DNA of 64,000 bases. Source: Pelagomonas calceolata. Taxonomy: Eukaryota > Sar > Pelagophyceae > Pelagomonadales > Pelagomonadaceae. The notes under the pieces were generated by a model that had not been told where the DNA came from, searched no databases, and saw only the letters and a program-made list of their open reading frames with translations. Each line of letters begins with the position of its first letter. Position 1 is the first letter of the stretch. Shown in pieces: positions 1 to 64,000 of the stretch. The position numbers were made by a program, and so were the translations under genes. The DNA is taken from contig CAKKNE010000001.1 of NCBI GenBank assembly GCA_918797485.1, positions 1,302,001 through 1,366,000 of the forward strand. The letters run 5' to 3'.

Positions 1-1
1 G

Positions 2-2329
2 ACGCCGACGAGCGACCTGACGGCGACGCCCCGCGGACCATCGCTGTACCCGGGCGCCCGGCCGCCGTTGTCCGGAGGTGACGCGCTCGACCACTCGGGC
101 CTCACCGAGTGCACGACTGCAGTAAGACGCCAGGACTCGTCTTCTTCCTTCTTCCAAACGCCTGATAGGAGAAGCGCCGCGACGCCGCCACCCGTCCGGG
201 AGTGCGAGGTCTGTGCCGGTGCCAAATGCGTTTGTTCGCCAGTAGATCTAAGCCCAGCATTACTCGAGAGGCACAACCGGCAGCAGCCGCTGCAGGGGCT
301 GTCGTCGTTATCGCTAGGTGACAGGGAAGCCTTGAACCTCGATAATTTTGCGATCGTGTGTAAGATCGGCGAGGGGTCTTTCGGGAAAGTCGTGCTTGCC
401 CGAAAGAAAGACGACGGGGCCCTCCACGCGGTCAAGGCGGTGCGCAAGGAGAAATTATTAGCGTCCGGGTCTGCGGCGATCCAACATGTCCTCGACGAGA
501 ATAGCATCCTGCAGCGACTGAGGCATCCCTTCGTACTTACCTTACAGTACGCGTTCCAGGACGCCGATCGGCTGTACCTCGTGACGAATTATGTCGGGGG
601 TGGCACGCTGTATCAATTAATAACACAACGAGGAAAAGTGAAAGAAGACTTGGTGAGATTCTACGCGGCGCAGCTCGCCGCAGCTTTTGCTTATCTCCAC
701 CTAAATAATGTGGTGTACCGCGACCTCAAGCCGGAGAACGTCCTACTCGGATTAGATGGCTACGTCGTCCTGGCAGATTTTGGCCTCGCGAAAACACTGG
801 TGGATACGACGACCGCAACCTTTTGCGGCACTCCCCTCTACTTAGCGCCGGAAGTCGTCCAGCGGCGACCCTACGCGTTTTCCGTCGACTGGTGGACTCT
901 TGGGTGCCTTACGGTGGAGATGCTGACGGGACGGCCGCCGTTCGTGGCCCGAGACTTGCCTGAATTGATGCAGCTCATCGAGCAAGGTAAAAGATCCTTC
1001 GACGTCTCTACTTTGAGTGGCAACGCGTCCATGTTCGTGCTGGGGCTCTTACAAAAGGACGTCTCCAAAAGGTTAAAAGCGCCGGGCGTGTTTGATACGC
1101 ACTTCCTGCGATCAATAGACCGCACGGCACTCGAAAACAAGACCATCGAGCCGCCCTACGTCCCCGACCCCGCGAGCGAAGCCATTGGTAGAGGCGGCTC
1201 GCCGCGCCACGCGTCGCAGCGGGAGCTCGCGCAGTTCGCAAATTTCAACGCCTTTTGTCGAGACGAGTCGCCGCGGGCCCACGCCGAATTATCGTCCAAA
1301 TTATGTGATGCTGCTAGACGAGGAGCCTGTGGGGAGTTGCGGGAGTTGATGGCGGATGGTGCGGATGTGAATCACGGAGACTATGATCGAAGGACGGCGT
1401 TGCATTTAGGGGCCGCGGAAGGTCATCTGGATGTGGTGGACTTTCTCATAGCGCACGGCGCGGACGTGAACGCGCAGGACCGGTGGCGGGGCACACCTCT
1501 CAGGGACGCCGAGGCTAGTGACCATCAAAACGTTGTGGAGCTCCTAAAACGCCACGGCGCGCGCGACTCGGTCACGGAGCAGCGCGCTTCGGTCACGGAA
1601 GCCGACGTCACGTCGCGGTTATGCGACGCTGCTAGGCGTGGCGACGTCGAGTCCTTGAGACGATTAGTTGCGGCGGGCGCCGAAGTGACACGTTCAGATT
1701 ATGATGATAGGACACCGTTACACTTGGGCGCGGCGGAGGGCCACGTCCGGGTCGTGGAATACTTGATTGCGCGCGGTGCTGACGTGAATGCCTGTGATAG
1801 GTGGCGCGGCACGCCTTTACGAGACGCGGAGGACGGCGGCCACTCTAGTGTAGTGCAACTGCTGAAGCGCCACGGCGCGAAACGGTTGAAACGGCGCTCG
1901 CGTAGCCTAGGAAGCTTCGGCAACCTGCGCCAGGCCTTCCGGCAGCAGACGATGCGGAGGAACGTCTCGGCCATAAACATGGCCGCGATCGCGCCCGCAC
2001 CCGAAGTCGGCTTGGATCTGTCCCAGAGTGGCTCCGACGGCCGCCTCTCGCCGTCGTCGCTCATGGACCGTTCTAATAGGTCGAACCGGTCGGCGGGCTC
2101 GGCTCGATCGGGGCGGTCGTCGCCCTCCTCCCTCACACGGCTCTTCCACCGGCGGAAAACGCCGTCCATGGACGCTTCTGGTAGTACTAGGGCGGTGGAT
2201 CGGTCGACGCTCGACGCGTCGGGCCGCGGGCTGATTATTGACCCGCCGGCGCGCGGACGTCGAGAAGGTGATCAGCTGGACCGGTCGAATGAATTAGATA
2301 GGTCCAACGCGTCCTGCAAGCTGATGTAG
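2..2329 (+). CDS. AGC-type Ser/Thr protein kinase with C-terminal ankyrin repeats (5' partial)
   Basis: The reading frame is open to the left window edge and contains no ATG before the kinase domain, so the true start lies upstream. A small Cys cluster (CEVCAGAKCVC) precedes the kinase. Kinase motifs seen in order: glycine loop GEGSFG (about nt 368), catalytic loop YRDLKPEN (about nt 716), DFG (about nt 776), and activation segment FCGTPLYLAPE. The YRD form and the CGTPxYLAPE segment are typical of AGC kinases (PKA/PKG/S6K group). After the catalytic domain come two blocks of ankyrin repeats (about nt 1290-1560 and 1605-1885), each with TALHLGAAEGH- or TPLHLGAAEGH-like cores and near-identical order, an internal duplication. 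The tail is Ser/Arg/Asp rich (RSNRSNRSAGSARSG). Likely a cytosolic signalling kinase; the substrate cannot be told from sequence. Family call is strong, subfamily uncertain. Confidence 0.9.
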   Translation, partial: TPTSDLTATPRGPSLYPGARPPLSGGDALDHSGLTECTTAVRRQDSSSSFFQTPDRRSAATPPPVRECEVCAGAKCVCSPVDLSPALLERHNRQQPLQGLSSLSLGDREALNLDNFAIVCKIGEGSFGKVVLARKKDDGALHAVKAVRKEKLLASGSAAIQHVLDENSILQRLRHPFVLTLQYAFQDADRLYLVTNYVGGGTLYQLITQRGKVKEDLVRFYAAQLAAAFAYLHLNNVVYRDLKPENVLLGLDGYVVLADFGLAKTLVDTTTATFCGTPLYLAPEVVQRRPYAFSVDWWTLGCLTVEMLTGRPPFVARDLPELMQLIEQGKRSFDVSTLSGNASMFVLGLLQKDVSKRLKAPGVFDTHFLRSIDRTALENKTIEPPYVPDPASEAIGRGGSPRHASQRELAQFANFNAFCRDESPRAHAELSSKLCDAARRGACGELRELMADGADVNHGDYDRRTALHLGAAEGHLDVVDFLIAHGADVNAQDRWRGTPLRDAEASDHQNVVELLKRHGARDSVTEQRASVTEADVTSRLCDAARRGDVESLRRLVAAGAEVTRSDYDDRTPLHLGAAEGHVRVVEYLIARGADVNACDRWRGTPLRDAEDGGHSSVVQLLKRHGAKRLKRRSRSLGSFGNLRQAFRQQTMRRNVSAINMAAIAPAPEVGLDLSQSGSDGRLSPSSLMDRSNRSNRSAGSARSGRSSPSSLTRLFHRRKTPSMDASGSTRAVDRSTLDASGRGLIIDPPARGRREGDQLDRSNELDRSNASCKLM

Positions 2330-2784
2330 AAAAATATTCGAGCGCCAGACGGCGCGCCAAATTCGTTCCTTGCACATAGAAAGTCGAATCGAAAAGCACC
2401 CCCCTGCCTGTGAAAAACCCTTTGCTTGACCCCTTGATTGCTCTTCGCGTTTCATGGTGTTCTCTCCCCGGCGCGGTCGTCCCCCTCCGTGGGGCCGCCG
2501 CGCCACGCTGCCTGCGCGCCCGCCGCGGCCCCCGGCCGCCGCGCGCGCGATTTGCAGTCGCCCAAGCAAGAAGTGTTCGTGGCGTGTAAATATTTTCGTG
2601 TTCAAATCCTTGTTTCTCTCCTTCTTCTCCGTGCTAACACTCGGGGCGACGGCGTCTGACCAAACTTTTTTTAGCTAGTGTCTAACTACCGCTAGATAAT
2701 GTTGCTTTTCGCAATCAGCCACTTCGCCGCAGTTTTGCACACCAATGCAATATTGCCACCACTGACGCGTACGTATGCTCACGA
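2330..2784. other. Intergenic region between kinase and small unknown gene
   Basis: Holds the kinase 3' flank and the upstream region of the gene at 2785. There is a short GC-rich palindrome (GCGCCAGACGGCGCGCC, about 2341-2357) just after the kinase stop, and one copy of the dispersed promoter motif at 2674. No convincing coding region is seen. Confidence 0.5.
2674..2696 (+). promoter_or_regulatory. Dispersed intergenic motif, copy 1
   Basis: GCTAGTGTCTAACTACC followed by GCTAG. It is a variant of the recurrent GCTAGTGTCTTAC...GCTAGC motif, with ends that form an inverted repeat around an asymmetric core. It lies 89 nt upstream of the ATG at 2785. Confidence 0.5.
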
Positions 2785-3249
2785 ATGATGCTTGACATCC
2801 CAGCGCGCATGCAAACGCCATCGAAAACGTGCCCGGGCGTCAAAAACCACCAGGCTCACAATCTGCACGAGCCGCACGTGATGCAGCAAAACCTAATGCA
2901 CGAGCCGCAAGCAACGCTGAGGGCGCAGACGGAACCAATAGAGGTGCCCTCGCCGCAACGCCGGGCGACTTCGCGCAAGCCGCGCCGCGCGCCGACGCCG
3001 CCGCTGTGCGACGCCGGCCCGGCCGAGATGATGAGGATACTCACCCTAGACGGGGAGTGGCGGACGATGGGCGCGAGCCCACTGGCCGCAGCGCACGAGC
3101 TGCTCGACGGCGACGATGACGACTGCCCCGTCTGCGCCTCCCTGCGCCCCTTCAGACCCGCCGACGACGACGAGGGCCCGTTCGCCATGTCCCCGCCGAA
3201 GCTGTCTCCGCGCGCGTGCCGCTGCCCGCCCGCGCGCCCCGGCGGCTGA
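2785..3249 (+). CDS. Hypothetical protein, 154 aa
   Basis: Starts with a tandem ATG ATG at 2785. The product is polar: a basic, Pro/Arg-rich first half (SRKPRRAPTPP), a short ordered-looking stretch (MMRILTLDGEWRTMG), an acidic run (LLDGDDDDCPVCASL) and a Cys/Pro-rich end. Three CxxC or CxC-like pairs hint at metal binding but do not match a known finger. No family is recognised. The ATG, sequence composition and upstream motif favour a real gene, but a chance ORF in GC-rich DNA cannot be excluded. The stop is followed about 100 bp later by the inverted-repeat element at 3355. Confidence 0.45.
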   Translation: MMLDIPARMQTPSKTCPGVKNHQAHNLHEPHVMQQNLMHEPQATLRAQTEPIEVPSPQRRATSRKPRRAPTPPLCDAGPAEMMRILTLDGEWRTMGASPLAAAHELLDGDDDDCPVCASLRPFRPADDDEGPFAMSPPKLSPRACRCPPARPGG

Positions 3250-3915
3250 GGATCCCCCGCCATCCCTTTGGGCCTGTTGTGTTGTGGCCCAGGCGAGCGT
3301 TCTTCTTTCCCCTTGACTGTAATGACTGTCCTAGTTTCTCTGACCAGACCACTACTAAATACCCCTAATCAGGGGTATTTAGAGCGAGGCGCCAGCGAGC
3401 CGTTAGGGTTCTAACCCGTATTTAACCCGCACCTTTCAAACACTAACCCGCACGTATCAACCCTAACCCGCGTTCCCGTACCACCTGGGGGTACGGTTGC
3501 TTAAAGCACGTGTGATAGTGCACGTGCTATAACAGCGAATTAGGTTGGGATGCTAATGCTAATCTAAAAGTGATTTAATCACCAAAATCGAACACGAAGT
3601 GTTCTTGTGCGCAGGGCGCCGCCGCAGCGTCTAAATCACCGCCGCGGCCACGCACAGCGCGCGCGGGGTGCACGGGGGCTCCTGCGTGCGCGAAGCGCTG
3701 CTGCGCGCACAAGAAATGCGCGCGCACAACACGCTGGGGCGTGGTGTTCGCCAAGGGGTTCGCACGGAGCTCGCGCGTCGATTCCGCGCCGCCAATCGCG
3801 CGAGTCGCCGCGCGCGAGTCGCCGCCGTAAAAAAATTGCCGCAAAACTCACGCGTTCATTTTCCTCACGCAGGACAAAAAAAATATTGTCCATATACAAC
3901 AGAAAAACTTGGACC

Positions 3916-4095
3916 ATGAACCCAGGCAAAATCTCAAACGAGGATTACGTCGTCGACAGCGACGAAATAATGGAAGATGCAACTCACGATGCATTCAGAT
4001 GTATAAGCGCATTAGAAGTCTGGTTTGAACACCGGGGGGGGGGCTGCATTACATATATTATCTTTCATATGTTTTATACTTTTATGTTATACTAA
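3916..4095 (+). pseudogene. Coding-like fragment inside the inverted-repeat element
   Basis: From an ATG at 3916 the frame reads a protein-like acidic stretch (ISNEDYVVDSDEIMEDA) followed by ISALEVWFEH, then degenerates after the G8 run into hydrophobic AT-rich translation. It could be a captured host exon or a remnant of an element protein. Nothing is recognised. The only support is amino-acid composition unlike the surrounding shadow ORFs. Confidence 0.25.
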
Positions 4096-4111
4096 GAAAG
4101 GGGGGGTCGGG

Positions 4112-4230
4112 CGAGGAGAGAGGCGAGGAGAGAGAGGCATTTTTCCGTCAAAAATTCAAAACATTTCAAATCGAAGAAAAAAAATTCGGAGAGGAGCCCT
4201 CTCCGCCTCTCCTCTCTCGCCTCCTCTCCT
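4112..4230. repeat. Purine/pyrimidine-rich inverted repeat nested in the element
   Basis: GAGGAGAGAGGCGAGGAGAG-like sequence (4112-4138) is mirrored by its pyrimidine complement (about 4200-4230), separated by an AT-rich loop of about 60 bp. It may be a second, smaller foldback element inserted in the first, or part of its original interior. Confidence 0.5.
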
Positions 4231-4468
4231 AGAGGGTTTTTTCTTACTAATTAGCATCCCAATTTGATTCGCTTTTTATAGCACGCGCTATAGCGCACGT
4301 GCTTTAAGCAACCGTACCCCCGGGTGTAACGGGAATGCGGGTTAGGGTTGAGACGTGTGGGTTAGTGTTTGAAAGGTGCGGGTTAAATGCAGGTTATGAA
4401 CCCTAACGGCTCGCTGGCGCCTCGCTAAATACCCCTAATTAGGGGTATTTAGACTACTACAACAACAG

Positions 4469-7400
4469 TTACTCGAAGGTCGTCGACGCGTCGACGCGGC
4501 TCAGCCGCTGGGACCGCGCGTGCGTCGGGCCCCGCGCCTTGTCACCGGGAGACGGCGCGTTCCCGATCCACGACCGTTTTTGAGAGCCACCGAAGAGCCT
4601 TCCAAAAAAACCTGGCCGTTGGTCGACACCCGCAACGACGGGCTCCTCGTCAATGGAATCCTCGTGCAACGGCAAGTCGGCCATAACCCTTAACTCCTCG
4701 AGGAGCGACCGGTCGCACCCGCGCACGTCCGCCGTGTCGACCATGCTCTCCATGACCCTCCTTAATTTAGCGTTCTGGGCCACTTGGTTGAGGTAGATGG
4801 CCTGCCTCATGGCCAGTTCTTCCTTGAGGACCGCTGTAGCTTTCAACAACTGCCGGTTCTCATTTTTTATGGACGCGTTCTTGTCGCCCAGGAACCGCAC
4901 GTGGGCCGCCACCGCCGCGACACTTTGTTGCGCCGATGCGCGGGCCTGCTGGCCCCGCTCGTGGTGCGTCCGCAATATATCATTTTCTCTTCTCAGAGCG
5001 TCGCAGGTCCGCGTGAGAGCTACCACTTCCGTCCTCAGGTAATCGAGCATGCGCGTGGACTCGTCCGTCAACGTATCAGAGGACAGCCTCCTCTCGACCC
5101 GTTCTCTTTGCTCTTTCTCTTCATCGAGGCGTCTTCTTAACTCGTCAAGTTGGTTCTCCATCTTCTGGCGCTCAATGGCGTTGCGTCGTAACTTCTCCAC
5201 GAACAACACAGCGAGGACCCTTCGAACTAAAGTCTGGATGCGCACCGAGGCGTCGCGGACTCGTGTGAACTTGTGCAGCTCGCTGCGCGTCTTCGCCCAC
5301 GCCGCGAGACGAGTCGCACTCACGCGGCGTCTTTTATGTTTCGTGGCCTTTCGAGCCCGTCTTGATCGCGCTACCGCTTGCAGCGTGATAGAAGCTGCGA
5401 CGAGGCTCACGAACGCGCGCCTCCTCACGAAACCGCGCCGCCGCCTCTGTACAAGGATAGCCGTTTGTCTGAGGACAGAGAACCGTCTCAACTGGAGATA
5501 CCTCCGCGCACACGTATTTACTGAAGTGGCACTCCTCGCATGCGCCGTGGATAACAGCCGCTCGAGGAACTCCAAGACGCCAGGTCCCAAATACACGCGA
5601 GTCTTGCCGACGGCGTGCCTCCTTTCACCAAGTAATGAACGTGCGACGCTCTCTACATCAGACTCGGACGTCAACCGGCCGTACCTTGCGAGGAACGCCG
5701 CGTGACCCGACCGGTTGGGGTAGCCGGCCCGCGTCATTTCCACCGCAGCGACGACGCCCGCGCATCTCAGCTGGGCACAAACCGATGGAGCATCAAACAA
5801 AGAAGATGACGCCTCGCTATTGGGCTTCACGCACCGCACGTACCTCGTCTCCGTCCGCGACACGTCCTCGAGGAGCGTCTTCAGCCTTCGTCGGAACTTG
5901 GAGGCGACCGTTTTTTGGCGCTTGTCGTCCGTTTCGAAGAGTGACGAGACGGAGCTCTTCTTCATGAGTTCTACCAAATCAGCATGTAGCGCGTCGCGGT
6001 TTCGTTCGCACCACCCGTCGACGGTGTATGATACTGGTTCCGCGTAGTGTCTTACCCCGAACTTGTTCGCAGAGAACTTGTCCGGCACATAAAAACGTTG
6101 ATTGTCGTCGTGCAAGGTCTTCAGCTTCGACACGAGAGCCAGCTCCGAGCCGCCCGGTCGGGCGCACTCTTCGTCGAGCACGTCTACAATACCCATCGGC
6201 CCCTCCAACAGTTTCAACGCAGCGGCGGCGTCCGGGAAGGCGATGGGTTCGAAGGGAATCCCCTCGTCCTCGTACTCCGCCTGGACGCTCCGGAACAGGT
6301 CCCGACCTGTGTGGAACGACGCCGTCGCGACACTGCCGCGGCTCTCTCGCGAGACGCGTGGACTCTCGCGCGGCCGCGTCGACGACGTCGAGGCGACACG
6401 GCATCGCGTCGACGCCGTCGCGGCGACCGCGTCAACTTGTGAAGCTCATTTCCCACGCTGAGCCACTGACAGAACTTCTCCTGTAGTCTTTCATTTGCGT
6501 AGTTGATGCACAGCTGCTCGAACCTGTTGATCGGGAAGGACTCGAAGCCGAAGATGTCCAGCAGACCACACGACGCCTCCCACGCATCGACAGAGGTGGC
6601 TTCGTTCGTGAGCGCGACGACCCAATCGAAGCATCGAGCGTAGAGCTCTTTGGCGAGGGCGTCCCTCGCGGCCGTTCTTTCGGCTGGCGTGCGCTGGACG
6701 ATGGTCGTTTCTCTTCTTACAGTTACTGTTCGTTCTTTGAGCGCTGTTTTTAGTGAATCTGCGGGTACGCCGAGCAATGAAGCTGCCTCATCGGTGCTAT
6801 CGCCGAGTAGAAACACCGCCTTGAGCATGTCTATTAGTGAATCGCGATCCTTGGCAGACACGCCGCACTTCGCCAGTGAAGCCCAGGCCTGGCTATGTCT
6901 ATCCTCATCTGTAAGACCTTCTATCGTACCGCGTTGCGACGCCGTGACGTAATGTAAAGCTGCTACATCTAAATCAGGAATGCCGTAGGCGCAGTGGTAC
7001 GTTCGTTCCCCAGGCGCTTGGGCTACGACCCTACTTTTCTCCAGTAAATACGTCTCGCAGTCCGACCCGCGCAGACGGCCGTGTCCATCATAGCGCAACC
7101 GCGTGAACTTGCCGAACCTCGACGAATTGTCGTTCCGGATCGTCTTGGCGTTGCCGAAGGATTCCAAGAGTGGAGCAGCATCTAACACGCGAGAGGCCAC
7201 ATCACTACTATCACCACAGAGGTGCCGCAGTAAAATCTTCACCGTCTCGGTCTTTCCGGCGCCCGACTCGCCAGACACGAGAATGGACTGGTCCCTGCCA
7301 TCGAGCACGCCTCGAAACGCGCGGTTGCTGATCGCATACGCGTGTGCTTCCTCTTGCTTCTCTCCGTAGCGTTCTCGCGTTTGAGCATCATACAACTGAG

Positions 7401-7740
7401 GCAGCCACTTAAATGGATTCACGGCCACCACAATGTCGTCTCCCGTGCGCGTGTAGGGCTTGCCTCGGAAGAACCGTTCGCGCAAACACCACAGCACGCT
7501 GGCCTCGTGGAGCCGGTCTAGAGAGACGAGGTCTTCGACGATTGCTGGCGTGTTCTGCTGCGGCAGCGTCGAGGCGTCGCCCTCTGTTTGTAATTCTACG
7601 TAGGGGCAGCTCTCTAGTGACGCGTCGTTGGCGGGGCGCCGCGCCTTGACCACGAGCTTGCCCGCGCTCTGTTGCAGGACGGTCGCCGGCGCCCAGACCA
7701 AGCGGTCGTCCTGGACGTAGATTGCGGCGCGGTCGGCCAT
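4469..7740 (-). CDS. Myosin heavy chain, motor + IQ + coiled coil (one intron)
   Basis: Two exons: 7740-6471 and 6306-4469, giving 1035 aa. ATG at 7740 (MADRAAIYVQ). An N-terminal SH3-like segment leads into the motor: P-loop GESGAGKT at residues 157-164, switch I NDNSSRFGKF, switch II DIFGFESF. Splicing donor GTCAGT at 6470 to acceptor CACAG at 6307 restores the conserved ...NERLQEKF-C-RDLFRSVQAEYEDEGI segment; without splicing the frame breaks there. After the motor come several IQ-like basic helices (ILVQRRRRGFVRRRAF and similar), a short coiled coil (RRRLDEEKEQRERVERRL) and an unstructured tail. It should be an actin-based motor; the class cannot be assigned by eye, and the tail has no recognised cargo domain. 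It is transcribed divergently from BMS1 across a 559-bp gap. Confidence 0.92.
6307..6470 (-). other. Myosin intron, probable diverged introner
   Basis: 164-nt intron with donor GTCAGTGG and acceptor TTCCACACAG. The acceptor end matches the introner terminal repeat, and GTGGGAAATGAG near the donor resembles the opposite terminal repeat CTGTGTGGAAATCAA. The interior is CGTCGACG-rich like the other introners. The 8-bp duplication, if once present, is eroded (GTCAGTGG versus GTCGGGAC). Confidence 0.6.
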
Positions 7741-8299
7741 GTGTTCCGCTGCCGCTGTGTTCCGCTGCCGAGATGCTGGAAACTTTGGTTTGAGGGCTGT
7801 TACTATGCGCAGCGCTGCTGAAAATTTGCGAGTAGCTCCTGGCGACCGCTGGCAAGCACTTAAACTTTTGCCGACAGCGCAAGGCTGGATTTACGACCAG
7901 TTTTGGCTGCCGCAAAAAAAGGTGAAAAATGCTTGCTAGTGCCTTTACTGAACGCTAGCTACTCGATTGGCGGAGGTGCGAGTGTGGCGACACTGCAGGC
8001 TAACAGACGTCTGTCAGCGCGCCAGCATCACTGCACGTCAGCACACGCTGGCACAAACAGCTGCTGGTGCATCGCTGCGCGCTGGAATAGTTTCATCGCT
8101 GGGTGGCACTGCACTGCAGCGAGAGCGCATCGCTGCGCTGACTGCTTGATTCCATCATCAGCGCGCCCGTCGCCGCGAACGCCGCGTGTATTCTCGGCGA
8201 CCGACGGCGTAGGCCGCGTAGGGCTACTGTGGGCCACTCCGCGCGTGCCGCCGTCGACAGGCTGTGACACTGCCTTAACAACCAACACGCCGAGCAAGC
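7741..8299. promoter_or_regulatory. Divergent promoter region, myosin / BMS1
   Basis: 559 bp between two oppositely directed ATGs. It contains a copy of the dispersed motif at 7933-7959 (TTGCTAGTGCCTTTACTG followed by AACGCTAGC). Several GC-rich ORFs run through it, but none starts convincingly or resembles a protein. Confidence 0.55.
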
Positions 8300-11200
8300 A
8301 TGGCCGACCAGTCCAACGCCCGCCACAAGCCGCGGAAAGATGGATTAGCACAATCAACAAAAAAGGCCGCGGACCGCTTCCGCGCTGGCGGCCAGCAAAG
8401 CGGGAAGCACAAGACGCGAGCCTTTGGCGTCGCGAATCTGGGACGGTCGAAGCGCTCTTTACAGAGAAACGCGGATCGGTCCCACCGGAAAGAAGTAGCG
8501 GCGACCATACGGAGAGATAGTGGCGTCGCACCTACAGTGATAGTCGTTTGTGGACCGCGAGGATCGGGAAAAACCACACTCATCAAGTCTTTAGTAAAAC
8601 TACACACGCGCCACTCGTTAAAGACGTGTGCCGGACCGATCACGATCATCTCCGGGAAAGATAAGCGGTTGACGTTAATTGAGTGTCCGGACGACGCGTG
8701 CGCTCTGATTGACTTGTGCAAAGTAGCCGATCTAGTTTTACTCACAGTGGACGCGTCGTTCGGCTTCGAGATGGTGACGTTCGAAGCGTTGGCCTGTCTG
8801 CAAGCGCACGGGTTCCCGAAGGTCGTCGGTGTTCTGACGCACTTGGACAAAATGAAAACGAATAAGGCCCTGCAACAAGTAAAAAAAGCTCTCAAGCACC
8901 GCTTCTGGCAGGATGTGTATGATGGGGCCAAAGTTTTTTACATCGGCGGCATCCTGCAGAGCGGCAAGTACCCTAGGAACGAGATGAGGCAACTCGCTCT
9001 GTATGTGAATCGCGTCAAGTACCGCCCTTTAGCTTGGAGGAATGCCCACGGCTATGTGGTTGTCGATCGCGTCGATGACGCGACACCTGGTAGTCGTATC
9101 AGAGCTGATGCTGATTGCTCGAGACGAGCGGACTGCTACGGCTATGTGCGGGGGGCTAGACTCAAACCCGGCGGTAGCGTCCATGTGCCGGGTCTGGGCG
9201 ACTTCTCGCCGGAGTCCATAGAAGTACTCGATGACCCCCTACCGTTAATATCAAAAACCTCGACTCTCGAAAAAAGTGACAGTGTCATCTACGCGCCGTT
9301 GTCCGACGTCGGCGGCGTGGCCTATGACGACGACGCGGTCTACATCGACCTGAAGACCGTCGCCTATTCCAAAGAAGAGGACTTGGACGGTGAAGGCCGC
9401 AGGGCCGTGACGGGCGGCGCCGCGGACCTGGTGCGACGGCTGCAGCAGCCCGGTTCGGTAGATGCGAAGCTGGAGAAGTCGGAATTACGACTGTTCGGCG
9501 GTTCACGAGCGGTGCGCGGGAGTACTGTGGAAGAGGACTCGGCCGAAGACTCCTCGGATTCGGATAGCGACGAGTCGTCGTCTAGCGAGGAGGAGGACGC
9601 GGCCCGGGCGTCCTTCTTCGAGGAGTCGAGACTGTCGCTGGAGAAGCGCAAGGCGGCACGGGAGGCGGGAGACCTCGGGGCGCGCGTTTATGGGTATGAA
9701 GAGGAGGAGGAGGATGATGATGATGAGGACGACGAGGGCGACTTGTTTCGGAGGCGAGGGGACGGCCCGGCCTACAAGGAGCGGAAGGTGGCGGCGGAGG
9801 GTTTGGACGCCTCGGACGACGACGATGTGGCCGTCGCGTTCGATGACGACGACGTACTGGAGGGCGCGCAACACTGCTTCGCGACGGTGGACGACGACGA
9901 GGCCTACGGCGACTTTGAAAATCTAGACGAGTCCGACGACGACTCTTCTGATGGTGAAGACGAGGCCGCTCCTGCTGATAATGAAGAAGCACCCTTAGAA
10001 GGTAGGGAGGCGATCGCCGCCGCGAAGGCCCGGGCCATGGCGCAGAAGGCCGAGGAGGAAGAAGACGACGACGACTTCGCGGCCGACGCGCGGCAGGCCT
10101 TGCGGGATCGGGCCGCGAAGACCGATAGCGTGTTTGCGGACGATGAGGAGAGAGTAGCGTTGGAGGGCCATCGAGCGGGGTTGTACGTGAGAGTGCGACT
10201 CGAGGACGTCCCTCGGAGTTTCTTCGACGAGCGCGATCCGGCAAGGCCCATCATCCTCGGTGGGTTATTACCACACGAGTGCACGCCGCCCAGTCTACTC
10301 ACGGCGAGAGTCCGGCGCCACCGCTGGCACGGTCGTATACTGAAAGCGCGGGATCCCGTCGTGTTCAGCTGCGGCTGGCGGCGCTTCCAGTCGGCGCCGC
10401 TCTACTCGCTGGAAGATGAAAGGCAAACGCGACAACGCTTCCTCAAGTACACGCCGGAGCACATGCACTGCGGCGCCCATTTCCGAGGTTATGGCGTCGC
10501 GCCGAACACGCCATTACTTGGGTTTCATTCCCTCAAGAGTGATTGCGCCACTTTCAGAGTTTGTTTAGTTGGTGTGGTGGTCAAGCAGGAGACTCTCAGT
10601 CCGGTCGTGAAGAAGCTCAAGTTGTGTGGAGCCCCGTACCGAGTCGAGAAGAATACAGCCTTCATAGATGGGATGTTCACCTCGGCCCTGGAGGCCGCCA
10701 AGTTCGAGGGCGCCCAGATAAAAACTGTTTCCGGGATTCGCGGGTCGATCAAGAAGGCCATCCGCGAGGACGCTTCTCAAGCCGCGAGGCGTGCTGGTGC
10801 TCCGTCGGGCAAGGCCGGGGCTTTTCGAGCCACGTTCGAGGACAAGTTATTATTGTCAGATGTGGTCGTCTGTCGGTTGTGGGTGCCCGTGGAGCCGCCG
10901 CCTCTCTGTTTACCTGTTGCTAACTTACTGGAAGCAGTGTCGGGAGATACTCTGTTAGCAAGATCCGTGGCCGATGTCAGAAGAGCAACAGAAACACCCA
11001 TTCCAGTATCAAAAGATTCTTTATATAAGGGTCCCATCGCGCGCGCTCCCCGGAAGTTCGCGCCCCAAAAGCTGCCGAAGAAACTCGTGGACCAGTTACC
11101 GTTCGCGTCGCGACCGAAGGAAGACGCGCCTCGTGGGAAGCGCGACGGCTACCTGAAGCAGCGCGAGGACGCGTCGACCGGTTTGGCGCCTCGAGAGTCG

Positions 11201-11434
11201 ACTGAAACCAGAAGGACGCGGAAATTAGTGCATCAGCTCGAGACCGTGCGCGCCGAGAAAAAAAGAATCAAGGGTGCGGCGAAGGAGAAGAAGAAGGGCG
11301 AGCGGGCCAAGGAGCTCGCGAAGATCGACGCTTCCAGGCGCGCATCCTCAAAACTGAAGAACAAGGCCGCGCATAGGGCGCACGGCCGCGACCAAGCTAG
11401 AAAGCGGGCGAAGTTCACGAGTGGCGACGAGTAA
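8300..11434 (+). CDS. BMS1: Ribosome biogenesis GTPase BMS1 homologue
   Basis: ATG at 8300; 1044 aa, single exon. A basic N-terminus (KTRAFGVANLGRSKRSLQR) is followed by a GTPase core: P-loop GPRGSGKTT at residues 85-93, a switch region IECPDD, and the NKxD-equivalent THLDKMK. The AARP2CN-type domain follows (YRPLAWRNAHGYVVVDRVDD), then a long acidic low-complexity region (runs of E and D, about nt 9500-10100). The C-terminal Bms1/Tsr1 domain contains GYGVAPNTPLLGFHSL, KLCGAPYRVEKNTAFIDGMF and the end of the protein is Lys/Arg rich. In other eukaryotes Bms1 acts in the nucleolus on 40S maturation with Rcl1 and the U3 processome. The length is close to the family's usual 1,100-1,280 aa. The ID is strong. 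Confidence 0.95.
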   Translation: MADQSNARHKPRKDGLAQSTKKAADRFRAGGQQSGKHKTRAFGVANLGRSKRSLQRNADRSHRKEVAATIRRDSGVAPTVIVVCGPRGSGKTTLIKSLVKLHTRHSLKTCAGPITIISGKDKRLTLIECPDDACALIDLCKVADLVLLTVDASFGFEMVTFEALACLQAHGFPKVVGVLTHLDKMKTNKALQQVKKALKHRFWQDVYDGAKVFYIGGILQSGKYPRNEMRQLALYVNRVKYRPLAWRNAHGYVVVDRVDDATPGSRIRADADCSRRADCYGYVRGARLKPGGSVHVPGLGDFSPESIEVLDDPLPLISKTSTLEKSDSVIYAPLSDVGGVAYDDDAVYIDLKTVAYSKEEDLDGEGRRAVTGGAADLVRRLQQPGSVDAKLEKSELRLFGGSRAVRGSTVEEDSAEDSSDSDSDESSSSEEEDAARASFFEESRLSLEKRKAAREAGDLGARVYGYEEEEEDDDDEDDEGDLFRRRGDGPAYKERKVAAEGLDASDDDDVAVAFDDDDVLEGAQHCFATVDDDEAYGDFENLDESDDDSSDGEDEAAPADNEEAPLEGREAIAAAKARAMAQKAEEEEDDDDFAADARQALRDRAAKTDSVFADDEERVALEGHRAGLYVRVRLEDVPRSFFDERDPARPIILGGLLPHECTPPSLLTARVRRHRWHGRILKARDPVVFSCGWRRFQSAPLYSLEDERQTRQRFLKYTPEHMHCGAHFRGYGVAPNTPLLGFHSLKSDCATFRVCLVGVVVKQETLSPVVKKLKLCGAPYRVEKNTAFIDGMFTSALEAAKFEGAQIKTVSGIRGSIKKAIREDASQAARRAGAPSGKAGAFRATFEDKLLLSDVVVCRLWVPVEPPPLCLPVANLLEAVSGDTLLARSVADVRRATETPIPVSKDSLYKGPIARAPRKFAPQKLPKKLVDQLPFASRPKEDAPRGKRDGYLKQREDASTGLAPRESTETRRTRKLVHQLETVRAEKKRIKGAAKEKKKGERAKELAKIDASRRASSKLKNKAAHRAHGRDQARKRAKFTSGDE

Positions 11435-11640
11435 AGGGGAGTAGTGTGTCAAGATCCGATTGGAAGAGTCGCTTGTTGCGCGCGCATCTGCGAGACAAAA
11501 CCCGACGTACTTCGTGAGATCATGCATGTCATCATGAGATCAATTCGCCTGCCACGGGGAGCCCGCTTGGCCGGGCAGCCCGCTTGACATCCCCGTGGAC
11601 GGGGCAGGAGTCAGCACGCTGTGCCGCCTCGGCCTGCAAC

Positions 11641-13002
11641 ATGCTCCTGCCCCTCCTGCTGCTCGCGGGGGCGGCCCGCACCGCCGCGCAGACGACAGAA
11701 GGGGGCTGCACGTGCCAGGAGGCATGCACGACGGCCAATCACCACCGGGAGTGGTGCAAAACAATAAATGCGTGCGGCACATATAGTTTGTGGGGCTACT
11801 ACTGGGACAATTGCGCGACGACGCCGACGCCGGGCGAGTCGACGAAGGGCGGCTGCACGTGCAAGAGCAGTTACACCTGGAACTGGAAAACGTATGACGG
11901 CTGCACGACCGACGACCACTACGCGAGCTGGTGCGCCGTCCAATCGCCGTGCTGCCCCTTTTTTGGGACGGTCGGCTGCTGGGACGAGTGCGGGACTGAG
12001 GGCGAGCCCTACGTGGTGCTGGAGTGGCCGGAATGGGGCGAAGACGACCCGTGCGAAGAAAAGCTGGACGCGTGGTGGGAGTGCATGCAGGACGAATGCG
12101 GCACGACCGAGGCCTCGGAGATGGGGGACACGCTCGGCGGGTTGCTGGGCGCGTGGCTACCCGGACGGACCAAATTCGGAAAACTGTGCAGCTTACTCTG
12201 TACCTTTTTAGGTTCGTGCGGGTGCCAGCAGGTCCTCGGGCAGATCGGCTCTGAAATATTCGGCATGCTGGGCCAGCTCGTCTTCGGCGGCGTCTCATTC
12301 CTGGCGAACTGCGGCGACATCCTCGCGGATTCCAAGGCGGCGAATGCCCAGGCGGATAGCATCCAGGGCAAGTCCTGCGAGGAGATCGGGGCCTCGAACG
12401 GCTTCGCGAGCGAGTGTGTCAACCTCCCCTACAACCGGGACATCTGCGTCGCCGAGTACCGCAGATACATCGAGTGCAAGTACGAGGACCAAGCGGAGCA
12501 GCAGAACCTGCTGAAGGACTGCCAGCTGACCTGCCCGACCGAAATCATCAACGCCGCGCCGACGCCGGCGCCGCGGTGGCCGACGCCGACGCCGACGTCC
12601 TCGGGGGTTGGCGCCGATGCGTCGGCGGGACTCATCGCGGGCGTCGTCGTGGGTGTCGCCGCGCTCGCCGCGATCGCCTTCGGGGCGTACTGGTTCATGC
12701 GCGCCAAGGGCGGCGCGGAGCCCGCGGAGCCCCCGATGATAGAGGTGGAAGAGATGGCACCGGGCCCGGTCCCGCGCAAGGATCAACTCTACGCCGCCGC
12801 CGTCCCAGTCGCTTCGGCGCCGCCGACCATGCCGCCGCCGCCGCCAGAGCCGGCTCAGGAGCGCCCCTCCATGCTGTCGAGGCTGGCGTCCTGGCGGGCG
12901 CCGGCTGCTGAGGCGCCGACCGGGCGCAACTTGTTCTGCACTGCGTGCGGCGCCCCGGTCCAGGGCCCGTTCTGTACGCAGTGCGGCGCCCGCGTGCAGT
13001 AA
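11641..13002 (+). CDS. Cys-rich type I membrane protein with cytoplasmic zinc ribbon
   Basis: I place the start at ATG 11641, which opens a clean signal peptide (MLLPLLLLAGAARTAAQ); the upstream extension of the frame lacks an ATG. 453 aa. The lumenal or extracellular part has two related Cys-rich units (GGCTCQEACTTANHHREWC and GGCTCKSSYTWNWKTYDGC), then a helical Cys-containing domain and a Pro/Thr stalk. One transmembrane helix (AGLIAGVVVGVAALAAIAFGAYWFM) is followed by a Pro-rich cytoplasmic tail ending in a double CxxC zinc ribbon (FCTACGAPVQGPFCTQCG). The combination suggests a surface or endomembrane receptor-like protein; ligand and function are unknown. No family recognised for the ectodomain. 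Confidence 0.75.
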   Translation: MLLPLLLLAGAARTAAQTTEGGCTCQEACTTANHHREWCKTINACGTYSLWGYYWDNCATTPTPGESTKGGCTCKSSYTWNWKTYDGCTTDDHYASWCAVQSPCCPFFGTVGCWDECGTEGEPYVVLEWPEWGEDDPCEEKLDAWWECMQDECGTTEASEMGDTLGGLLGAWLPGRTKFGKLCSLLCTFLGSCGCQQVLGQIGSEIFGMLGQLVFGGVSFLANCGDILADSKAANAQADSIQGKSCEEIGASNGFASECVNLPYNRDICVAEYRRYIECKYEDQAEQQNLLKDCQLTCPTEIINAAPTPAPRWPTPTPTSSGVGADASAGLIAGVVVGVAALAAIAFGAYWFMRAKGGAEPAEPPMIEVEEMAPGPVPRKDQLYAAAVPVASAPPTMPPPPPEPAQERPSMLSRLASWRAPAAEAPTGRNLFCTACGAPVQGPFCTQCGARVQ

Positions 13003-13019
13003 GAGTTACTACCCACCGA

Positions 13020-13083
13020 TACGCCGTCGAAGCGGCGAGTCTTTGATTCCACGCCGTCGACGCGGCGAGTCTTATTGATTCCA
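13020..13083. repeat. Tandem hairpin repeat in a convergent 3' region
   Basis: Two adjacent ~30-bp units, each with a palindromic core (GCCGTCGAAGCGGC, then GCCGTCGACGCGGC) followed by GAGTCTT..TTGATTCCAC. They lie between convergent genes ending at 13002 and 13183 and could form stem-loops in either transcript. The TTGATTCCACA parts resemble the introner terminal repeat TTGATTTCCACACAG with one base missing, so this may be an introner relic. Confidence 0.5.
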
Positions 13084-13182
13084 CAATTAGTTAGGCGTCG
13101 GGGGAAGGAAAGGGAAAGGAGATGACTGGCTAACTTCGGGGATGCGACTTCCGACGAGGACGCGGACCCAAAGGGCACGCGG

Positions 13183-13572
13183 CTAGTAGCCATTGGTCGG
13201 GTGGTAGTCGAACGTCGCCGGGTCCGCACCTAATCTACGGCCCTGGCCCAGGTCGATGCCCTTCTTCGCCGCCAGGTACCAGGACCCCGGCGAGTAGGGC
13301 TCCGCGCAGAAGCTCACCTCGTTCGCGATCTTGAAGCGGTCGCCGATGCAGAGTAAGCCGTCGTCGTTCTTGTCCGGTTGATCATAAAACTGGCAGTCGG
13401 CGCGCTTCCGGCGCGGCCGCGCGACGAGGTGGCTCGCGTCGAAGGGCGCGCAGTCCAAATCAGAAGTGAGGCGGCGGCTCTGGCGGCCCGACTTCGGCCA
13501 GACCCTGATCCAGTCCTCTAACGCGACCGCTGTCGTCGCCGCTAGCGCGGCGATTAGCGTGAGGCGGCGCAT
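13183..13572 (-). CDS. Small secreted or organelle-targeted protein, 129 aa
   Basis: ATG at 13572 (one codon inside the longest open frame, which opens with TTG). The N-terminus is a short signal peptide (MRRLTLIAALAATTAVALEDW). The mature part has four Cys (CAPFDAS, DCQFYDQ, LLCIGD, FCAEPY) and the segment DKNDDGLLCIGD, which looks like a Ca-binding or short structural turn. No family is recognised. It converges on the gene ending at 13002. Confidence 0.6.
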   Translation of the reverse strand: MRRLTLIAALAATTAVALEDWIRVWPKSGRQSRRLTSDLDCAPFDASHLVARPRRKRADCQFYDQPDKNDDGLLCIGDRFKIANEVSFCAEPYSPGSWYLAAKKGIDLGQGRRLGADPATFDYHPTNGY

Positions 13573-14226
13573 CAAAGCTGTTTATGCACGTGGCTGAGGT
13601 ATTTGGCCTCGTTTGCTGCGGCGCGCGTGAGGATGCGATTGGTTCCGCGCGGGACGTGGCGTGCGCGACCGTGACGCGCTGCAGGAGTACTGGTTGCTCC
13701 GCTGATTGCGCGTAGCTCGAGCGTGCTAAAATGCTCTCGAGTCGGCCCAAATCAGGCAAAATGGGAACGACTGCCGAAGCGCCGAGTCAGGGACGAGTCG
13801 TCGCCGCCACACAACCACGAGGACGGGTAGATACGCATCTCCGAAGAAGACGAGCACTGCAGACAATCGACTAACGTGCGGGGTCAAGCCGCTCCCAGCT
13901 CGCTCCGCTTTTGGCCCAGTTTTCGCGGGTATACGGGCATACTTGACTGGTGAGTGCTGTCCAATCTTACAACCGGGCCTAATCGCCACGCTAGAGCAGA
14001 AGAAAGCGGCTCGCCGGACCCAGTGGACGCCACAATCAAGGCTAAAGAGGTAGCGCACGCGCTGCTCCAAAAGCGGCAGCGCAGCGCGCCGCACATTCGC
14101 ACGGTTCGGTACAGCATTATATACGCTGTCGCAAATACACGAGACGTCTCCTCCCGAGAAAACCGCCGTCTCCGCTCACCGCCCCGCCGCCCGCAGGCAG
14201 TCGATCGACAACAGCGCCACGAAACC
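13573..14226. other. Intergenic region with divergent promoters
   Basis: 654 bp between the divergent starts at 13572 and 14227. TATA-like ATTATATACGC lies at about 14114, roughly 110 nt before the ATG at 14227. No supported gene; the ORFs crossing it start at GTG or TTG and look like shadows. Confidence 0.4.
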
Positions 14227-14397
14227 ATGCTCAAGGCGGGCCAGGCGGCGACGCGCGTCGTGCGCGCCTGCGTCAAGGACGCCAAGGCCGCGGCCCTCGC
14301 GAGCGAGGCCAAGAGCTACTACACGGTCATCAAGTACGAGACGACGGGCGGCCAGGCGAAGGAGCTGTCGCGCGAGACCTTCGGGCAGAAGGAGTAG
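14227..14397 (+). CDS. Small hypothetical protein, 56 aa
   Basis: ATG at 14227 in a good context (AACCATGC). The 56-residue product is rich in Ala and Lys (MLKAGQAATRVVRACVKDA) and ends EETFGQKE-like with GQAKELSRETFGQKE. A TATA-like box lies about 110 nt upstream, and a stop is followed by an AT-rich TTTATTTAAA stretch at about 14412 that may be a polyadenylation region. No family recognised. The open frame extends upstream to 13954 but without an ATG. Confidence 0.5.
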   Translation: MLKAGQAATRVVRACVKDAKAAALASEAKSYYTVIKYETTGGQAKELSRETFGQKE

Positions 14398-14744
14398 AGA
14401 GTAAGACGTGTTTATTTAAACCGTCGCGCGTCGTCGACGCCGGTACGAAGAGTATACTTTGCGTCGTAGACCGCGCGATCTCTGGGTCGACGGGGTTGGT
14501 GGTTCCGGTGCCAAGCCTAGTGGGCGGAGCCCCTGGGCTGGGGGGGAGACACCGCGCCCGGGTCGGGACCCCGCACCATCCGTTGCGAGTTTTGTGTGCC
14601 AAATTGTGGCAAACAATCACGCCCACAAGTGCGTGAGGCGCGCGCGTCGTGCATCCGGACCGCCGCGGCGCCGGGGGGCTGCCCGCACGCGGTTTGGGGA
14701 AGATGGCCAGCTGACAGGGCCAGGCATGCCCGCCCCCTAAACCT
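14398..14744. other. Intergenic region upstream of the selenoprotein candidate
   Basis: 347 bp, GC-rich. No RNA gene, repeat or supported ORF is seen. It contains the probable 3' UTR of the 14227 gene and the promoter of the 14745 gene. Confidence 0.4.
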
Positions 14745-15907
14745 ATGCACAAAGCCCTGAAGCTCAAGCGCGTCGCCGACGCCCTCGCGGCGGCCGGCGG
14801 CGGCTGGCTGCCCTTGACTTTAAAAGCGTGGCGCAAGTACGTGAGGCGCAAGCGCGGCAAGGAGAACAAGCCGCCCGCCCTACCGCCGCCGCCGCCCGTC
14901 GCAGAACCGCCGGTCCTGGACACTTGTGCAAAACTCCAACCGCCGTCGCCGCCCCTCTGCCAGACGTACGCGGCGCCGCCCGTCCCGCCGCCGCGGCGCC
15001 GCCCGCTGCGCGGCGCGTTGAGAGAAGAGGCCGTCCAGCTCGCCGCGCTCTTGGAGCGGCGCCGCGCGGCGTCGGCCACCTACCTCCTGGAGCAGCACCA
15101 ATCGAAAGCCACGCGGCGCCGCCTGACCGCGCGGCCCAAACCCATTCAGTCAAAACGGTTCGGCTGGCTCAAGATGCAGGGCGCCCGTTCTCCCGCGGAC
15201 AAGACGGCGCAGCAGGCGCTCAAGATCTTTCCCGCCTTGCGGTGCCTCGAGGTCGCGTCCGGTGCGCGCGCGGCGTCCGTCATTCGACGGCGTGGAGGTG
15301 GCGCGTACGTGTCCCCCACCCGCACGCCATCGCCGCGACCGCGTCTTCGCTCGACGCGTCGACGGCGCGGAGAGGATACGACGTCGAAAGCGTCGACATG
15401 GCGTGACGATCACCTCACACAGGCGTCGCCTCGAACCTCTTCGACCGCTTCGCGACAGCAGTACTAGTAGTAGAGTTCTACCTGACGGACGACCTGCCGC
15501 GGGTCATGGAGCCTCCTGTGGCCGTGGACCCCTGATGCCCGGTGCGCGGCGGCCGCTCCATGAATTTATTGAATGACTTCGCGGCCAAGTATAGACAGGG
15601 CGACGTAGCACTACCAGCAAATTGCGTCACCTTCGCCGCAATTTGCGTCGACGACAACCCGAAGCGATGCCGCGTCAACGCTCAACGCAAGTGGCCCCAC
15701 CTCGCCCACTTCTGGGTCGAGGCCGCGCAGATCGCAAAGTGCCGCGTCGCCTTCGTGCCCAACCGCTGCGTCGTGCGGTGCGCTGATCGTTCAGTGGTCA
15801 AGTGGTGGGACGGCTCGCACGGGAACGTCCTGCGGGGGCCGCACGGCGCGTCGCGCGCGAACGGGTCCCAGTCTCTGGCTCGAGCCATCGCCGACGCCCT
15901 CGCTTGA
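14745..15907 (+). CDS. Probable selenoprotein with thioredoxin-like C-terminal domain
   Basis: Exons 14745-15261 and 15423-15907, joined in phase (donor GTGCGC at 15262, acceptor CACACAG at 15422), give 333 codons with one in-frame TGA at 15533-15535 (residue 210). The first half is basic and Pro-rich. After the splice, the sequence NLFDRFATAVLVVEFYLTDD looks like the first thioredoxin strand; the UGA sits in ...VDP-UGA-CPVRGG, next to a Cys; helix NLLNDFAAKYRQ, strand VTFAAICVDDNP and the cis-Pro region CRVAFVPNRCVV with VVKWWDG follow. Coding character continues on both sides of the TGA, and a SECIS-like hairpin starts 11-19 nt after the stop. Known: pelagophytes are rich in selenoproteins. 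Alternatives: a Trp-to-stop mutation (TGG would give WCP), or a 96-nt phase-0 intron (15503-15598) that skips the TGA but would delete the expected helix. Redox enzyme is an inference. Confidence 0.65.
15262..15422 (+). other. Intron of the selenoprotein candidate
   Basis: 161 nt, GTGCGC...CTCACACAG. The acceptor and the CGTCGACG-rich interior (CTCGACGCGTCGACGGCG) resemble diverged introners, but no clear terminal repeat or target duplication remains. Removing it joins exon 1 (..EVAS-G) to GVASNLFDRF in frame. Confidence 0.65.
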
Positions 15908-15917
15908 AGTGTGAATA

Positions 15918-15969
15918 TGCGCTACATGACGGCCCGCGTCTCAACTCGGGACGCGGGCCCGACCGCGCA
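15918..15969 (+). promoter_or_regulatory. SECIS-like element in the 3' UTR
   Basis: The core is ATGA (15926-15929), then a perfect 10-bp helix GGCCCGCGTC (15931-15940) with GACGCGGGCC (15950-15959), an apical loop TCAACTCGG with AA at 15943-15944, and GA (15961-15962) opposite the ATGA. A lower helix TGCGC (15918-15922)/GCGCA (15965-15969) closes it. Order and spacing (13 nt from ATGA to AA) fit the eukaryotic SECIS consensus. It lies just after the stop at 15907, about 390 nt from the in-frame TGA. Confidence 0.65.
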
Positions 15970-16192
15970 GTGCCGCTTTGGGCGACTTATCGTTAACTAT
16001 GTCGTTTTTATATCGTCGCGGCGATGGCGTTCTTGCCTTGCTTGAGGTGCTTGTCCCGACGCGGCCTTTGGCGTTGCCTGGCCCTAACCGCTCGTAGGAT
16101 TAAGCCTGGCTGCCACTAGCTCCTGCGACCCGTGGCGTCAAACAAAACGGTTTTCACACCCCGCGCCCTGGCTCCGCGCGGAATCCGCGTGG

Positions 16193-16213
16193 GCTAGCGG
16201 TGTAAGACACTAG
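16193..16213 (-). promoter_or_regulatory. Dispersed intergenic motif, minus orientation
   Basis: Plus strand reads GCTAGCGGTGTAAGACACTAG, i.e. GCTAGTGTCTTAC-type core on the minus strand with GCTAGC closing the other end. It lies 266 nt upstream of the SNF2 ATG. Confidence 0.55.
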
Positions 16214-16392
16214 AAATTTCTGCCGGGCGCGCAGCCGCGGCAGCGCCTTGTTGTGCGTGTCTTCGCAGTCACCACGCCAAATTCCTCGTCCTCGGACAGC
16301 TGCGCTGCGCTCCAGCCAACCTCAGTCCAGCAGAGGGCCGAGAGCGCCTGCGTTTTGAGCGCACCCAACAAGCTGCTAATTTGAATGCGCCG

Positions 16393-16474
16393 CGCGCGAG
16401 GTGATCGCATAGCTCACAACAGCAACGCATAGCCGCGCGAGGTGATCGCATAGCTCGCAACAGCGACGCATAGC
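16393..16474 (+). repeat. 41-bp tandem duplication before the SNF2 start codon
   Basis: Two copies (16393-16433 and 16434-16474) of CGCGCGAGGTGATCGCATAG followed by CTCACAACAGCAACGCATAGC, differing at two or three positions. It lies in the presumed 5' UTR. Confidence 0.75.
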
Positions 16475-16478
16475 AAAA

Positions 16479-18608
16479 ATGGCCCAGCGCAAACCTTTCA
16501 CGTTCTCGCAGCCAGCCGCGAGCAAGCCGCCGCCACCACCTCAACGACCAAAACCCCAGCCGCCGCCGGCGTCGGCGCGCGCCCAGCTCCTGCTGGCGAA
16601 CAGCGCGAAGATCCGCGCCAAGCAGCCCGCGCCTCCGCCGAAGAAGAAGCCACGGACCGAGCGGCGGCCGCGCCCGCCCAAAAAGCGGGAGCCCGCGCAC
16701 CCCTCGCTCCTCGATATGAAGGCCCACGGCCTCACAAGAGAGAACGCCGCTAGGATAGTGCAGCGCCACGCGACGGCCGCGCCGGTCGTTGCTGAACCAA
16801 CGGAGTGGCGGCCGCCACCGGCACAAAAAGAACTTCCGAACCTCCCGAAAGCGCAAGGCTTCTACGGGTCCAAGGACGAGAAGCAGACGGCCCAGGAAAC
16901 CGCAAGGGGATTACATGGCGTCCAGCTCACGGAACGCCTTACGAATGTACTGCGACCGCACCAACTGGAAGGCGTCCAGTGGCTCTGTGCGAGGCTCTGG
17001 CAGCGCCAGGGGTGCCTGCTGGCGGATGAGATGGGCCTCGGGAAGACGGCGACGTGTTTAGCTTCACTGGCCGTGCTGATGGGTATCGAAGGGTCGAGTG
17101 CGCGGCCCACTACTAAATCTTTTCGGAGCGTCGTGTGCTGCCCGGCCGGTGTGCAGCGCACCTGGGCGAGCGAAGCGTCAAAATGGTTAAGGCCGACGCC
17201 GGAGGCCGCCGCGCGGGCTCAAGCGGGAGGACCTAGACATCTCGCCGTGTTTTCTTCTGTTGATGTACAGGAAGCTCGAGCTCACGCCAGACAAAAAAGA
17301 TTGCAAGAGCGCGTCGACGCGCGGTCCCGCAAGAAGTGGACGGGTCAGGAATCATATAATGATTCCATAGACGACGACGCCATCGGGCGCTTCGCCAAAT
17401 GCGCTTTGGAGGAGAAGCCTTTGCTTATTCTATCGTACGAGGCTTATCGGGCCCACGCCGAGCGCATCCAGGCGATCCGAGACGTGGGGTTGCTCATCCT
17501 GGACGAAGCGCATCGCTTGAAGGGCGGCGACTGCGTCCAAGTGAACGAGTGCGTTGCGAGGGATCGGGCGCCTCGTAGATTGTTAGTGACCGCAACGCCG
17601 GTGCAAAACAGTGTAGATGATCTCCGGAGTCTCCTGGAGCTGGCGAACGCAGTACCTGAAAAGGCTTCTGAGTCGATACTGAGGGAGGCCCTTCGCACAA
17701 AAACGCTGCGGAGGTCTGTACACGAGAGTCCCCTGAATCTGCCGCCGTTACGAGAATGTGTGGTCTACTGCCGCCCTTCAGCTACACAAAGACGGGTCCA
17801 CGCGGCACAGGGCGGCAACGCCCTCGCGCGGGTCAACCGGTCGAGGCATCTGTTGTCCTCTGTGAACGCTCTTGACGACACTTGTGACGACCTCACAAGC
17901 GTGGCCAAGTGGGCCTTCGCGACGTCGTTGCTCGAAGCTTGTCGCGCGAGGAACGAGCGCGTCGTTTTGGTCTCACAGTTCAGCGGGCCCTTACGAGCGG
18001 CGGAACGGTTAGCCTCGTCAAAGAACTGGCCCTGTCGGACGATCGACGGCGCGACGTCCCTCGAAGCGCGGCACGACGCCCAATCTAAGTTAAATGGCAC
18101 CGAGGACTTCTTTCTACTCTGTCTGGCGTTGCGAGCGGGTGGCGTCGGGCTCACACTCACTGGAGCGTCGCGGATCGTTCTCTTCGAGCCGTCGTGGAAC
18201 CCCTCGGACGATTCGCAAGCGGTCGCGCGCGTCTGGCGCTGGGGCCAGCGGCGGGAGACTCGTGTTTATAGACTGGCGACTTCCGATTCGATAGAAGAGC
18301 GCGTCTTGACGAGGCAGGCCGCGAAGGTGAAACTCTGCGAGCGCGTGGCCCACCTGCAGCGGGCCGAAGCTTTGTTGGATACGTGTAAGCTCGAAGCGGC
18401 GTTCGACGCCGACGCGAAGCGCAACGAAGATGCATCACAACTGTGTGCGTTGGGCGCGGGAGGGGTGGAGGTGGCCTGCGCCGCGGCGCGCGCGGCGGAC
18501 GCCGCCTTCGTCGCTTGTGATCCGGTTTTAGAAGAGGCGTCTTCATCACTCGTGGACGGGGAGCCCGTCGTGCGGGGCGTGCGGTGTCGAGCTAGAATCT
18601 CCTATTAA
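16479..18608 (+). CDS. SNF2-family ATPase, RAD54/CHD-like helicase core
   Basis: ATG at 16479 (MAQRKPFTFS); 709 aa, one exon. A Pro/Lys-rich N-terminus leads to the two-lobed SNF2 core. Seen motifs: Q-like RPHQLEGVQWL, motif I DEMGLGKT (residues 183-190), motif II DEAH (342-345), motif III LLVTATPVQN, motif V region LALRAGGVGLTLTGA and motif VI QAVARVWRWGQ with the arginine fingers. Such enzymes use ATP to translocate on DNA and remodel chromatin or displace proteins. No bromo-, chromo- or HARP domain is visible, so the subfamily is open; the compact size and GQ(R)R ending of motif VI suggest the Rad54/ERCC6 side. Nuclear location is inferred from basic N-terminal KKKPRTERRPRPPKKR. Confidence 0.92.
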   Translation: MAQRKPFTFSQPAASKPPPPPQRPKPQPPPASARAQLLLANSAKIRAKQPAPPPKKKPRTERRPRPPKKREPAHPSLLDMKAHGLTRENAARIVQRHATAAPVVAEPTEWRPPPAQKELPNLPKAQGFYGSKDEKQTAQETARGLHGVQLTERLTNVLRPHQLEGVQWLCARLWQRQGCLLADEMGLGKTATCLASLAVLMGIEGSSARPTTKSFRSVVCCPAGVQRTWASEASKWLRPTPEAAARAQAGGPRHLAVFSSVDVQEARAHARQKRLQERVDARSRKKWTGQESYNDSIDDDAIGRFAKCALEEKPLLILSYEAYRAHAERIQAIRDVGLLILDEAHRLKGGDCVQVNECVARDRAPRRLLVTATPVQNSVDDLRSLLELANAVPEKASESILREALRTKTLRRSVHESPLNLPPLRECVVYCRPSATQRRVHAAQGGNALARVNRSRHLLSSVNALDDTCDDLTSVAKWAFATSLLEACRARNERVVLVSQFSGPLRAAERLASSKNWPCRTIDGATSLEARHDAQSKLNGTEDFFLLCLALRAGGVGLTLTGASRIVLFEPSWNPSDDSQAVARVWRWGQRRETRVYRLATSDSIEERVLTRQAAKVKLCERVAHLQRAEALLDTCKLEAAFDADAKRNEDASQLCALGAGGVEVACAAARAADAAFVACDPVLEEASSSLVDGEPVVRGVRCRARISY

Positions 18609-18654
18609 CGGTGTAATTAGTGTGAACGTACGACTCGACAGCGATCGATCGGAA

Positions 18655-20682
18655 TCAGGACCGCGCCTTGGCCCGGTCGAAATAGCGGTGCCACGCGGGC
18701 GTCGACTCGTAGAGGTCCTCCTCCTCGCTCTCCTGGTCCGACCCTTCGCTTTCCTCGGACCAGTACGTCGCGTAGCGCGGTCGCGACGAAGACTCCTGCA
18801 GCTCGTCGTGCGCCGCCGAGATGCGCTGGAACATGAGGTGGGCCCTATATTTATGTTCCGGCGTGCCGGAGGCCTGGCGGTCGGGGTGCCACTGTAAACT
18901 TTTTTTCCGGTAGGCCTTTTTGAGCTCCGCGGGCGAACAGCGAGGCGACTCCAATCCGAGGAGTTCGTGGGGCCGCCGACTGGCCTTGGCTCGTTCCGCT
19001 TGGGCTTTCGATCGCCACGTTCGCGCCTTCTGAACATCATCGGCATCGTCCGCGAGACTCTCCCAGGCTTCTGCTGCTTTCGCATGTTCCAGGAGCTTCG
19101 CGTCGCATTCCGCCCGGCGATCGGCCGCGACGGGGTACTTGGCGTCCCCACCAGCTGCTAAACAAGCTTCCAATAGCCCATTCCTCGCGGCCAGGAACTG
19201 GCCGAGGGCCATCAAGCTTCTAGCTCGGTTATGTTGTAAAGTTGCCACACTTTGACTCTTGGGGTACCTCGCGTCATTCTTCGGGAGCTTCGCGAGCTCA
19301 GCTAAAGCTTGGTCGTACGAATCCAGGGCCAACGCGTGCTCGCCCTCTTTGCACAAGCGATTCGCGCGCGCCGCCCGCGCCCAGAACAACAACCCCGGAT
19401 CTCTCAAAACTTTTTCCGTCCGCGTCCAGCGCATCTTGGACGCACAGTCGGCCGCCGTCTGCCCTTCATCGTCCACGGCGTCGAGGCGCGCGTTGCACTT
19501 CGACACTAAGAAGCGCGCGAGCTCGGACCTATTATGCCTCGCTGCGGCATGGAGGGGCGTGGCGCCGCCCAATCGTGTTGACGTGGCGTTGGCGTTGGCG
19601 CCGCGCGTCACCAACAACTTCGCGACGGCGTCGTGGCCGGCCACGATGGCGGCATGTAAAGCCGGCACGTCCGTCGCCGGCGCCGCGACGACGGGCCACT
19701 CGGGCATCGCCTCGACGTCGCAGCAGGCGCGCTCCGCGTTCGCGCCCAAATCTAAAAGTTGTTGGGCGACGCGCGCGTGGCGGCCGACGGCGGCTCTCGC
19801 GACGCCCAGGCTCAAAACGCTCTCGCCGGCGTCCCTTAACGATTCGCGCGCTTCCGTAAAGGCGCGGTCCGGCGCCCGGCCCAGGGCACTCGCGTCGACG
19901 AGTTGTGACGGTGGCGAGAACTTTAGCGCCGACGCCACGCGCAGGGCGGCGGCGTGCGTCCGGCGCCTCCGTAGTATCTCGGCTTTTCTTGCCGCGACGG
20001 CCGCGTCCTCGGGCGGGGCCGCGGTCTCGGGGTCTTCTTCTTCCTCCTCCTCCGGCGTTTCCGATTTCGTGGGCGACGGCGGCGGCGACGCCGCCGCCGC
20101 GGCGTCCCCCTCGACGCAGGCGCGGCACCGCCGCGTCGCCGCCTTCGCCTGCCACTGCTTGTTGCTGTAGCTCGCCTTGGGGCACGGCTTCTCGCACTCG
20201 GCGCAGACGCGCGTGAGCTCCGGCGGCGGCGTGTTCTCGTCGGCCGGCGGCGGCGGCGGTAAGTCTGCCGGCTCAGAGGCCGCGACCGGCGTGTCCGCGT
20301 CGTCCTCGTCCTCCTTCGGCGGCTCCTGCGCGAGGTCCGCGATCAGAAACAATGCCCCCAGCACGCGGACCTGCTCGTCCTTCAAATCACGAGCCAGCTC
20401 CGCCTTCTCCGCGGTCACTGATTTCACCATATCGCTTGCGATCTCAGCATCGTGCTTCGCCGCCGCGAGGTCCCTCTCTAGTTTGGCAACCTTGTCGCCC
20501 ATTTCAGTAATGGTGTCCTCGGCCTCGTTGAGCTGGTCCCGTAGGTCGGCTTCCGCCTGCTTGCGCTTTCGCTCCCAGGCCATGGTGATCTGGAGCACCT
20601 CCGTCGACATCTCGTCGTCGTCGTCGTCCGCCCGACGCCTCCTGGGAGGACTCCTCGGGCTCCAGGCCGACCGACGAGCCAT
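18655..20682 (-). CDS. Ankyrin-repeat protein with TPR-like region and C-terminal J domain
   Basis: Start chosen at ATG 20682 (AACCATGG, MARRSAW); an ATG at 21147 lies in the same frame but the intervening segment carries the promoter motif and low-quality translation. 675 aa. In order: N-terminal coiled coil (ERKRKQAEADLRDQLNEAED...), a Cys cluster CAECEKPCP...RRCRACV that may bind zinc, an acidic linker, ankyrin repeats (VPALHAAIVAGHDAVAKLLV, ATPLHAAARHNRSELARFLV), helical repeats with TPR character (ANRLCKEGEHALALDSYDQA), and a J domain with HPD (LQWHPDRQ). J domains stimulate Hsp70, so a co-chaperone role is likely; clients unknown. It converges with the SNF2 gene, stops 46 nt apart. Confidence 0.85.
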   Translation of the reverse strand: MARRSAWSPRSPPRRRRADDDDDEMSTEVLQITMAWERKRKQAEADLRDQLNEAEDTITEMGDKVAKLERDLAAAKHDAEIASDMVKSVTAEKAELARDLKDEQVRVLGALFLIADLAQEPPKEDEDDADTPVAASEPADLPPPPPADENTPPPELTRVCAECEKPCPKASYSNKQWQAKAATRRCRACVEGDAAAAASPPPSPTKSETPEEEEEEDPETAAPPEDAAVAARKAEILRRRRTHAAALRVASALKFSPPSQLVDASALGRAPDRAFTEARESLRDAGESVLSLGVARAAVGRHARVAQQLLDLGANAERACCDVEAMPEWPVVAAPATDVPALHAAIVAGHDAVAKLLVTRGANANATSTRLGGATPLHAAARHNRSELARFLVSKCNARLDAVDDEGQTAADCASKMRWTRTEKVLRDPGLLFWARAARANRLCKEGEHALALDSYDQALAELAKLPKNDARYPKSQSVATLQHNRARSLMALGQFLAARNGLLEACLAAGGDAKYPVAADRRAECDAKLLEHAKAAEAWESLADDADDVQKARTWRSKAQAERAKASRRPHELLGLESPRCSPAELKKAYRKKSLQWHPDRQASGTPEHKYRAHLMFQRISAAHDELQESSSRPRYATYWSEESEGSDQESEEEDLYESTPAWHRYFDRAKARS

Positions 20683-21165
20683 GGTTGCTGCTGCCGGCAC
20701 CGCACTGGGCAGCCCTATCCAGCCGCGCGCCGGCTGCCGAAAGAGAGCAATTGATTTTAAAATCGGGTTCTCTATTCTTACTCTCTCTTCGCGGCGGGAA
20801 TGGTCGCGGCCGGCGCCGGCGGGAAGAGGAGCAGCAAGTTGGGCACGACGTCGGCGCTCTTGAGCATGTCCCGGCAGACGCCCTCGATCGCGCCGACGAC
20901 CGTCGCCGTGGCAAATGCATAGCCAGTCCATTGCGGATCGGCAGGCTAACCGGCGCGCTCGCGCCGGATCTCGACGGGAAAGCGTCTCCACAGTATAGAG
21001 AGATCCAGAGCCGGCTTCTACGGTTGGCGCTCGCCCGATCCAAGGCCGTTCCCAATCTCCTCCGAGCGAATTATCGCGTGAAGCTAGCGGCCTGTAAGAC
21101 ACTAGCAAAGCGCTGGACGCGGTACCGCGGAACGCAAACGACGACATTTACTACAAACCAGAAGC
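20683..21165. other. Promoter of the J-domain gene and 3' flank of the TPR gene
   Basis: 483 bp. It includes an open frame continuing from the J-domain gene but poor in coding character, and the dispersed motif at 21083-21106 (GCTAGCGGCCTGTAAGAC then ACTAGC; minus orientation), 401 nt upstream of the J-domain start. Confidence 0.5.
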
Positions 21166-23354
21166 TTACGCCGCCTCGAGCGCCCCCCGGTACCCCTCGA
21201 GCGCCACCTTCGCCAGGTACCGCGCGTTCGCCGCGACCCAGTGCTTGTCCTCCTCCAGCATCGCCCGCATGTGCGGCTCTAGATTCCAGATCTGTGTGAA
21301 GCTCAAAACCTCCTTGGTCTGCGTCTCGGCGTCGTTCGCGAGTTTATTGCCGACGGCGACGTAGGCCGCGACCAATCTTTTGGCGGCGTCCGCATTGCCG
21401 GAATCTAAGGCGCAGGCCTCCCGCGCGCGTTTGAGCGCCAGGACGGCGTCTCCATCATGATCCGCCGCGTCACCGAGCAACCGGAGCGAATACATGCGTT
21501 GCCTTGCGTCCTCCAAGGTTTCTGTTCGGTTCAACCGTTCCTCGAACTCCACGTCCCGGTCCGCCTTCTTGCCCTGCAGGCCGAGAACCGCCCCGACGTG
21601 CCCGAGCGCGGCGAGCGCCTCCGCGTCGGCTTGGGGCTCTGTATCCTTGGAAATGGCCAGTTCGCAGACCTCCAGCGCACTTTGCAGCTCCTGTTCCGTC
21701 GTCGCGCCGGCGCTGCCGTAGAGTCCCATCCCGGTGCCCTTCCGCCGACACGCCCCGAGCCCCACCCTACTGGACCTTCGTTCCGTGCGCAGGAAATCCG
21801 CACGCGACCGGTCACCTAACACTGAAACACCATACTCGTCGGGGAGCGGCTTCTCGAGCTCCTTCACCGCGTCGAGGGCCGCCTGGTAGGCGTCGGACGC
21901 GCCGGTCGCGTCGCCGCCGATGGCTTTTGCTTTCGCTTGTGCCGTGGATAAAGCGTGGGTGAGGACCGCGGCCGTCGTCGTGGGCTCCTTGGCTTGTGCT
22001 GCGACGGCGTAGCGCCGCGCCGCGTCTATCGACCTTTCAACCAATTCGAGCTCCGAGTCATCAAGCCGCCGCTGGCTCAGCGCCAGCTGCACAAAAGCAC
22101 CTAGCAGCGCGTCCTCGGCGCCTGTGTTGAAATCAAATTTACGGCACCTTCGCTATCGTCGCGTCGACCTCCACGCCGTCGACGCGGCACCTGCTCGATG
22201 GCGTGGCGATGTCGGTTCCCCACCGCTCGACGGAGCCAGCGCGGCCACGTCATCGCCGAGAAATGACTTAGTGAAGAATATATCGGGTGCACCCGACGCA
22301 CTGGTTGATTTCCACACAGCTCGGCACGCCCGGGCCACGGCTCGTCCGGCGGCGGCAAGAGGGACGCGGCGCGCTCGAGCCGCGACCGCGCGCCGACATC
22401 CAGGGAAGGCGCCTGCGTCGCCCGGGCCGCGTGGTACAATGCTCTGGCTTGCACCGTTGCAGGAGAAGCGCCTCGAAACAGCCCGTCCGCGTCCTCCGGT
22501 ACGACCGTACTCTCGTCCAACAATTTGGCGCAGCCATCAAATTCTTGCCGCGCGGGCCGGAACTTGCCCAGCCTGCACAGACAGACGGCGCAGTTGTGCT
22601 TCGCTCGTAAGATTATAAGTGGATGTGCGTCCTCCTTGCGCACCAACGCATCTGATAATTCTAAATCTTTTTGATGACAGACTAACGCCTTCTGCACATC
22701 GCCCTTCCGAAAGTGGATAACGCCCGCCAACGACGCGTTCCTCGCTTGTTGCGTGGGCGCGTCTTTCAGCAGGCCGTCGGACTTCTCCAACGCCTCCAGC
22801 GCTTCATTATCTTTCCCTAGCATCGCATACACGTGGGCCAGATTGGCATATGACGAGGCCTGGCCCTCCTTGCGTATGCCTTTGTCCTTTTCCTCGGTCG
22901 CACTCGACCTGTGTGGAAATCAAATTTACGGCGCGTTCGTCCTGAATCGCCGCGTCGACCTCGACGCCATCGACGCGACGCCTGCTCGATGGCGTGCGAT
23001 GTCGGTTCCTAACCGCTCGACGGAGCCAGCGCGGCCACGTCATCGCCGTGCACCCGACGTGCCGGTTGATTTCCACACAGCACTCGACAATTGCTTCTCG
23101 AAGGTTCCTAACGCACCAGGGACGTCGCGCAGCTCGAGCTGGCACTGTCCGATCTTGGCACAGAGTCTTGACATGACCATGTGCTCCTCATACGTCTCCA
23201 GCGCCTCCGCGGCCGCCTCGAGTTTTGCCAGCGCTGGAGCCCAGTCGCGTTCCTCGACGAGCGCAGTACCATCATCGATGAGCTCGTCGACGTCGCCGCG
23301 GCTCAGCTTTACCTTCTCCGGCTCCGGCTCAGTTTTTTTCTTCTTGGGCGCCAT
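21166..23354 (-). CDS. TPR-repeat protein split by two introners
   Basis: Three exons: 23354-23089, 22908-22328, 22121-21166, giving 600 aa. ATG at 23354 (MAPKKKKTEPEPEKVKLSRG). Both junctions are fixed by the reading frame: QLSSATEEKDKG across intron 1 and WPGRAEDALLGAF across intron 2, each restored exactly when the intron starts at the first target-site copy and ends at CACAG. The protein is almost all helical pairs with A/L/G spacing typical of tetratricopeptide repeats (ALAKLEAAAEALETYEEH, IGQCQLELRDVPGALGTFEKQ, ANLAHVYAMLGKDNEALEALEK, IHFRKGDVQKALVCHQKDLE). Its role is probably protein-protein scaffolding; a partner cannot be named. The neighbour at 18655 also has TPR-like repeats, but the two are not obvious duplicates. 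Confidence 0.82.
22122..22319 (-). mobile_element. Introner element A, spliced as intron 2 of the TPR gene
   Basis: 198-bp element. In gene sense it starts CTGTGTGGAAATCAA and ends TTGATTTCAACACAG, near-perfect terminal inverted repeats. Flanking 8-bp copies: GTGCCGAG (22320-22327, intronic, supplies the GT donor) and GCGCCGAG (22114-22121, exonic). The intron is 22122-22327. Relative to element B it carries a short AT-rich insertion (AGAAATGACTTAGTGAAG) near 22260. Confidence 0.9.
22909..23080 (-). mobile_element. Introner element B, spliced as intron 1 of the TPR gene
   Basis: 172-bp element with perfect 15-bp terminal inverted repeats CTGTGTGGAAATCAA / TTGATTTCCACACAG and a perfect 8-bp target duplication GTCGAGTG in gene sense (23081-23088 and 22901-22908). 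The intron is 22909-23088. The exact duplication and clean ends make it the youngest-looking copy in the window. Confidence 0.95.
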
Positions 23355-23783
23355 GGTTCACCACTGCTCGCCTCCCGAGGCCTGCAGCGCTGCCCCCTCC
23401 GCTCTCCGAGGGACGAATGGGCTGCCCGCGGTCTCAGGTCGTCGCGTGCGCGGCACAGGGACCTGCTCGACACGCTCGGCGCTGCGCTTGATTATGGAAT
23501 TTGCTCTAGATGAAGCATACTAGATTATGCTCGAGTCTTGCCCGGTGATGTCTTATTCGACAACGAGATCCGTCGACTTCTCTCCCCCGACACCCCGACG
23601 CCGCGTTCGGCGCGCTCGAGGACAAGTTCCGGAACCGCGGGACGCCCCCGCCCGCGGCGCTCGCGCGAATCGCAGAGCTCGAGGCGAAGCGCAGTGGCGG
23701 CGGATAGTACTTTGTTCTAAACTTCTAAGTTACTCACTACGGCTGGCGGCGGGACGTAGTACTCGGATACTAGAACTTCAAAG
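23355..23783. other. Intergenic region between TPR start and the 23784 gene's stop
   Basis: 429 bp. Promoter of the TPR gene and a possible broken coding remnant (next entry). No copy of the dispersed promoter motif was found here. Confidence 0.4.
23515..23707 (+). pseudogene. Possible frameshifted coding remnant
   Basis: One frame reads RVLPGDVLFDNEIRRLLSPD, then after the repeat CCCCGACACCCCGACGCC a second frame reads FGALEDKFRNRGTPPPAALA followed by RIAELEAKRSGGG and a stop at 23705. Joined, the two look like one protein tail interrupted by a frameshift or tiny intron. No ATG is available. It may be a pseudogene, an unrecognised small exon, or chance. Confidence 0.25.
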
Positions 23784-25427
23784 TTACCGGAGCCGCGTCC
23801 GCCTTCGAACCGGCGCGCCCTCATCATAATCATCAATGGACCGCTTCTGCATGGCCGCGTGCCACTTCAATAACCCCGCCAGCCGCCGGCACGCGCGCTC
23901 GCCCGGCTTCAATGCGGAGACCCACGCCTCGTCGCCGGCCGCCGCGCCGGCGGCGTACTGTTCGGCCAGAAAACCCATGGCCTTCTCACTCCTCAATTGG
24001 GCCCCGCACGCAGAAAACCCATCAGAAGCAGGAGCACCGCAGGCCGGCCCGAAGCCCCGGAACAGCGGCGCATATAAAGCTCCAACCGCACACGCGGCCG
24101 CGTGGTAGTAGGCGTATGAACTGGTATCTTTGTCGCGCGTCGGCCAGCCTCCTGAATCATCGCCTTCCGTAGTTTGCGCCTGCATGATATACTCGCAGCC
24201 CCGTTTGACCCTACCGTCGTCGTCTTCCAGACCAAAACTTCTCAGAGCACGAACGACCGCACCCGCGAGGTGGACATCTTCTTTCCGGATAGCTCTAGTC
24301 ATACACGCGACATCAGCTAATAACGCGTACTCGTCGGGGAAGGCCGACGGTCTTAATCGTAGCTCGCCGTAATTCGAGGCAATATCGACAATCGCACACG
24401 CGAGCGTCGCTTGATCGACATACCCGTCCCATCCCAGCTGCGCGAAGGGCATGTAGGGCTTCAGGCCGTCAATCCACTTCAGCACTGAACTTTCGTCGTG
24501 CGAGATATGTACTCCTGCTCTGTCAGCATAAGAAGCGTGATACAACGCCTGCGTCGCTGCCTTGATGCGCGTCATGCGCCGTTGCGCGTCCGTGACGTCC
24601 TTCGTGCCCTGGGCCGGTCTTGATAAGTTGGCACCTAGGAAACTCGAAGCGAACACATCGGCACCTCTAGCTTTGGAAGTTTTGGCGACGTAGTCCCGAC
24701 ATTCGAGTTTGAGATTGGCATGGCCCACGCCGCACCGCTCCAAAGCGGCGATGCCACACAGCGCGTCGGCGCACTCGGGCGGCTCCGCTTGATCTGAATC
24801 GAACGCAAAGCCGTCGCGCCACTTTATGGCCAGTCTTTCCACATGGTATGTGGCTAACGCCCTCAATGGATCGGGCGCCGTGGCCGCCACCGACGAGAGG
24901 AAGGTGAGAGCGTCGGCCCCGAAATTCTTCGCGCACAGGTCGTTATCCAACAAATCGGCGATGAACGACAAGCCCTTCCAGGCGCTCGCTAATCTTTTGG
25001 TTTGTGCGTCTGGCGGTGCGTCATATGTCCCAGGTGCTTCGGGCGGCTTGCCGTGGTCGTCCAGCGCCTCCAGGGCCTTCTCGTTACTGACAGTTTTGAC
25101 AACAGCAGTAACAGGTCTAGGCTGCTCTTCGGCCGCTTTCAAAGCTTCCGCGAGCTCCGCCTCGTCCAAATCCTCCTCGTCGCCGTCGTCGTGCCTCACC
25201 CGGTAGTAGGGCTCGCCCTCGTTCAGGTGAGCTGGTAGCCAACTTACAACGGTCCCGTAGGACTCGATGCCCCGCCCGAACTTCCTCAAAACAGATCGAT
25301 TCACAAAATCACAACCTTCAGACGTATAATCGTCCGTGTTGTCGCCTTCATTGTCCTCCGTGAAGTTAAAGCCCGCGGCGCCCTCGCCCTCCCACCAGCG
25401 GCCGCCGGTCTCCTTGGCGTCGCCCAT
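23784..25427 (-). CDS. Tudor/agenet-like N-terminus with helical repeat domain, unknown function
   Basis: Start at ATG 25427 (MGDAKETGG); the frame extends to 25556 only from a GTG. 547 aa. An acidic N-terminus precedes a Tudor-like beta segment (RKFGRGIESYGTVVSWLPAH ... YYRVRHDDGDEEDLDEAELA), a form common in stramenopile chromatin and hypothetical proteins. The rest is Ala-rich and helical, without a recognised family (FIADLLDNDLCAKNFGADAL, VDQATLACAIVDIASNYGEL), and the C-terminus is short and basic (PVRRRTRLR). Tudor-like folds often bind methylated residues, so a chromatin role is possible but unproven. Confidence 0.75.
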   Translation of the reverse strand: MGDAKETGGRWWEGEGAAGFNFTEDNEGDNTDDYTSEGCDFVNRSVLRKFGRGIESYGTVVSWLPAHLNEGEPYYRVRHDDGDEEDLDEAELAEALKAAEEQPRPVTAVVKTVSNEKALEALDDHGKPPEAPGTYDAPPDAQTKRLASAWKGLSFIADLLDNDLCAKNFGADALTFLSSVAATAPDPLRALATYHVERLAIKWRDGFAFDSDQAEPPECADALCGIAALERCGVGHANLKLECRDYVAKTSKARGADVFASSFLGANLSRPAQGTKDVTDAQRRMTRIKAATQALYHASYADRAGVHISHDESSVLKWIDGLKPYMPFAQLGWDGYVDQATLACAIVDIASNYGELRLRPSAFPDEYALLADVACMTRAIRKEDVHLAGAVVRALRSFGLEDDDGRVKRGCEYIMQAQTTEGDDSGGWPTRDKDTSSYAYYHAAACAVGALYAPLFRGFGPACGAPASDGFSACGAQLRSEKAMGFLAEQYAAGAAAGDEAWVSALKPGERACRRLAGLLKWHAAMQKRSIDDYDEGAPVRRRTRLR

Positions 25428-26004
25428 TGTCGCGCCGCGGCGCTGCGCTTCGCGACGTTTGTTGACGCGTTCGCTCGGCTGTCCTGCTCGCTCGCGTCGC
25501 TGCGGCGGCGGCGGCGTGCTCGCCCGAGCTGTTGTGGCTCCTAGAGCTGCTGGCACGCGACGTTGGTCCTAGAGCTCACGCAGCGCGCTGCTCGCTGTCG
25601 GTATGGCGCACAAATGAGATACCCTATTAAACGGCGCGCGTAAGCAGCCTCGCGCGCTCCGCGAGTTTTTATCTGAAGCAAAGGCCTAGGTGATGGACAC
25701 TAGACTCAGGGGAACCGGTTCCACAACTCGCGGATATGTCGCGCCCCGACCAAGCCACCCTGGCCTTTCTGGAGAACTCGGCGAAGCACGCGCCAAGCCC
25801 GCCCGATCTAGCTTTCTTACAAAGAAGCCATCGCGATCGTGATCGCCACGCGAGGGACATCCGGAGCCGTCGCGGCGAGCCAAAGGACCTCAGCGCTTGA
25901 TACGGTTTGCACCCGCGTCCCATCTTTGAGCAGGGGCAGCCAAGGGCAGCCTTTCCAGCGCCAACAGTGCGCCCACTCGAAAGCAGAGCCGCCGCGCAGG
26001 CACC
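25428..26004. promoter_or_regulatory. Divergent promoter region, Tudor-like gene / scramblase
   Basis: 577 bp between divergent ATGs at 25427 and 26005. No copy of the dispersed motif was found and no gene is supported. Confidence 0.4.
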
Positions 26005-27258
26005 ATGAGCGCCCCGAAGGAGCAGGAGATGGTCGAGCGCGTCGAGCCGACGGCCGTGACGCCCGTGATCGTGGACCCGATCCCGCTCGCGCCGGTCGCG
26101 GTGGTCGTGCCGCCGGGCGCCGTCACGGGCACGGTCGTCGCGGTCCAGGGCCAGAACGTCGTCATCCCGGCGGGCTACGCCGCGGGCGCCGAGTGGCAGG
26201 TCATGCTGCCGACGACCAAGGTCGTGCAGCAGTCGGGGCTGGTCGGCATGGCCCAGCTCCTGGGCGGCGCGGACCGCATCCACATCAACCAGCGCATGAT
26301 GATGTTCGAGGCCCTCTCGTGCGGCATGTTCGAGCAGAAGAACAAGTACGACATCCGGATCGGCGACAAGGAGGGCCCGACGGTCATGGTCGCGACCGAA
26401 GAAAGCAAGCCGTGGACGCGCCTCTGCTGCGCGCCGCGGCACTCGGCGTTCGTCTACTTCGCGCCGGCCTACGACCAGAACAACGTCCTGCTGACGATGG
26501 AGCGGCCGGGCTGCAAGTGCGACGGCTGCTTCGACGTCATGTGCTGCGTCAACTCGCCCAAGCCCTGCACGGGCGGCGGCTGCTACACGTGCCACGACAT
26601 GTGCGTCGAGGAGGTCACGCTGCACGACGGCATGGTCACGGGCGAGCCGGGCGTCGAGCTCCAGAACGCCAAGCCCCTCGCGGTCATCCGCCAGCCGATG
26701 CAGTGCTGCACGCCGCCCATGGACGGCTGCACGCCGACTTTGGATATCTTCCCGGCGCAGGGCGAGACGCCCTACGCGCAGATCACGGGGCCCACGCTCT
26801 TCGGCGGCTGCTCCGAGCTCTGCTGCGAGAGCCACTTCCGCTACACGAGCGACGGCCGCGAGGCCGGCCAGGTCACGCACCTCACGCCCAAGTCGCCCGG
26901 CGAGGTCTTCAAGGCGATCTGCACGGACTCGGACAACTACGGCATCGAGTTCGCGCCCGGCGCGTCCGAGGTGGACAAGGCCAATATGATCGCGGGCTCG
27001 GTGCTCCTCGACTACATGTTCTTCGAGATCGACAACGGCCTCGTGCACATCAACCCGATCGACCGTTCGGTCGAGATCACGTGCTGCCTCTGCTTCTGCT
27101 GGGGCAACTTAACACCGTGCGTCTGCAAGTGCGGCGGCAAGAACGACGACGGCGGCGCGAGCGGACTCGGCGCACTTGGCGGACTTGCCGGCGGCGGCCC
27201 GCCGCGCGCCGAGGACGGCTCTGTGTTTGGCCAACCCTGGCTGACGGCCCAGAATTAG
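26005..27258 (+). CDS. Phospholipid scramblase family protein
   Basis: ATG at 26005 in CACCATGAG context; 417 aa. A Pro/Val-rich N-terminus precedes the scramblase-type core: DRIHINQRMMMFEALSCGMF, EQKNKYDIRIGD, ESKPWTRLCCAPRHSAF, the Cys-rich CKCDGCFDVMCCVNSPKPC, and the C-terminal signature TDSDNYGIEFAPGASEVDKA followed by MIAGSVLLDYMFFEID, which matches the family's Ca-site/transmembrane end (FxxxFMFFE). Family members sit at membranes and have been linked to lipid mixing or signalling. A Gly-rich tail with CLCFCWGN and CVCKCGG follows. Codon use is strongly GC-biased and uniform, suggesting high expression. A long reverse-strand frame here is a shadow of this bias. Confidence 0.85.
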   Translation: MSAPKEQEMVERVEPTAVTPVIVDPIPLAPVAVVVPPGAVTGTVVAVQGQNVVIPAGYAAGAEWQVMLPTTKVVQQSGLVGMAQLLGGADRIHINQRMMMFEALSCGMFEQKNKYDIRIGDKEGPTVMVATEESKPWTRLCCAPRHSAFVYFAPAYDQNNVLLTMERPGCKCDGCFDVMCCVNSPKPCTGGGCYTCHDMCVEEVTLHDGMVTGEPGVELQNAKPLAVIRQPMQCCTPPMDGCTPTLDIFPAQGETPYAQITGPTLFGGCSELCCESHFRYTSDGREAGQVTHLTPKSPGEVFKAICTDSDNYGIEFAPGASEVDKANMIAGSVLLDYMFFEIDNGLVHINPIDRSVEITCCLCFCWGNLTPCVCKCGGKNDDGGASGLGALGGLAGGGPPRAEDGSVFGQPWLTAQN

Positions 27259-27464
27259 CAGGCGCCTCCGCGCCTCCCACAAGTCCCCCTCCCACAAGTC
27301 CCCTTCACTTACGGCTACGGTGGTCGCACCGTTACCCCAGTTGGCCGTCCCGCGGCGTAAATTCATAGAAATGGAGATACGCCAACGACGCGACCTAGCA
27401 GGTTAATACAATAGATTTTATAAGTTTTCTTGGGGGGCGGGCCGGCCGTAGGATAATAGGGGGG

Positions 27465-28079
27465 TCAGCCGCGGCTCACGAGCAGCTCGCCCGTGTTGCG
27501 GTGCAGTGCCTTGAGGACCCAGTCCTCTCCGCCTTTCTCGAAGACGCCGACGGCGCAGTAGGGCAGCTTGAGCTTCTCGTGGGCCAGGTCGCGGATGCCC
27601 TCGCGGTGGGAGACAACTAACGCTTGTGGCGTCTGCTGCGACACCCAGGCGCACGCCGCTTCAAAGGACTTCGGCGCCGACTCGCCGAAGGAATCGATCC
27701 TGGGGCACATGCGCGCCATCTCCGTCGGCGCGAGGAAGGGCAGGTTCTCCAGACCTCGCTTCTTCACGGCCGCGGCACAAGCCGCCAGCGCGGGGACCAC
27801 GGTGACCGGTAAATCACCGAGCGCTTCGGAGAGCTCCTTCGCCGTCGCCAGGGTCCGCGCGCAGGGGCTCGCATAGATGCGGTCGAAGCACTGGCTGCGC
27901 AGGAACTCGGCGGCCGTTCTGGCTTGCGTCGCGCCCTGCTCGGTCAGCGGCGGGTCGAACCTTCGGTTCGCCGGCGTCTGGGCCTTCCAGGCCGCCTTGT
28001 GGCTCGTCTCGTCGACGCGCTCGCCGTGGCGGACGATGAAGAGCGTCGGCTTTTGCGCCGCTTGCGCGTGCGCCGCCAT
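27465..28079 (-). CDS. Histidine phosphatase (phosphoglycerate mutase-like) family protein
   Basis: Start at ATG 28079 (MAAHAQAAQKPTLFIVRHGE); the frame continues upstream only to a GTG. 204 aa. The RHG motif (FIVRHGERVDE) is at the N-terminus, with the usual following Arg (SPCARTLATAKEL) and the second catalytic His in VVSHREGIRDLA. ENEC- or PGM-specific features are not clear; the compact size and PLTEQGATQARTAAEFL match the small phosphatase branch (UBASH3/TFC7-like). A substrate cannot be named. It is convergent with the scramblase, 206 bp apart. Confidence 0.85.
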   Translation of the reverse strand: MAAHAQAAQKPTLFIVRHGERVDETSHKAAWKAQTPANRRFDPPLTEQGATQARTAAEFLRSQCFDRIYASPCARTLATAKELSEALGDLPVTVVPALAACAAAVKKRGLENLPFLAPTEMARMCPRIDSFGESAPKSFEAACAWVSQQTPQALVVSHREGIRDLAHEKLKLPYCAVGVFEKGGEDWVLKALHRNTGELLVSRG

Positions 28080-28591
28080 CGCCTCGTTCTCGAGGCACAG
28101 GATTTCACCCGTGTCCTCACGCCGTCCCCGGGCCGCCTGCCGCGGGGTATTTGGGCCGGTCCCCGCTTCCCGGGCCGCAAATGGGCGCTGCCGCGGCACA
28201 CCTCCTGGTGGCCGGGCTCTGAGGCTCTGTCAGCCTGGTTCTTGGGGACGTCAGAAGGAGTGGTGGTAGGAGGCTGTCAGAAGTCTTTCTCTACGGCCGT
28301 AGCAAGGGCGTTTTCAGGCGCCGCTGAAACCAAATGTCGAGCGAGAATATTTTTTTTTGGGGGCCTGGGACCGCGTAGTGCACGCCGGAGGCTCTCTGGA
28401 CGAGCTGGAGGGATCGTGGGGCCGGCGGCAGGGCATCAAAGTCTGGAGGTCGAGGCTACGGCAGGCGACGCGACGCGCGGCACACGAAAACGACGCCGCG
28501 CAGGGCCCGCAGTACTCCAAAGACAGCGCATCAATCGCACTCGCCAGTGAGCAGCGCTGCCGACGGCCACAGCCAACAAAGAGGCAACATT
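28080..28591. promoter_or_regulatory. Divergent promoter region, phosphatase / SKIP
   Basis: 512 bp between divergent ATGs. It contains a T10 run at about 28352. No dispersed motif or additional gene was seen. Confidence 0.4.
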
Positions 28592-30205
28592 ATGGCCGAC
28601 CTCGTCCGCAGCCTCCCGGCGCCGCAGCGCGAATACGTCGTCTGGCAGGACCCCGACAAGTCTCTACGGAAAGCGCCGACACCGAAGAGTAGGGCGCCGC
28701 CCTACGGTCGGAGGAGAGGCTTCGTGCCCCGGTCGATCGCCGACTTTGGGGATGGGGGAGCGTTCCCCGAGATCCACGTGGCCCAATATCCCTTGGGCAT
28801 GGGCACGAAGGAAGACAAGGCCGCGCAGCAGAAAGGTGGTGTGGTAGCTCTCGAAGTAGGGGAAGATGGTAGTGTGAGATACGACGCCATCGTCAAACAA
28901 GGCGCCAACAAGAATAGGATCGTGCAGACGTCGCTGAAGGACACGAAAGGTAGAGCTGTTGGTGATGATGAAGGTTTGGAACTACCGACGGAGGAAGAGG
29001 TCCAGGAAACGGCCCAAAGAACACAACAGGCCTTATCCGTCATTTTGGACGGCAAAGTGAACAGCTCCAAGCCGACCCACATCCCGGAGCAGTGCGACCC
29101 GAACCAGCAGAAGGCCACGTTCGTGCGGTACACGCCGAACCCGAACGCTCCGGGGTATACCGCTACTGCTGCTCAGCGCATCGTGAAGCTGGTCGACCAG
29201 CAGGTCGACCCCATGGAGCCGCCCAAGCACAAGCACACGAAGGTTCCCCGAGGGCCGCCTAGTCCGCCGGCGCCCGTATTGCACTCGCCACCCAGAAAAG
29301 TTACGGTCCACGACCAGCAGTCCTGGAAGATCCCGCCCTGCGTCTCGAACTGGAAGAACGCGCGCGGCTACACCATACCGCTCGATAAAAGATTGGCGGC
29401 GGACGGGCGCGGCCTGCAGGAACAAACGGTCAATAACAATTTCGCGACGTTAGCGGAGGCCTTGTACATTGCGGAACGTTCCGCTCGAGATGAAGTTAGG
29501 GCACGAGCGGAGGTGCGCCAGGCGAATGCTTTGAGGGATAAGGAGGCGCAGGAGGCGCGGCTGCGGGACCTGGCCGCGCAAGCGCGCGAGGAGCGCAACA
29601 ATCTGCAAGCGAGTCGAGGCGCACCTAGGAACGACGGCGCGGCCGCCTTCTTCGACGGTGACTCAGAATTGTTAGAGGAGGAGGACGCTGGTCGAAGGGA
29701 AAGAGAACAAGTCAGGATAGAGAGAAAGCGGGAGCGGGAACGGCAGATGCGGCTAGATAATGCGAAGGGCGACATGAAGCGGTCTCGGTTAGAAAGGGAG
29801 CGCGATAGAGACGTCTCCGAGAAGGTCGCCCTCGGGCTGCTGAAGGGGTCTGCCAAGTTAACGGGTGAAGCGCAGTTCGACAAGCGGCTCTTCAACCAGT
29901 CGAGCGGCATGGACCAGGGCTTCGGGGCGGATGATGATTACAACGTCTATTCGAAGCCGTTGCTGGATCGGGAAGATGCTGCTGCTATTTATAGGCCACG
30001 GAAGCAAGATGATGGCCCATCAGCGGACGACCAGTACGCGGCGCTGACGTCTTCCTCCAAATTCGCCGCGCCTGAGAGAGGTTTTGCGGGCACCGAAGGA
30101 GGTGCTAGACCTCGGGACGGCCCGGTGCAGTTCGAGGCCGACGCGCCTTCCGATCCGTTTGGCTTGGACAAGTTCCTGACGGACGTGAAGAATAAGAAAT
30201 CATAG
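28592..30205 (+). CDS. SNW1: SNW/SKIP domain protein (Prp45/SNW1 homologue)
   Basis: ATG at 28592 (MADLVRSLPAPQREYVVWQD); the longer frame starts at GTG 28547. 537 aa. The SNW region contains the hallmark PPCVSNWKNARGYTIPLDKR, preceded by VRYTPNPNAPGYTATAAQRI and PPKHKHTKVPRGPPSPP, and followed by the AEALYIAERSARDEVRARAE helix, all characteristic of SKIP/Prp45. A long Arg/Glu-rich helix and a C-terminal region with FNQSSGMDQGFGADDDYNVY complete it. In other eukaryotes it is a core component of the activated spliceosome and a transcription coregulator. The ID is strong. Confidence 0.95.
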   Translation: MADLVRSLPAPQREYVVWQDPDKSLRKAPTPKSRAPPYGRRRGFVPRSIADFGDGGAFPEIHVAQYPLGMGTKEDKAAQQKGGVVALEVGEDGSVRYDAIVKQGANKNRIVQTSLKDTKGRAVGDDEGLELPTEEEVQETAQRTQQALSVILDGKVNSSKPTHIPEQCDPNQQKATFVRYTPNPNAPGYTATAAQRIVKLVDQQVDPMEPPKHKHTKVPRGPPSPPAPVLHSPPRKVTVHDQQSWKIPPCVSNWKNARGYTIPLDKRLAADGRGLQEQTVNNNFATLAEALYIAERSARDEVRARAEVRQANALRDKEAQEARLRDLAAQAREERNNLQASRGAPRNDGAAAFFDGDSELLEEEDAGRREREQVRIERKRERERQMRLDNAKGDMKRSRLERERDRDVSEKVALGLLKGSAKLTGEAQFDKRLFNQSSGMDQGFGADDDYNVYSKPLLDREDAAAIYRPRKQDDGPSADDQYAALTSSSKFAAPERGFAGTEGGARPRDGPVQFEADAPSDPFGLDKFLTDVKNKKS

Positions 30206-30379
30206 TCTCGTGTTTATTCGGTGTTGCGTCGATGGCGTGGAGTCCGGCGGAGAGTTCGCCGCGCCAACCGTCTACGCCGAGCCGACCGTCTACTACTAGT
30301 ACTAGCCTGAGTACCGTCACAGTGACGCCGACAAACGTGCCGACAAGCAATTTTTCGATGTGATGATACAAGTAAAGAA

Positions 30380-30925
30380 TTACGCTTGTGTCTTGTAGAC
30401 GAGCACCAACCCCAGGAAAATCAAAAAAGGCACCCACGTCTTCAGCGCGCCCGACAGGGACGTATGCCGCCCGCAGAAGAAGACGACGGCGGCGAGCTCG
30501 ACCTTGTTGTGCACCGCGCAGCCCCCATATCTCAGCAAATTGAGCACGCGCGCCACATGAGAATGGCAGTCGTGGCCGCAGCCCATCACATGAACATGCC
30601 GCGCGTATTCGTTGTCGGCTTGGTCGATCGCATCGTCCCAGCGTTTTCTGTCAGCATCGTCCCCGAACTTTATAAGCCGCACGTAGCGCGCCGGCTCGCC
30701 GAACAGCATTTGTTTCGGGTGATTCGCCGAGATGGGGCAGCCGTGCCAGTCGTGCAAATAACCTTTGCTATCCGTGATGCCCATGTGGCCAATCGCGGGA
30801 ATGCAGCACGTGATCGGTTGGATGGGAGTCCACGCTATTGATCCCGGCGGCACGGTCGCGTTTAAGACGTCCGGTTGCGGGCTTTCCGGGTCGGCGCTGG
30901 CGATCATCGCGTGCCGCCCGGACAT
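30380..30925 (-). CDS. TMEM222/RTE1-like (DUF778) membrane protein
   Basis: ATG at 30925; 181 aa. Conserved family features seen: SIAWTPIQPITCCIPAIGHM-GI, LHDW at the usual HDF/Y position, ARYVRLIKF and WDDAIDQADNEYARHVHVM, then CGHDCHSHVARVLNLLRYGG with the Cys/His pattern of the family, and a C-terminal transmembrane helix (TWVPFLIFLGLVLVYK). Plant RTE1 modulates ethylene-receptor function and animal TMEM222 is neuronal, so a general membrane role is known but not the mechanism. Length is close to the family's 180-240 aa. It converges on SKIP and diverges from the PHD gene. Confidence 0.88.
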   Translation of the reverse strand: MSGRHAMIASADPESPQPDVLNATVPPGSIAWTPIQPITCCIPAIGHMGITDSKGYLHDWHGCPISANHPKQMLFGEPARYVRLIKFGDDADRKRWDDAIDQADNEYARHVHVMGCGHDCHSHVARVLNLLRYGGCAVHNKVELAAVVFFCGRHTSLSGALKTWVPFLIFLGLVLVYKTQA

Positions 30926-31326
30926 GTGGGCCCTGAGAGCTGTGTTTGATCTGCTTTGCTTTGCTGCCTACCAGAGGCCGCAACGCGTCAAACCAAGCTG
31001 GTCAGCGTGCGTCGAGGGCCACAGGAGGCGCTTACAACGAGCCCTAGCTCCACAGCACGCCGCTGCGAGGAGACTTTTACGTTTTGGCAGCCACAGTGGG
31101 CTAGCGTATTGTAACACACTAGCAAGCAAAAAAGCCCAGCTTGCGAGCGCTCGTTTGGCGCAAGCGGTCGATTTTTGGGCGAGCGGGCTGCTTTCACAGC
31201 TAGCCAGTACTCCTCGCTAACCTCTCCACAATTTTTAGCCTGCCGCAAGCTGTGCAGGCTACAAACCCAGCCTAGCACTCCTGGACGCCTGTACGCCGCC
31301 ACACGAAGAAGAAAAAAACAGGAAAG
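30926..31326. promoter_or_regulatory. Divergent promoter region with dispersed motif
   Basis: 401 bp between ATGs at 30925 (-) and 31327 (+). The dispersed motif is at 31100-31123 (GCTAGCGTATTGTAACAC then ACTAGC), 204 nt from the PHD start and 175 nt from the TMEM222 start. Confidence 0.55.
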
Positions 31327-34300
31327 ATGCCGGGCGGCGCCTGCATCGTCTGCGCCTCGCAAACGGACCAGGCGAGCCCCTGCTGCAAGATCCACGTGTG
31401 CCACGCGTGCCTCGAAGCGGCCGCGGCCGCGTCAGGAAGCTTGTTCGCCTGCCCGGCCTGCCGCGACCGAGACGCGTTCCGAAAACATGCGGCGGAACGG
31501 GGCGTGAACATGTACGAGGGCGTCCCGGACTACGTGGAGACCGGCACCGCGGCAACGAACGACCGCTTCTGCTGCGCGACGCACTGCCGGAGCCCGCACG
31601 GGCCGGCCTACGACACGACGGCGTCGCGGCCGACGCGCCGCTCCGTCTCCGACCAGGCCATGTGGCAGCTCGTGTCCTGCGAGTTATGCGGTTCCAAAAG
31701 TATACATATCGGGTGTTCTGGTAGATCCCTAAACGTCGACTTAACGAGGTGGCGCTGCGACGACTGCGGCGGCACCGAGGACATCCCCGAGCCGCCCGTG
31801 GAACAATTCGAGGTGCAAGTTCCTCAAGTGCCGACGCTGACGGGCCGACGGCGGCGGCGCCGGCGGCCGCGCGACGCGAGAATAGGACGGTGGGTCGAGG
31901 TCTACTGGGCGGGCGACGCGGCCTGGTATCTAGGAAGGGTCGCCTCGCAGCGTAACGGGCGCTTCAAGGTCGCCTACGCCGACGGCGAGACGGTGTCGCA
32001 GGCGTTGATGGACGAGGCGTTCGAGGGGGCGACGCCGCCGCCCCAGCCGGACGGCGCGCCGGAGCCGTGGCGCTTCGCGGAGGCGCCGCCGGCGGCGGAA
32101 GCGCCCGGCGAGCCGCCGGCCAGGGCGCGCGACGCCGCGGTGGCCGCGCCTCCGCCGCCCTCGACGGCGTCCGAAGCGCCGCCGGCCGCTGCCAAAAAGG
32201 CAACGGCGTCGCTCTTCGCCGTCGGCGAGCTCGTCGCCGACGCCGACGCGCCGCAGCACGCGCTCGAGGTCGTGGCCGTCCATGGCGACGCCTACACGCT
32301 GCGCTACCGCGACGCCGGCGCGTGGCGGGGCCAGGAGGTGACGCTTAGTTCAAGCCGCCTCGTCGCCTTCGGGGCCGCGCTGCCGCGCCGGCGGCGCGCG
32401 CCTCCCTCGGCACCGCCGCCCGCGCGCCCGTCGGCGCCGCCAACGGCCCCGCTGGCCGCAGAGGCGCCGCATCCCGCGCCCGCCGCGCGGCCCGCGCCGG
32501 AGCCGACAGAGGAGCCGATGGCGCCCGCCGCGGCGTCGCCGCGCGGCAGCGTCTCCGAGGACGTCCTCGCGGCGGCCCCCACCTCGTACGACGACGCCGC
32601 GGCCATCGAAGCCCAGGCCGCGGAGGCCGAGGACGTTTTTGCGGCCGTGTTAGATGATGACGACGCCATCGACGATGACGACGCGCCGCTCGACGCCTTT
32701 GACGTGACGGAAGAGGACCCGTTCGAGTTGGGGGCGGCGCGCATGGCCGCACGCGAACACGATGAACACGAGCTGGACGGTTTTGAGATCGGCGCCGGTT
32801 TACTCATTGACGATGACCAGGAGGTCTCGGAGACGAATCAAAGACCCGGCGCGAACGTCCGGAGGACTGTTTTAACTGGTGAGGAAGCGAGGCGGGCGCA
32901 CGCGGAAATGTTGCATGAACGCCGGCCGCGGCGCGAGTGCGCGACGACCAGCACAACAACCACCACAACAGTAGAGGAGGATGAGGAGGAGGAACCCGTA
33001 GTGAAGCCTACGGCGATCAAGAGAAGACGTAGGAAGCCCGTCGTGGACCCGCCGACGGCCTGGGCTAGTCGTGCAACGTTACCGCTCTGGGTCGTCTGGT
33101 GCCGCTGCGGTTTGAAGGCCTGCAACGCCAATTCGAGGGAGGAGGAGATGTGGCAGTGCGACCGGTGCCACTGCTGGCGGCACGCGCGGTGCTGCAAAGG
33201 GGAGTCTCCGGGCGACTGCGGGTGCGGTCGAGGCGACGCGGCTCGAAGAGTGGCTCTCGCGAAAGCTTCTTGTGAGTCCAAGGAAGACCGCCCTCTAGCG
33301 GATGCGCTAGTCATCAGGCAGCGGCTCGCGGCCGTGTGCGCCATATCCGAGCGCTCTCCGGGTCTGCTACCTTCGGAGGTCGTAAGGTCGTTCGGCAAGT
33401 GCTGGTTGAATGCGGACGCGCTCGCGAAGACTATACTCCATAGAAACGGCAATCTAGAAGCGTCTTCCGTCATCGCGGTGATAAACGTGCGGAAGGCGGC
33501 GGACGAGCTGCGATCTTCACTCCAGCAAGCGCGAAGGGTGGTCCGAGGCGATGCGCGGGCCGTCGCGGCGGTTGCCGCGGCGGCGAGGCAGCTGCCGTCG
33601 TCCGAGGACCGGGCGTCCTTCAACGAGCACGCCCGAGCGCTCTTTGATAGATTGGGCAGCGTCGAGGCCCGCCTGAAGAGACTCGTCGAGGGCAGGCCCG
33701 TCGTGCAGGTCGAGGACGATGTTGCGGTGGTAGCTTCGTTCGACTTTGCGCACACGGCCGGTTCGGTTTTAGATTCCGACCGGTGGTGCCCAGCTCAAGG
33801 TTCTCGTTCCATCGGCGCGGACGCGACATACAAGCGACCGGGGTGTTCTGACTACCTCATTATACGCGCTAGAAAGGACCACCAAATCCAGTATTCGGGG
33901 CCTCCTCGCATAATAGCGAGGGGTTTCGGCGACGCTTCTGTGGATGTCGTGGCCGTCGACGCCGATGGGCGCGCGCGGGCGGCGTGCGGGCTGGCTCCGA
34001 TTCAAGTCGGCGTGCTAGCTTGTACGCGACTGGTCGAGGCGGAGGACGATGTTTTATTGGACGTGGTCCTGCCGGCGACGCATCGGTTGGCGCGGCAACT
34101 CGGAGCGAAAGTCGTCGCCGCGGCGCAAGGCCCCTGGCCCGATCACTTGCCCTTCTCGCCCGGGACCTACAAGGCGCCCAAAGGTAGTACATCGTTAACG
34201 CTCGACGACCTCGATGCCGAGGAATCGGACGAGGAGGAGTCTTCGGACGAGAGCGAGGCCGAGGCGCTTCCGGTCCGACCGTCGTGGGGCTCGGCGTGGA

Positions 34301-35325
34301 AACAACCGATCGATGGCGTGAAGGCTGACGGAGGACTCACTGGTTGCCTTCCACGCAGGTCGAAAGGAGGCCGCGAACCGCCGAGGAAGCGGAGCGCGCC
34401 GCCGCCACGCAAGGGCGCCTTCCCGTCGGCCTGGGACTACCAAGTAAAACCCCCACCGCCGAAGAAGAAGCCGCCGCCCGTTATCATCAGGCACACGCGG
34501 CCGCCGCCGCCCCCCAAACCGCCCGTCGTCAAGGTGTCCAAGGACGGCGTTGTTACTAGAGATAACCGAGAAGACGAGTCCCAGCGGACGCACCGGCGCT
34601 ATTTATTATTAGCGGCGTTGGGCGGCTCGCAGCACGCGTCGGCGACGAAGGTCGCCGCCGCTTTAGAATCGCGCGTCTGGACGGCCTGCCCCGCTTCATT
34701 GAGAGGGGCCTGCGTCGAGCGATTGGCGGAGTGCCTCGCGAAGAAACGTAGTGCGCGCGACGCTTTGCTGAGTGGCCAAGTGGCGCCGGCCGACGCGGTC
34801 GCTGAGGCCGCAAGGAGGGCCGCGAAGCGCAAGCCCGTCGTCCAGGCGCCTCCGCCGCCTGTCGTGAAGAAGCGGCCGAAACCGGAGGCGCCCCCGCCGG
34901 TGCGCGTCGAGCAGCGCGTCGCCGAGGCGGCGAAAAGGCCTTTACCTGTCCAATCATCAGCATCAGCAACGGTAAAGCCGCCGGACGCCTGGGCCGCGCT
35001 GACCGTCGCGGCGCCACCTGCGGCGACGCCGTCGCCGCCGGCGCCACAGCCGCCTCAACAGCCGCGCGCGCCGCCGCCGCCCACGGAAGCCTCCTTCGCG
35101 CGCGAGATGAAACGGGCGGTGGCGTCCTTTTTAGGATTGCACTTCGAGCGCGGCCGTATTTCATCAGACGCCATGGCCCGGTTAGGACCGAAGCTCGCCA
35201 AGGCGCTCGTCGCGAAGCACGCTTCTCGGTCTTCGGACTTTGCGTTCACGGACAAGGTCCGGTCGAAGGTGCGGAAGTACGTCGACGAGTATGTGGAAAG
35301 GAAGGGGGCGGAGCTGCGGCGGTAG
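31327..35325 (+). CDS. Large PHD/RING-type zinc-finger protein with Tudor-like domains
   Basis: ATG at 31327; 1332 aa, one exon. N-terminal RING/PHD-like cluster (CIVCASQ...CHACLEA...CPACRD), then an extended PHD (CCATHCRSPHG, MWQLVSCELCGSKSIHIGCS, WRCDDCGG) like that in G2E3/PHF7 proteins. Two Tudor/agenet-like segments follow (IGRWVEVYWAGDAAWYLGRV...VAYADGE; VGELVADADAPQHALEVVAV). An acidic linker leads to another PHD (WCRCGLKACNANSREEEMWQ-C DRCHCWRHARCC), a helical region, a beta-rich segment around FDFAHTAGSVLDSDRWCPAQ, and a Pro-rich C-terminus ending in a conserved-looking helix (FLGLHFERGRISSDAMARLG). This combination reads as a chromatin-associated adaptor; whether the first finger gives E3 activity is unknown. 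Confidence 0.85.
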   Translation: MPGGACIVCASQTDQASPCCKIHVCHACLEAAAAASGSLFACPACRDRDAFRKHAAERGVNMYEGVPDYVETGTAATNDRFCCATHCRSPHGPAYDTTASRPTRRSVSDQAMWQLVSCELCGSKSIHIGCSGRSLNVDLTRWRCDDCGGTEDIPEPPVEQFEVQVPQVPTLTGRRRRRRRPRDARIGRWVEVYWAGDAAWYLGRVASQRNGRFKVAYADGETVSQALMDEAFEGATPPPQPDGAPEPWRFAEAPPAAEAPGEPPARARDAAVAAPPPPSTASEAPPAAAKKATASLFAVGELVADADAPQHALEVVAVHGDAYTLRYRDAGAWRGQEVTLSSSRLVAFGAALPRRRRAPPSAPPPARPSAPPTAPLAAEAPHPAPAARPAPEPTEEPMAPAAASPRGSVSEDVLAAAPTSYDDAAAIEAQAAEAEDVFAAVLDDDDAIDDDDAPLDAFDVTEEDPFELGAARMAAREHDEHELDGFEIGAGLLIDDDQEVSETNQRPGANVRRTVLTGEEARRAHAEMLHERRPRRECATTSTTTTTTVEEDEEEEPVVKPTAIKRRRRKPVVDPPTAWASRATLPLWVVWCRCGLKACNANSREEEMWQCDRCHCWRHARCCKGESPGDCGCGRGDAARRVALAKASCESKEDRPLADALVIRQRLAAVCAISERSPGLLPSEVVRSFGKCWLNADALAKTILHRNGNLEASSVIAVINVRKAADELRSSLQQARRVVRGDARAVAAVAAAARQLPSSEDRASFNEHARALFDRLGSVEARLKRLVEGRPVVQVEDDVAVVASFDFAHTAGSVLDSDRWCPAQGSRSIGADATYKRPGCSDYLIIRARKDHQIQYSGPPRIIARGFGDASVDVVAVDADGRARAACGLAPIQVGVLACTRLVEAEDDVLLDVVLPATHRLARQLGAKVVAAAQGPWPDHLPFSPGTYKAPKGSTSLTLDDLDAEESDEEESSDESEAEALPVRPSWGSAWKQPIDGVKADGGLTGCLPRRSKGGREPPRKRSAPPPRKGAFPSAWDYQVKPPPPKKKPPPVIIRHTRPPPPPKPPVVKVSKDGVVTRDNREDESQRTHRRYLLLAALGGSQHASATKVAAALESRVWTACPASLRGACVERLAECLAKKRSARDALLSGQVAPADAVAEAARRAAKRKPVVQAPPPPVVKKRPKPEAPPPVRVEQRVAEAAKRPLPVQSSASATVKPPDAWAALTVAAPPAATPSPPAPQPPQQPRAPPPPTEASFAREMKRAVASFLGLHFERGRISSDAMARLGPKLAKALVAKHASRSSDFAFTDKVRSKVRKYVDEYVERKGAELRR

Positions 35326-35648
35326 CGCGTGTGTAATTTGTTGTCAGTTTGATTCGTAGGTTGGCGCGCGGGCCGCGACTCACCTCAAAGTGCCAAAAAC
35401 GCACTCCGCCGCTCCGTACCTCTCCTGCACGACTTAGATGAGCCGTCCACGTCACGAAAGAGCCGTATGGAGGCAGGCCCCAGGCCCCTCGAGATGGCCA
35501 ACACAGCAAGCTCTGCGGCGTAAAAGACGGCCTTCCGAAACGGCTGCGACCTCCAATCTGGTCGGAAGCCGTCCTGATACACGCAGTCGGCGGCCACGCA
35601 GCCGAAATTTTAAACTCCGACGGCTAAGGGCTCCGACCAGACACAGTC
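35326..35648. other. Intergenic region upstream of the epimerase-like gene
   Basis: 323 bp between two plus-strand genes. No repeat, RNA gene or dispersed motif was found; ORFs here start with non-ATG codons. Confidence 0.4.
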
Positions 35649-36506
35649 ATGTCCAAGCCCATCTTCGCGGGCGCCGCGGGCGGTCTCACGACTCTTCTAC
35701 TCATCAGCGCAGCCGCAGCAGCCATGTCCACCACAATCACCAAGCAGCGCGTGACGCTCGGAAGAGTCCGGCCCATCGTCGCGCCGAGCGTCGCGAAGGC
35801 GAATTTTCTCGCGCTCGGCGCCGAGCTCGAGGCGTGCACGGCCGCGGGCTGCGAGTGGCTCCACTGCTCGGTCCAGGACGGTGTGTTTGTTCCCAAGGTC
35901 AGCTTCGGCGCGCCGGTCGTCGCCGCCGCGCGCAAGGCGTGCCCCGACACGGTCATCGACGTCAAGCTCGGGTGTATCGACCCGGAAAACCGCGTCGCGG
36001 AATTCGCGGCCGCCGGAGCGGATGCGATCTCATTTCACCCTGAAGCCACGAAACAACCGGCCGCAGTAGCTCAGCGCATCCGCGACGCCGGCGTGGCGCC
36101 CGGCATCGTGCTCAACCCCGGGACCGCGGTCGCGTCCGTCGCGCCTCTCCTGGATATGGTAGACATAGCAGTGGTCATGCTGGTGTCGCCGGGCCACGGC
36201 GGCCCGAAGTACACCGAACAGGCCGTCGAAAAAGTCAAGGCTTTGCGCGCGCTACGCCCGGACCTGCACATCTCGGTCGACGGCGGAGTTAACGAGAAGA
36301 TCGCCCCCGAGTTACTCCGGGCGGGCGCGAACGTGCTTGTCGCGGGCGGCGCCATCTTCAAGGCCGACGACAAAAAGGCGGTCGTCGCGGAGCTGATCAG
36401 GAACGCGCCGCACAAGCGTGGGAATGACATCCAGGCGGCCGATGACCATTCCGGACCTGCCGGCTCCGCTTCTGCCTTCGAAGACGACGCTTGCCCTGAC
36501 GCCTGA
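35649..36506 (+). CDS. Ribulose-phosphate 3-epimerase-like protein with altered metal site
   Basis: ATG at 35649; 285 aa. A hydrophobic N-terminus (IFAGAAGGLTTLLLISAAAAAMS) may be a signal or transit sequence, consistent with plastid or ER targeting. The core matches RPE TIM barrels: IVAPSVAKANFLALGAEL, WLHCSVQDGVFVPKVSFG, GIVLNPGTAV, VVMLVSPGHGGPKYTEQA, ISVDGGVNEKIAPELLRAGA and VLVAGGAIF. Canonical enzymes bind metal through His, Asp, His, Asp in WLHxDxMDG, DVHLM and VDGG. Here His72 and Asp211 remain, but the Asp is Ser74 and the second His is Lys106. It is therefore an RPE paralogue unlikely to use the standard metal-dependent mechanism. The C-terminal tail after residue 260 is extra. Confidence 0.85.
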   Translation: MSKPIFAGAAGGLTTLLLISAAAAAMSTTITKQRVTLGRVRPIVAPSVAKANFLALGAELEACTAAGCEWLHCSVQDGVFVPKVSFGAPVVAAARKACPDTVIDVKLGCIDPENRVAEFAAAGADAISFHPEATKQPAAVAQRIRDAGVAPGIVLNPGTAVASVAPLLDMVDIAVVMLVSPGHGGPKYTEQAVEKVKALRALRPDLHISVDGGVNEKIAPELLRAGANVLVAGGAIFKADDKKAVVAELIRNAPHKRGNDIQAADDHSGPAGSASAFEDDACPDA

Positions 36507-36551
36507 ACATACATACCTGTCCCTTAAATAACATGTTGATTGAATCTACTC

Positions 36552-38314
36552 TTACGCGGTGCCGTCGTCGTCTTCCATGACGTCCTCGTCGCCGTCGTCG
36601 GGGATTTCGTCGCCGTCGTCGGGGACGTCGCCGTCGTCGTCGATGTCGTCGTCCTCGAAGTCCTCGGCGTCGTCCGAGTAGCTCGTCGGCGACGTCGGCG
36701 ACGTCGGCGCCGGCGCCGGCGCCGCGGCAGCGCCGGGCACGAGCCGCTGGAGCATCCTCATCGTGTCCCGCGCGACGTCCGCGACCGTCACGCCGCGGCT
36801 CCGGAACGGCGTCCGACACGAGGGACAGTCGTGCCGCGACTCGCCGAGCGACTGGTTTATAGCTAAACAATCGGAGCAGAAGACGTGGCCGCAGGGCACC
36901 TGGACCGCCCGCTCGACGGCGTCCAAGCAGATGGGACAGGACAGCTCCTCGCGCATCGCGTCGACCCACGACGTGTCCGCGTCCTCGCCATGTGAGGCGA
37001 TGATGGCGGCCCAGCGCGGAGGTAGCTGGGTGGGGAGGGCGAGGCGTCGCGGCGGCTTGTCGCTCGAATCGGGCGCCATCGGCGACGGCGACACGACGTC
37101 GGCGGCCTGCGTCAACGTGAGCAAACGGTGGGCCGGCGGCGCCGTCACCTGGCGCGGCGGCATCGGCGGCGGCGGCGGCGGCGGCGCCCAGTCGTCGCGA
37201 TTCATAAGGTTCCAGTGCTGCTCGACGGCCCACGCGCTCCGTTCCGTGCCGAGGCTCTCCGAAATACCTTCGAAATCATCCCCGAGCTGGCCGACGAGGT
37301 CGCGCAGGTGCCGCTCCTCGGCGGGCGTCCAGCGTCGCCACACGCGCTGGACTGGCGCGGGCCCCTCCTCCTCGTCCTCCTCCTCGGCCTGGAGGCGCCG
37401 CGCGAGCGCGGCGTCGGCCTCCTCCTGGCGCTGCCGCGCGTCGCCGCCGCGGCGCTTCTTGGGCTTGGCCGCGTCCTCGACCCACTCGTCGTCGTCGCCG
37501 CCCCGGCGCCGGCGGTCCTGGCCCGGGATCTCGGTCATATTCTGCCAGTGTCGCTCGACGGCCGACGGCGACCGCCGCGTCCCGAGGCGCGCCGTGATGT
37601 CGGCCCAGCCGGAAGCACCCAACCTTTTCTCCGGGTGGCCCGCCGCGGCGACCATCTCCCTGAGGCGCCGCTCCTCGGCGGCGGTCCAGCGGTCACATAA
37701 CCGCCGGGGCACGGTCACGCTCTCGCCGCCCTGGCCCTCCATGAGCTTCCAGTGCTGGTCGACGGCGCCTGCGGTGCGCCCCGTGCCCAGGCGGTCGGCG
37801 ATCTCGGTCCACCTGCGTCGTAACACGTCGCGTCGGAGGAGAGAGGGAGAGAGTCGCGGCGATGGCGTAGACATCGGACGCCGGCCGCTCACCGGTTGCC
37901 GAGCTCCTTGACGAGCCCCCGCAGCTTGTTTTCCTCGGACGTCGTCCACGAATTCGACCGGAGCGGGCTCTTTTCAACGACGGTGAGGAAGCGCTCGGGC
38001 GTGGCCCAGACTAACCCATCATCATCGTAGCGCACGCGCCAGACGGGCCCGCCCACCTCTTCCTCGGACAGCGCCGGGCGGCCGCTGTCGTGGCCGTCCG
38101 TCGTGCCGCGCTCCACCACGGTCCCGCGGAACTTTACCTTGGAGCGGCCCCGCGCGAAATCTTCTCCGAACGCCTCCGCGGCGGCGTCGACGACGGCGCC
38201 TTCGCGGACGCCGCCCGGCGCCGCCCTTGGTTTTGGGCCCTGGGTTTGGACCCACGCGCCCGTCGCGGTGTCCCAGCGCTTGCCCTTGGGCGGCCGGCCG
38301 GGCGGCTGCGACAC
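36552..38314 (-). CDS. Myb/SANT-repeat protein with C-terminal RING finger (5' end unresolved)
   Basis: Exons seen: 38314 (or further upstream)-37893 and 37812-36552. Splicing GTGAGC at 37892 to CGACGCAG at 37813 rebuilds a SANT repeat: SWTTSEENKLRGLVKELGN-RWTEIADRLGTGRTAGAVDQHW. Two more SANT/Myb repeats follow (RWTAAEERRLREMVAAAG..., RWTPAEERHLRDLVGQLG...), then a C3HC4 RING (CPICLDAVERAVQVPCGHVF-CSDCLA...CPSC) and an acidic tail (DDDGDVPDDGDEIPDDGDED). The frame is open to 38566 but has no ATG, so the first coding exon is missing from the model. Probably a DNA-binding E3 ligase or chromatin regulator; the Myb + RING pairing is uncommon. Confidence 0.78.
37813..37892 (-). other. Short conventional intron in the Myb/RING gene
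   Basis: 80 nt, donor GTGAGC, acceptor TACGACGCAG, pyrimidine-rich tract CTCTCTCCCTCTCTCCTCCG. It lacks introner terminal repeats and is the only clearly ordinary intron in the window. Confidence 0.85.
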
Positions 38315-38424
38315 GTTGAGCCCTCCGGCCGGTTGAGAAACGGAACCGTCCTCATTGACGTTGCGCGCCTCGAACTGGAGGCGCTTCGCCTTGATCGTCG
38401 ATGTCGGACACGTGTCCCCATTAA

Positions 38425-38847
38425 TGCGTCGACGCGAGCGGCGGCGCGTCGGCTCTGTTGCATCTCCGCGAGGACACTCGAAGGGTGCTTGGGAGCATCG
38501 CCGCGTGCCTACGACCGCCCTTCGATGCCGTGCCGGACGGGCTCGGCGCGCTCGTGTACGGGACCACTACGACGCTCCTCGACCGGCTAGAAGTCCAGGA
38601 GACCGTCGCGGGGAGCGCGTCGCTACCAAGGCGCGTCGTCCTTGAGGACGGCACACCAAGACGGTTCCATCTGCGCTGGACGACGTTCCTCGTGCTCTAC
38701 GGAGACCTCGCCAAGGAGCTGCGCGCGTTCGTCGACGTGGCCGACGCGTGGCTCGAGACGCTGCCGAACCGCCCACGCAAATTTGCGAGAGACGAGTCCG
38801 GAGTCGAGGCCGACGAGGACATAGATGATGGCGAGGGCGCGGCCTAA
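38425..38847 (+). CDS. Hypothetical protein, 5' end uncertain
   Basis: Open frame bounded upstream by a TAA at 38422 and lacking an ATG; the plausible coding part begins near 38458 (LLHLREDTRRVLGSIAACLR). The product looks globular (GLGALVYGTTTTLLDRLEVQ, HLRWTTFLVLYGDLAKELRA) with an acidic tail. An upstream exon or a non-ATG start would be needed. It is divergent to the Myb/RING gene, whose first exon is also unresolved. No family recognised. Confidence 0.4.
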   Translation, partial: CVDASGGASALLHLREDTRRVLGSIAACLRPPFDAVPDGLGALVYGTTTTLLDRLEVQETVAGSASLPRRVVLEDGTPRRFHLRWTTFLVLYGDLAKELRAFVDVADAWLETLPNRPRKFARDESGVEADEDIDDGEGAA

Positions 38848-38937
38848 GAATCATCATAAAAATCTACGAGAGATGAACACGTGGAGGCCACAACCTGGAC
38901 GACGGCGAGGGCGCGGCCTAAGAGTCATCATACAAAA
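38827..38937 (+). repeat. Direct repeat spanning a stop codon
   Basis: Copies at 38827-38863 and 38901-38937 (GGCGAGGGCGCGGCCTAAGA then TCATCATA..AAAT), 74 bp apart. The first contains the stop of the plus-strand gene; the second lies just 3' of it and 2 nt from the stop of the minus-strand RCC1 gene. Confidence 0.8.
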
Positions 38938-38939
38938 TA

Positions 38940-41900
38940 TTATAATTCCGGCGTCCCGAGGACGTCCTCCTGCTCCTGCAGCTTCCAGTTGTCCGGCTTG
39001 GACCAGGACGTCTCGCCGGTCTCGGCGCAGAAATAATAAGTGCGCCCTTGATCGTCTTCGTGCTCCTCCCACCTAGGAGTTTGGAGCGGCGTCTTCGGAC
39101 GACTCCCCGCCGTGCCGGGCCGCGAGCCGCTCGTTCCCGGGCGCTTCGTTGGCGACCGCCGCTTCGGCGACGGCGTGAGCGGCGAGGCGGGGCCGTCGGG
39201 CGGCGACCGCATGGCCTCCGCGTCCAGCGTGACCTTCTTCTTCACAGGAGTTTTCTTCTTAGAAGAAGCGGCTTTCGCCTCGCGCTCCGCCCGCAGCCGC
39301 TTCCTTTCTTCGTCTTTCGCCCGGGCCTTCGCCAGGCGCCGTTCCTCACGCAACCTCTTCTTCTCCTCCTTGCGCGCCTCTTTAGCCGCTTCCTTGCGCT
39401 CCATCCTTTCTTCCGCGGTCTCCTTGGAAGCCTCCCTTGCCTCGTCGTCGGTCGACTCATATTCGGACTCGGCCTCCTCTTCACTCTCGGACTCGATCCA
39501 GTTCTTACGGTTCGCCTCCTCCGCGATCCTCTCGATGAGCTCCTTCTCACCAATCCACTGGTCGTCGGACAACCGGTCCGGCTCCACAAAGTTCTGGACG
39601 TCGGGGTCCAGCGCGTCCCGTTCGATCTCGTACCGTCGGATCGTCGCGTCGAACTCCGGCGGCCTCGTCAAAACGAACCAGGTCGGCGGCGCCTCCAAGT
39701 TCGCGTAATGTACTGTATCTCTCATTTTGCGGTACTTTCTCGGGGAGGCGGCCATACTCGCTAGATAAGCCGCGTGGCGGCGCCACATTTCGACCGTGGA
39801 CGCGGCTCGTTCCGGCGCGGCCAGCGACAAGCTCCGTTTGATGCGGTATAGGGGCGGCTCCAATCGAGGCGTCGGCGGCGGTGTGAGTTCACCTGGTAAC
39901 AGTTCGGGCTTGGGCGGCGCCATCAATTTCGCGAAGTCCAACAGCTTCTGTTCCTTGAGGTACGCGCGCCGATCCAGAACGTCCTTGTCCCTCGTGATGA
40001 GGTCCCTGATATGTAGTGGTGGTTTTGGCATTTCGGGAGCGTGGAAGAGGTGCGGACACGCGGTCGACGTAGCTAACGCAGCCTGTAGTGTCGTAGGGGC
40101 CTGCTTGTACCTTCGTAATTCTTCGCACTCGAGCAAATCGTCGCTCAGGAGCCACTTCCGCGCATCCTCCAACGACTCGACGACGCCTTCCCGCGACTCG
40201 CGCGTTTGCATGCCGTCGTATTCGTCCTGCGCGGCTTCTGTGGACGATCGAACAGGCTTCTCGTGCACGAAGAGAGGTAGCAGATCTTGCAGGTTCAGAG
40301 GTGTCTCCTCCTCCTCGTCCTCCACCAACTTACGCCTCCTTGCACGCCTCTCGGCTCTTTCCGCTTCCGCCGCTTCTTGCTGGAGCTGCTGTTTCCGGTT
40401 CACCGCAGACACGACTTCCTCTTCCTCGGGCTCGACATACACAAAAGACTTGTCCTCAAAACAATGCTTCTGGTACAAATCATCACGACTCATTCGCGAA
40501 TCCAAGACCCGGAGTTGGTCCCTCCGCGTAAACCGCACTCTACTATAAAGTGCCTCCGGCCCGCTGATCGATGCTCTGCGTCGTAAGAATTGGGACGCCT
40601 CCCTATCGACCTCCCGTAACGCGCGTTGCCGCGCCGACAAGACAAATAGGTTCACGTCCGGGTCGGGCACGAGCCCGAGCTCGACCCGAAAATCGCCGCC
40701 AGCAGGCAGTTCTCTCGTTAACAAAGCCGTCTCCGCCAACGTCGCACGCTCGTCCCGGTAGTGCCGCCGGTGCCACTGGCGAAGGGCCCGTCGACTTCGT
40801 AACCGCACGTCCGACTCCGGTAGTAATGGATCACCCACACCTGTAGCTGCTGAGATAGCTCTAAGAGCCACGACCTGGTTCTCGCAGGCCTGCAGGATGA
40901 TCTGGCACTTCAGGTACTTTCTGACCGCATGGCCCTCCACATCAGCTTCAGCCATCCTCGGCCGCTCCATGCGCGTCACCTTGTCCTCGCGCCACGTGTC
41001 CGCGCGGCGCCAGACCGCTTGGCGTATCTTCGAATACACGTGGGTCGTCGCCGCATATCTCCTAGAAAAAGCTACGGAGGCTCGGAACGCCGCGCGCTTC
41101 CGCTGATGCGCGATCCACCGGCCAAATCTCTGCAGGATGATAGCCTTGTCTTCATCGTATGCTTCCTCTGTTGATACTTGTAGTCGCTTGCACGTCCCTC
41201 GAAACCCGCACTCGCAGAGCTGCGGGTACAAACTACTGAGAGGCGGTTCCGCGTCCACATTCCCGGAAGCACCTATGCGAGGCCCGCCCGTCGACCGCGC
41301 CGGCAGCTTCAGAGCTAATTCCTCGTCGACCTCGACGATCTCGTGGCCCGCGTGGCACATGCGCGCGCACCAGGGGCACAGCGCGAGACAGTCGCAGGTC
41401 TTGCAGTACTTTATCGGTGTACTTTCAAAGGCTTTCGGGGACGATTGATGAGGATGCAAGGGCGACGTCGGCGACGAACGCACGCAGACGTAGTTGAGCT
41501 TCGTCAGAGCGCAGCACGCGCTCCTTTGGAGTCCGACGTGGGCGTTCGGCGCTTCCAGGGGCCTCGACTCCCGCAACTTCCTCCCGATGGACTTGTGCTT
41601 CAAGGCTATGGCGAGCGTGTGTCGGTCGCCGGCGGCCACTTTCAAAAACTGGTGCTTTCCAGAAACCTTCTCGGGACCACATCTGTTCCTATCATCACCT
41701 AATCCGAGCTCGCCGCGCCAGCCCTTGCCCCAGGCGTACAGGTCGCCATGAGCGGTAACGGCCAACGAGTGCGCCTTGCCGCAGGCCACCTGTTGCACCA
41801 CCTCATTTCTCGGGAGCTTGACTCTTGTTGGAAGTGCCCGATCTGTCATGCATTCATCACCAATCTGCCCGTTCCCACCGTAGCCCCACGCATAAACATG

Positions 41901-43397
41901 TCGTTGCCTACCCCACGGATTCGCGCCGGACGCCGGTATCGCCTTCTCGGCCAGCACGAGGGAATGGGCGCCACCTAACGCCGCGCCGATCACGTGCATC
42001 CCCTGGAAGCACGAGGGCCACTTTTGTACATTCTGCGGCGTCTTCTTGTTCAAGGTGCGCCCCAATCCTAGTCGGCCGTGCGCGCCGCGGCCCCACGCGT
42101 AGACGCCTCCCGGCGCCGTGGCGCCTTGTGCCGCATCGACGACGACCAGGGAATGCGCATCGCCCGCCGCGACGATGCGAGGCGCGAGTTTCCGTTCGTC
42201 GAAGAACACTAGCCGCTCCGGCTCGTCCCGATCCTCGTAGTCGCCGTGGCCTAATCTTCCATCTCGACCTCGCCCCCATACAAATAAAGCAGCGGGCTTC
42301 GCACACAACGCCAGGACGTGGGCCCGGCCGCAGGCGATGGCGTGCACTCGACGATTCAGTGCCTTCATTTGCGTGGGGATCGCTCGTTGTCTTGTAGATC
42401 CGAGGCCGAGCTCGCCGTATACACCAGTCCCCCAAGCTAAAACGCGGCCGTGGGCCTGGCGTTCTAGGGAGGACGCCTCCTCCACTAGACAAGCCCGGAG
42501 TCTAGCTGTAGAGTCATCATAACCGTAAGATGCCTCCCGCCGTTTTACCAGTTCCGTCATCCTCGACAAAGCCACCTTCGTCGCGAGGGCCTCGTCGGCG
42601 TTCGTCTCCCGGGCAAACGAAGCAGTAGCACAGCACGCGACCTGCGTCGTGTGGATGTCCTTAAATGCTGCGGATAATGCACCAGAAGGAAAGGTCTGCC
42701 GCGGGTATCGTAGTAGATGCCGATTGCCCGTCGTGAACCAGTCCCCCAGCGACTTTGGTTTGTCTTTTTTCGTCGTCATGCCCATGGGCTTGGCCTTGAG
42801 GGTCATGAGGTTCGCGGCGCTCTTCAGTCGCTTCGCGCGTTTCTGCTCTTTTCTGGCCTTCTTCAGGGCCTCCTCCTTGGCCTCCTCCGGTGTTTTGGAG
42901 AACGTAAATAACGGTGGTGGCGCATCCGGATCATCGGAAGACGAGTCGGAGCCGTAGAGCTTCCGTCGGATCCGTCGTCGCCGCTCCCGTTTCGCCTCGG
43001 GACCCTCTGGTCGAGGTGGGAGTCGTTTCGACCCTAATTGGCCATCGTCCCCGTCCCCACAAGCCAGGATCACGCCTTCGCCCGTACAAAATAAAGAGTG
43101 CCTCCTCGAAGCCGCGCAGTCGACGAAAGGTTGTATTCTGCGAGTATACGCCACTTCATGAGGCGTCGTGTACGTCTCCAGGTCGCCCGTGCCCGTCCTC
43201 CCGCAACTGCCGTCGCCCCACGCTAGTAGTACTCTATCTTCTTTGCCGTCGCCGTCGAAGTACGGCGCGCGGGGATAGCCCCGGTTCCCGAAGTTCGCCG
43301 GTCTCGAGAGGTCCCGCACCTTGTCCGGAATCAAGTCGGCGGGCCAGGGCTCCGTGTAGCGCTCCGTGACCTCCGCGGGCGTGCGGTAGAGCGCCAT
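38940..43397 (-). CDS. Giant RCC1-repeat protein with UBR-type zinc finger, IQ-like region and WW domain
   Basis: ATG at 43397; 1485 aa, one exon. N-terminal RCC1 blades are visible as repeated VLAWGDGSCGRTGTGD-, VLAWGTGVYGELGLGS-, LFVWGRGRDGRLGHGD-, VYAWGRGAHGRLGLGR- and LYAWGKGWRGELGLGD-type units. Next is a Cys/His cluster (CKTCDCLALCPWCARMCHAG ... CECGFRGTC) matching a UBR-box-like finger. A long Arg-rich helical region with IQ-like segments (ILQRFGRWIAHQRKRAAFRA) follows, then acidic/basic coiled coil, and a C-terminal WW domain (WEEHEDDQGRTYYFCAETGE-TSWSKP). RCC1 propellers often bind GTPases or chromatin and UBR boxes bind N-degrons, so a ubiquitin-linked or trafficking scaffold is plausible but unproven. 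Confidence 0.85.
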   Translation of the reverse strand: MALYRTPAEVTERYTEPWPADLIPDKVRDLSRPANFGNRGYPRAPYFDGDGKEDRVLLAWGDGSCGRTGTGDLETYTTPHEVAYTRRIQPFVDCAASRRHSLFCTGEGVILACGDGDDGQLGSKRLPPRPEGPEAKRERRRRIRRKLYGSDSSSDDPDAPPPLFTFSKTPEEAKEEALKKARKEQKRAKRLKSAANLMTLKAKPMGMTTKKDKPKSLGDWFTTGNRHLLRYPRQTFPSGALSAAFKDIHTTQVACCATASFARETNADEALATKVALSRMTELVKRREASYGYDDSTARLRACLVEEASSLERQAHGRVLAWGTGVYGELGLGSTRQRAIPTQMKALNRRVHAIACGRAHVLALCAKPAALFVWGRGRDGRLGHGDYEDRDEPERLVFFDERKLAPRIVAAGDAHSLVVVDAAQGATAPGGVYAWGRGAHGRLGLGRTLNKKTPQNVQKWPSCFQGMHVIGAALGGAHSLVLAEKAIPASGANPWGRQRHVYAWGYGGNGQIGDECMTDRALPTRVKLPRNEVVQQVACGKAHSLAVTAHGDLYAWGKGWRGELGLGDDRNRCGPEKVSGKHQFLKVAAGDRHTLAIALKHKSIGRKLRESRPLEAPNAHVGLQRSACCALTKLNYVCVRSSPTSPLHPHQSSPKAFESTPIKYCKTCDCLALCPWCARMCHAGHEIVEVDEELALKLPARSTGGPRIGASGNVDAEPPLSSLYPQLCECGFRGTCKRLQVSTEEAYDEDKAIILQRFGRWIAHQRKRAAFRASVAFSRRYAATTHVYSKIRQAVWRRADTWREDKVTRMERPRMAEADVEGHAVRKYLKCQIILQACENQVVALRAISAATGVGDPLLPESDVRLRSRRALRQWHRRHYRDERATLAETALLTRELPAGGDFRVELGLVPDPDVNLFVLSARQRALREVDREASQFLRRRASISGPEALYSRVRFTRRDQLRVLDSRMSRDDLYQKHCFEDKSFVYVEPEEEEVVSAVNRKQQLQQEAAEAERAERRARRRKLVEDEEEETPLNLQDLLPLFVHEKPVRSSTEAAQDEYDGMQTRESREGVVESLEDARKWLLSDDLLECEELRRYKQAPTTLQAALATSTACPHLFHAPEMPKPPLHIRDLITRDKDVLDRRAYLKEQKLLDFAKLMAPPKPELLPGELTPPPTPRLEPPLYRIKRSLSLAAPERAASTVEMWRRHAAYLASMAASPRKYRKMRDTVHYANLEAPPTWFVLTRPPEFDATIRRYEIERDALDPDVQNFVEPDRLSDDQWIGEKELIERIAEEANRKNWIESESEEEAESEYESTDDEAREASKETAEERMERKEAAKEARKEEKKRLREERRLAKARAKDEERKRLRAEREAKAASSKKKTPVKKKVTLDAEAMRSPPDGPASPLTPSPKRRSPTKRPGTSGSRPGTAGSRPKTPLQTPRWEEHEDDQGRTYYFCAETGETSWSKPDNWKLQEQEDVLGTPEL

Positions 43398-43926
43398 GGG
43401 CTGGGCTGCCTCTTTACGGAGTCCTCATGGCTGCGCTGTGGTCGTCCGCACCGATGCGTCGGCGGGCGGCCAGAATTGGTCGTTTCTGGCCGCAAGGGCA
43501 GCGATCTCCGGCCGCGCCGCGCCGACAAGCTTGATTGGCGCTGCCGCCGCGCTGGGCCCGCCGCTTTGTTTTTTAGCGTCGTCGGAGTATTCTCCGTGGT
43601 CTTAAGGACGCGTGTGGGCGGCGAAGCGGGTATCCGGGAGCTCAATGATCCGTCGCCTTTCGGTCCCGTCTAGTGTCTTACAGCACGCTAAGCCATCATA
43701 GACGCGCGACGTAAAAATCGCGTAGACGGCGTACCGCGTGCTGTTGGAGCAACGCATTGCTCCTCCAGGTACCACACTTAACGTTCAAACCAGTGCTTGG
43801 GCGCGTCGCGTCGCACCACAGGAATTTGTGAACCCCAGCCTGCAGGCTGCTACAGTAGGACTGCGGCGCAAGGCGGCGGGCGAAGCATTACCTGTGTCGG
43901 TGCGAGACATTGACGGCGTCGGTGCG
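43398..43926. promoter_or_regulatory. Divergent promoter region with dispersed motif
   Basis: 529 bp between ATGs at 43397 (-) and 43927 (+). The dispersed motif lies at 43670-43693 (CTAGTGTCTTACAGCACGC then TAAGC). An open frame to 43738 has no ATG. Confidence 0.5.
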
Positions 43927-44340
43927 ATGAATGCACTCGCCGACTATGGTAGCTCCTCGGACGACGACGACGGCAGTGGCGACGAAGCGATGCCGCCCGC
44001 GCCTGCGCCTGCACCCGCGCCAGCGCTGCCATCAGCCGCAGCGCTGCTGAACGGGCCCGCACGACCGCCGACCGAGGCGGCTCTGCCATCGGCCGCCGCC
44101 CTGCTGAACGGCCCAGCGCGACCGCCGACCGAGGACATCAGGCCGCGCCTCGGCCCCGCGCGACCGCCCGCCGACAATCGGCCGGCGAAGCGGAAGCGGG
44201 GCGGCGCGAGCGGCGGCCTCATGGCGCCGCCGCAGATGCGCCGGCCGAACGTGTCCACGGAGGCCGTGGGGTCGTGGTCGTCGAAGGCCACGACCAAGAA
44301 GTTCCAGTCGAAGGAGCGGGAGAAGCTAAGTAGAAGGTAG
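43927..44340 (+). CDS. Small low-complexity, probably nuclear protein
   Basis: Start at ATG 43927 (MNALADYGSSSDDDDGSGDE); the longer frame begins at GTG 43738. 137 aa. An acidic Ser/Asp start is followed by an Ala/Pro run, a tandem 19-residue repeat (ALPSAAALLNGPARPPTE twice, nt 44023-44136), a basic patch KRKRGGASGG and a Lys-rich end (SKATTKKFQSKEREKLSRR). The LADYGSSSD start and basic end resemble small splicing-associated proteins, but no family is assigned. Confidence 0.55.
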   Translation: MNALADYGSSSDDDDGSGDEAMPPAPAPAPAPALPSAAALLNGPARPPTEAALPSAAALLNGPARPPTEDIRPRLGPARPPADNRPAKRKRGGASGGLMAPPQMRRPNVSTEAVGSWSSKATTKKFQSKEREKLSRR

Positions 44341-44361
44341 TATTAAGCACAGAGGGACTTC

Positions 44362-44856
44362 CTAGAACGGCGTCACCGCGTCCATGATGTCCTCGAGGGT
44401 GATCTCGACCTTCCGCTTGTCCGCCATCTTGGCGGCCACGACCTCCTCGACGGACATGGCCGGGTCCTGGCGCGCGCCCCACTCGCGGAGCGTCAGGTAC
44501 CTGTGTAAGTACCGTCAAGCCTTCCCCAACCATCTCACATTTAGTGACCGATACGTGATTCGAACACGTAACCTTCAGGACTGGAATCTGACGCGCTACC
44601 GTTGCGCCAATCGGTCGAAGTAAGGCAAATGAAGGTGGAAGGGGACGCGGCCGCGGTACGGGTCGACGGGGCCCTTCTCGCCGCCGGGCTTGCGCGGCCG
44701 GCTCTTGCCGTTGCTGCCGGCGTAGACCTTGCCCTTCTTCGTGCGCTTGTCGTTGCGGCCCGCGACGACGGTGAGCGGCGCCGACGTCGGCTGCGGCGCG
44801 ACGAAGGCCTCCGCATACCCCACGAGGGCAATGAGGGCTAATACCACGCGACGCAT
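44362..44856 (-). CDS. Plastid-type ribosomal protein bTHX with targeting presequence (intron hosts a tRNA)
   Basis: ATG at 44856. The N-terminus is a signal peptide ending in an AFVAP motif (MRRVVLALIALVGYAEAFVA), as in heterokont plastid precursors. It is followed by the bTHX core GRNDKRTKKGKVYAGSNGKS-RPRKP, a 30S-subunit peptide of bacteria and plastids. Without splicing the frame runs on to a TAG inside the tRNA gene (44596). I favour splicing donor GTACCG (44659) to CACAG (44501): exons 44856-44660 and 44500-44362 join in phase as VDPYLTLREWGARQDP, giving 111 aa ending EITLEDIMDAVTPF. The C-terminal extension is not recognised. The bTHX identity is firm; the second exon is inference. Confidence 0.7.
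44501..44659 (-). other. Putative bTHX intron containing a tRNA-Trp gene
   Basis: 159 nt, donor GTACCGCG, acceptor TTACACAG followed by GTACCTGA; the shared GTACC at both junctions may be a decayed target duplication. It lacks the introner terminal repeat at the donor side. A full tRNA-Trp lies inside in the same orientation. Confidence 0.55.
44545..44616 (-). tRNA. tRNA-Trp (CCA)
   Basis: 72-nt cloverleaf: acceptor GACCGAT/ATCGGTC (perfect 7 bp), D arm GCGC-AACGGTA-GCGC, anticodon arm TCAGA-TTCCAGT-CCTGA with anticodon CCA (one A-C mismatch at the base of the loop), 5-nt variable loop AGGTT, T arm ACGTG-TTCGAAT-CACGT (perfect), discriminator A. A-box and B-box (GTTCGAATC) are intact. There is no intron and no TTTT run between its 3' end and 44501. 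It sits inside the putative intron of the bTHX gene, same strand. Confidence 0.93.
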
Positions 44857-45215
44857 GGCTTTCAGTGCAATTTTGTGCTACGGGCCGCTGGAGTAGTTGC
44901 TTAGGTAGCTATGCTTGAGCTGGGCCGAGCTATGGGCTCTTTGTGGCGACGCACAAGCGCGTTGCCGTCGAGTGTCGTGTGTGCAACCCCGCACGCAGCG
45001 ATGAAATCTGCTTTAAGCGCCTCGTAATACGCGAGTACACAGCAAACGCTGCATTCCGCTGGCGATATAACGTCTTACGATAGCGGAGGAGTGTATCACC
45101 AAGTCTGAACCGATTTGACGCACCACGCGCAACGATACACAGCGTTGCAGTAGCTCACTGGCCATTCACACGAGCTGTACGCGCCAGACGCCGTCGACGC
45201 GTCGCCACAGCAGCC
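44857..45215. promoter_or_regulatory. Divergent promoter region, bTHX / PRMT
   Basis: 359 bp between ATGs at 44856 (-) and 45216 (+). No dispersed motif or RNA gene was found. Confidence 0.4.
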
Positions 45216-46532
45216 ATGGCGACCTTTGGCGACGTCAAAATCAAGTTAGAAGAGCAGCCGGAGAGCGAGGGCGACACCGAGGACACCGAGGACGACGACG
45301 ACGGCATGATCAAGGGTAGATGTTATGTGCCTCCCGGTTGTCCGAACAAAGAACAAAATAACTTTGGAGATGAGTTCGAGAGCCACTTCGTCGTGCCGCA
45401 CCGGCTCGGGAACCAGCCGGGGGAATTGGTGGAAGCTGTCAACGACTTTCATTATGCGATGATCAACGATCGGCCGAGGAACGAGTTCTATCGCGAGTGT
45501 TTAAGGAGGGCGATCGTGCCCGGTCAATCTATAGTGCTGGAGATCGGCACGGGTAGCGGGTTACTGGCCATGCTCGCGGCTCGGTTGGGCGCCAAAAGAG
45601 TCGTCGCCATCGAGGCGTCGCCGCACATGGCCGCGCTCGCGCGTAGGAACATCAATGCTAACAATCTAGACGGCACGATCACGATCCTCGAGGCCTTGTC
45701 GACGGAACTCGACGCCGACGACATCCGCAAGGCCCTGGGCGTCAGCACGCGCCGCGAGGTGTCCATCTCGGCGCAGACGTCTTCTGATTCGAAACCGTTC
45801 ACGTCCGACCTGCCGGACGTCCTCGTCTCGGAGCTGTTCGGCACGCTGCTGCTGGGCGAATCCGCTCTGGAATACTTGAAAGACGCGCGGGAACGGCTCG
45901 TGCGGCCCCAATGCCGCATCGTGCCGCCGCGAGGAAGACAACTGGCAGCTCTGGTCGAGTGCCCGGCCATCGCGGAGCTGTCGCGGGCGAACGATTTTGA
46001 AGGGCTGGACCTCGGCCACGTGAACGTCCTCCAGGACACGGCGTCCTTGGTCTTCGCGAAGCAGTACGGGTTCCGTTTTGGGGATGTGCCTTCGCGGTTC
46101 CTCGCGCCGACGATCGAGGTTTTGTCTTGTGATTTCGCGCGGGACGCGCCGGGCGACTGGAAGGCCGAGATGGAGCACCTGGTCACGTGTTCCGAGGCCG
46201 GTACGGCCCACTGCGTCGTGCTCTTCTGGGAGGCTAGTCAGGGCGGCCCCGGGACGCCATCATGGGAGGGTGCCGACACGCTCATGATGTCCACAGACCC
46301 GCGGGCGACGCGATCTAATTTCGCTCGAGATATGCAGTGGGGCCAAGGAATTCAATTGCTGGAGGATTTGGACGCCGAGGCTTTGGATGCCGTGCGGAAC
46401 CCGGGCGGTATATCTACTCGACCACCAACACCTCTAGTGGTTAAGGCGGGCGAGCAGTTGCGGGCGGCCGTGCGGCTGTCGTCGGATAGCGTCGTGCTGC
46501 AGTTCGGCGTGCGGCGGGCTGCTGGCGCGTGA
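45216..46532 (+). CDS. Protein arginine methyltransferase, PRMT7-like
   Basis: ATG at 45216; 438 aa. The SAM-binding core is clear: HYAMINDRPRNEFYRECLRR (PRMT7-type YADML...DRN region), motif I VLEIGTGSGLLA (residues 107-118), acidic end of strand 2 VVAIEASPHMA, and the double-E loop SELFGTLLLGESALEY with Glu206 and Glu215. A beta-barrel C-terminus with HCVVLFWEA follows, in place of the usual THW loop; no THW is seen. An acidic N-terminal extension (residues 10-30) is present. Only one methyltransferase module exists, half the length of animal PRMT7. Likely methylates Arg in nuclear or cytosolic proteins; product type (mono or dimethyl) cannot be told. Confidence 0.87.
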   Translation: MATFGDVKIKLEEQPESEGDTEDTEDDDDGMIKGRCYVPPGCPNKEQNNFGDEFESHFVVPHRLGNQPGELVEAVNDFHYAMINDRPRNEFYRECLRRAIVPGQSIVLEIGTGSGLLAMLAARLGAKRVVAIEASPHMAALARRNINANNLDGTITILEALSTELDADDIRKALGVSTRREVSISAQTSSDSKPFTSDLPDVLVSELFGTLLLGESALEYLKDARERLVRPQCRIVPPRGRQLAALVECPAIAELSRANDFEGLDLGHVNVLQDTASLVFAKQYGFRFGDVPSRFLAPTIEVLSCDFARDAPGDWKAEMEHLVTCSEAGTAHCVVLFWEASQGGPGTPSWEGADTLMMSTDPRATRSNFARDMQWGQGIQLLEDLDAEALDAVRNPGGISTRPPTPLVVKAGEQLRAAVRLSSDSVVLQFGVRRAAGA

Positions 46533-46587
46533 TATACAAAGTACTAACCTGTCGATCGTGTATGCAATTCTTAACTTTCTATCGTTC

Positions 46588-47217
46588 TTACTCGCCGCGC
46601 GCATTCCGTCGACGCGGGTAGAGGCGCCGCGACGCCCAGACCGTCACGTCTTTGAAGAGCCGACGGATGGGCCGCGGCAGCCGCGAGTCGTAGATCTCGA
46701 CCAAGTGCAGGAAGCCCGTCGTCTGTCCGCGGAAATGCAACATCACCACAGATAGGCCGGCGAGGCGGAAGTTATATTCAAAGCGGCGGCACGGGCGGAC
46801 CGCCTCACCTGATTTACGCCGCACATATTGCATCACCGCCTCGGAGGGATGCAGCGAATGCGGCGGTAAAACATCGTCGACTTCTCGCGCGTTTATGACG
46901 TCGACTTCTCGCGCGTCGAGGGTGTCCGTGAAACCGAGGAGCGTCGACAGGCCCGTCAGACTCACGAGCACGAGGAGCCAGTAACCAAACGTCGTCAGCC
47001 GCTTGACCTCGTAGGGCGAGTCGCCGACTCGCGCGGGGAAGTCTTCGTCGGTGTAGCTCGACGGCGCGAACACGATCGTGTCCTTGAAGGCGGCGACGCA
47101 GCGCCGCGCCACGCCCGGTGCAGGCAGCATGGCGTGAAACCGCTCGAACTCGGCCAGCGTCGGCTCGGCCACCTGGGGCCGCAGATCCGCGAACCCCCGG
47201 AATGGGCGTTGGCGCAT
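46588..47217 (-). CDS. Hypothetical protein with one transmembrane helix, 209 aa
   Basis: ATG at 47217. One predicted transmembrane helix (FGYWLLVLVSLTGLSTLLGF) near residue 90, a duplicated DAREVDVINAREVD segment that mirrors a short DNA repeat (GTCGACTTCTCGCGCG), and a basic C-terminus. Its ATG begins 2 nt after the stop of the upstream ORF at 47220. No family recognised. It converges with PRMT 55 nt apart. Confidence 0.6.
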   Translation of the reverse strand: MRQRPFRGFADLRPQVAEPTLAEFERFHAMLPAPGVARRCVAAFKDTIVFAPSSYTDEDFPARVGDSPYEVKRLTTFGYWLLVLVSLTGLSTLLGFTDTLDAREVDVINAREVDDVLPPHSLHPSEAVMQYVRRKSGEAVRPCRRFEYNFRLAGLSVVMLHFRGQTTGFLHLVEIYDSRLPRPIRRLFKDVTVWASRRLYPRRRNARGE

Positions 47218-47219
47218 AT

Positions 47220-47507
47220 TTACAAATTGTCGAGGAGACCGGTAGCTTTCGGGATGTCCTTGAAGGGGTCGTCGTCCGAGCCGATGGCGCTGTCGATCAT
47301 CGCGTCGACGCTCTTTTGGTTGATTTCTTCGTCCTGCTTGGCTTTTTTAACGTCCTTGACCACCTCGTCTATGAGATCTTCCACGTATGCTTCTACCTCG
47401 ATGGCCTCATCACGGGGGTCGGAGCGGAGAGACGTGTGCAGCGTGCGGTGATGCTGGCAGATGAAGGCGCTGGCTTGGGCTAGGAGGAGAGCGACGAGGA
47501 GACGCAT
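47220..47507 (-). CDS. Small plastid-targeted hypothetical protein, 95 aa
   Basis: ATG at 47507. A signal peptide ending in ASAF (MRLLVALLLAQASAFICQHH) is the canonical heterokont plastid entry motif. The mature part is acidic and helical (AYVEDLIDEVVKDVKKAKQD). Function unknown. The stop TAA is at 47220-47222, immediately followed by the next ORF. The pair may be dicistronic or belong to alternatively spliced transcripts. Confidence 0.65.
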   Translation of the reverse strand: MRLLVALLLAQASAFICQHHRTLHTSLRSDPRDEAIEVEAYVEDLIDEVVKDVKKAKQDEEINQKSVDAMIDSAIGSDDDPFKDIPKATGLLDNL

Positions 47508-47890
47508 CGACTACTCGGCGCTGTGCGAGGGCTGCGGGTGAAGTTGCTGTGTGGCGCTCTGAGGGCTCTAAATGGCCTTGTAGTGAACAGAGATGGCTGA
47601 AATTGCTGCTCGGAGCGATAGGGGCTGCGAGGGCGCTGTGACGATGTATTGCTGGTTTGTTTAAAGCCTAGCAAGTGCTTGGGTAGCTTTGCGCCTGGCT
47701 GGCTGGCTAGTGTCTTAGTGTCGCTAGCTAGCGCTGGCTTTTGGGACAGCTTTGACGGCTTTATCGCTGCGTGCTGGGGCCGAAAATCGCGCGTGGAAAC
47801 GTTCTCGACGCGTGCGCTGCGTGGTGCTTTTTTTTTGGAGCGCTGCCTGGCTCCAACAGCTGCTGCAGTCTCACAGCCTCTGCGTCGCGT
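47508..47890. promoter_or_regulatory. Divergent promoter region with dispersed motif
   Basis: 383 bp between ATGs at 47507 (-) and 47891 (+). The dispersed motif is at 47706-47728 (GCTAGTGTCTTAGTGTC then GCTAGC), close to the middle. Confidence 0.6.
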
Positions 47891-48832
47891 ATGCGCCGCA
47901 TAGCTGCTGCCGCCATGGCTGCCATGCTGTCATTCCGTGCCATGGCAATGAAACCGCACTTCCGAGTCGCAGTGATGGGAGACGCGCACGGAGACTTTCT
48001 GGACGGCGAGTGCGCCGTCTTAGAACGCGTCGCAAAGCCCGACCTCTTCCTAGCGGTCGGCGACTTCGCAAACGAAGAATCCACAATAATAAAACGAGTC
48101 GCGGCGGCCACGAAACACCTCTCGGGCGCCGCGCATCTAATCCTTGGCAACCACGACGCCTGGCGCTCGTCACGAACAGGCACCGTCTCCGAGACGCTGC
48201 GCGCCATCCGAGACGCCGTCTCTCCAGACCTGGACGTAGCTTACCGGCGTGTAGAGGTCCCGTCGGCTACTGGCGTATTTTCGGTAGTTGGCGCTCGGCC
48301 GCTGTCGTGGGGCGGAGGGCTCGCAGCCACTACGAAGAAGTCCTGGGCGCTGCTCAAGGAGCTCTACGGTGTCTCAACGCCCGAGGAATCGACGGGTGTC
48401 ATCACGGACGCGCTGCTCGGCGCCGTCGGACCGGCAATAGTAGTAGCGCACCAGGGTCCCGCGGGCCTGGGTGAAGAGGCTGCGTCTATATGTGGCAAGG
48501 ACTGGGTGCAGCCGTACTCTGATTTCGGTGATGATGATTTGCGGGATAGCCTTGCGTCAGCACGGTCTGTTGGCATACCCCTGTGTGCTTTTGGACACAT
48601 GCACGCACCTCTCCGGCACGGGGGCCGGCGCCGTATGGTGTGCGAGCGCGAGGGCACTGTATATGTGAACGCCGCCGAGGTGCCGCGACACCGACAATCG
48701 ACGACGGGTATCGAGTATCACTATACAATCGTCGACTTCGGCCCAGGGGACCGCGTGGACCGCGTCGCCGGCGTCTGGCTCAGCGAACGGGATGGGCTGG
48801 TCGACGAGGAGGTTCTGTGGAGGAGGGAGTAA
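47891..48832 (+). CDS. Calcineurin-like metallophosphoesterase (TIGR04168-type)
   Basis: ATG at 47891 chosen (the frame opens at GTG 47771); 313 aa. Metal-site motifs: GDAHGDF (Asp31, His33), VGDFANE (Asp58), GNHDAW (Asn87, His88), a later His in VVAHQGPAGLG, and FGHMHAP near the C-terminus. Additional conserved patches SVVGARPLSWGG, LYGVSTPEEST and VYVNAAEVPR match the cyanobacterial/plant TIGR04168 family, suggesting plastid ancestry. The N-terminal Met/Ala-rich segment (MRRIAAAAMAAMLSFRAMAM) could be a transit peptide. A substrate is unknown. Confidence 0.88.
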   Translation: MRRIAAAAMAAMLSFRAMAMKPHFRVAVMGDAHGDFLDGECAVLERVAKPDLFLAVGDFANEESTIIKRVAAATKHLSGAAHLILGNHDAWRSSRTGTVSETLRAIRDAVSPDLDVAYRRVEVPSATGVFSVVGARPLSWGGGLAATTKKSWALLKELYGVSTPEESTGVITDALLGAVGPAIVVAHQGPAGLGEEAASICGKDWVQPYSDFGDDDLRDSLASARSVGIPLCAFGHMHAPLRHGGRRRMVCEREGTVYVNAAEVPRHRQSTTGIEYHYTIVDFGPGDRVDRVAGVWLSERDGLVDEEVLWRRE

Positions 48833-48844
48833 TATGTTTGTGAT

Positions 48845-51535
48845 TTATCCACACTTACTCGCCCACTCATCCACGCTCTTGAACTTCGTGGGACGTTTTT
48901 TGGGAAGCGGCGCCGTCACGGTCGGCTCCTCGAACTTTTCCCTGCGCCGGCGCTGGACGTAGCCCGGGAACGACTCGGGCTCCCGGCGCGGCGCGGGCGG
49001 CGTCGGCGGCGTCGCGGCGGCGGCCTCCTCGGCCGCGGCGGCGGCCGCGTCGGCCTCGGCCTTCGCTTGTTGTTCAGCAAGCGCACGCGCCTCGGCCTCG
49101 GCCCGGCGCTTTGCTGCTAAACGAGACCGTCTATCTCTATCCCGTTTCATTCGGGCGGCGTCGAGGGCCTGGCGCGCGTTTTGCGCGGCCTCCTCGGCCG
49201 CCTTGCGATCCTGCGCCTCGAGCTTCTTCAGGTACTGTCCCGCCTCTCTCGCGGCTCTAGCAGCAGCCACGGCGTCCGCGTGCATCGGGTCGCGCTTCTT
49301 GGGCACCGTGCGCTTCCTGGGCTGTTTTTGTTTCGCCGCGAGGCGCTCGGCGAGCTCGCGTTCCCGCCTCTTGGCGGCCTCTCTAGCTAAGCGCCGCGCG
49401 CGCGCCCGTAGTCTCTTCAAATACCGCCGCGCGCGCCAGTTGCGCGCGAAATTACATAACGTGGAAGCCGCGTCCGCGCGGATGCCCAATCTACGAGCCA
49501 CCTCCGCGTCCCGGGCCGACCGCGCCGCGCGCCCGCGGAAGATTGATTGACAAGCCGTCGCGGCGTTGTACTGGTCCTCCGCATCACGTTTTGCCCGCCG
49601 CTCGGCCTCGACCCGCTCGGCGTTGGTCCGGCGCTGCCGGAGACGGAAAAGCTCCGCCAGCGCGAGGCGCGTCGCCAGCGACCCGCGCCACCACAATTGT
49701 AGTTTCACCGCCGCGGTCAACTCTCGCTGAGAACGTTCAGCAAGCCGCAATTTCGCCTCGCGGTAGCCCACCAAGTCGTCGCGCCACGACTCCACAGACT
49801 GTTGCATCCCGCACAGCTCCGCCGCGTCCTCGCACAGCACGCCGGCCAACGCTCGCGGCGGCCGCCGGCCCCCGCTCCGTAAAGCGTCAATATCGCCGTC
49901 GTGGTCCGGGGCCAAATCAACGAGAGCCACTGCCGCGTCGTCGTCGCCATTTGAGAGGGCCTCTTCGAGTTGGGATCGACACGCCAATCGCCTCAACGCC
50001 TCGCGCGCTCTCTGTGAATCTTCCCCGACATCATCCTCAAAAGACTCCAGCGCCTGCTTTATGGGAGTAGGGTCCCTACTATCAATACCTAAATCTGTCA
50101 TCCTCCGCAACCTTCGGAGTCGATCTTGCAACTCCTCCTCGAGCATCTCGCGGTAGAAGCGCCTTGCACGTTTACCCCGGTACAACGCTTGCAGATATAA
50201 TGAGACGCGCCGTATGGCAAGGCGCCTTCGTCGCAACATTTCCAAGTCGCTCCCCACCGCCTCGGCCACGACGGCAACCGACGCCGAGCCGCCGCAAGCA
50301 ATAGATGCAACACAAGCGGGCCCGTTCCGCAACCCCGCCTTCGACAAGTCAACATCTACCGGAGACGACTTTTCGGCCTCCCTTCCAAAGCCGAGCTGGC
50401 CGTCCTCGCCGAAGCCCCAGCTCTTCGCGTTTCCATTAGAGTCGACGGCTATGGAATGCCCGAGGCCGCAGGCGACTTTTATTGCGCTGAACGGGACCTT
50501 GAACCGAACGGGAGTCAGGTGCCACACACTACTACAATTCATGCGACCCGTCGCCTGGCCCCACTCGTTCCAGCCGCAGCCGCTCACGAAGCCGTTGTTG
50601 TCCACGACAATTGTGTGGGCCGCGCCGCACGAGACGTCAATACATTCCCCGCCACCGGGCAATGAGGCGATTCCCGGCGTGCCCGCAACCCTACCATCGT
50701 CCTCGTCCTCCTCGACGGAGTCTCTCCCGAGCCGCCCGTGCTCCGTCCAGCCCCAGGTCCATAGAGCTCCGGCACCGTCTACGAGCGCCGAGTGGTGCGC
50801 TCCCGCCGACAAAGCGCCCCTTTCACATGGCTCGTAGTCCGCCGGGAAGACGATAGCCGTCGGGTGGGCCCGCGTGATGTCGTGGCCGTCGTCGTCGCCG
50901 AGTTGGCCCGCGTCGCCGGCGCCCCACGCAAAAACCGCGCCGCAGGAGGACCTTGCTAAACAATGATTTGAACCGCAGGCGACGCCCGTGATGGTTCGCG
51001 CTTGCGCAAATGGAGGCGCACCCGCAAAAGGGTCCAGGCGCCGGGGCCGCTCCCAGGAGCCGTTGCGCGGGGCGTCCCTACTAGGGTCGACGGCGTAGAG
51101 ACTCTGGTCGTTCAAGATCAGCGCCACGGTCTCGCCGACGGCCGCGCTTTGTGCTCGGCAGCCGACCTTCCTTCTCCCACCCTCCGCCGGCGCCGCGACG
51201 GCATGATTCTCCTCGCTGATGACGACGACGCCCGCCGGGCCGCAGGCGACGCTCGCTATTGATCCTCTGAAGGACACCGCCGCCGGCGTCGCGCGGGCGC
51301 TCCGGCGCGGGCCGCTCTTTTTCAAAGCGGGAAGGTGCGGCACGAGGCCCCAGGCGGCGACCCAGCTTGTGGGTGCCGTCGCGCTCGTGGTCGTCGACAC
51401 CGCGGACCGCACGGCCGCGAGGCCCGAGCCGCCGGGCCGCCGCACGCGCGTCGGGCTGTCGTCGCTGTCGAGAGCTCTACCGAACTTCCGGAGGAGGGCG
51501 CGCGCGTCGGCCTCGCCGCGGCGTTTGGCTGGCAT
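48845..51535 (-). CDS. RCC1-repeat protein with IQ motifs and long charged helix
   Basis: ATG at 51535 (MPAKRRGEADARALLRKFGR); the frame continues to 51622 only from TTG. 896 aa. N-terminal half: RCC1 propeller with VFAWGAGDAGQLGDDDGHD, LWTWGWTEHGRLGRDS and AKSWGFGEDGQLGFGR blades. Then IQ-like motifs (LYLQALYRGKRARRFYREML, LQLWWRGSLATRLALAELFR, ACQSIFRGRAARSARDAEVA) and a long Ala/Arg/Glu helix ending near the C-terminus (FPGYVQRRRREKFEEP). The architecture (RCC1 + IQ + coil) parallels the protein at 38940 but without the UBR box or WW. A calmodulin-binding scaffold is the likely reading; partners unknown. It converges with the metallophosphoesterase, 12 nt between stops. Confidence 0.83.
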   Translation of the reverse strand: MPAKRRGEADARALLRKFGRALDSDDSPTRVRRPGGSGLAAVRSAVSTTTSATAPTSWVAAWGLVPHLPALKKSGPRRSARATPAAVSFRGSIASVACGPAGVVVISEENHAVAAPAEGGRRKVGCRAQSAAVGETVALILNDQSLYAVDPSRDAPRNGSWERPRRLDPFAGAPPFAQARTITGVACGSNHCLARSSCGAVFAWGAGDAGQLGDDDGHDITRAHPTAIVFPADYEPCERGALSAGAHHSALVDGAGALWTWGWTEHGRLGRDSVEEDEDDGRVAGTPGIASLPGGGECIDVSCGAAHTIVVDNNGFVSGCGWNEWGQATGRMNCSSVWHLTPVRFKVPFSAIKVACGLGHSIAVDSNGNAKSWGFGEDGQLGFGREAEKSSPVDVDLSKAGLRNGPACVASIACGGSASVAVVAEAVGSDLEMLRRRRLAIRRVSLYLQALYRGKRARRFYREMLEEELQDRLRRLRRMTDLGIDSRDPTPIKQALESFEDDVGEDSQRAREALRRLACRSQLEEALSNGDDDAAVALVDLAPDHDGDIDALRSGGRRPPRALAGVLCEDAAELCGMQQSVESWRDDLVGYREAKLRLAERSQRELTAAVKLQLWWRGSLATRLALAELFRLRQRRTNAERVEAERRAKRDAEDQYNAATACQSIFRGRAARSARDAEVARRLGIRADAASTLCNFARNWRARRYLKRLRARARRLAREAAKRRERELAERLAAKQKQPRKRTVPKKRDPMHADAVAAARAAREAGQYLKKLEAQDRKAAEEAAQNARQALDAARMKRDRDRRSRLAAKRRAEAEARALAEQQAKAEADAAAAAAEEAAAATPPTPPAPRREPESFPGYVQRRRREKFEEPTVTAPLPKKRPTKFKSVDEWASKCG

Positions 51536-51939
51536 CCTATCTGGTGCTTTGCTGCCCCGGCCTGCTGAGGTTCGTTTCTGAGGCTGCCTTTCGCAGATAG
51601 CGTGGGTGCTGTGCTTCGACAAAGTCCCCAGTGGCCGCTCGACCGCTTGTCAGCGCTTTCAGGCCGATTGCGCTGCGCAGACCTTCGCAACCGCTGCCCG
51701 AGGCGGCGCGAGCCGCTGCCCGAGGCGGCCGGCGGCCCGGCGCCCGCGTGGGCGAGCTGATGCCAGTTTCGTCTAGAGGGGTTAGAGCTGTCGCAGAACA
51801 GTGCGGCGCCGCCGAACGGCCCTGCTCCCGGCGGCGGGCCGGCGCATCTGGCCGGCGCGTCCATTTATGTACTAGTACAACAAAAACTCTAAAACAAAAC
51901 GATTATGTTAGGCGGACGAAGTGAGTGAGTGAGTGTGAG
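51536..51939. other. Intergenic region between RCC1 start and ABCG stop
   Basis: 404 bp. Promoter of the RCC1 gene, 3' flank of the ABCG gene, and a short GAGT tandem run at about 51921. No gene supported. Confidence 0.4.
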
Positions 51940-53652
51940 CTAGTGGGTATTCCGCTTGAGCCCGAAGAACGCCAGGAGCCGGAACGCGACGGCAAAACCA
52001 GCTAATACAGCAAGATCGGCCCCCACGCTCGAACGGCGGATCCGCGCGTCAATTAACGCGCTCTCGCGCAGCACCGTACACCTCCCCGCGGCGCAGTCGT
52101 AGTGCGCGCCCTTGTATTCGATCTTGAGGAGCGCGCCGTACGCGTAGCGCGTGAAACTCAAATCTCCAAACCATTTCAACCAGACCGGCACGCCGCGCAC
52201 GTAGAACCCGCCGCACATCATCGTCGCCAGCATAAAAACCGTTTGTAATGTAGTAGCGCGCTTCAGATTCATGATCCACGCGCCAATACATAATCCCGCG
52301 GAGTGGGCACATAACGAGTTTAGGAAGAGCGTGAGCAGATGCCAGCCGACCTCTGATGGCCTTAAACCAGCAGCAAAGTAGTAGATCAACGATAATAAAG
52401 GCGACATTAACACAATAGTGAGCGTGTCCACGGACGTCCTTGCTAAGAAGTAGGCGCTGATGGAGTATAATCCAGCCGCGCGCTCTTTGGTGACGACGAC
52501 GCGATCCGCCGGAAACGTATACAACGCCAAGATCATGAGCTGGAAGGCCCAATAAACAGGACTCAAAAACAACAACCCCGAGATGTCCCGTACTGACGTT
52601 TCGGTCCGCGGCCGCTTCGACCCTTGGCCCGACCATAAAGTTGCAGATAATAACATGACGCTGAACATGTTCGCCAGGAGCATGGGGTCCACGAGATCCA
52701 GCCGGTGCGCGAGGAAGCAGCGCTTTAGTAGTATGATGAATTGCGACAGCCAGGGCAAAGCTGGCCCGGCCTCCTCTGATATACTGATGGTGCCAGTAGT
52801 AGCCGCCGCCTCGCGCGCGGTCGCCTGTTTCGCGTCGTCGCCACAAATGACTTCCATCAAATAATCGGCAATGGGCATGCCCTTCGGCGGCGGTTTCGGG
52901 GCGATCGCCGCGACCGCGTTTTGCGGGTCGCCGGCGTACGAGGCCTCGCCGTCCCGCAGCAATAGTAGCGAATCAAACCCCAGAAACATGGCGTCGGTAG
53001 GTTGGTGGAGCGTCGCGAGCACGGCGACGCCGCGCGTCGACAGGTCTTTGAGGATGCGAAAGATCTTCGCGGCCGCGTGGCTATCCAATCCGGAAGTGGG
53101 CTCGTCCAGCAAAACTAAACCAGGATCCAACAAAAGCTCGTGGCCGATGGAGACGCGCCGCCGCTGGCCGCCCGAGATCTCCCTTCTTATGTTCGCGCCT
53201 CCGATCGCTTGGTCGGCGCACTTGTCTAGATTTAGTTCGTGGAGCATTAGTGATGCTCGTGCGGCCGGGTCGGGCTCGCCTCTTAATGCTGCGGCAAATG
53301 TCAAAGTTTGGCGCACGGTCAGGTCTTTTAGTAGAGCATCCTCCTGTTCCACAAAGGCCACGCGCCGCTTATGCCGCGAGCGGTCCCAGGCCTCGCCGTC
53401 GTAGCGCACGGAGCCTCTTAGGACACGTAATTGCGACGGGAAGCGCGCCGACACGGTGCCGAGCAGCGTGCTTTTACCAGAGCCGGACGGGCCCAGCACC
53501 GCCGTCAGCGCGCCGGCGCTCGCGCCTCCCGTCAAGTTGCGGAGGACGGGCACGCGCTTGGGGCCGACGCCGACGGTCAGGTCCTGCCATTGCACGCTCA
53601 AGCCCGCTGTCTGTTCCTGCTTTTGCTCAGCTAGGGAGGCTGGCCGGCACAT
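51940..53652 (-). CDS. ABCG-family half-transporter
   Basis: ATG at 53652 (MCRPASLAEQ); the frame opens further up only at GTG 53709. 570 aa. The nucleotide-binding domain comes first: Walker A GPSGSGKST (residues 54-62), signature SGGQR (160-164) in REISGGQRRRVSIG, Walker B LVLLDEP (179-185), and the following TSGLDSHAAAKI and LATLHQP with the switch His. A C-terminal six-helix ABC2-type membrane domain follows (LLANMFSVMLLSATLW, LLFLSPVYWAFQLMILALYT, ARTSVDTLTIVLMSPLLSLI, LLTLFLNSLCAHSAGLCIGA, and others). The order NBD-TMD identifies ABCG/White-type half-transporters, which dimerise and export lipids or small organics. Confidence 0.93.
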   Translation of the reverse strand: MCRPASLAEQKQEQTAGLSVQWQDLTVGVGPKRVPVLRNLTGGASAGALTAVLGPSGSGKSTLLGTVSARFPSQLRVLRGSVRYDGEAWDRSRHKRRVAFVEQEDALLKDLTVRQTLTFAAALRGEPDPAARASLMLHELNLDKCADQAIGGANIRREISGGQRRRVSIGHELLLDPGLVLLDEPTSGLDSHAAAKIFRILKDLSTRGVAVLATLHQPTDAMFLGFDSLLLLRDGEASYAGDPQNAVAAIAPKPPPKGMPIADYLMEVICGDDAKQATAREAAATTGTISISEEAGPALPWLSQFIILLKRCFLAHRLDLVDPMLLANMFSVMLLSATLWSGQGSKRPRTETSVRDISGLLFLSPVYWAFQLMILALYTFPADRVVVTKERAAGLYSISAYFLARTSVDTLTIVLMSPLLSLIYYFAAGLRPSEVGWHLLTLFLNSLCAHSAGLCIGAWIMNLKRATTLQTVFMLATMMCGGFYVRGVPVWLKWFGDLSFTRYAYGALLKIEYKGAHYDCAAGRCTVLRESALIDARIRRSSVGADLAVLAGFAVAFRLLAFFGLKRNTH

Positions 53653-54067
53653 GATGCTGTCTCTGTGCTCGGTCTGACAGCGATTTCGAGCAGCGATTCG
53701 TCGCAGCACGATGAGTGCTATTACAGCGGTCCTAATTCTCGGCTGTCGGCTGCGCTGGACAGCAATGCAAGTGCTCTGCGCTGTTTTGAAGTGCGTGTTG
53801 AGCGCTAGCTTGACATACTAGTTTCGACGGCTCTTGTTTCAGTTCTCTTGAGGGGCAATAGAGAGCCGTCTGAGGACCCTTGTTGAGGCTGCTCTCTCAG
53901 AGTGGGAAAAATAGGCATTGTCTGCGTTGGCAAGTTTGAGCGTGCTGCAAACGCCGGCCAAGTGCAACGCACTAGCCGAACGCATACACAGAACACGTAA
54001 GCGTCACCGGCTTACTCTCGCGAAACCGATTTGGCACACTTGCAAAGCGAAAAAACGACGAGCAGCC
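53653..54067. promoter_or_regulatory. Divergent promoter region with weak motif copy
   Basis: 415 bp between ATGs at 53652 (-) and 54068 (+). At about 53803-53824 GCTAGCTTGACATACTAGT is a diverged copy of the dispersed motif. Confidence 0.45.
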
Positions 54068-54988
54068 ATGCTCGGCCAACCCGCAGCGTGCATATTGCTC
54101 CTCACGACGGGCGCCACGGCGTTCGACTACCTCGCGTCGCTGACCGTGCAGGACGCGGCAACCGTGGCTAAGCCGGCGGCCAAAGACCCTGCGACCTACC
54201 TCGAGTCGCTTCCGACGCCGAAGGCCGCCACTATCAAAGAGGCCGTCGCCGCCGCGCCCGTGCTCGTTCCACGCACGGACCCGTTCTCGAACCCGAAGGC
54301 CGAGGCGCGCCAGGAGGCGTCGACGACGTGGGACGCGGCCCGGCGCAAGGCCCAGGACGACGGCCCGAAGGCGGATTACGCGGCGCGCGCCAGGGAGTGG
54401 GTGCTGAACGACGGTTTCCACGCGCCGGCCAAGGCGTCGCTCATGGCCGACGATTTTGTGTGGTTCGGTCCGATCGTGGGACCGCTCAACAAGCAGGACT
54501 TCCTCCGCACCGTCGACATGTTTAAAGTGTACGAGGGCTTCCCGGACCTCAAAATGCACCTCGCCGAGTTCACGCGGGACCCGGTCGAGGAGAATAGATA
54601 CTGGAGCATTTTGCGCCTCGAGGGCACGAACACGGAGCCCCAGGCCTCGGGCACCGGTTTTTCGTACAAGCCGACCAACAACAAGCTGGACGTCGGGCCG
54701 CAGTGCATCTCGGTCACGTTCGACGCGGACGGGCGCGTGTCGCGGTACACGGGCGGGTACGTCGTGGACCGCACCCAGGGCAAAACGGGTATGCTCGGCG
54801 CAATGTTCGCAATCACCAAAACGGTGGGCGGCTTCGTCCCTTCGCTGCGCGTGGCCAAGATCCTCAATGCCATCGGCGCGCGGCTGAAGAATTTCCCCAA
54901 GGCCCGGAGCCACCGGGATGATCTCCCCGCGAAGTGGCGGTCGCTGGGGCGCCGGTTCGGAAAGCGCACAGCCGAGGCGTGGGATTAA
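54068..54988 (+). CDS. Plastid-targeted NTF2/SnoaL-like protein
   Basis: ATG at 54068 (the frame opens at TTG 53918); 306 aa. Signal peptide MLGQPAACILLLTTGATAFD ends in ATAF, consistent with heterokont plastid import. A Pro/Ala linker follows, then an NTF2-like fold: ARAREWVLNDGFHAPAKASL, FVWFGPIVGPLNKQDFLRTV, MFKVYEGFPDLKMHLAEFTR, YWSILRLEGTN and ISVTFDADGRVSRYTGGYVV. Members of this superfamily include SnoaL cyclases and diverse small-molecule-binding proteins. Activity cannot be assigned. It ends in a basic tail. Confidence 0.78.
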   Translation: MLGQPAACILLLTTGATAFDYLASLTVQDAATVAKPAAKDPATYLESLPTPKAATIKEAVAAAPVLVPRTDPFSNPKAEARQEASTTWDAARRKAQDDGPKADYAARAREWVLNDGFHAPAKASLMADDFVWFGPIVGPLNKQDFLRTVDMFKVYEGFPDLKMHLAEFTRDPVEENRYWSILRLEGTNTEPQASGTGFSYKPTNNKLDVGPQCISVTFDADGRVSRYTGGYVVDRTQGKTGMLGAMFAITKTVGGFVPSLRVAKILNAIGARLKNFPKARSHRDDLPAKWRSLGRRFGKRTAEAWD

Positions 54989-55296
54989 GCATTAGTAGAC
55001 ACGGAGGTATGCGCTCTTTGCCACGCGATGTGTAACAATTGCTAGTGTCTTTGTTCGCTAGCTCAAAGCGTCGTCGCGAGCGTGTACCACTGCATGAGGC
55101 GCTGCAAATTAGCGCATCATCTATCATTACCGTGCCCACGACCTGCTGATCGCGGCTGAGCCATCGCTGCGATAGGTGCAGGGCTCGTTTGCAGGGGCCA
55201 CTGTGAGAGCAAATATATATATATTTGATCAAACACCATCGCAGCGTGCCCCATCTGTGCGAACGAAAATCATCTGCGGGAGCATTGATCAAAAGA
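54989..55296. promoter_or_regulatory. Promoter region with dispersed motif and TATA run
   Basis: 308 bp upstream of the methyltransferase. The dispersed motif is at 55041-55062 (GCTAGTGTCTTTGTTC then GCTAGC), 235 nt from the ATG; an AT alternation AAATATATATATATTTG lies at about 55211-55227, 70-86 nt before the ATG. Confidence 0.55.
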
Positions 55297-56178
55297 ATGA
55301 GTGCGCTGCAAGCGGCGGTGTGCCCAGACGGTCTGGAGGCCATCGTCGGCGCCGACGACGCTAAATGGCTCACAAATGAAGCCCGCAAAGCGAAGGAGCG
55401 CGTGGAGCGCTACGACGGCGCCGACGGCGCCGCGGCGCTCTTTGATGAGGAGGACGCGAGCGACGGCGGGTGCGAGGGCGGTGACGGCTGGATGGAATGG
55501 CTCGACCTCTTCTTCGTGGCCTCCGCGGTGCAGTGGCCGCCGGCGCCGTATTTAAAGTACCATAGCTCGATCGGCGCGATTGGCCACGGCGACGTCGTCT
55601 GGGCCGCGGGCGAGGAGCTGGCGCGGCGGATCCTCGCGCACGAGGCGCCGTTCGAGGCCGTAGGCATGGGCACGCGCGTGCTCGAGATGGGCGCGGGCTG
55701 CGGCCTGCCGTCGCTCGCGGCGGCGCACGGCGGCGCCGACGTCGTCGCGACGGACGCGCCCGTCGCCGGCGGCATCGTCGCGCTCGCGGCGACGGCGCGC
55801 AGGATGGGGCCGACCTTCGACGGGCGGCTCCGCGTCCGGCGGCTCGACTGGGGCGACGCCGCGCGGGAGGGTCCGTTCGACGTCGTATTAATGGCCGACA
55901 TCATCTACGCGCCGTCCGCGCATGAGAAGCTACTGGACACGCTCCGGGGCGTCTTCGAGGCCAACCCCAAGGCCGTCGCCGTCGTCGCGTTCTGTTTGCA
56001 TGGGAACGCGCCGGACGACAAGGTCATGGCGTTCTTCGACCGCGCGCGCGAACGCGGCCTGACAGCGACGGAGGTCGACGTCGTCCAGCGCGGCGCCTCC
56101 GAGTCGATGCGAGGCGTCATCATGGCTACGGACCCGAAGCGGGCGCGCGTGCATACGTGGGTGTTGAGGCTAAGTTAA
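55297..56178 (+). CDS. METTL21-like SAM-dependent methyltransferase
   Basis: ATG at 55297 (MSALQAAVCPDGLEAIVGAD); frame opens at TTG 55225. 293 aa. Core: WAAGEELARRILAHEAPFEA, motif I VLEMGAGCGLPSLAAA, strand 2 VVATDAP, motif post-I RVRRLDWGDA, and FDVVLMADIIYAPSAHEKLL with the Asp of the DxxY-type site. This arrangement fits lysine methyltransferases of the METTL21/METTL18 group, which modify chaperones, eEF1A and other proteins. The N-terminal acidic loop (FDEEDASDGGCEGGDGW) is not part of the fold. Its stop is 2 nt from the stop of the convergent hydrolase gene. Confidence 0.83.
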   Translation: MSALQAAVCPDGLEAIVGADDAKWLTNEARKAKERVERYDGADGAAALFDEEDASDGGCEGGDGWMEWLDLFFVASAVQWPPAPYLKYHSSIGAIGHGDVVWAAGEELARRILAHEAPFEAVGMGTRVLEMGAGCGLPSLAAAHGGADVVATDAPVAGGIVALAATARRMGPTFDGRLRVRRLDWGDAAREGPFDVVLMADIIYAPSAHEKLLDTLRGVFEANPKAVAVVAFCLHGNAPDDKVMAFFDRARERGLTATEVDVVQRGASESMRGVIMATDPKRARVHTWVLRLS

Positions 56179-56180
56179 CA

Positions 56181-57533
56181 CTACTTATCCAGCTCCCAGA
56201 ACCCACACATCCCGCACAAGGGATGCGTCGGTTTTTCGAGAGGCTTCACCTTCCGCAGCTTGATGCGGTTCTTCGACCGGTGCGGGTCGCGCTTGCCGAC
56301 CAAACGCGAAAAGGGCGTCGCGTCTAAGACATCCTCGACGGAGTTGTCGTCGTCGTCGACGACGATGATCTTGGGCTTCCTCTTCTTCTTCTTTCGTTTG
56401 GCGATTGGTATTTGCCCTTTTGGTAATGTGCCGAGCGCCCAGTCCCGCAGCGCCGTGAACGCGACGTCCCGGCGCGACGCGAAGCCGTGGTCCGCGCCGG
56501 ACACTATCGTTAATGAACTGCCTCTGCTTTTTTTTCGGGCCAGAGCTTTCGCGTGCAGGAACTCCGAGATTTGCAGCGCGACGTTGCCGTCCCTCGAACC
56601 GTGTAAGAACAGGCACGGGCAACTTGATCGATCGATGCACGGCGGCGTCGACAGGTTCCGCAAGTCGTACGCGTCGCCGCCGAAGGCATGGCCCGCGATC
56701 GTCGCCGTGCCGCCGATTCTATGTCCGAGCCCCTTGCGTTGCAACCTATCCAAGCACGCCCAGCCCACAGCCCCGCCAAACCCATGGCCGACGATCAGCA
56801 CGTACGCGCGCGGGTACTGCTCCATCAACCAAGCACACGCGATGAACGCGTCGTCGACCGCCGTCTCCAGACTACCTTGCCTTGCCAATTTCATCTTTTT
56901 CTTCCGCACGGCCGACCAGTCCAGGATCAAGGATGAAACATCACCAGACACAAACTCCTCGACAAATTTACCGTGGTGGTTCGTCTGCCACTTCAATTGA
57001 CTCCCGGTGTCTTCGTACGACCACGTATGACAACGGCCCGTCGCAAGTTCATGTGCTAATCGTAAAAAGAGGGCCCCTCTGCCTCTTTGAGTGTGGCATT
57101 TCTCTAAAGCTTGGGGGTACCTTGCTACTCCCGGTCCGAGGCCGCCGTCCGAGCTCGGGAGCAGCAGTGCCACTGCTTTTGGTGAGGAGTCGCGGGGCCA
57201 GAAATGCAAACCTCGCGTGCTCCCGAGCTCGCGCCAGGCGCACCTGAGCAGAGACGGGTCCTCGGCGGGCGCCGGCGCCGGCGCGCCCGCACATGCAAGA
57301 GTACCATCATAATCCGGCGCGGGCGCCTCGTCGTCAAAAAAGGCCTCGACGGGGCTTCTAGCTTCCTCGTCTCCTCTAGAAGGCGACGCGAGGCCTTCGG
57401 GCTCGTCGCGCTCGCGCGAGTCGAGGAGCCGCTGCGCATCCACTCTAAGCTCCCTCACGTCCTTGACGCGCGGGTCGTCGCTCGTCGGGACGGAGACGTG
57501 GGTCCGCACGCTTGAAGGCGTCCGGTACGCCAT
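56181..57533 (-). CDS. Alpha/beta hydrolase-fold protein lacking the nucleophile
   Basis: ATG at 57533; 450 aa. Fold features: strand/turn AYVLIVGHGFGGAVGWACLD (elbow residues 249-253 G-H-G-F-G), CPCLFLHGSRDGNVAL with the acid, and VSGADHGF with the His. The elbow consensus G-x-S-x-G has Gly251 where Ser is expected, so hydrolase activity is doubtful; KANSL3/TEX30-like proteins also show non-catalytic elbows. A long N-terminal disordered part and a Lys-rich C-terminal region (AKRKKKKRKPKIIVVDDDDN) suggest nuclear localisation. The last residues CGMCGFWELDK carry a CxxC. Confidence 0.8.
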   Translation of the reverse strand: MAYRTPSSVRTHVSVPTSDDPRVKDVRELRVDAQRLLDSRERDEPEGLASPSRGDEEARSPVEAFFDDEAPAPDYDGTLACAGAPAPAPAEDPSLLRCAWRELGSTRGLHFWPRDSSPKAVALLLPSSDGGLGPGVARYPQALEKCHTQRGRGALFLRLAHELATGRCHTWSYEDTGSQLKWQTNHHGKFVEEFVSGDVSSLILDWSAVRKKKMKLARQGSLETAVDDAFIACAWLMEQYPRAYVLIVGHGFGGAVGWACLDRLQRKGLGHRIGGTATIAGHAFGGDAYDLRNLSTPPCIDRSSCPCLFLHGSRDGNVALQISEFLHAKALARKKSRGSSLTIVSGADHGFASRRDVAFTALRDWALGTLPKGQIPIAKRKKKKRKPKIIVVDDDDNSVEDVLDATPFSRLVGKRDPHRSKNRIKLRKVKPLEKPTHPLCGMCGFWELDK

Positions 57534-57894
57534 GCGCTCGCGTCGACGGCGTCACGGCGCCCTCACCGAGGCTGGAGGCTCCTACTCCTTCTCCGGGTCA
57601 GCGTTTGCCCAAGGGCAGCCACCGGCGGACGTGGGCAGGAATTTGGACGGCGTAAAACGCAGCCTTGTCGGAAGAGGTGTCCAATATGGTCTCAGCTCCA
57701 ACGCCGAGCTGTTGCTAGTGTCTTACTGCCGCTAGCATGCGCACGGCGAAGAAAAGTCTAACAGCGGGTCATCATCATAGAACCCCTCTTAATGCACGCG
57801 CGATGGCTGCCCAATCGACCCCCCACGGGTACAAGTCCGAAATTCCCCCACTTGGCATCAGCCTGCGAGGCTGCCCCGCAGCGCATATATAGCA
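57534..57894. promoter_or_regulatory. Divergent promoter region with dispersed motif
   Basis: 361 bp between ATGs at 57533 (-) and 57895 (+). The canonical motif copy is at 57714-57736 (GCTAGTGTCTTACTGCC then GCTAGC), 159 nt before the PhyH ATG. A TATATA lies only 5-10 nt before that ATG and is probably not a functional TATA box. Confidence 0.6.
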
Positions 57895-59267
57895 ATGCGG
57901 CGCATCACACTCCTCCTCGCCGCCGCGGCCGTATCAGCAGAGTACTTTGATGTGGAGGAGGACGCCTTCTGGGAGAACGACGGCCCGCAGGAGCCGCGCA
58001 AGACGGTCAAGCCCAAGACGACGGCGCCGCGCATCGCGAAGCGCGACCGGGCGCAATTATCATTGAACCAGATGGTGACGTTTGCGTCCCAGGGCTGGAT
58101 CCGGTGTGTCAAGTGCATTCCTGAATTACGCGATCCGGGCGTCGCTGCGGCGTTGGACCGCGGCTACGAAGCGACATTGCGGCAGTACGCGAGGTATGCT
58201 CCCTCGTTCATGTTAGATCGGTTCGACGTCGACGTCCACGAACACAACGAGGAGTGCGGTCCCGTGGTTATGGAGCTGCTCGATCAGGGTCGAAGGGGCG
58301 TCGAGGAGTACCTGGATCGGCTACGGTGTTCCGTGCGCATAGGACGGCACTATTCGAACGTGTCCTTGCCTTATTTTCAGGGCTTGAACGTGCATCGCGT
58401 CGAAAGTGTTGTTGAGTCTGTCGCGACGACGAAAGCACTAGGCTTGGCCGCTGCCAGTCTGTTACAAGCCGCCAAGGTTCGGTTGTACCAGACGGCCATG
58501 TTCGTGAAGGATCCGGCCCATGGCGCTGGCTTAAATAATGCGACAGGATGGCACCGCGACTTGCAGTTGGTACCTTTGGATACGCGAGGTAGAGGTTATG
58601 TGACCTTCTGGTGCCCCTACGAGCGCCCATTAGGCGAAGGGGATTCCTTCCTGCACTTCGCCGTCGGTTCCCAACGAGACATTGGGTTTGAGTACTGGTA
58701 CGGCAACCCGGAAAAATTAGGACCGCTCATAGCAGCTAGATACGCCATTACGAGAGTCGCGTCATTGGATGTGGGCGACTGCACGGCCCACGACGGCTGG
58801 ACGTTCCACACGGCGCCGCCGCAGGATCCGTCGCGGGGCGCGCGCAAGGCCGTGGCTTTCTGTGTGGAAATCAAAATATTACGGCGCGTTCGCCATCGAC
58901 GCGATGCCTGCTCGATGGCGTGGCGGCGCCGGTTCCTCACCGCTCGACGGAGCCAGCACGGCAGCGTGTGCACCCGACACACTGGTTGATTTCCACACAG
59001 GTGGCGTTTTCGTTCGTGACGACGGACGCGATACCTCTCCCGGACTTGGACGCGGAGAATATACGTGTGGACCGGCCGGATAGGGTCTTCGTGAGGGAGG
59101 ACGAGATCGGGTGGCGCGACTTCTATGACGACTTGGAGCCCTTCGAGCCCGTCGACCATGAATTACTACCCATGGTCTTCGAAGATACGCGGGCGACGAA
59201 TTTGCCCGCGCCCGGCGGCAAGCAGTCTCTGCTGAATGCTGCTAGGGCGGCGGGGGCGAACATCTAA
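57895..59267 (+). CDS. Phytanoyl-CoA dioxygenase (PhyH)-like protein, split by an introner
   Basis: Exons 57895-58851 and 59001-59267; 407 aa. ATG opens a signal peptide (MRRITLLLAAAAVSA). The 2-oxoglutarate/Fe(II) dioxygenase fold is shown by RLYQTAMFVKDP, the metal motif GWHRDLQLVPLD (His220, Asp222), YVTFWCPYERPLGEGDSFLH, and the distal His in WTFHTAPPQ (His305); Arg-containing RKAVAFSFV lies at the expected 2OG-binding strand. Removing the introner joins RKA to VAFSFVTTDAIPLPDLDAEN exactly. The intron thus falls in the conserved last core strand. Substrate unknown; the secretory signal suggests an endomembrane or plastid enzyme. Confidence 0.85.
58860..59000 (+). mobile_element. Introner element C in the PhyH gene, opposite orientation
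   Basis: 141-bp element with terminal repeats CTGTGTGGAAATCAA / TTGATTTCCACACAG. Flanking 8-mers: GTGGCTTT (58852-58859, intronic, GT donor) and GTGGCGTT (59001-59008, exonic). Intron 58852-59000. The interior is the reverse complement of elements A and B relative to the host gene, so the element splices in both orientations. Confidence 0.92.
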
Positions 59268-59308
59268 GCTTTCGTTTTACAGAACTTATACAAAACCAGG
59301 CAGGCGCA

Positions 59309-59332
59309 GCTAGCGCCTGTAAGACACTAGCA
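59309..59332 (-). promoter_or_regulatory. Dispersed intergenic motif, minus orientation
   Basis: Plus strand GCTAGCGCCTGTAAGACAC followed by TAGC. It lies 150 nt upstream of the UNC93-like ATG and 41 nt after the PhyH stop. Confidence 0.6.
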
Positions 59333-59481
59333 AGCGGCAAGCCCTCTGCCAGGGTCTGCCTTTGCCGAAATCGGCGTGTTCACACAGCCAGCATCGTGCC
59401 TGAGTGTTTTTTCATCGCTGCGACCACTGCGGCCCGCGCACGCGCAAGGCCGTCGAGCACACAACAAACACCATAAACACC

Positions 59482-61110
59482 ATGGCATCCAGCCCACCCA
59501 TGGACCGGGCACTGATTAACCCATTGCACGACGGCGCCGCCGCGGACGACTCGGCGACCGAAATTACCGCCAAGAGCGCACAACGAGTCCTGCGCAACTT
59601 CCACGTGCTGGCGGCTGCTTTTAGCCTGAATCACGGCTGTGTGACCGCGCTTGTGGCGCTCGCCGCTTCCGAGCTCGGCCCATCCCTGGGAAACACGACA
59701 TTGTTCGTACTCTACGCATGCTACACACTCAGCGCCGCGTTCCTGAGCAATGGCCTCGTCGCGCGGCTCGGCGCGAAACGAACACTGGTCCTCAGCCTGG
59801 GCCTCTATTGTGTGTACGTCGCCTCGTATGCCGTGGCCTTCTTTACGCCGATAGACAACGTCGTTATCGTCGGGGCAGCGGTCGGCGGGGTCGCGGCCGG
59901 CTGCCTCTGGCCTGGCGCCTGTGCGGAAATCAACCAGTGACTCGGGTGCACTGCCGTGCTGGCCGAGTGGAGCGGTGCGAGACCTACACCGCCACGCCAT
60001 CGAGCCAGTATCGCGTCGATGAAGGTGCCGTGAAATTTTGATTTCTGCGCAGGCCAGCGCAGGGCGTCTTCTTCGCACGATCAGCTGAAGCATACGCCGA
60101 CGCCGCGAGTATCTCGCAAAAGGCCGCGACGGCGCTGCTGGGCGCGCACTTCTCGGCGGCCTACCTCGTCGGAGAGGTGGGGATGAAGCTTCTTGCTAGT
60201 GCTTTTGAGCCGGGCGGGCCCCTGTTCGTGGCGTACTCGTGCATCGCCGTCGGCGCGGCCCTGACCGTGGCTCGTTTCGTAGACGATGTCAGCGGCGACA
60301 CAACACCGCCACCGCCCTTCGCCGAGTCGGCGACGGCGGCTCTACGGCTGTTCCGCCGGTCGGCGCTGTGCCGTTTATTGGTGCCGACGAACCTCTGCTT
60401 CGGCCTCGCCGCTGCGTACTTAAATGGTTCGTTTCTGAGCGCCGTGGTCGCTGCGGGCATGGGTGAGTGGCTGTGCACTAATCAATCAGTGAGTCGGGTG
60501 CACGATGCGGCCGTGCTGGCTCCGTCGAGCGGTGAGGAACGGTATCGCCACGCCATCGAGCAGGCGCCGCGTCGATAGCATGGAGTCGACGCGAAAGAAG
60601 GCGCCGTGAAATTTTGATTTATGCACAGGCGAGCGGGCGGTAGGAGCTGTCTCCGCGGTCGTTGTTGCGTCCGCGGCGCTGCTAGCGTTGCCACTCGGCC
60701 GCCTCGGCCGCGCGCTCGGGACGCAGCGACCCGTGGTCGCGCTCGGAGGGGCCTGCTTTGGGCTCTTCGGCGTGGCGACGCTCATCTTTAGTAAGGAGAC
60801 GCTAGGATGTTGGCTGGCGAGTGTGGGGTTGGCCGTCGTCTTCGGCGCGGGCAGGGCGACCTGGGAAGGCAATTTCAAGAGCAGCGTGGCCGACGACTTT
60901 CACGACGCCGCGACAGCGGCGTTCGCCAACGTGACGGTGCAGTCCGGCCTCGCGTCGACCCTGGGCTTCCTGCTCAACCGGAGTCTAACGCCGCGGGCCG
61001 TGGCGACAGTTGTCGTGGCCTGCTCAGTGGCTGCGGGAAGCTCGCAGTTCGTCGCCGCGCGGATCCGCAGCGAGCCGCGGACGACCTACGCCGCGACCGA
61101 TGTTGTATAA
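59482..61110 (+). CDS. UNC93/MFS-like multi-pass membrane protein with two introners
   Basis: ATG at 59482 (MASSPPMDRALINPLHD). Preferred exons: 59482-59909, 60053-60462, 60629-61110 (439 aa). The second junction is fixed (..AAGMG-ERAVGAVSAVVVASA). For the first, a GC donor at 59910 gives CLWPAQGVFFARS, matching the family's LWxAQG motif; a GT donor at 59921 with acceptor at 60057 would give CLWPGASQGVFF. Ten to twelve hydrophobic helices are seen (NHGCVTALVALAASELG, TLFVLYACYTLSAAFLSNGL, TLVLSLGLYCVYVASYAVAF, VVIVGAAVGGVAAGCLW, LLGAHFSAAYLVGEVGMKLL, and others). The NFHVLAAAFSLNH start and LWxAQG place it with UNC93-type MFS proteins; transport substrate unknown. Confidence 0.78.
59919..60052 (+). 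mobile_element. Introner element D in the UNC93-like gene
   Basis: 134-bp element, CTGTGCGGAAATCAA at the left end and TTTTGATTTCTGCGCAG at the right. Interior matches A/B in the same orientation (GACTCGGGTGCACTGCCGTG). Left flank GCCTGGCGC and right flank GCCAGCGC look like a decayed target duplication; the left copy starts with GC, so this may be a GC-AG intron. Confidence 0.82.
60471..60628 (+). mobile_element. Introner element E in the UNC93-like gene
   Basis: 158-bp element, CTGTGCACTAATCAATCAGTG-like start truncated here to CTGTGCACTAATCAA, end TTTTGATTTATGCACAG. Flanks: GTGAGTGG (60463-60470, intronic donor) and GCGAGCGG (60629-60636, exonic). Intron 60463-60628. Two C-to-T differences turn the intronic copy into a consensus GTGAGT donor. 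Confidence 0.88.
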
Positions 61111-61172
61111 CTAGTAGTAGAAGTACAAGAGAAAACGGAGCCTTATGCTTCACGTTCAGGGGAAGGAGGAGC

Positions 61173-64000
61173 TCAGGCCGCGTCCTCCGCGTGCGCCTTG
61201 AGGAGCTCGAGGAGGAAGAGCCGCTTGTCGAGCACGCGGCCGTCCGGCAGCAAGATGACGAAGTCGACGCCCGCCCAGATCGTGTAGGTCCAGTTGCCCT
61301 TGCAGTGGACGGTCGGGTCAAAGACCTCCAGGAGCGAAGAAGGCGACTTCGTGACGTCGCGGATGTCCATCCCGCGGAAGATCAGGGCCGCGCCGGCCGC
61401 GAGCGCGCGCAGCGTCTTGGACTCGAAGACCCAGGCGGGCATGGCGTCCCATCTGGACACGTTGAGCTTAGGCATGACCGTCGCGAAGTCGTCGACGAGG
61501 AACCACTCCGTGAGCTTCGAAGAGTTCGGCTTGTGGAAGCGGATCCAGAAGTAAGGCACCGACACCGCGAGCGGCGGGAACCCGAGCTGCGAAGACAGGA
61601 GCGCCGAGCCGCGCCGCGCGCACGTCGGGGGCGAGGAGAAGTCGATCTGCTTGTAGTCGACGCCCGCCGAAAAGAGCGACGACACCGCATCAGAAGAGCC
61701 GCCCGCCGCCGAAGACGGCACGAGCGCCCGCGAGCGCTTCGCGCGGCGCGGCGCGACGACGAGGGTGCCGGGTGCGACGCCGGCCGTGGTGAGCGCGAGC
61801 GCCGAGCCCGAGGCGGCGACGCAGGCGACGCTGGACCAGAGCAAGCACTTGCAGTCGAAGAACAAGCCGTTCGACCGCTTGAGGAGGTTCAAGATCACAG
61901 CAGTCGACTCGAAGTACAAGCCGCGCGGAAACACGGCGCGGACCCACGACGGCAGCTTGCGCAGGTCCTCGACTCGTATCTCCAAAGGAACCCAGAGCAG
62001 CGGCAATTTCATCTTCATCGCGTCCAGCATCGTCTTTCTGCCGACCCATAAGATCCTTGCGAGGGCGTAGCGGCCGAAGACGCACCGGAAGATGCTGATA
62101 CCCTTCTCGAAGCAGACCTTCCCGTAGATGAGAGCCATCTGCATCGCGAACATGAGGATCTTGTAGATGTAAAATCTAATGCCATTGCTACTCTTCGACC
62201 GGTTCTTCTCGTCCAGCTTCTCCAAATCGTCAATCATAGAGCCCCCGCCGACCGTGCACGTCCCCTTGATGACCGCAAATAAATTGAAGCGTAGTAACAG
62301 GGCGCCGAGGCAGCTCGAAGGCGTCTTCCCCGGAGGTAGATCGTTCAGGGCCTCCCGAGCCTCTGGAGTCTCGGGCTCCGCCTCGGCTTTGCGCACCGCC
62401 GCCGTGAGGGGGTCGTCGTCGTCATCATCATCATCGTCGCCGGCGCGCCGCAGTGGAGGCATGGGCGCGTCCGAGCCGCCGAAGGCCGCCGATTCAGCCG
62501 CACCGCGCGTCAGACCGGCACCATCTAAAGAAGAGAGGGGCGCGTCGCGCTGAGAAGACGCCGAGGCGTCCGAAGCAGCAAGCGCGCGGAGCGCGCGCGA
62601 CGGCAGCGAGCGCAACGTGTCGTCAGAGGCGCCCGCCGTCGGATCATCTAAAGCGTCGAGCGCGCGGGCACCATCGAGTAGATCGGCGCGGGGCTTCTCG
62701 GGCGGCACGTCGCCGCCCGCAGCACCGCCAAACGCCGAAGCCGCGACGACGCGCCGCGCCGCGAGCGGCGCGGCGCGCATCGTCGCGTCCTCAACTAAAG
62801 CGGCGGCCGGCGCCGCGCCGCCGCCGACGGGCAGCGCGCCGCGCGCGTCGCCGCAGATCGCCGCTGCCGACGCGGCGACGGCGTTCACGTCGCCGAGCGG
62901 CGCGCGCCGCGGGGACGGCGCCTTCGCCTCGGCGGCGAGCTGCGCCGCGCGCTCCTTGCGCAGCTCGGCCTCGAGCTTCTCCTTGGCCTGCGCGACCAAA
63001 CAGTCGGCGTGAACGCGTCGCGTCGATGGCGTGAAGGTCGACGCGACACTACCGTTCCAGGCTGAAGGTCTCGGACTCGGGAAGCACGCCATCATCACGT
63101 GCTGGCGCGTCGTCTCCGCGGCGACCGTCAGACACCGACTCAGCGTGTCCATGAGGCCCCGTAGCTTCATCTCCCGCGACATGCCGTCCGTCCAGGCGAT
63201 CTCGATGAACTCCGTCCCGAACAGGGCCCACTCCTCCTTCGACATCTTCTCCAACAAGACCTCGAAGATGGCCTCGCACCTAGCGTCGCCCCAGCCCCAG
63301 TAATCGCCCCTCACGCCGCTGGGGTTGCCAAAGGGCACCTGGCCGTCGTGCTCGTTCTTGTAGTCATCTGGATGATAGAAGTCCGTCGGCGTGCCTGCGG
63401 GGACGTCGACCAGTGGACGAGGGCCACGCAGTCGAGCACGTCGTGTCGATGGCGTAGAGGTACTTCGGCGGTCGCATCGAGTCGAAGGCGCTTCGCGGAC
63501 ACTGTGCGAGTACTGTCGCGCTGCGAGGACCGCACTTCGTCGCGCGCCTTGGCGTCCGCGACCATAGCATCTTGCCGCTCCCGGCGGAGCTGGTCCCAGA
63601 ACGCCCGGCCTCCGCCGCCGGTGCGCTCGAGGAAGTCGTCCCTGCCCATATTCAATTCGAACGACGCCGGGTCCACGAGCGCCTCGCGCCACTTGGCCTC
63701 CCGCGCCGCGTCGTCGTCGTCCGGGAACTCGAGGTCGAGCTCGCCGTCCTCCCGTAACTTGGCGCGCTTCGCTTCCTTGGCGTCGGTCTCGTCCGGCTGT
63801 GCGGCGCGCGCGAGCCGGTCCCGGAGGTACATTTGCACGGCCGTGCGGTTCGTGCCGCGGCCGCCGTCGCCCTTACAAATGACGGCCAGGTCTTCTTGTG
63901 AGAGGCCCGTGAGCGGCACGTCGTCGACGTTCGACGCGTCCATGCGCGTGAAGAAGTCCGCGTGACCGCGGGGCAGCAGCTCCGTCGGCCCGCCGAACTC
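61173..64000 (-). CDS. Large unknown protein, 5' end beyond the window
   Basis: The frame is open at the right window edge (EFGGPTELLPRGHADFFTRM), so the start is outside. Exons seen: to 63514, then 63394-61173, joined in phase as RSSQRDS-TPTDFYHPDDYKN. The first part is charged and helical (FPDDDDAAREAKWREALVDP, FWDQLRRERQDAMVADAKAR); the middle is Ala-rich and low complexity with acidic D runs; the C-terminal third has hydrophobic helices (FYIYKILMFAMQMALIYGKV) and a globular end (FWIRFHKPNSSKLTEWFLVD, TIWAGVDFVILLPDGRVLD). Near 63000-63062 the frame crosses CGTCGACC-TTCACGCCATCGACGCG, an introner-like core, so another intron may be hidden there. No family recognised; two genes could be fused in this model. 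Confidence 0.5.
63395..63513 (-). other. Putative intron with introner-like core
   Basis: 119 nt, donor GTACTCGC, acceptor CCCCGCAG followed by GCACGCCG. The interior (CTCTACGCCATCGACACGAC) matches the introner centre, and the flanks again pair GT (intronic) with GC (exonic). Terminal repeats are not recognisable. Confidence 0.5.

Follow-up and report, generated by a model that had tools for sequence, protein, structure and literature searches.

Pelagomonas calceolata carries a gene in which a single TGA interrupts the reading frame of a thioredoxin-like domain, raising the question of whether this codon is translated as selenocysteine (Sec), passed by some other means, or removed from the transcript. 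The gene lies in a 64,000 nt stretch of contig CAKKNE010000001.1 (assembly GCA_918797485.1), the whole of which we refer to as the window and to which all coordinates without a contig label refer. The published genome of strain RCC100 (PMC9481584) comprises 32.4 Mb on six nuclear contigs, a plastid sequence of 90 kb and a mitochondrial one of 39 kb, and has a GC content of 63%; the assembly analysed here holds 32,445,274 bases in 8 contigs, two of them of 90,574 and 39,373 bases. As judged from comparative sequence analysis, we consider it highly probable that this locus is a real selenoprotein gene, with the following organization:

14745-15969, + strand: candidate selenoprotein gene, consisting of exon 1, a probable intron, exon 2 and a SECIS element
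14745..15261, + strand: exon 1, N-terminal helix (LTLKAWRKYVRRKRGK) and Pro-rich region
15262..15422, + strand: probable GT-AG intron of 161 nt; the paralogue is intronless at the same place
15423..15907, + strand: exon 2, thioredoxin-like domain with the putative internal Sec codon, ending at TGA 15905-15907
15533..15535, + strand: internal TGA, proposed to be read as Sec; the sole in-frame TGA of the paralogue aligns with it
15644..15646, + strand: conserved Cys codon (in alignments AICVDD here, ACCVDP in the paralogue, ALCLDD in a CxxC relative)

One reading frame is interrupted by a single TGA

Upon re-checking, a single frame was found to run from 15407 as far as the stop codon at 15905-15907, likewise a TGA, and to be interrupted only once, by the TGA at 15533-15535. 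This codon falls within the thioredoxin-like domain of ~160 aa and is flanked in frame by VLVVEFYL...PPVAVDP on one side and CPVRGGRSMNLLNDFAAKY...FVPNR on the other, in agreement with an earlier reading of the sequence alone (hereafter the sequence-only reading), which had noticed thioredoxin-like sequence on both sides. We infer the start of exon 1, whose M1 and AWxKxxRRxRxK motif the intronless paralogue also has at its N-terminus in the alignment; its 3′ end is uncertain, with alternative donors present. The 161 nt intron postulated earlier is possible but not unique: the exons can be joined only by an intron whose end falls near 15422, 15421-15422 is the best-fitting acceptor, the donor is one of several candidates, and 15 GT-AG pairs connect the two frames.

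The TGA is kept in a diverged paralogue

A translated whole-genome search returned only one relative of the domain, at C1:649774-650223 on the minus strand, which is 41-42% identical across the whole domain (E 3e-26). Its sole in-frame TGA shares the column of 15533-15535 while 59% of the residues differ (PPVAVDP-U-CPV in this gene, PPLVAVDA-U-SRV in the paralogue), so that the column, for which TGG (Trp) in homologues had been named as a counter-indication, holds TGA in both, and the pair has the motif VAVD(P/A)U(C/S)xV. The N-termini are also alike, with a helix containing AWxKxxRRxRxK followed by a Pro-rich segment, and neither domain contains a frameshift or a further stop. Of the 121 residues downstream of the TGA, 48 are the same in both paralogues, and the codons agree 74 times at position 1, 70 times at position 2 and 50 times at position 3, the least conserved of the three (one-sided p = 0.0008). 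Within 15503-15598 the corresponding counts are 17, 18 and 7 of 31 codons (p = 0.0017). These codon-position counts indicate constraint at the protein level before and after the TGA, and within the segment 15503-15598 as well. Between the paralogues, pN/pS is 0.74 (raw) and pS is 0.57.

A SECIS element follows the stop codon

The hairpin behind the stop codon has the layout that the sequence-only reading had described, from the ATGA through the perfect stem to a closing lower helix:

15918..15969, + strand: SECIS element (R1 covariance model, 28.8 bits, E 8e-5)
15918-15922/15965-15969, + strand: SECIS helix I, lower helix of 5 bp
15926-15929 and 15961-15962, + strand: SECIS core, ATGA and GA
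15931-15942/15948-15959, + strand: SECIS helix II, perfect stem
15943-15944, + strand: apical AA

The spacing of the element is ATGA-13 nt-AA-16 nt-GA, and as 13 and 16 nt fall inside the published SECISearch limits (NTGA-10..13-AA-15..39-GA; PMC2375036), it conforms to the published definition. For scoring, we used a covariance model (R1) built from the SelW SECIS of the same genome alone with the structure supplied, because MAFFT misaligned the palindromic SECIS sequences. Within the 64 kb window R1 placed 15913-15974 on top, ahead of a runner-up with 17.1 bits, and 31 control loci totalling about 96 kb, this locus aside, reached 20.3 bits at most, so the score lies clearly above the background with which the sequence-only reading had asked it to be compared. 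It is also on par with the SECIS of TrxR (29.1 bits), on a scale on which one glutathione peroxidase (GPx, L020) reaches 21.5 and the DsbA-like gene 17.5 bits. A pattern search of the genome gave 62 matches in 65 Mb of strand (~1e-4 expected per 100 nt), compared with 14 for the reversed pattern, and the well-paired matches include the elements behind TrxR, behind one deiodinase-like, one DsbA-like and one GPx gene, and behind both paralogues. The Rfam model SECIS_1 matched neither the window segment nor anything in the whole genome, standard selenoproteins included; its silence at this locus is therefore uninformative and not a negative result. The SelW gene of the same genome (L015) has a near-identical SECIS (ATGACGGCCCGCG...CGCGGGCCCGAC) while its protein domain (Pfam Rdx) is unrelated, and the likeness may reflect a lineage-wide preference.

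At the paralogue locus, the best R1 placement is the hairpin at the gene end (21.5 bits), in which core and helices are present and the apical AA/CC is absent. The SECIS-like hairpins of a SelT-like gene (L016) and of one GPx gene (L019) likewise have no AA/CC at the usual apical position, so that apical motifs seem to be relaxed in this genome. The stop TGA of the paralogue (L002:1489-1491; C1, minus strand) is at the same time the UGA of its own SECIS core quartet, and helix I takes in the last codons of the gene.

Sec machinery and other selenoproteins of the genome

The genome encodes tRNA-Sec with a UCA anticodon in two gene copies, SepSecS (E 1.6e-111) and SelD (E 3.1e-83). The two tRNA-Sec copies (L004 and L005; C5:5024950-5025614) score equally and belong to a tandem tRNA-Trp/tRNA-Sec/tRNA-Val cluster. 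In-frame TGA codons were found in the SelW- and SelT-like genes (Pfam Rdx) and in four GPx genes, the 3′ hairpins of which are of one style, mostly RTGAC-GC-rich stem-CGA, and lie 25-54 nt past the stop. Hairpins of the same pattern follow GPx, TrxR (GCUG end), DsbA-like, deiodinase-like and SelW genes with an in-frame TGA. In the deiodinase-like (SGSLSUPPF; L029, C1:3196210) and DsbA-like (TMUPNGY; L050, C2:2832535) selenoprotein genes the terminal TGA lies 26-28 nt upstream of the SECIS.

How the internal TGA is read

Sec is the best reading of the internal codon because the TGA has been kept in an old paralogue, a SECIS-class hairpin follows both stops, and the genome possesses the Sec machinery and other selenoproteins; going by the same comparisons, the sister gene almost certainly reads its internal TGA as Sec as well. 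Weighing against it are a terminal codon that is itself TGA, the missing apical AA/CC of the paralogue, and a family of just two members from a single genome. Three other accounts have to be considered as well. The TGA might lie inside a retained or unrecognised intron of 96 nt (15503-15598) that is normally removed, with no Sec being made, an account that draws on the GT at 15503, the AG at 15597-15598 and a length that, as a multiple of three, keeps the frame. The paralogue, however, is colinear and similar across this segment (VAVD-U) without a matching GT donor, and within the segment it is codon position 3 that varies; moreover, excision would delete the predicted active-site helix and would leave the SECIS unexplained. 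This intron, which the sequence-only reading had itself considered, is thus unsupported, and we regard it as very improbable.

Sec-independent readthrough, programmed or leaky, with a near-cognate tRNA at the UGA giving short and extended proteins from both genes, would likewise conserve the TGA and the coding constraint downstream of it, but it is at odds with SECIS-class hairpins just past both stops in a genome that also encodes further selenoproteins. The TGA also sits in the core of the domain rather than between domains, and it is followed by T and not by C, the typical next base at leaky UGA sites; we hold this account to be very unlikely, too. Finally, the genes could be decaying, either as two pseudogenes with the same old nonsense mutation or through a change from TGG to TGA, Trp being common immediately before CxxC, and the pN/pS is indeed only moderately below 1. 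Against such decay stand domains that are free of frameshifts and other stops, a significant constraint after the TGA in a duplication as old as its pS suggests, and a SECIS in both supposed pseudogenes. Polishing of the assembly with Illumina reads (PMC9481584) also counts against decay, which we consider exceedingly unlikely.

Following the Sec reading, UGA 15533 would be decoded by tRNA-Sec(UCA), directed by the SECIS at 15918-15969 some ~390 nt downstream, and translation would terminate at UGA 15905. In the predicted product, a basic helix and a Pro-rich linker would precede the thioredoxin-like domain, and Sec would sit either where the first core strand ends or where the active-site helix begins.

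A thioredoxin-like domain without a CxxC pair

The domain has no match among Pfam or NCBIfam models, and no relatives were found in viral contigs or in bacterial or archaeal genomes. The same genome encodes a Thioredoxin_8/Redoxin-like protein (L056; C3:2211823-2212098) that passes the Thioredoxin_8 cut-off and shares with the pair the active-site helix, the (A)(I/L)C(V/L)DD strand end and the cis-Pro loop; the pairwise similarity is significant, with Smith-Waterman scores of 66 and 73 when Sec is written as X (z ~8). This relative has a CxxC (CERC) and a short loop between strand and helix and contains neither a TGA nor a Pro-rich N-terminus, whereas the selenoprotein pair has ~14-16 extra residues before Sec and lacks the second Cys of the CxxC. 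Accordingly, a redox motif of the CxxC, UxxC or CxxU type is absent (U-C-P-V here, U-S-R-V in the paralogue), and the Cys of AICVDD is the one Cys common to both paralogues and the CxxC relative.

The sequence-only reading had put the UGA at about the place of the WC in WCxxC. Its location in the active-site region holds, but the exact register varies with the letter used for Sec, and we therefore limit the claim to the strand end or helix start given above. An alignment of Sec with the first Cys of CxxC, which appeared with Sec as C and was lost with X, A, S or W, was rejected. Nor is the adjacent Sec-Cys pair, previously singled out as unusual, conserved: the paralogue has Sec-Ser, so Sec-Cys is neither the defining motif of the family nor essential. 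AlphaFold models made from two sequences had pLDDT values of 47 and 46, and Foldseek with these low-confidence models returned noise and no meaningful PDB match. With no Pfam or NCBIfam match and such poor models, fold and catalytic role are assigned with little confidence. Profile hits to designed WD40 proteins were discarded as repeat artefacts of ~8 bits per repeat.

The protein probably functions as a Sec-dependent thiol-redox or peroxide-reducing enzyme that has no resolving Cys of the CxxC type. The selenol of Sec would serve as the nucleophile in a thiol-disulfide or peroxide-reducing reaction, and the oxidised Sec could be resolved by an external thiol (glutathione, thioredoxin) or by the Cys of AICVDD, a possible partner of Sec.

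A probable new selenoprotein family

Thioredoxin-fold selenoproteins of algae (AhpC_a/b, TlpA, PDI_a-e, DsbA, GRX and SELENOU; PMC7539508) likewise combine a thioredoxin-like domain, Sec in the active-site region and a SECIS in the 3′UTR. Going by the descriptions given there (PMC7539508), the gene is set apart from them by the absence of UxxC (AhpC_b), TGGUT (AhpC_a), GUGUU (PDI_e) and the hemerythrin fusion of TlpA. Together with its single paralogue, it probably represents a new small selenoprotein family without a CxxC pair. The pair was not described for Pelagomonas calceolata in the literature searched, and the published genome paper makes no mention of selenium and has not one word starting with 'selen' (PMC9481584). 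We tentatively suggest, as a possibility rather than a probability, that the family is specific to pelagophytes and Sec-only, with a lone Sec and a Pro-rich arm, and that the terminating UGA in the SECIS core of one member serves as a stop only; within this suggestion, the UGA of the paralogue could only be a stop because a ribosome positioned there would melt the SECIS.

Standard gene callers would probably truncate the protein at the TGA, and the locus suggests that the reliance of an abundant ocean alga on selenium has been overlooked. The lineage-specific SECIS pattern allows the rest of the Pelagomonas selenoproteome to be listed. A near-identical hairpin of this pattern occurs at C1:174192, C2:3824955, C5:174253 and C3:2789578; these four look like repeats, since the two loci that were read contain no convincing selenoprotein ORF. 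At four other loci (L030, L031, L036 and L049), an ORF with an in-frame TGA is followed by a well-formed SECIS-like hairpin. A Pfam scan of L030, L031 and L036 gave no significant family, and the motifs among the four, which are candidates for unlisted selenoproteins, are FKTUPPSGKKGG (in a membrane protein), GGSUPPP, LYTUPTAGW and a C-terminal ACUG.
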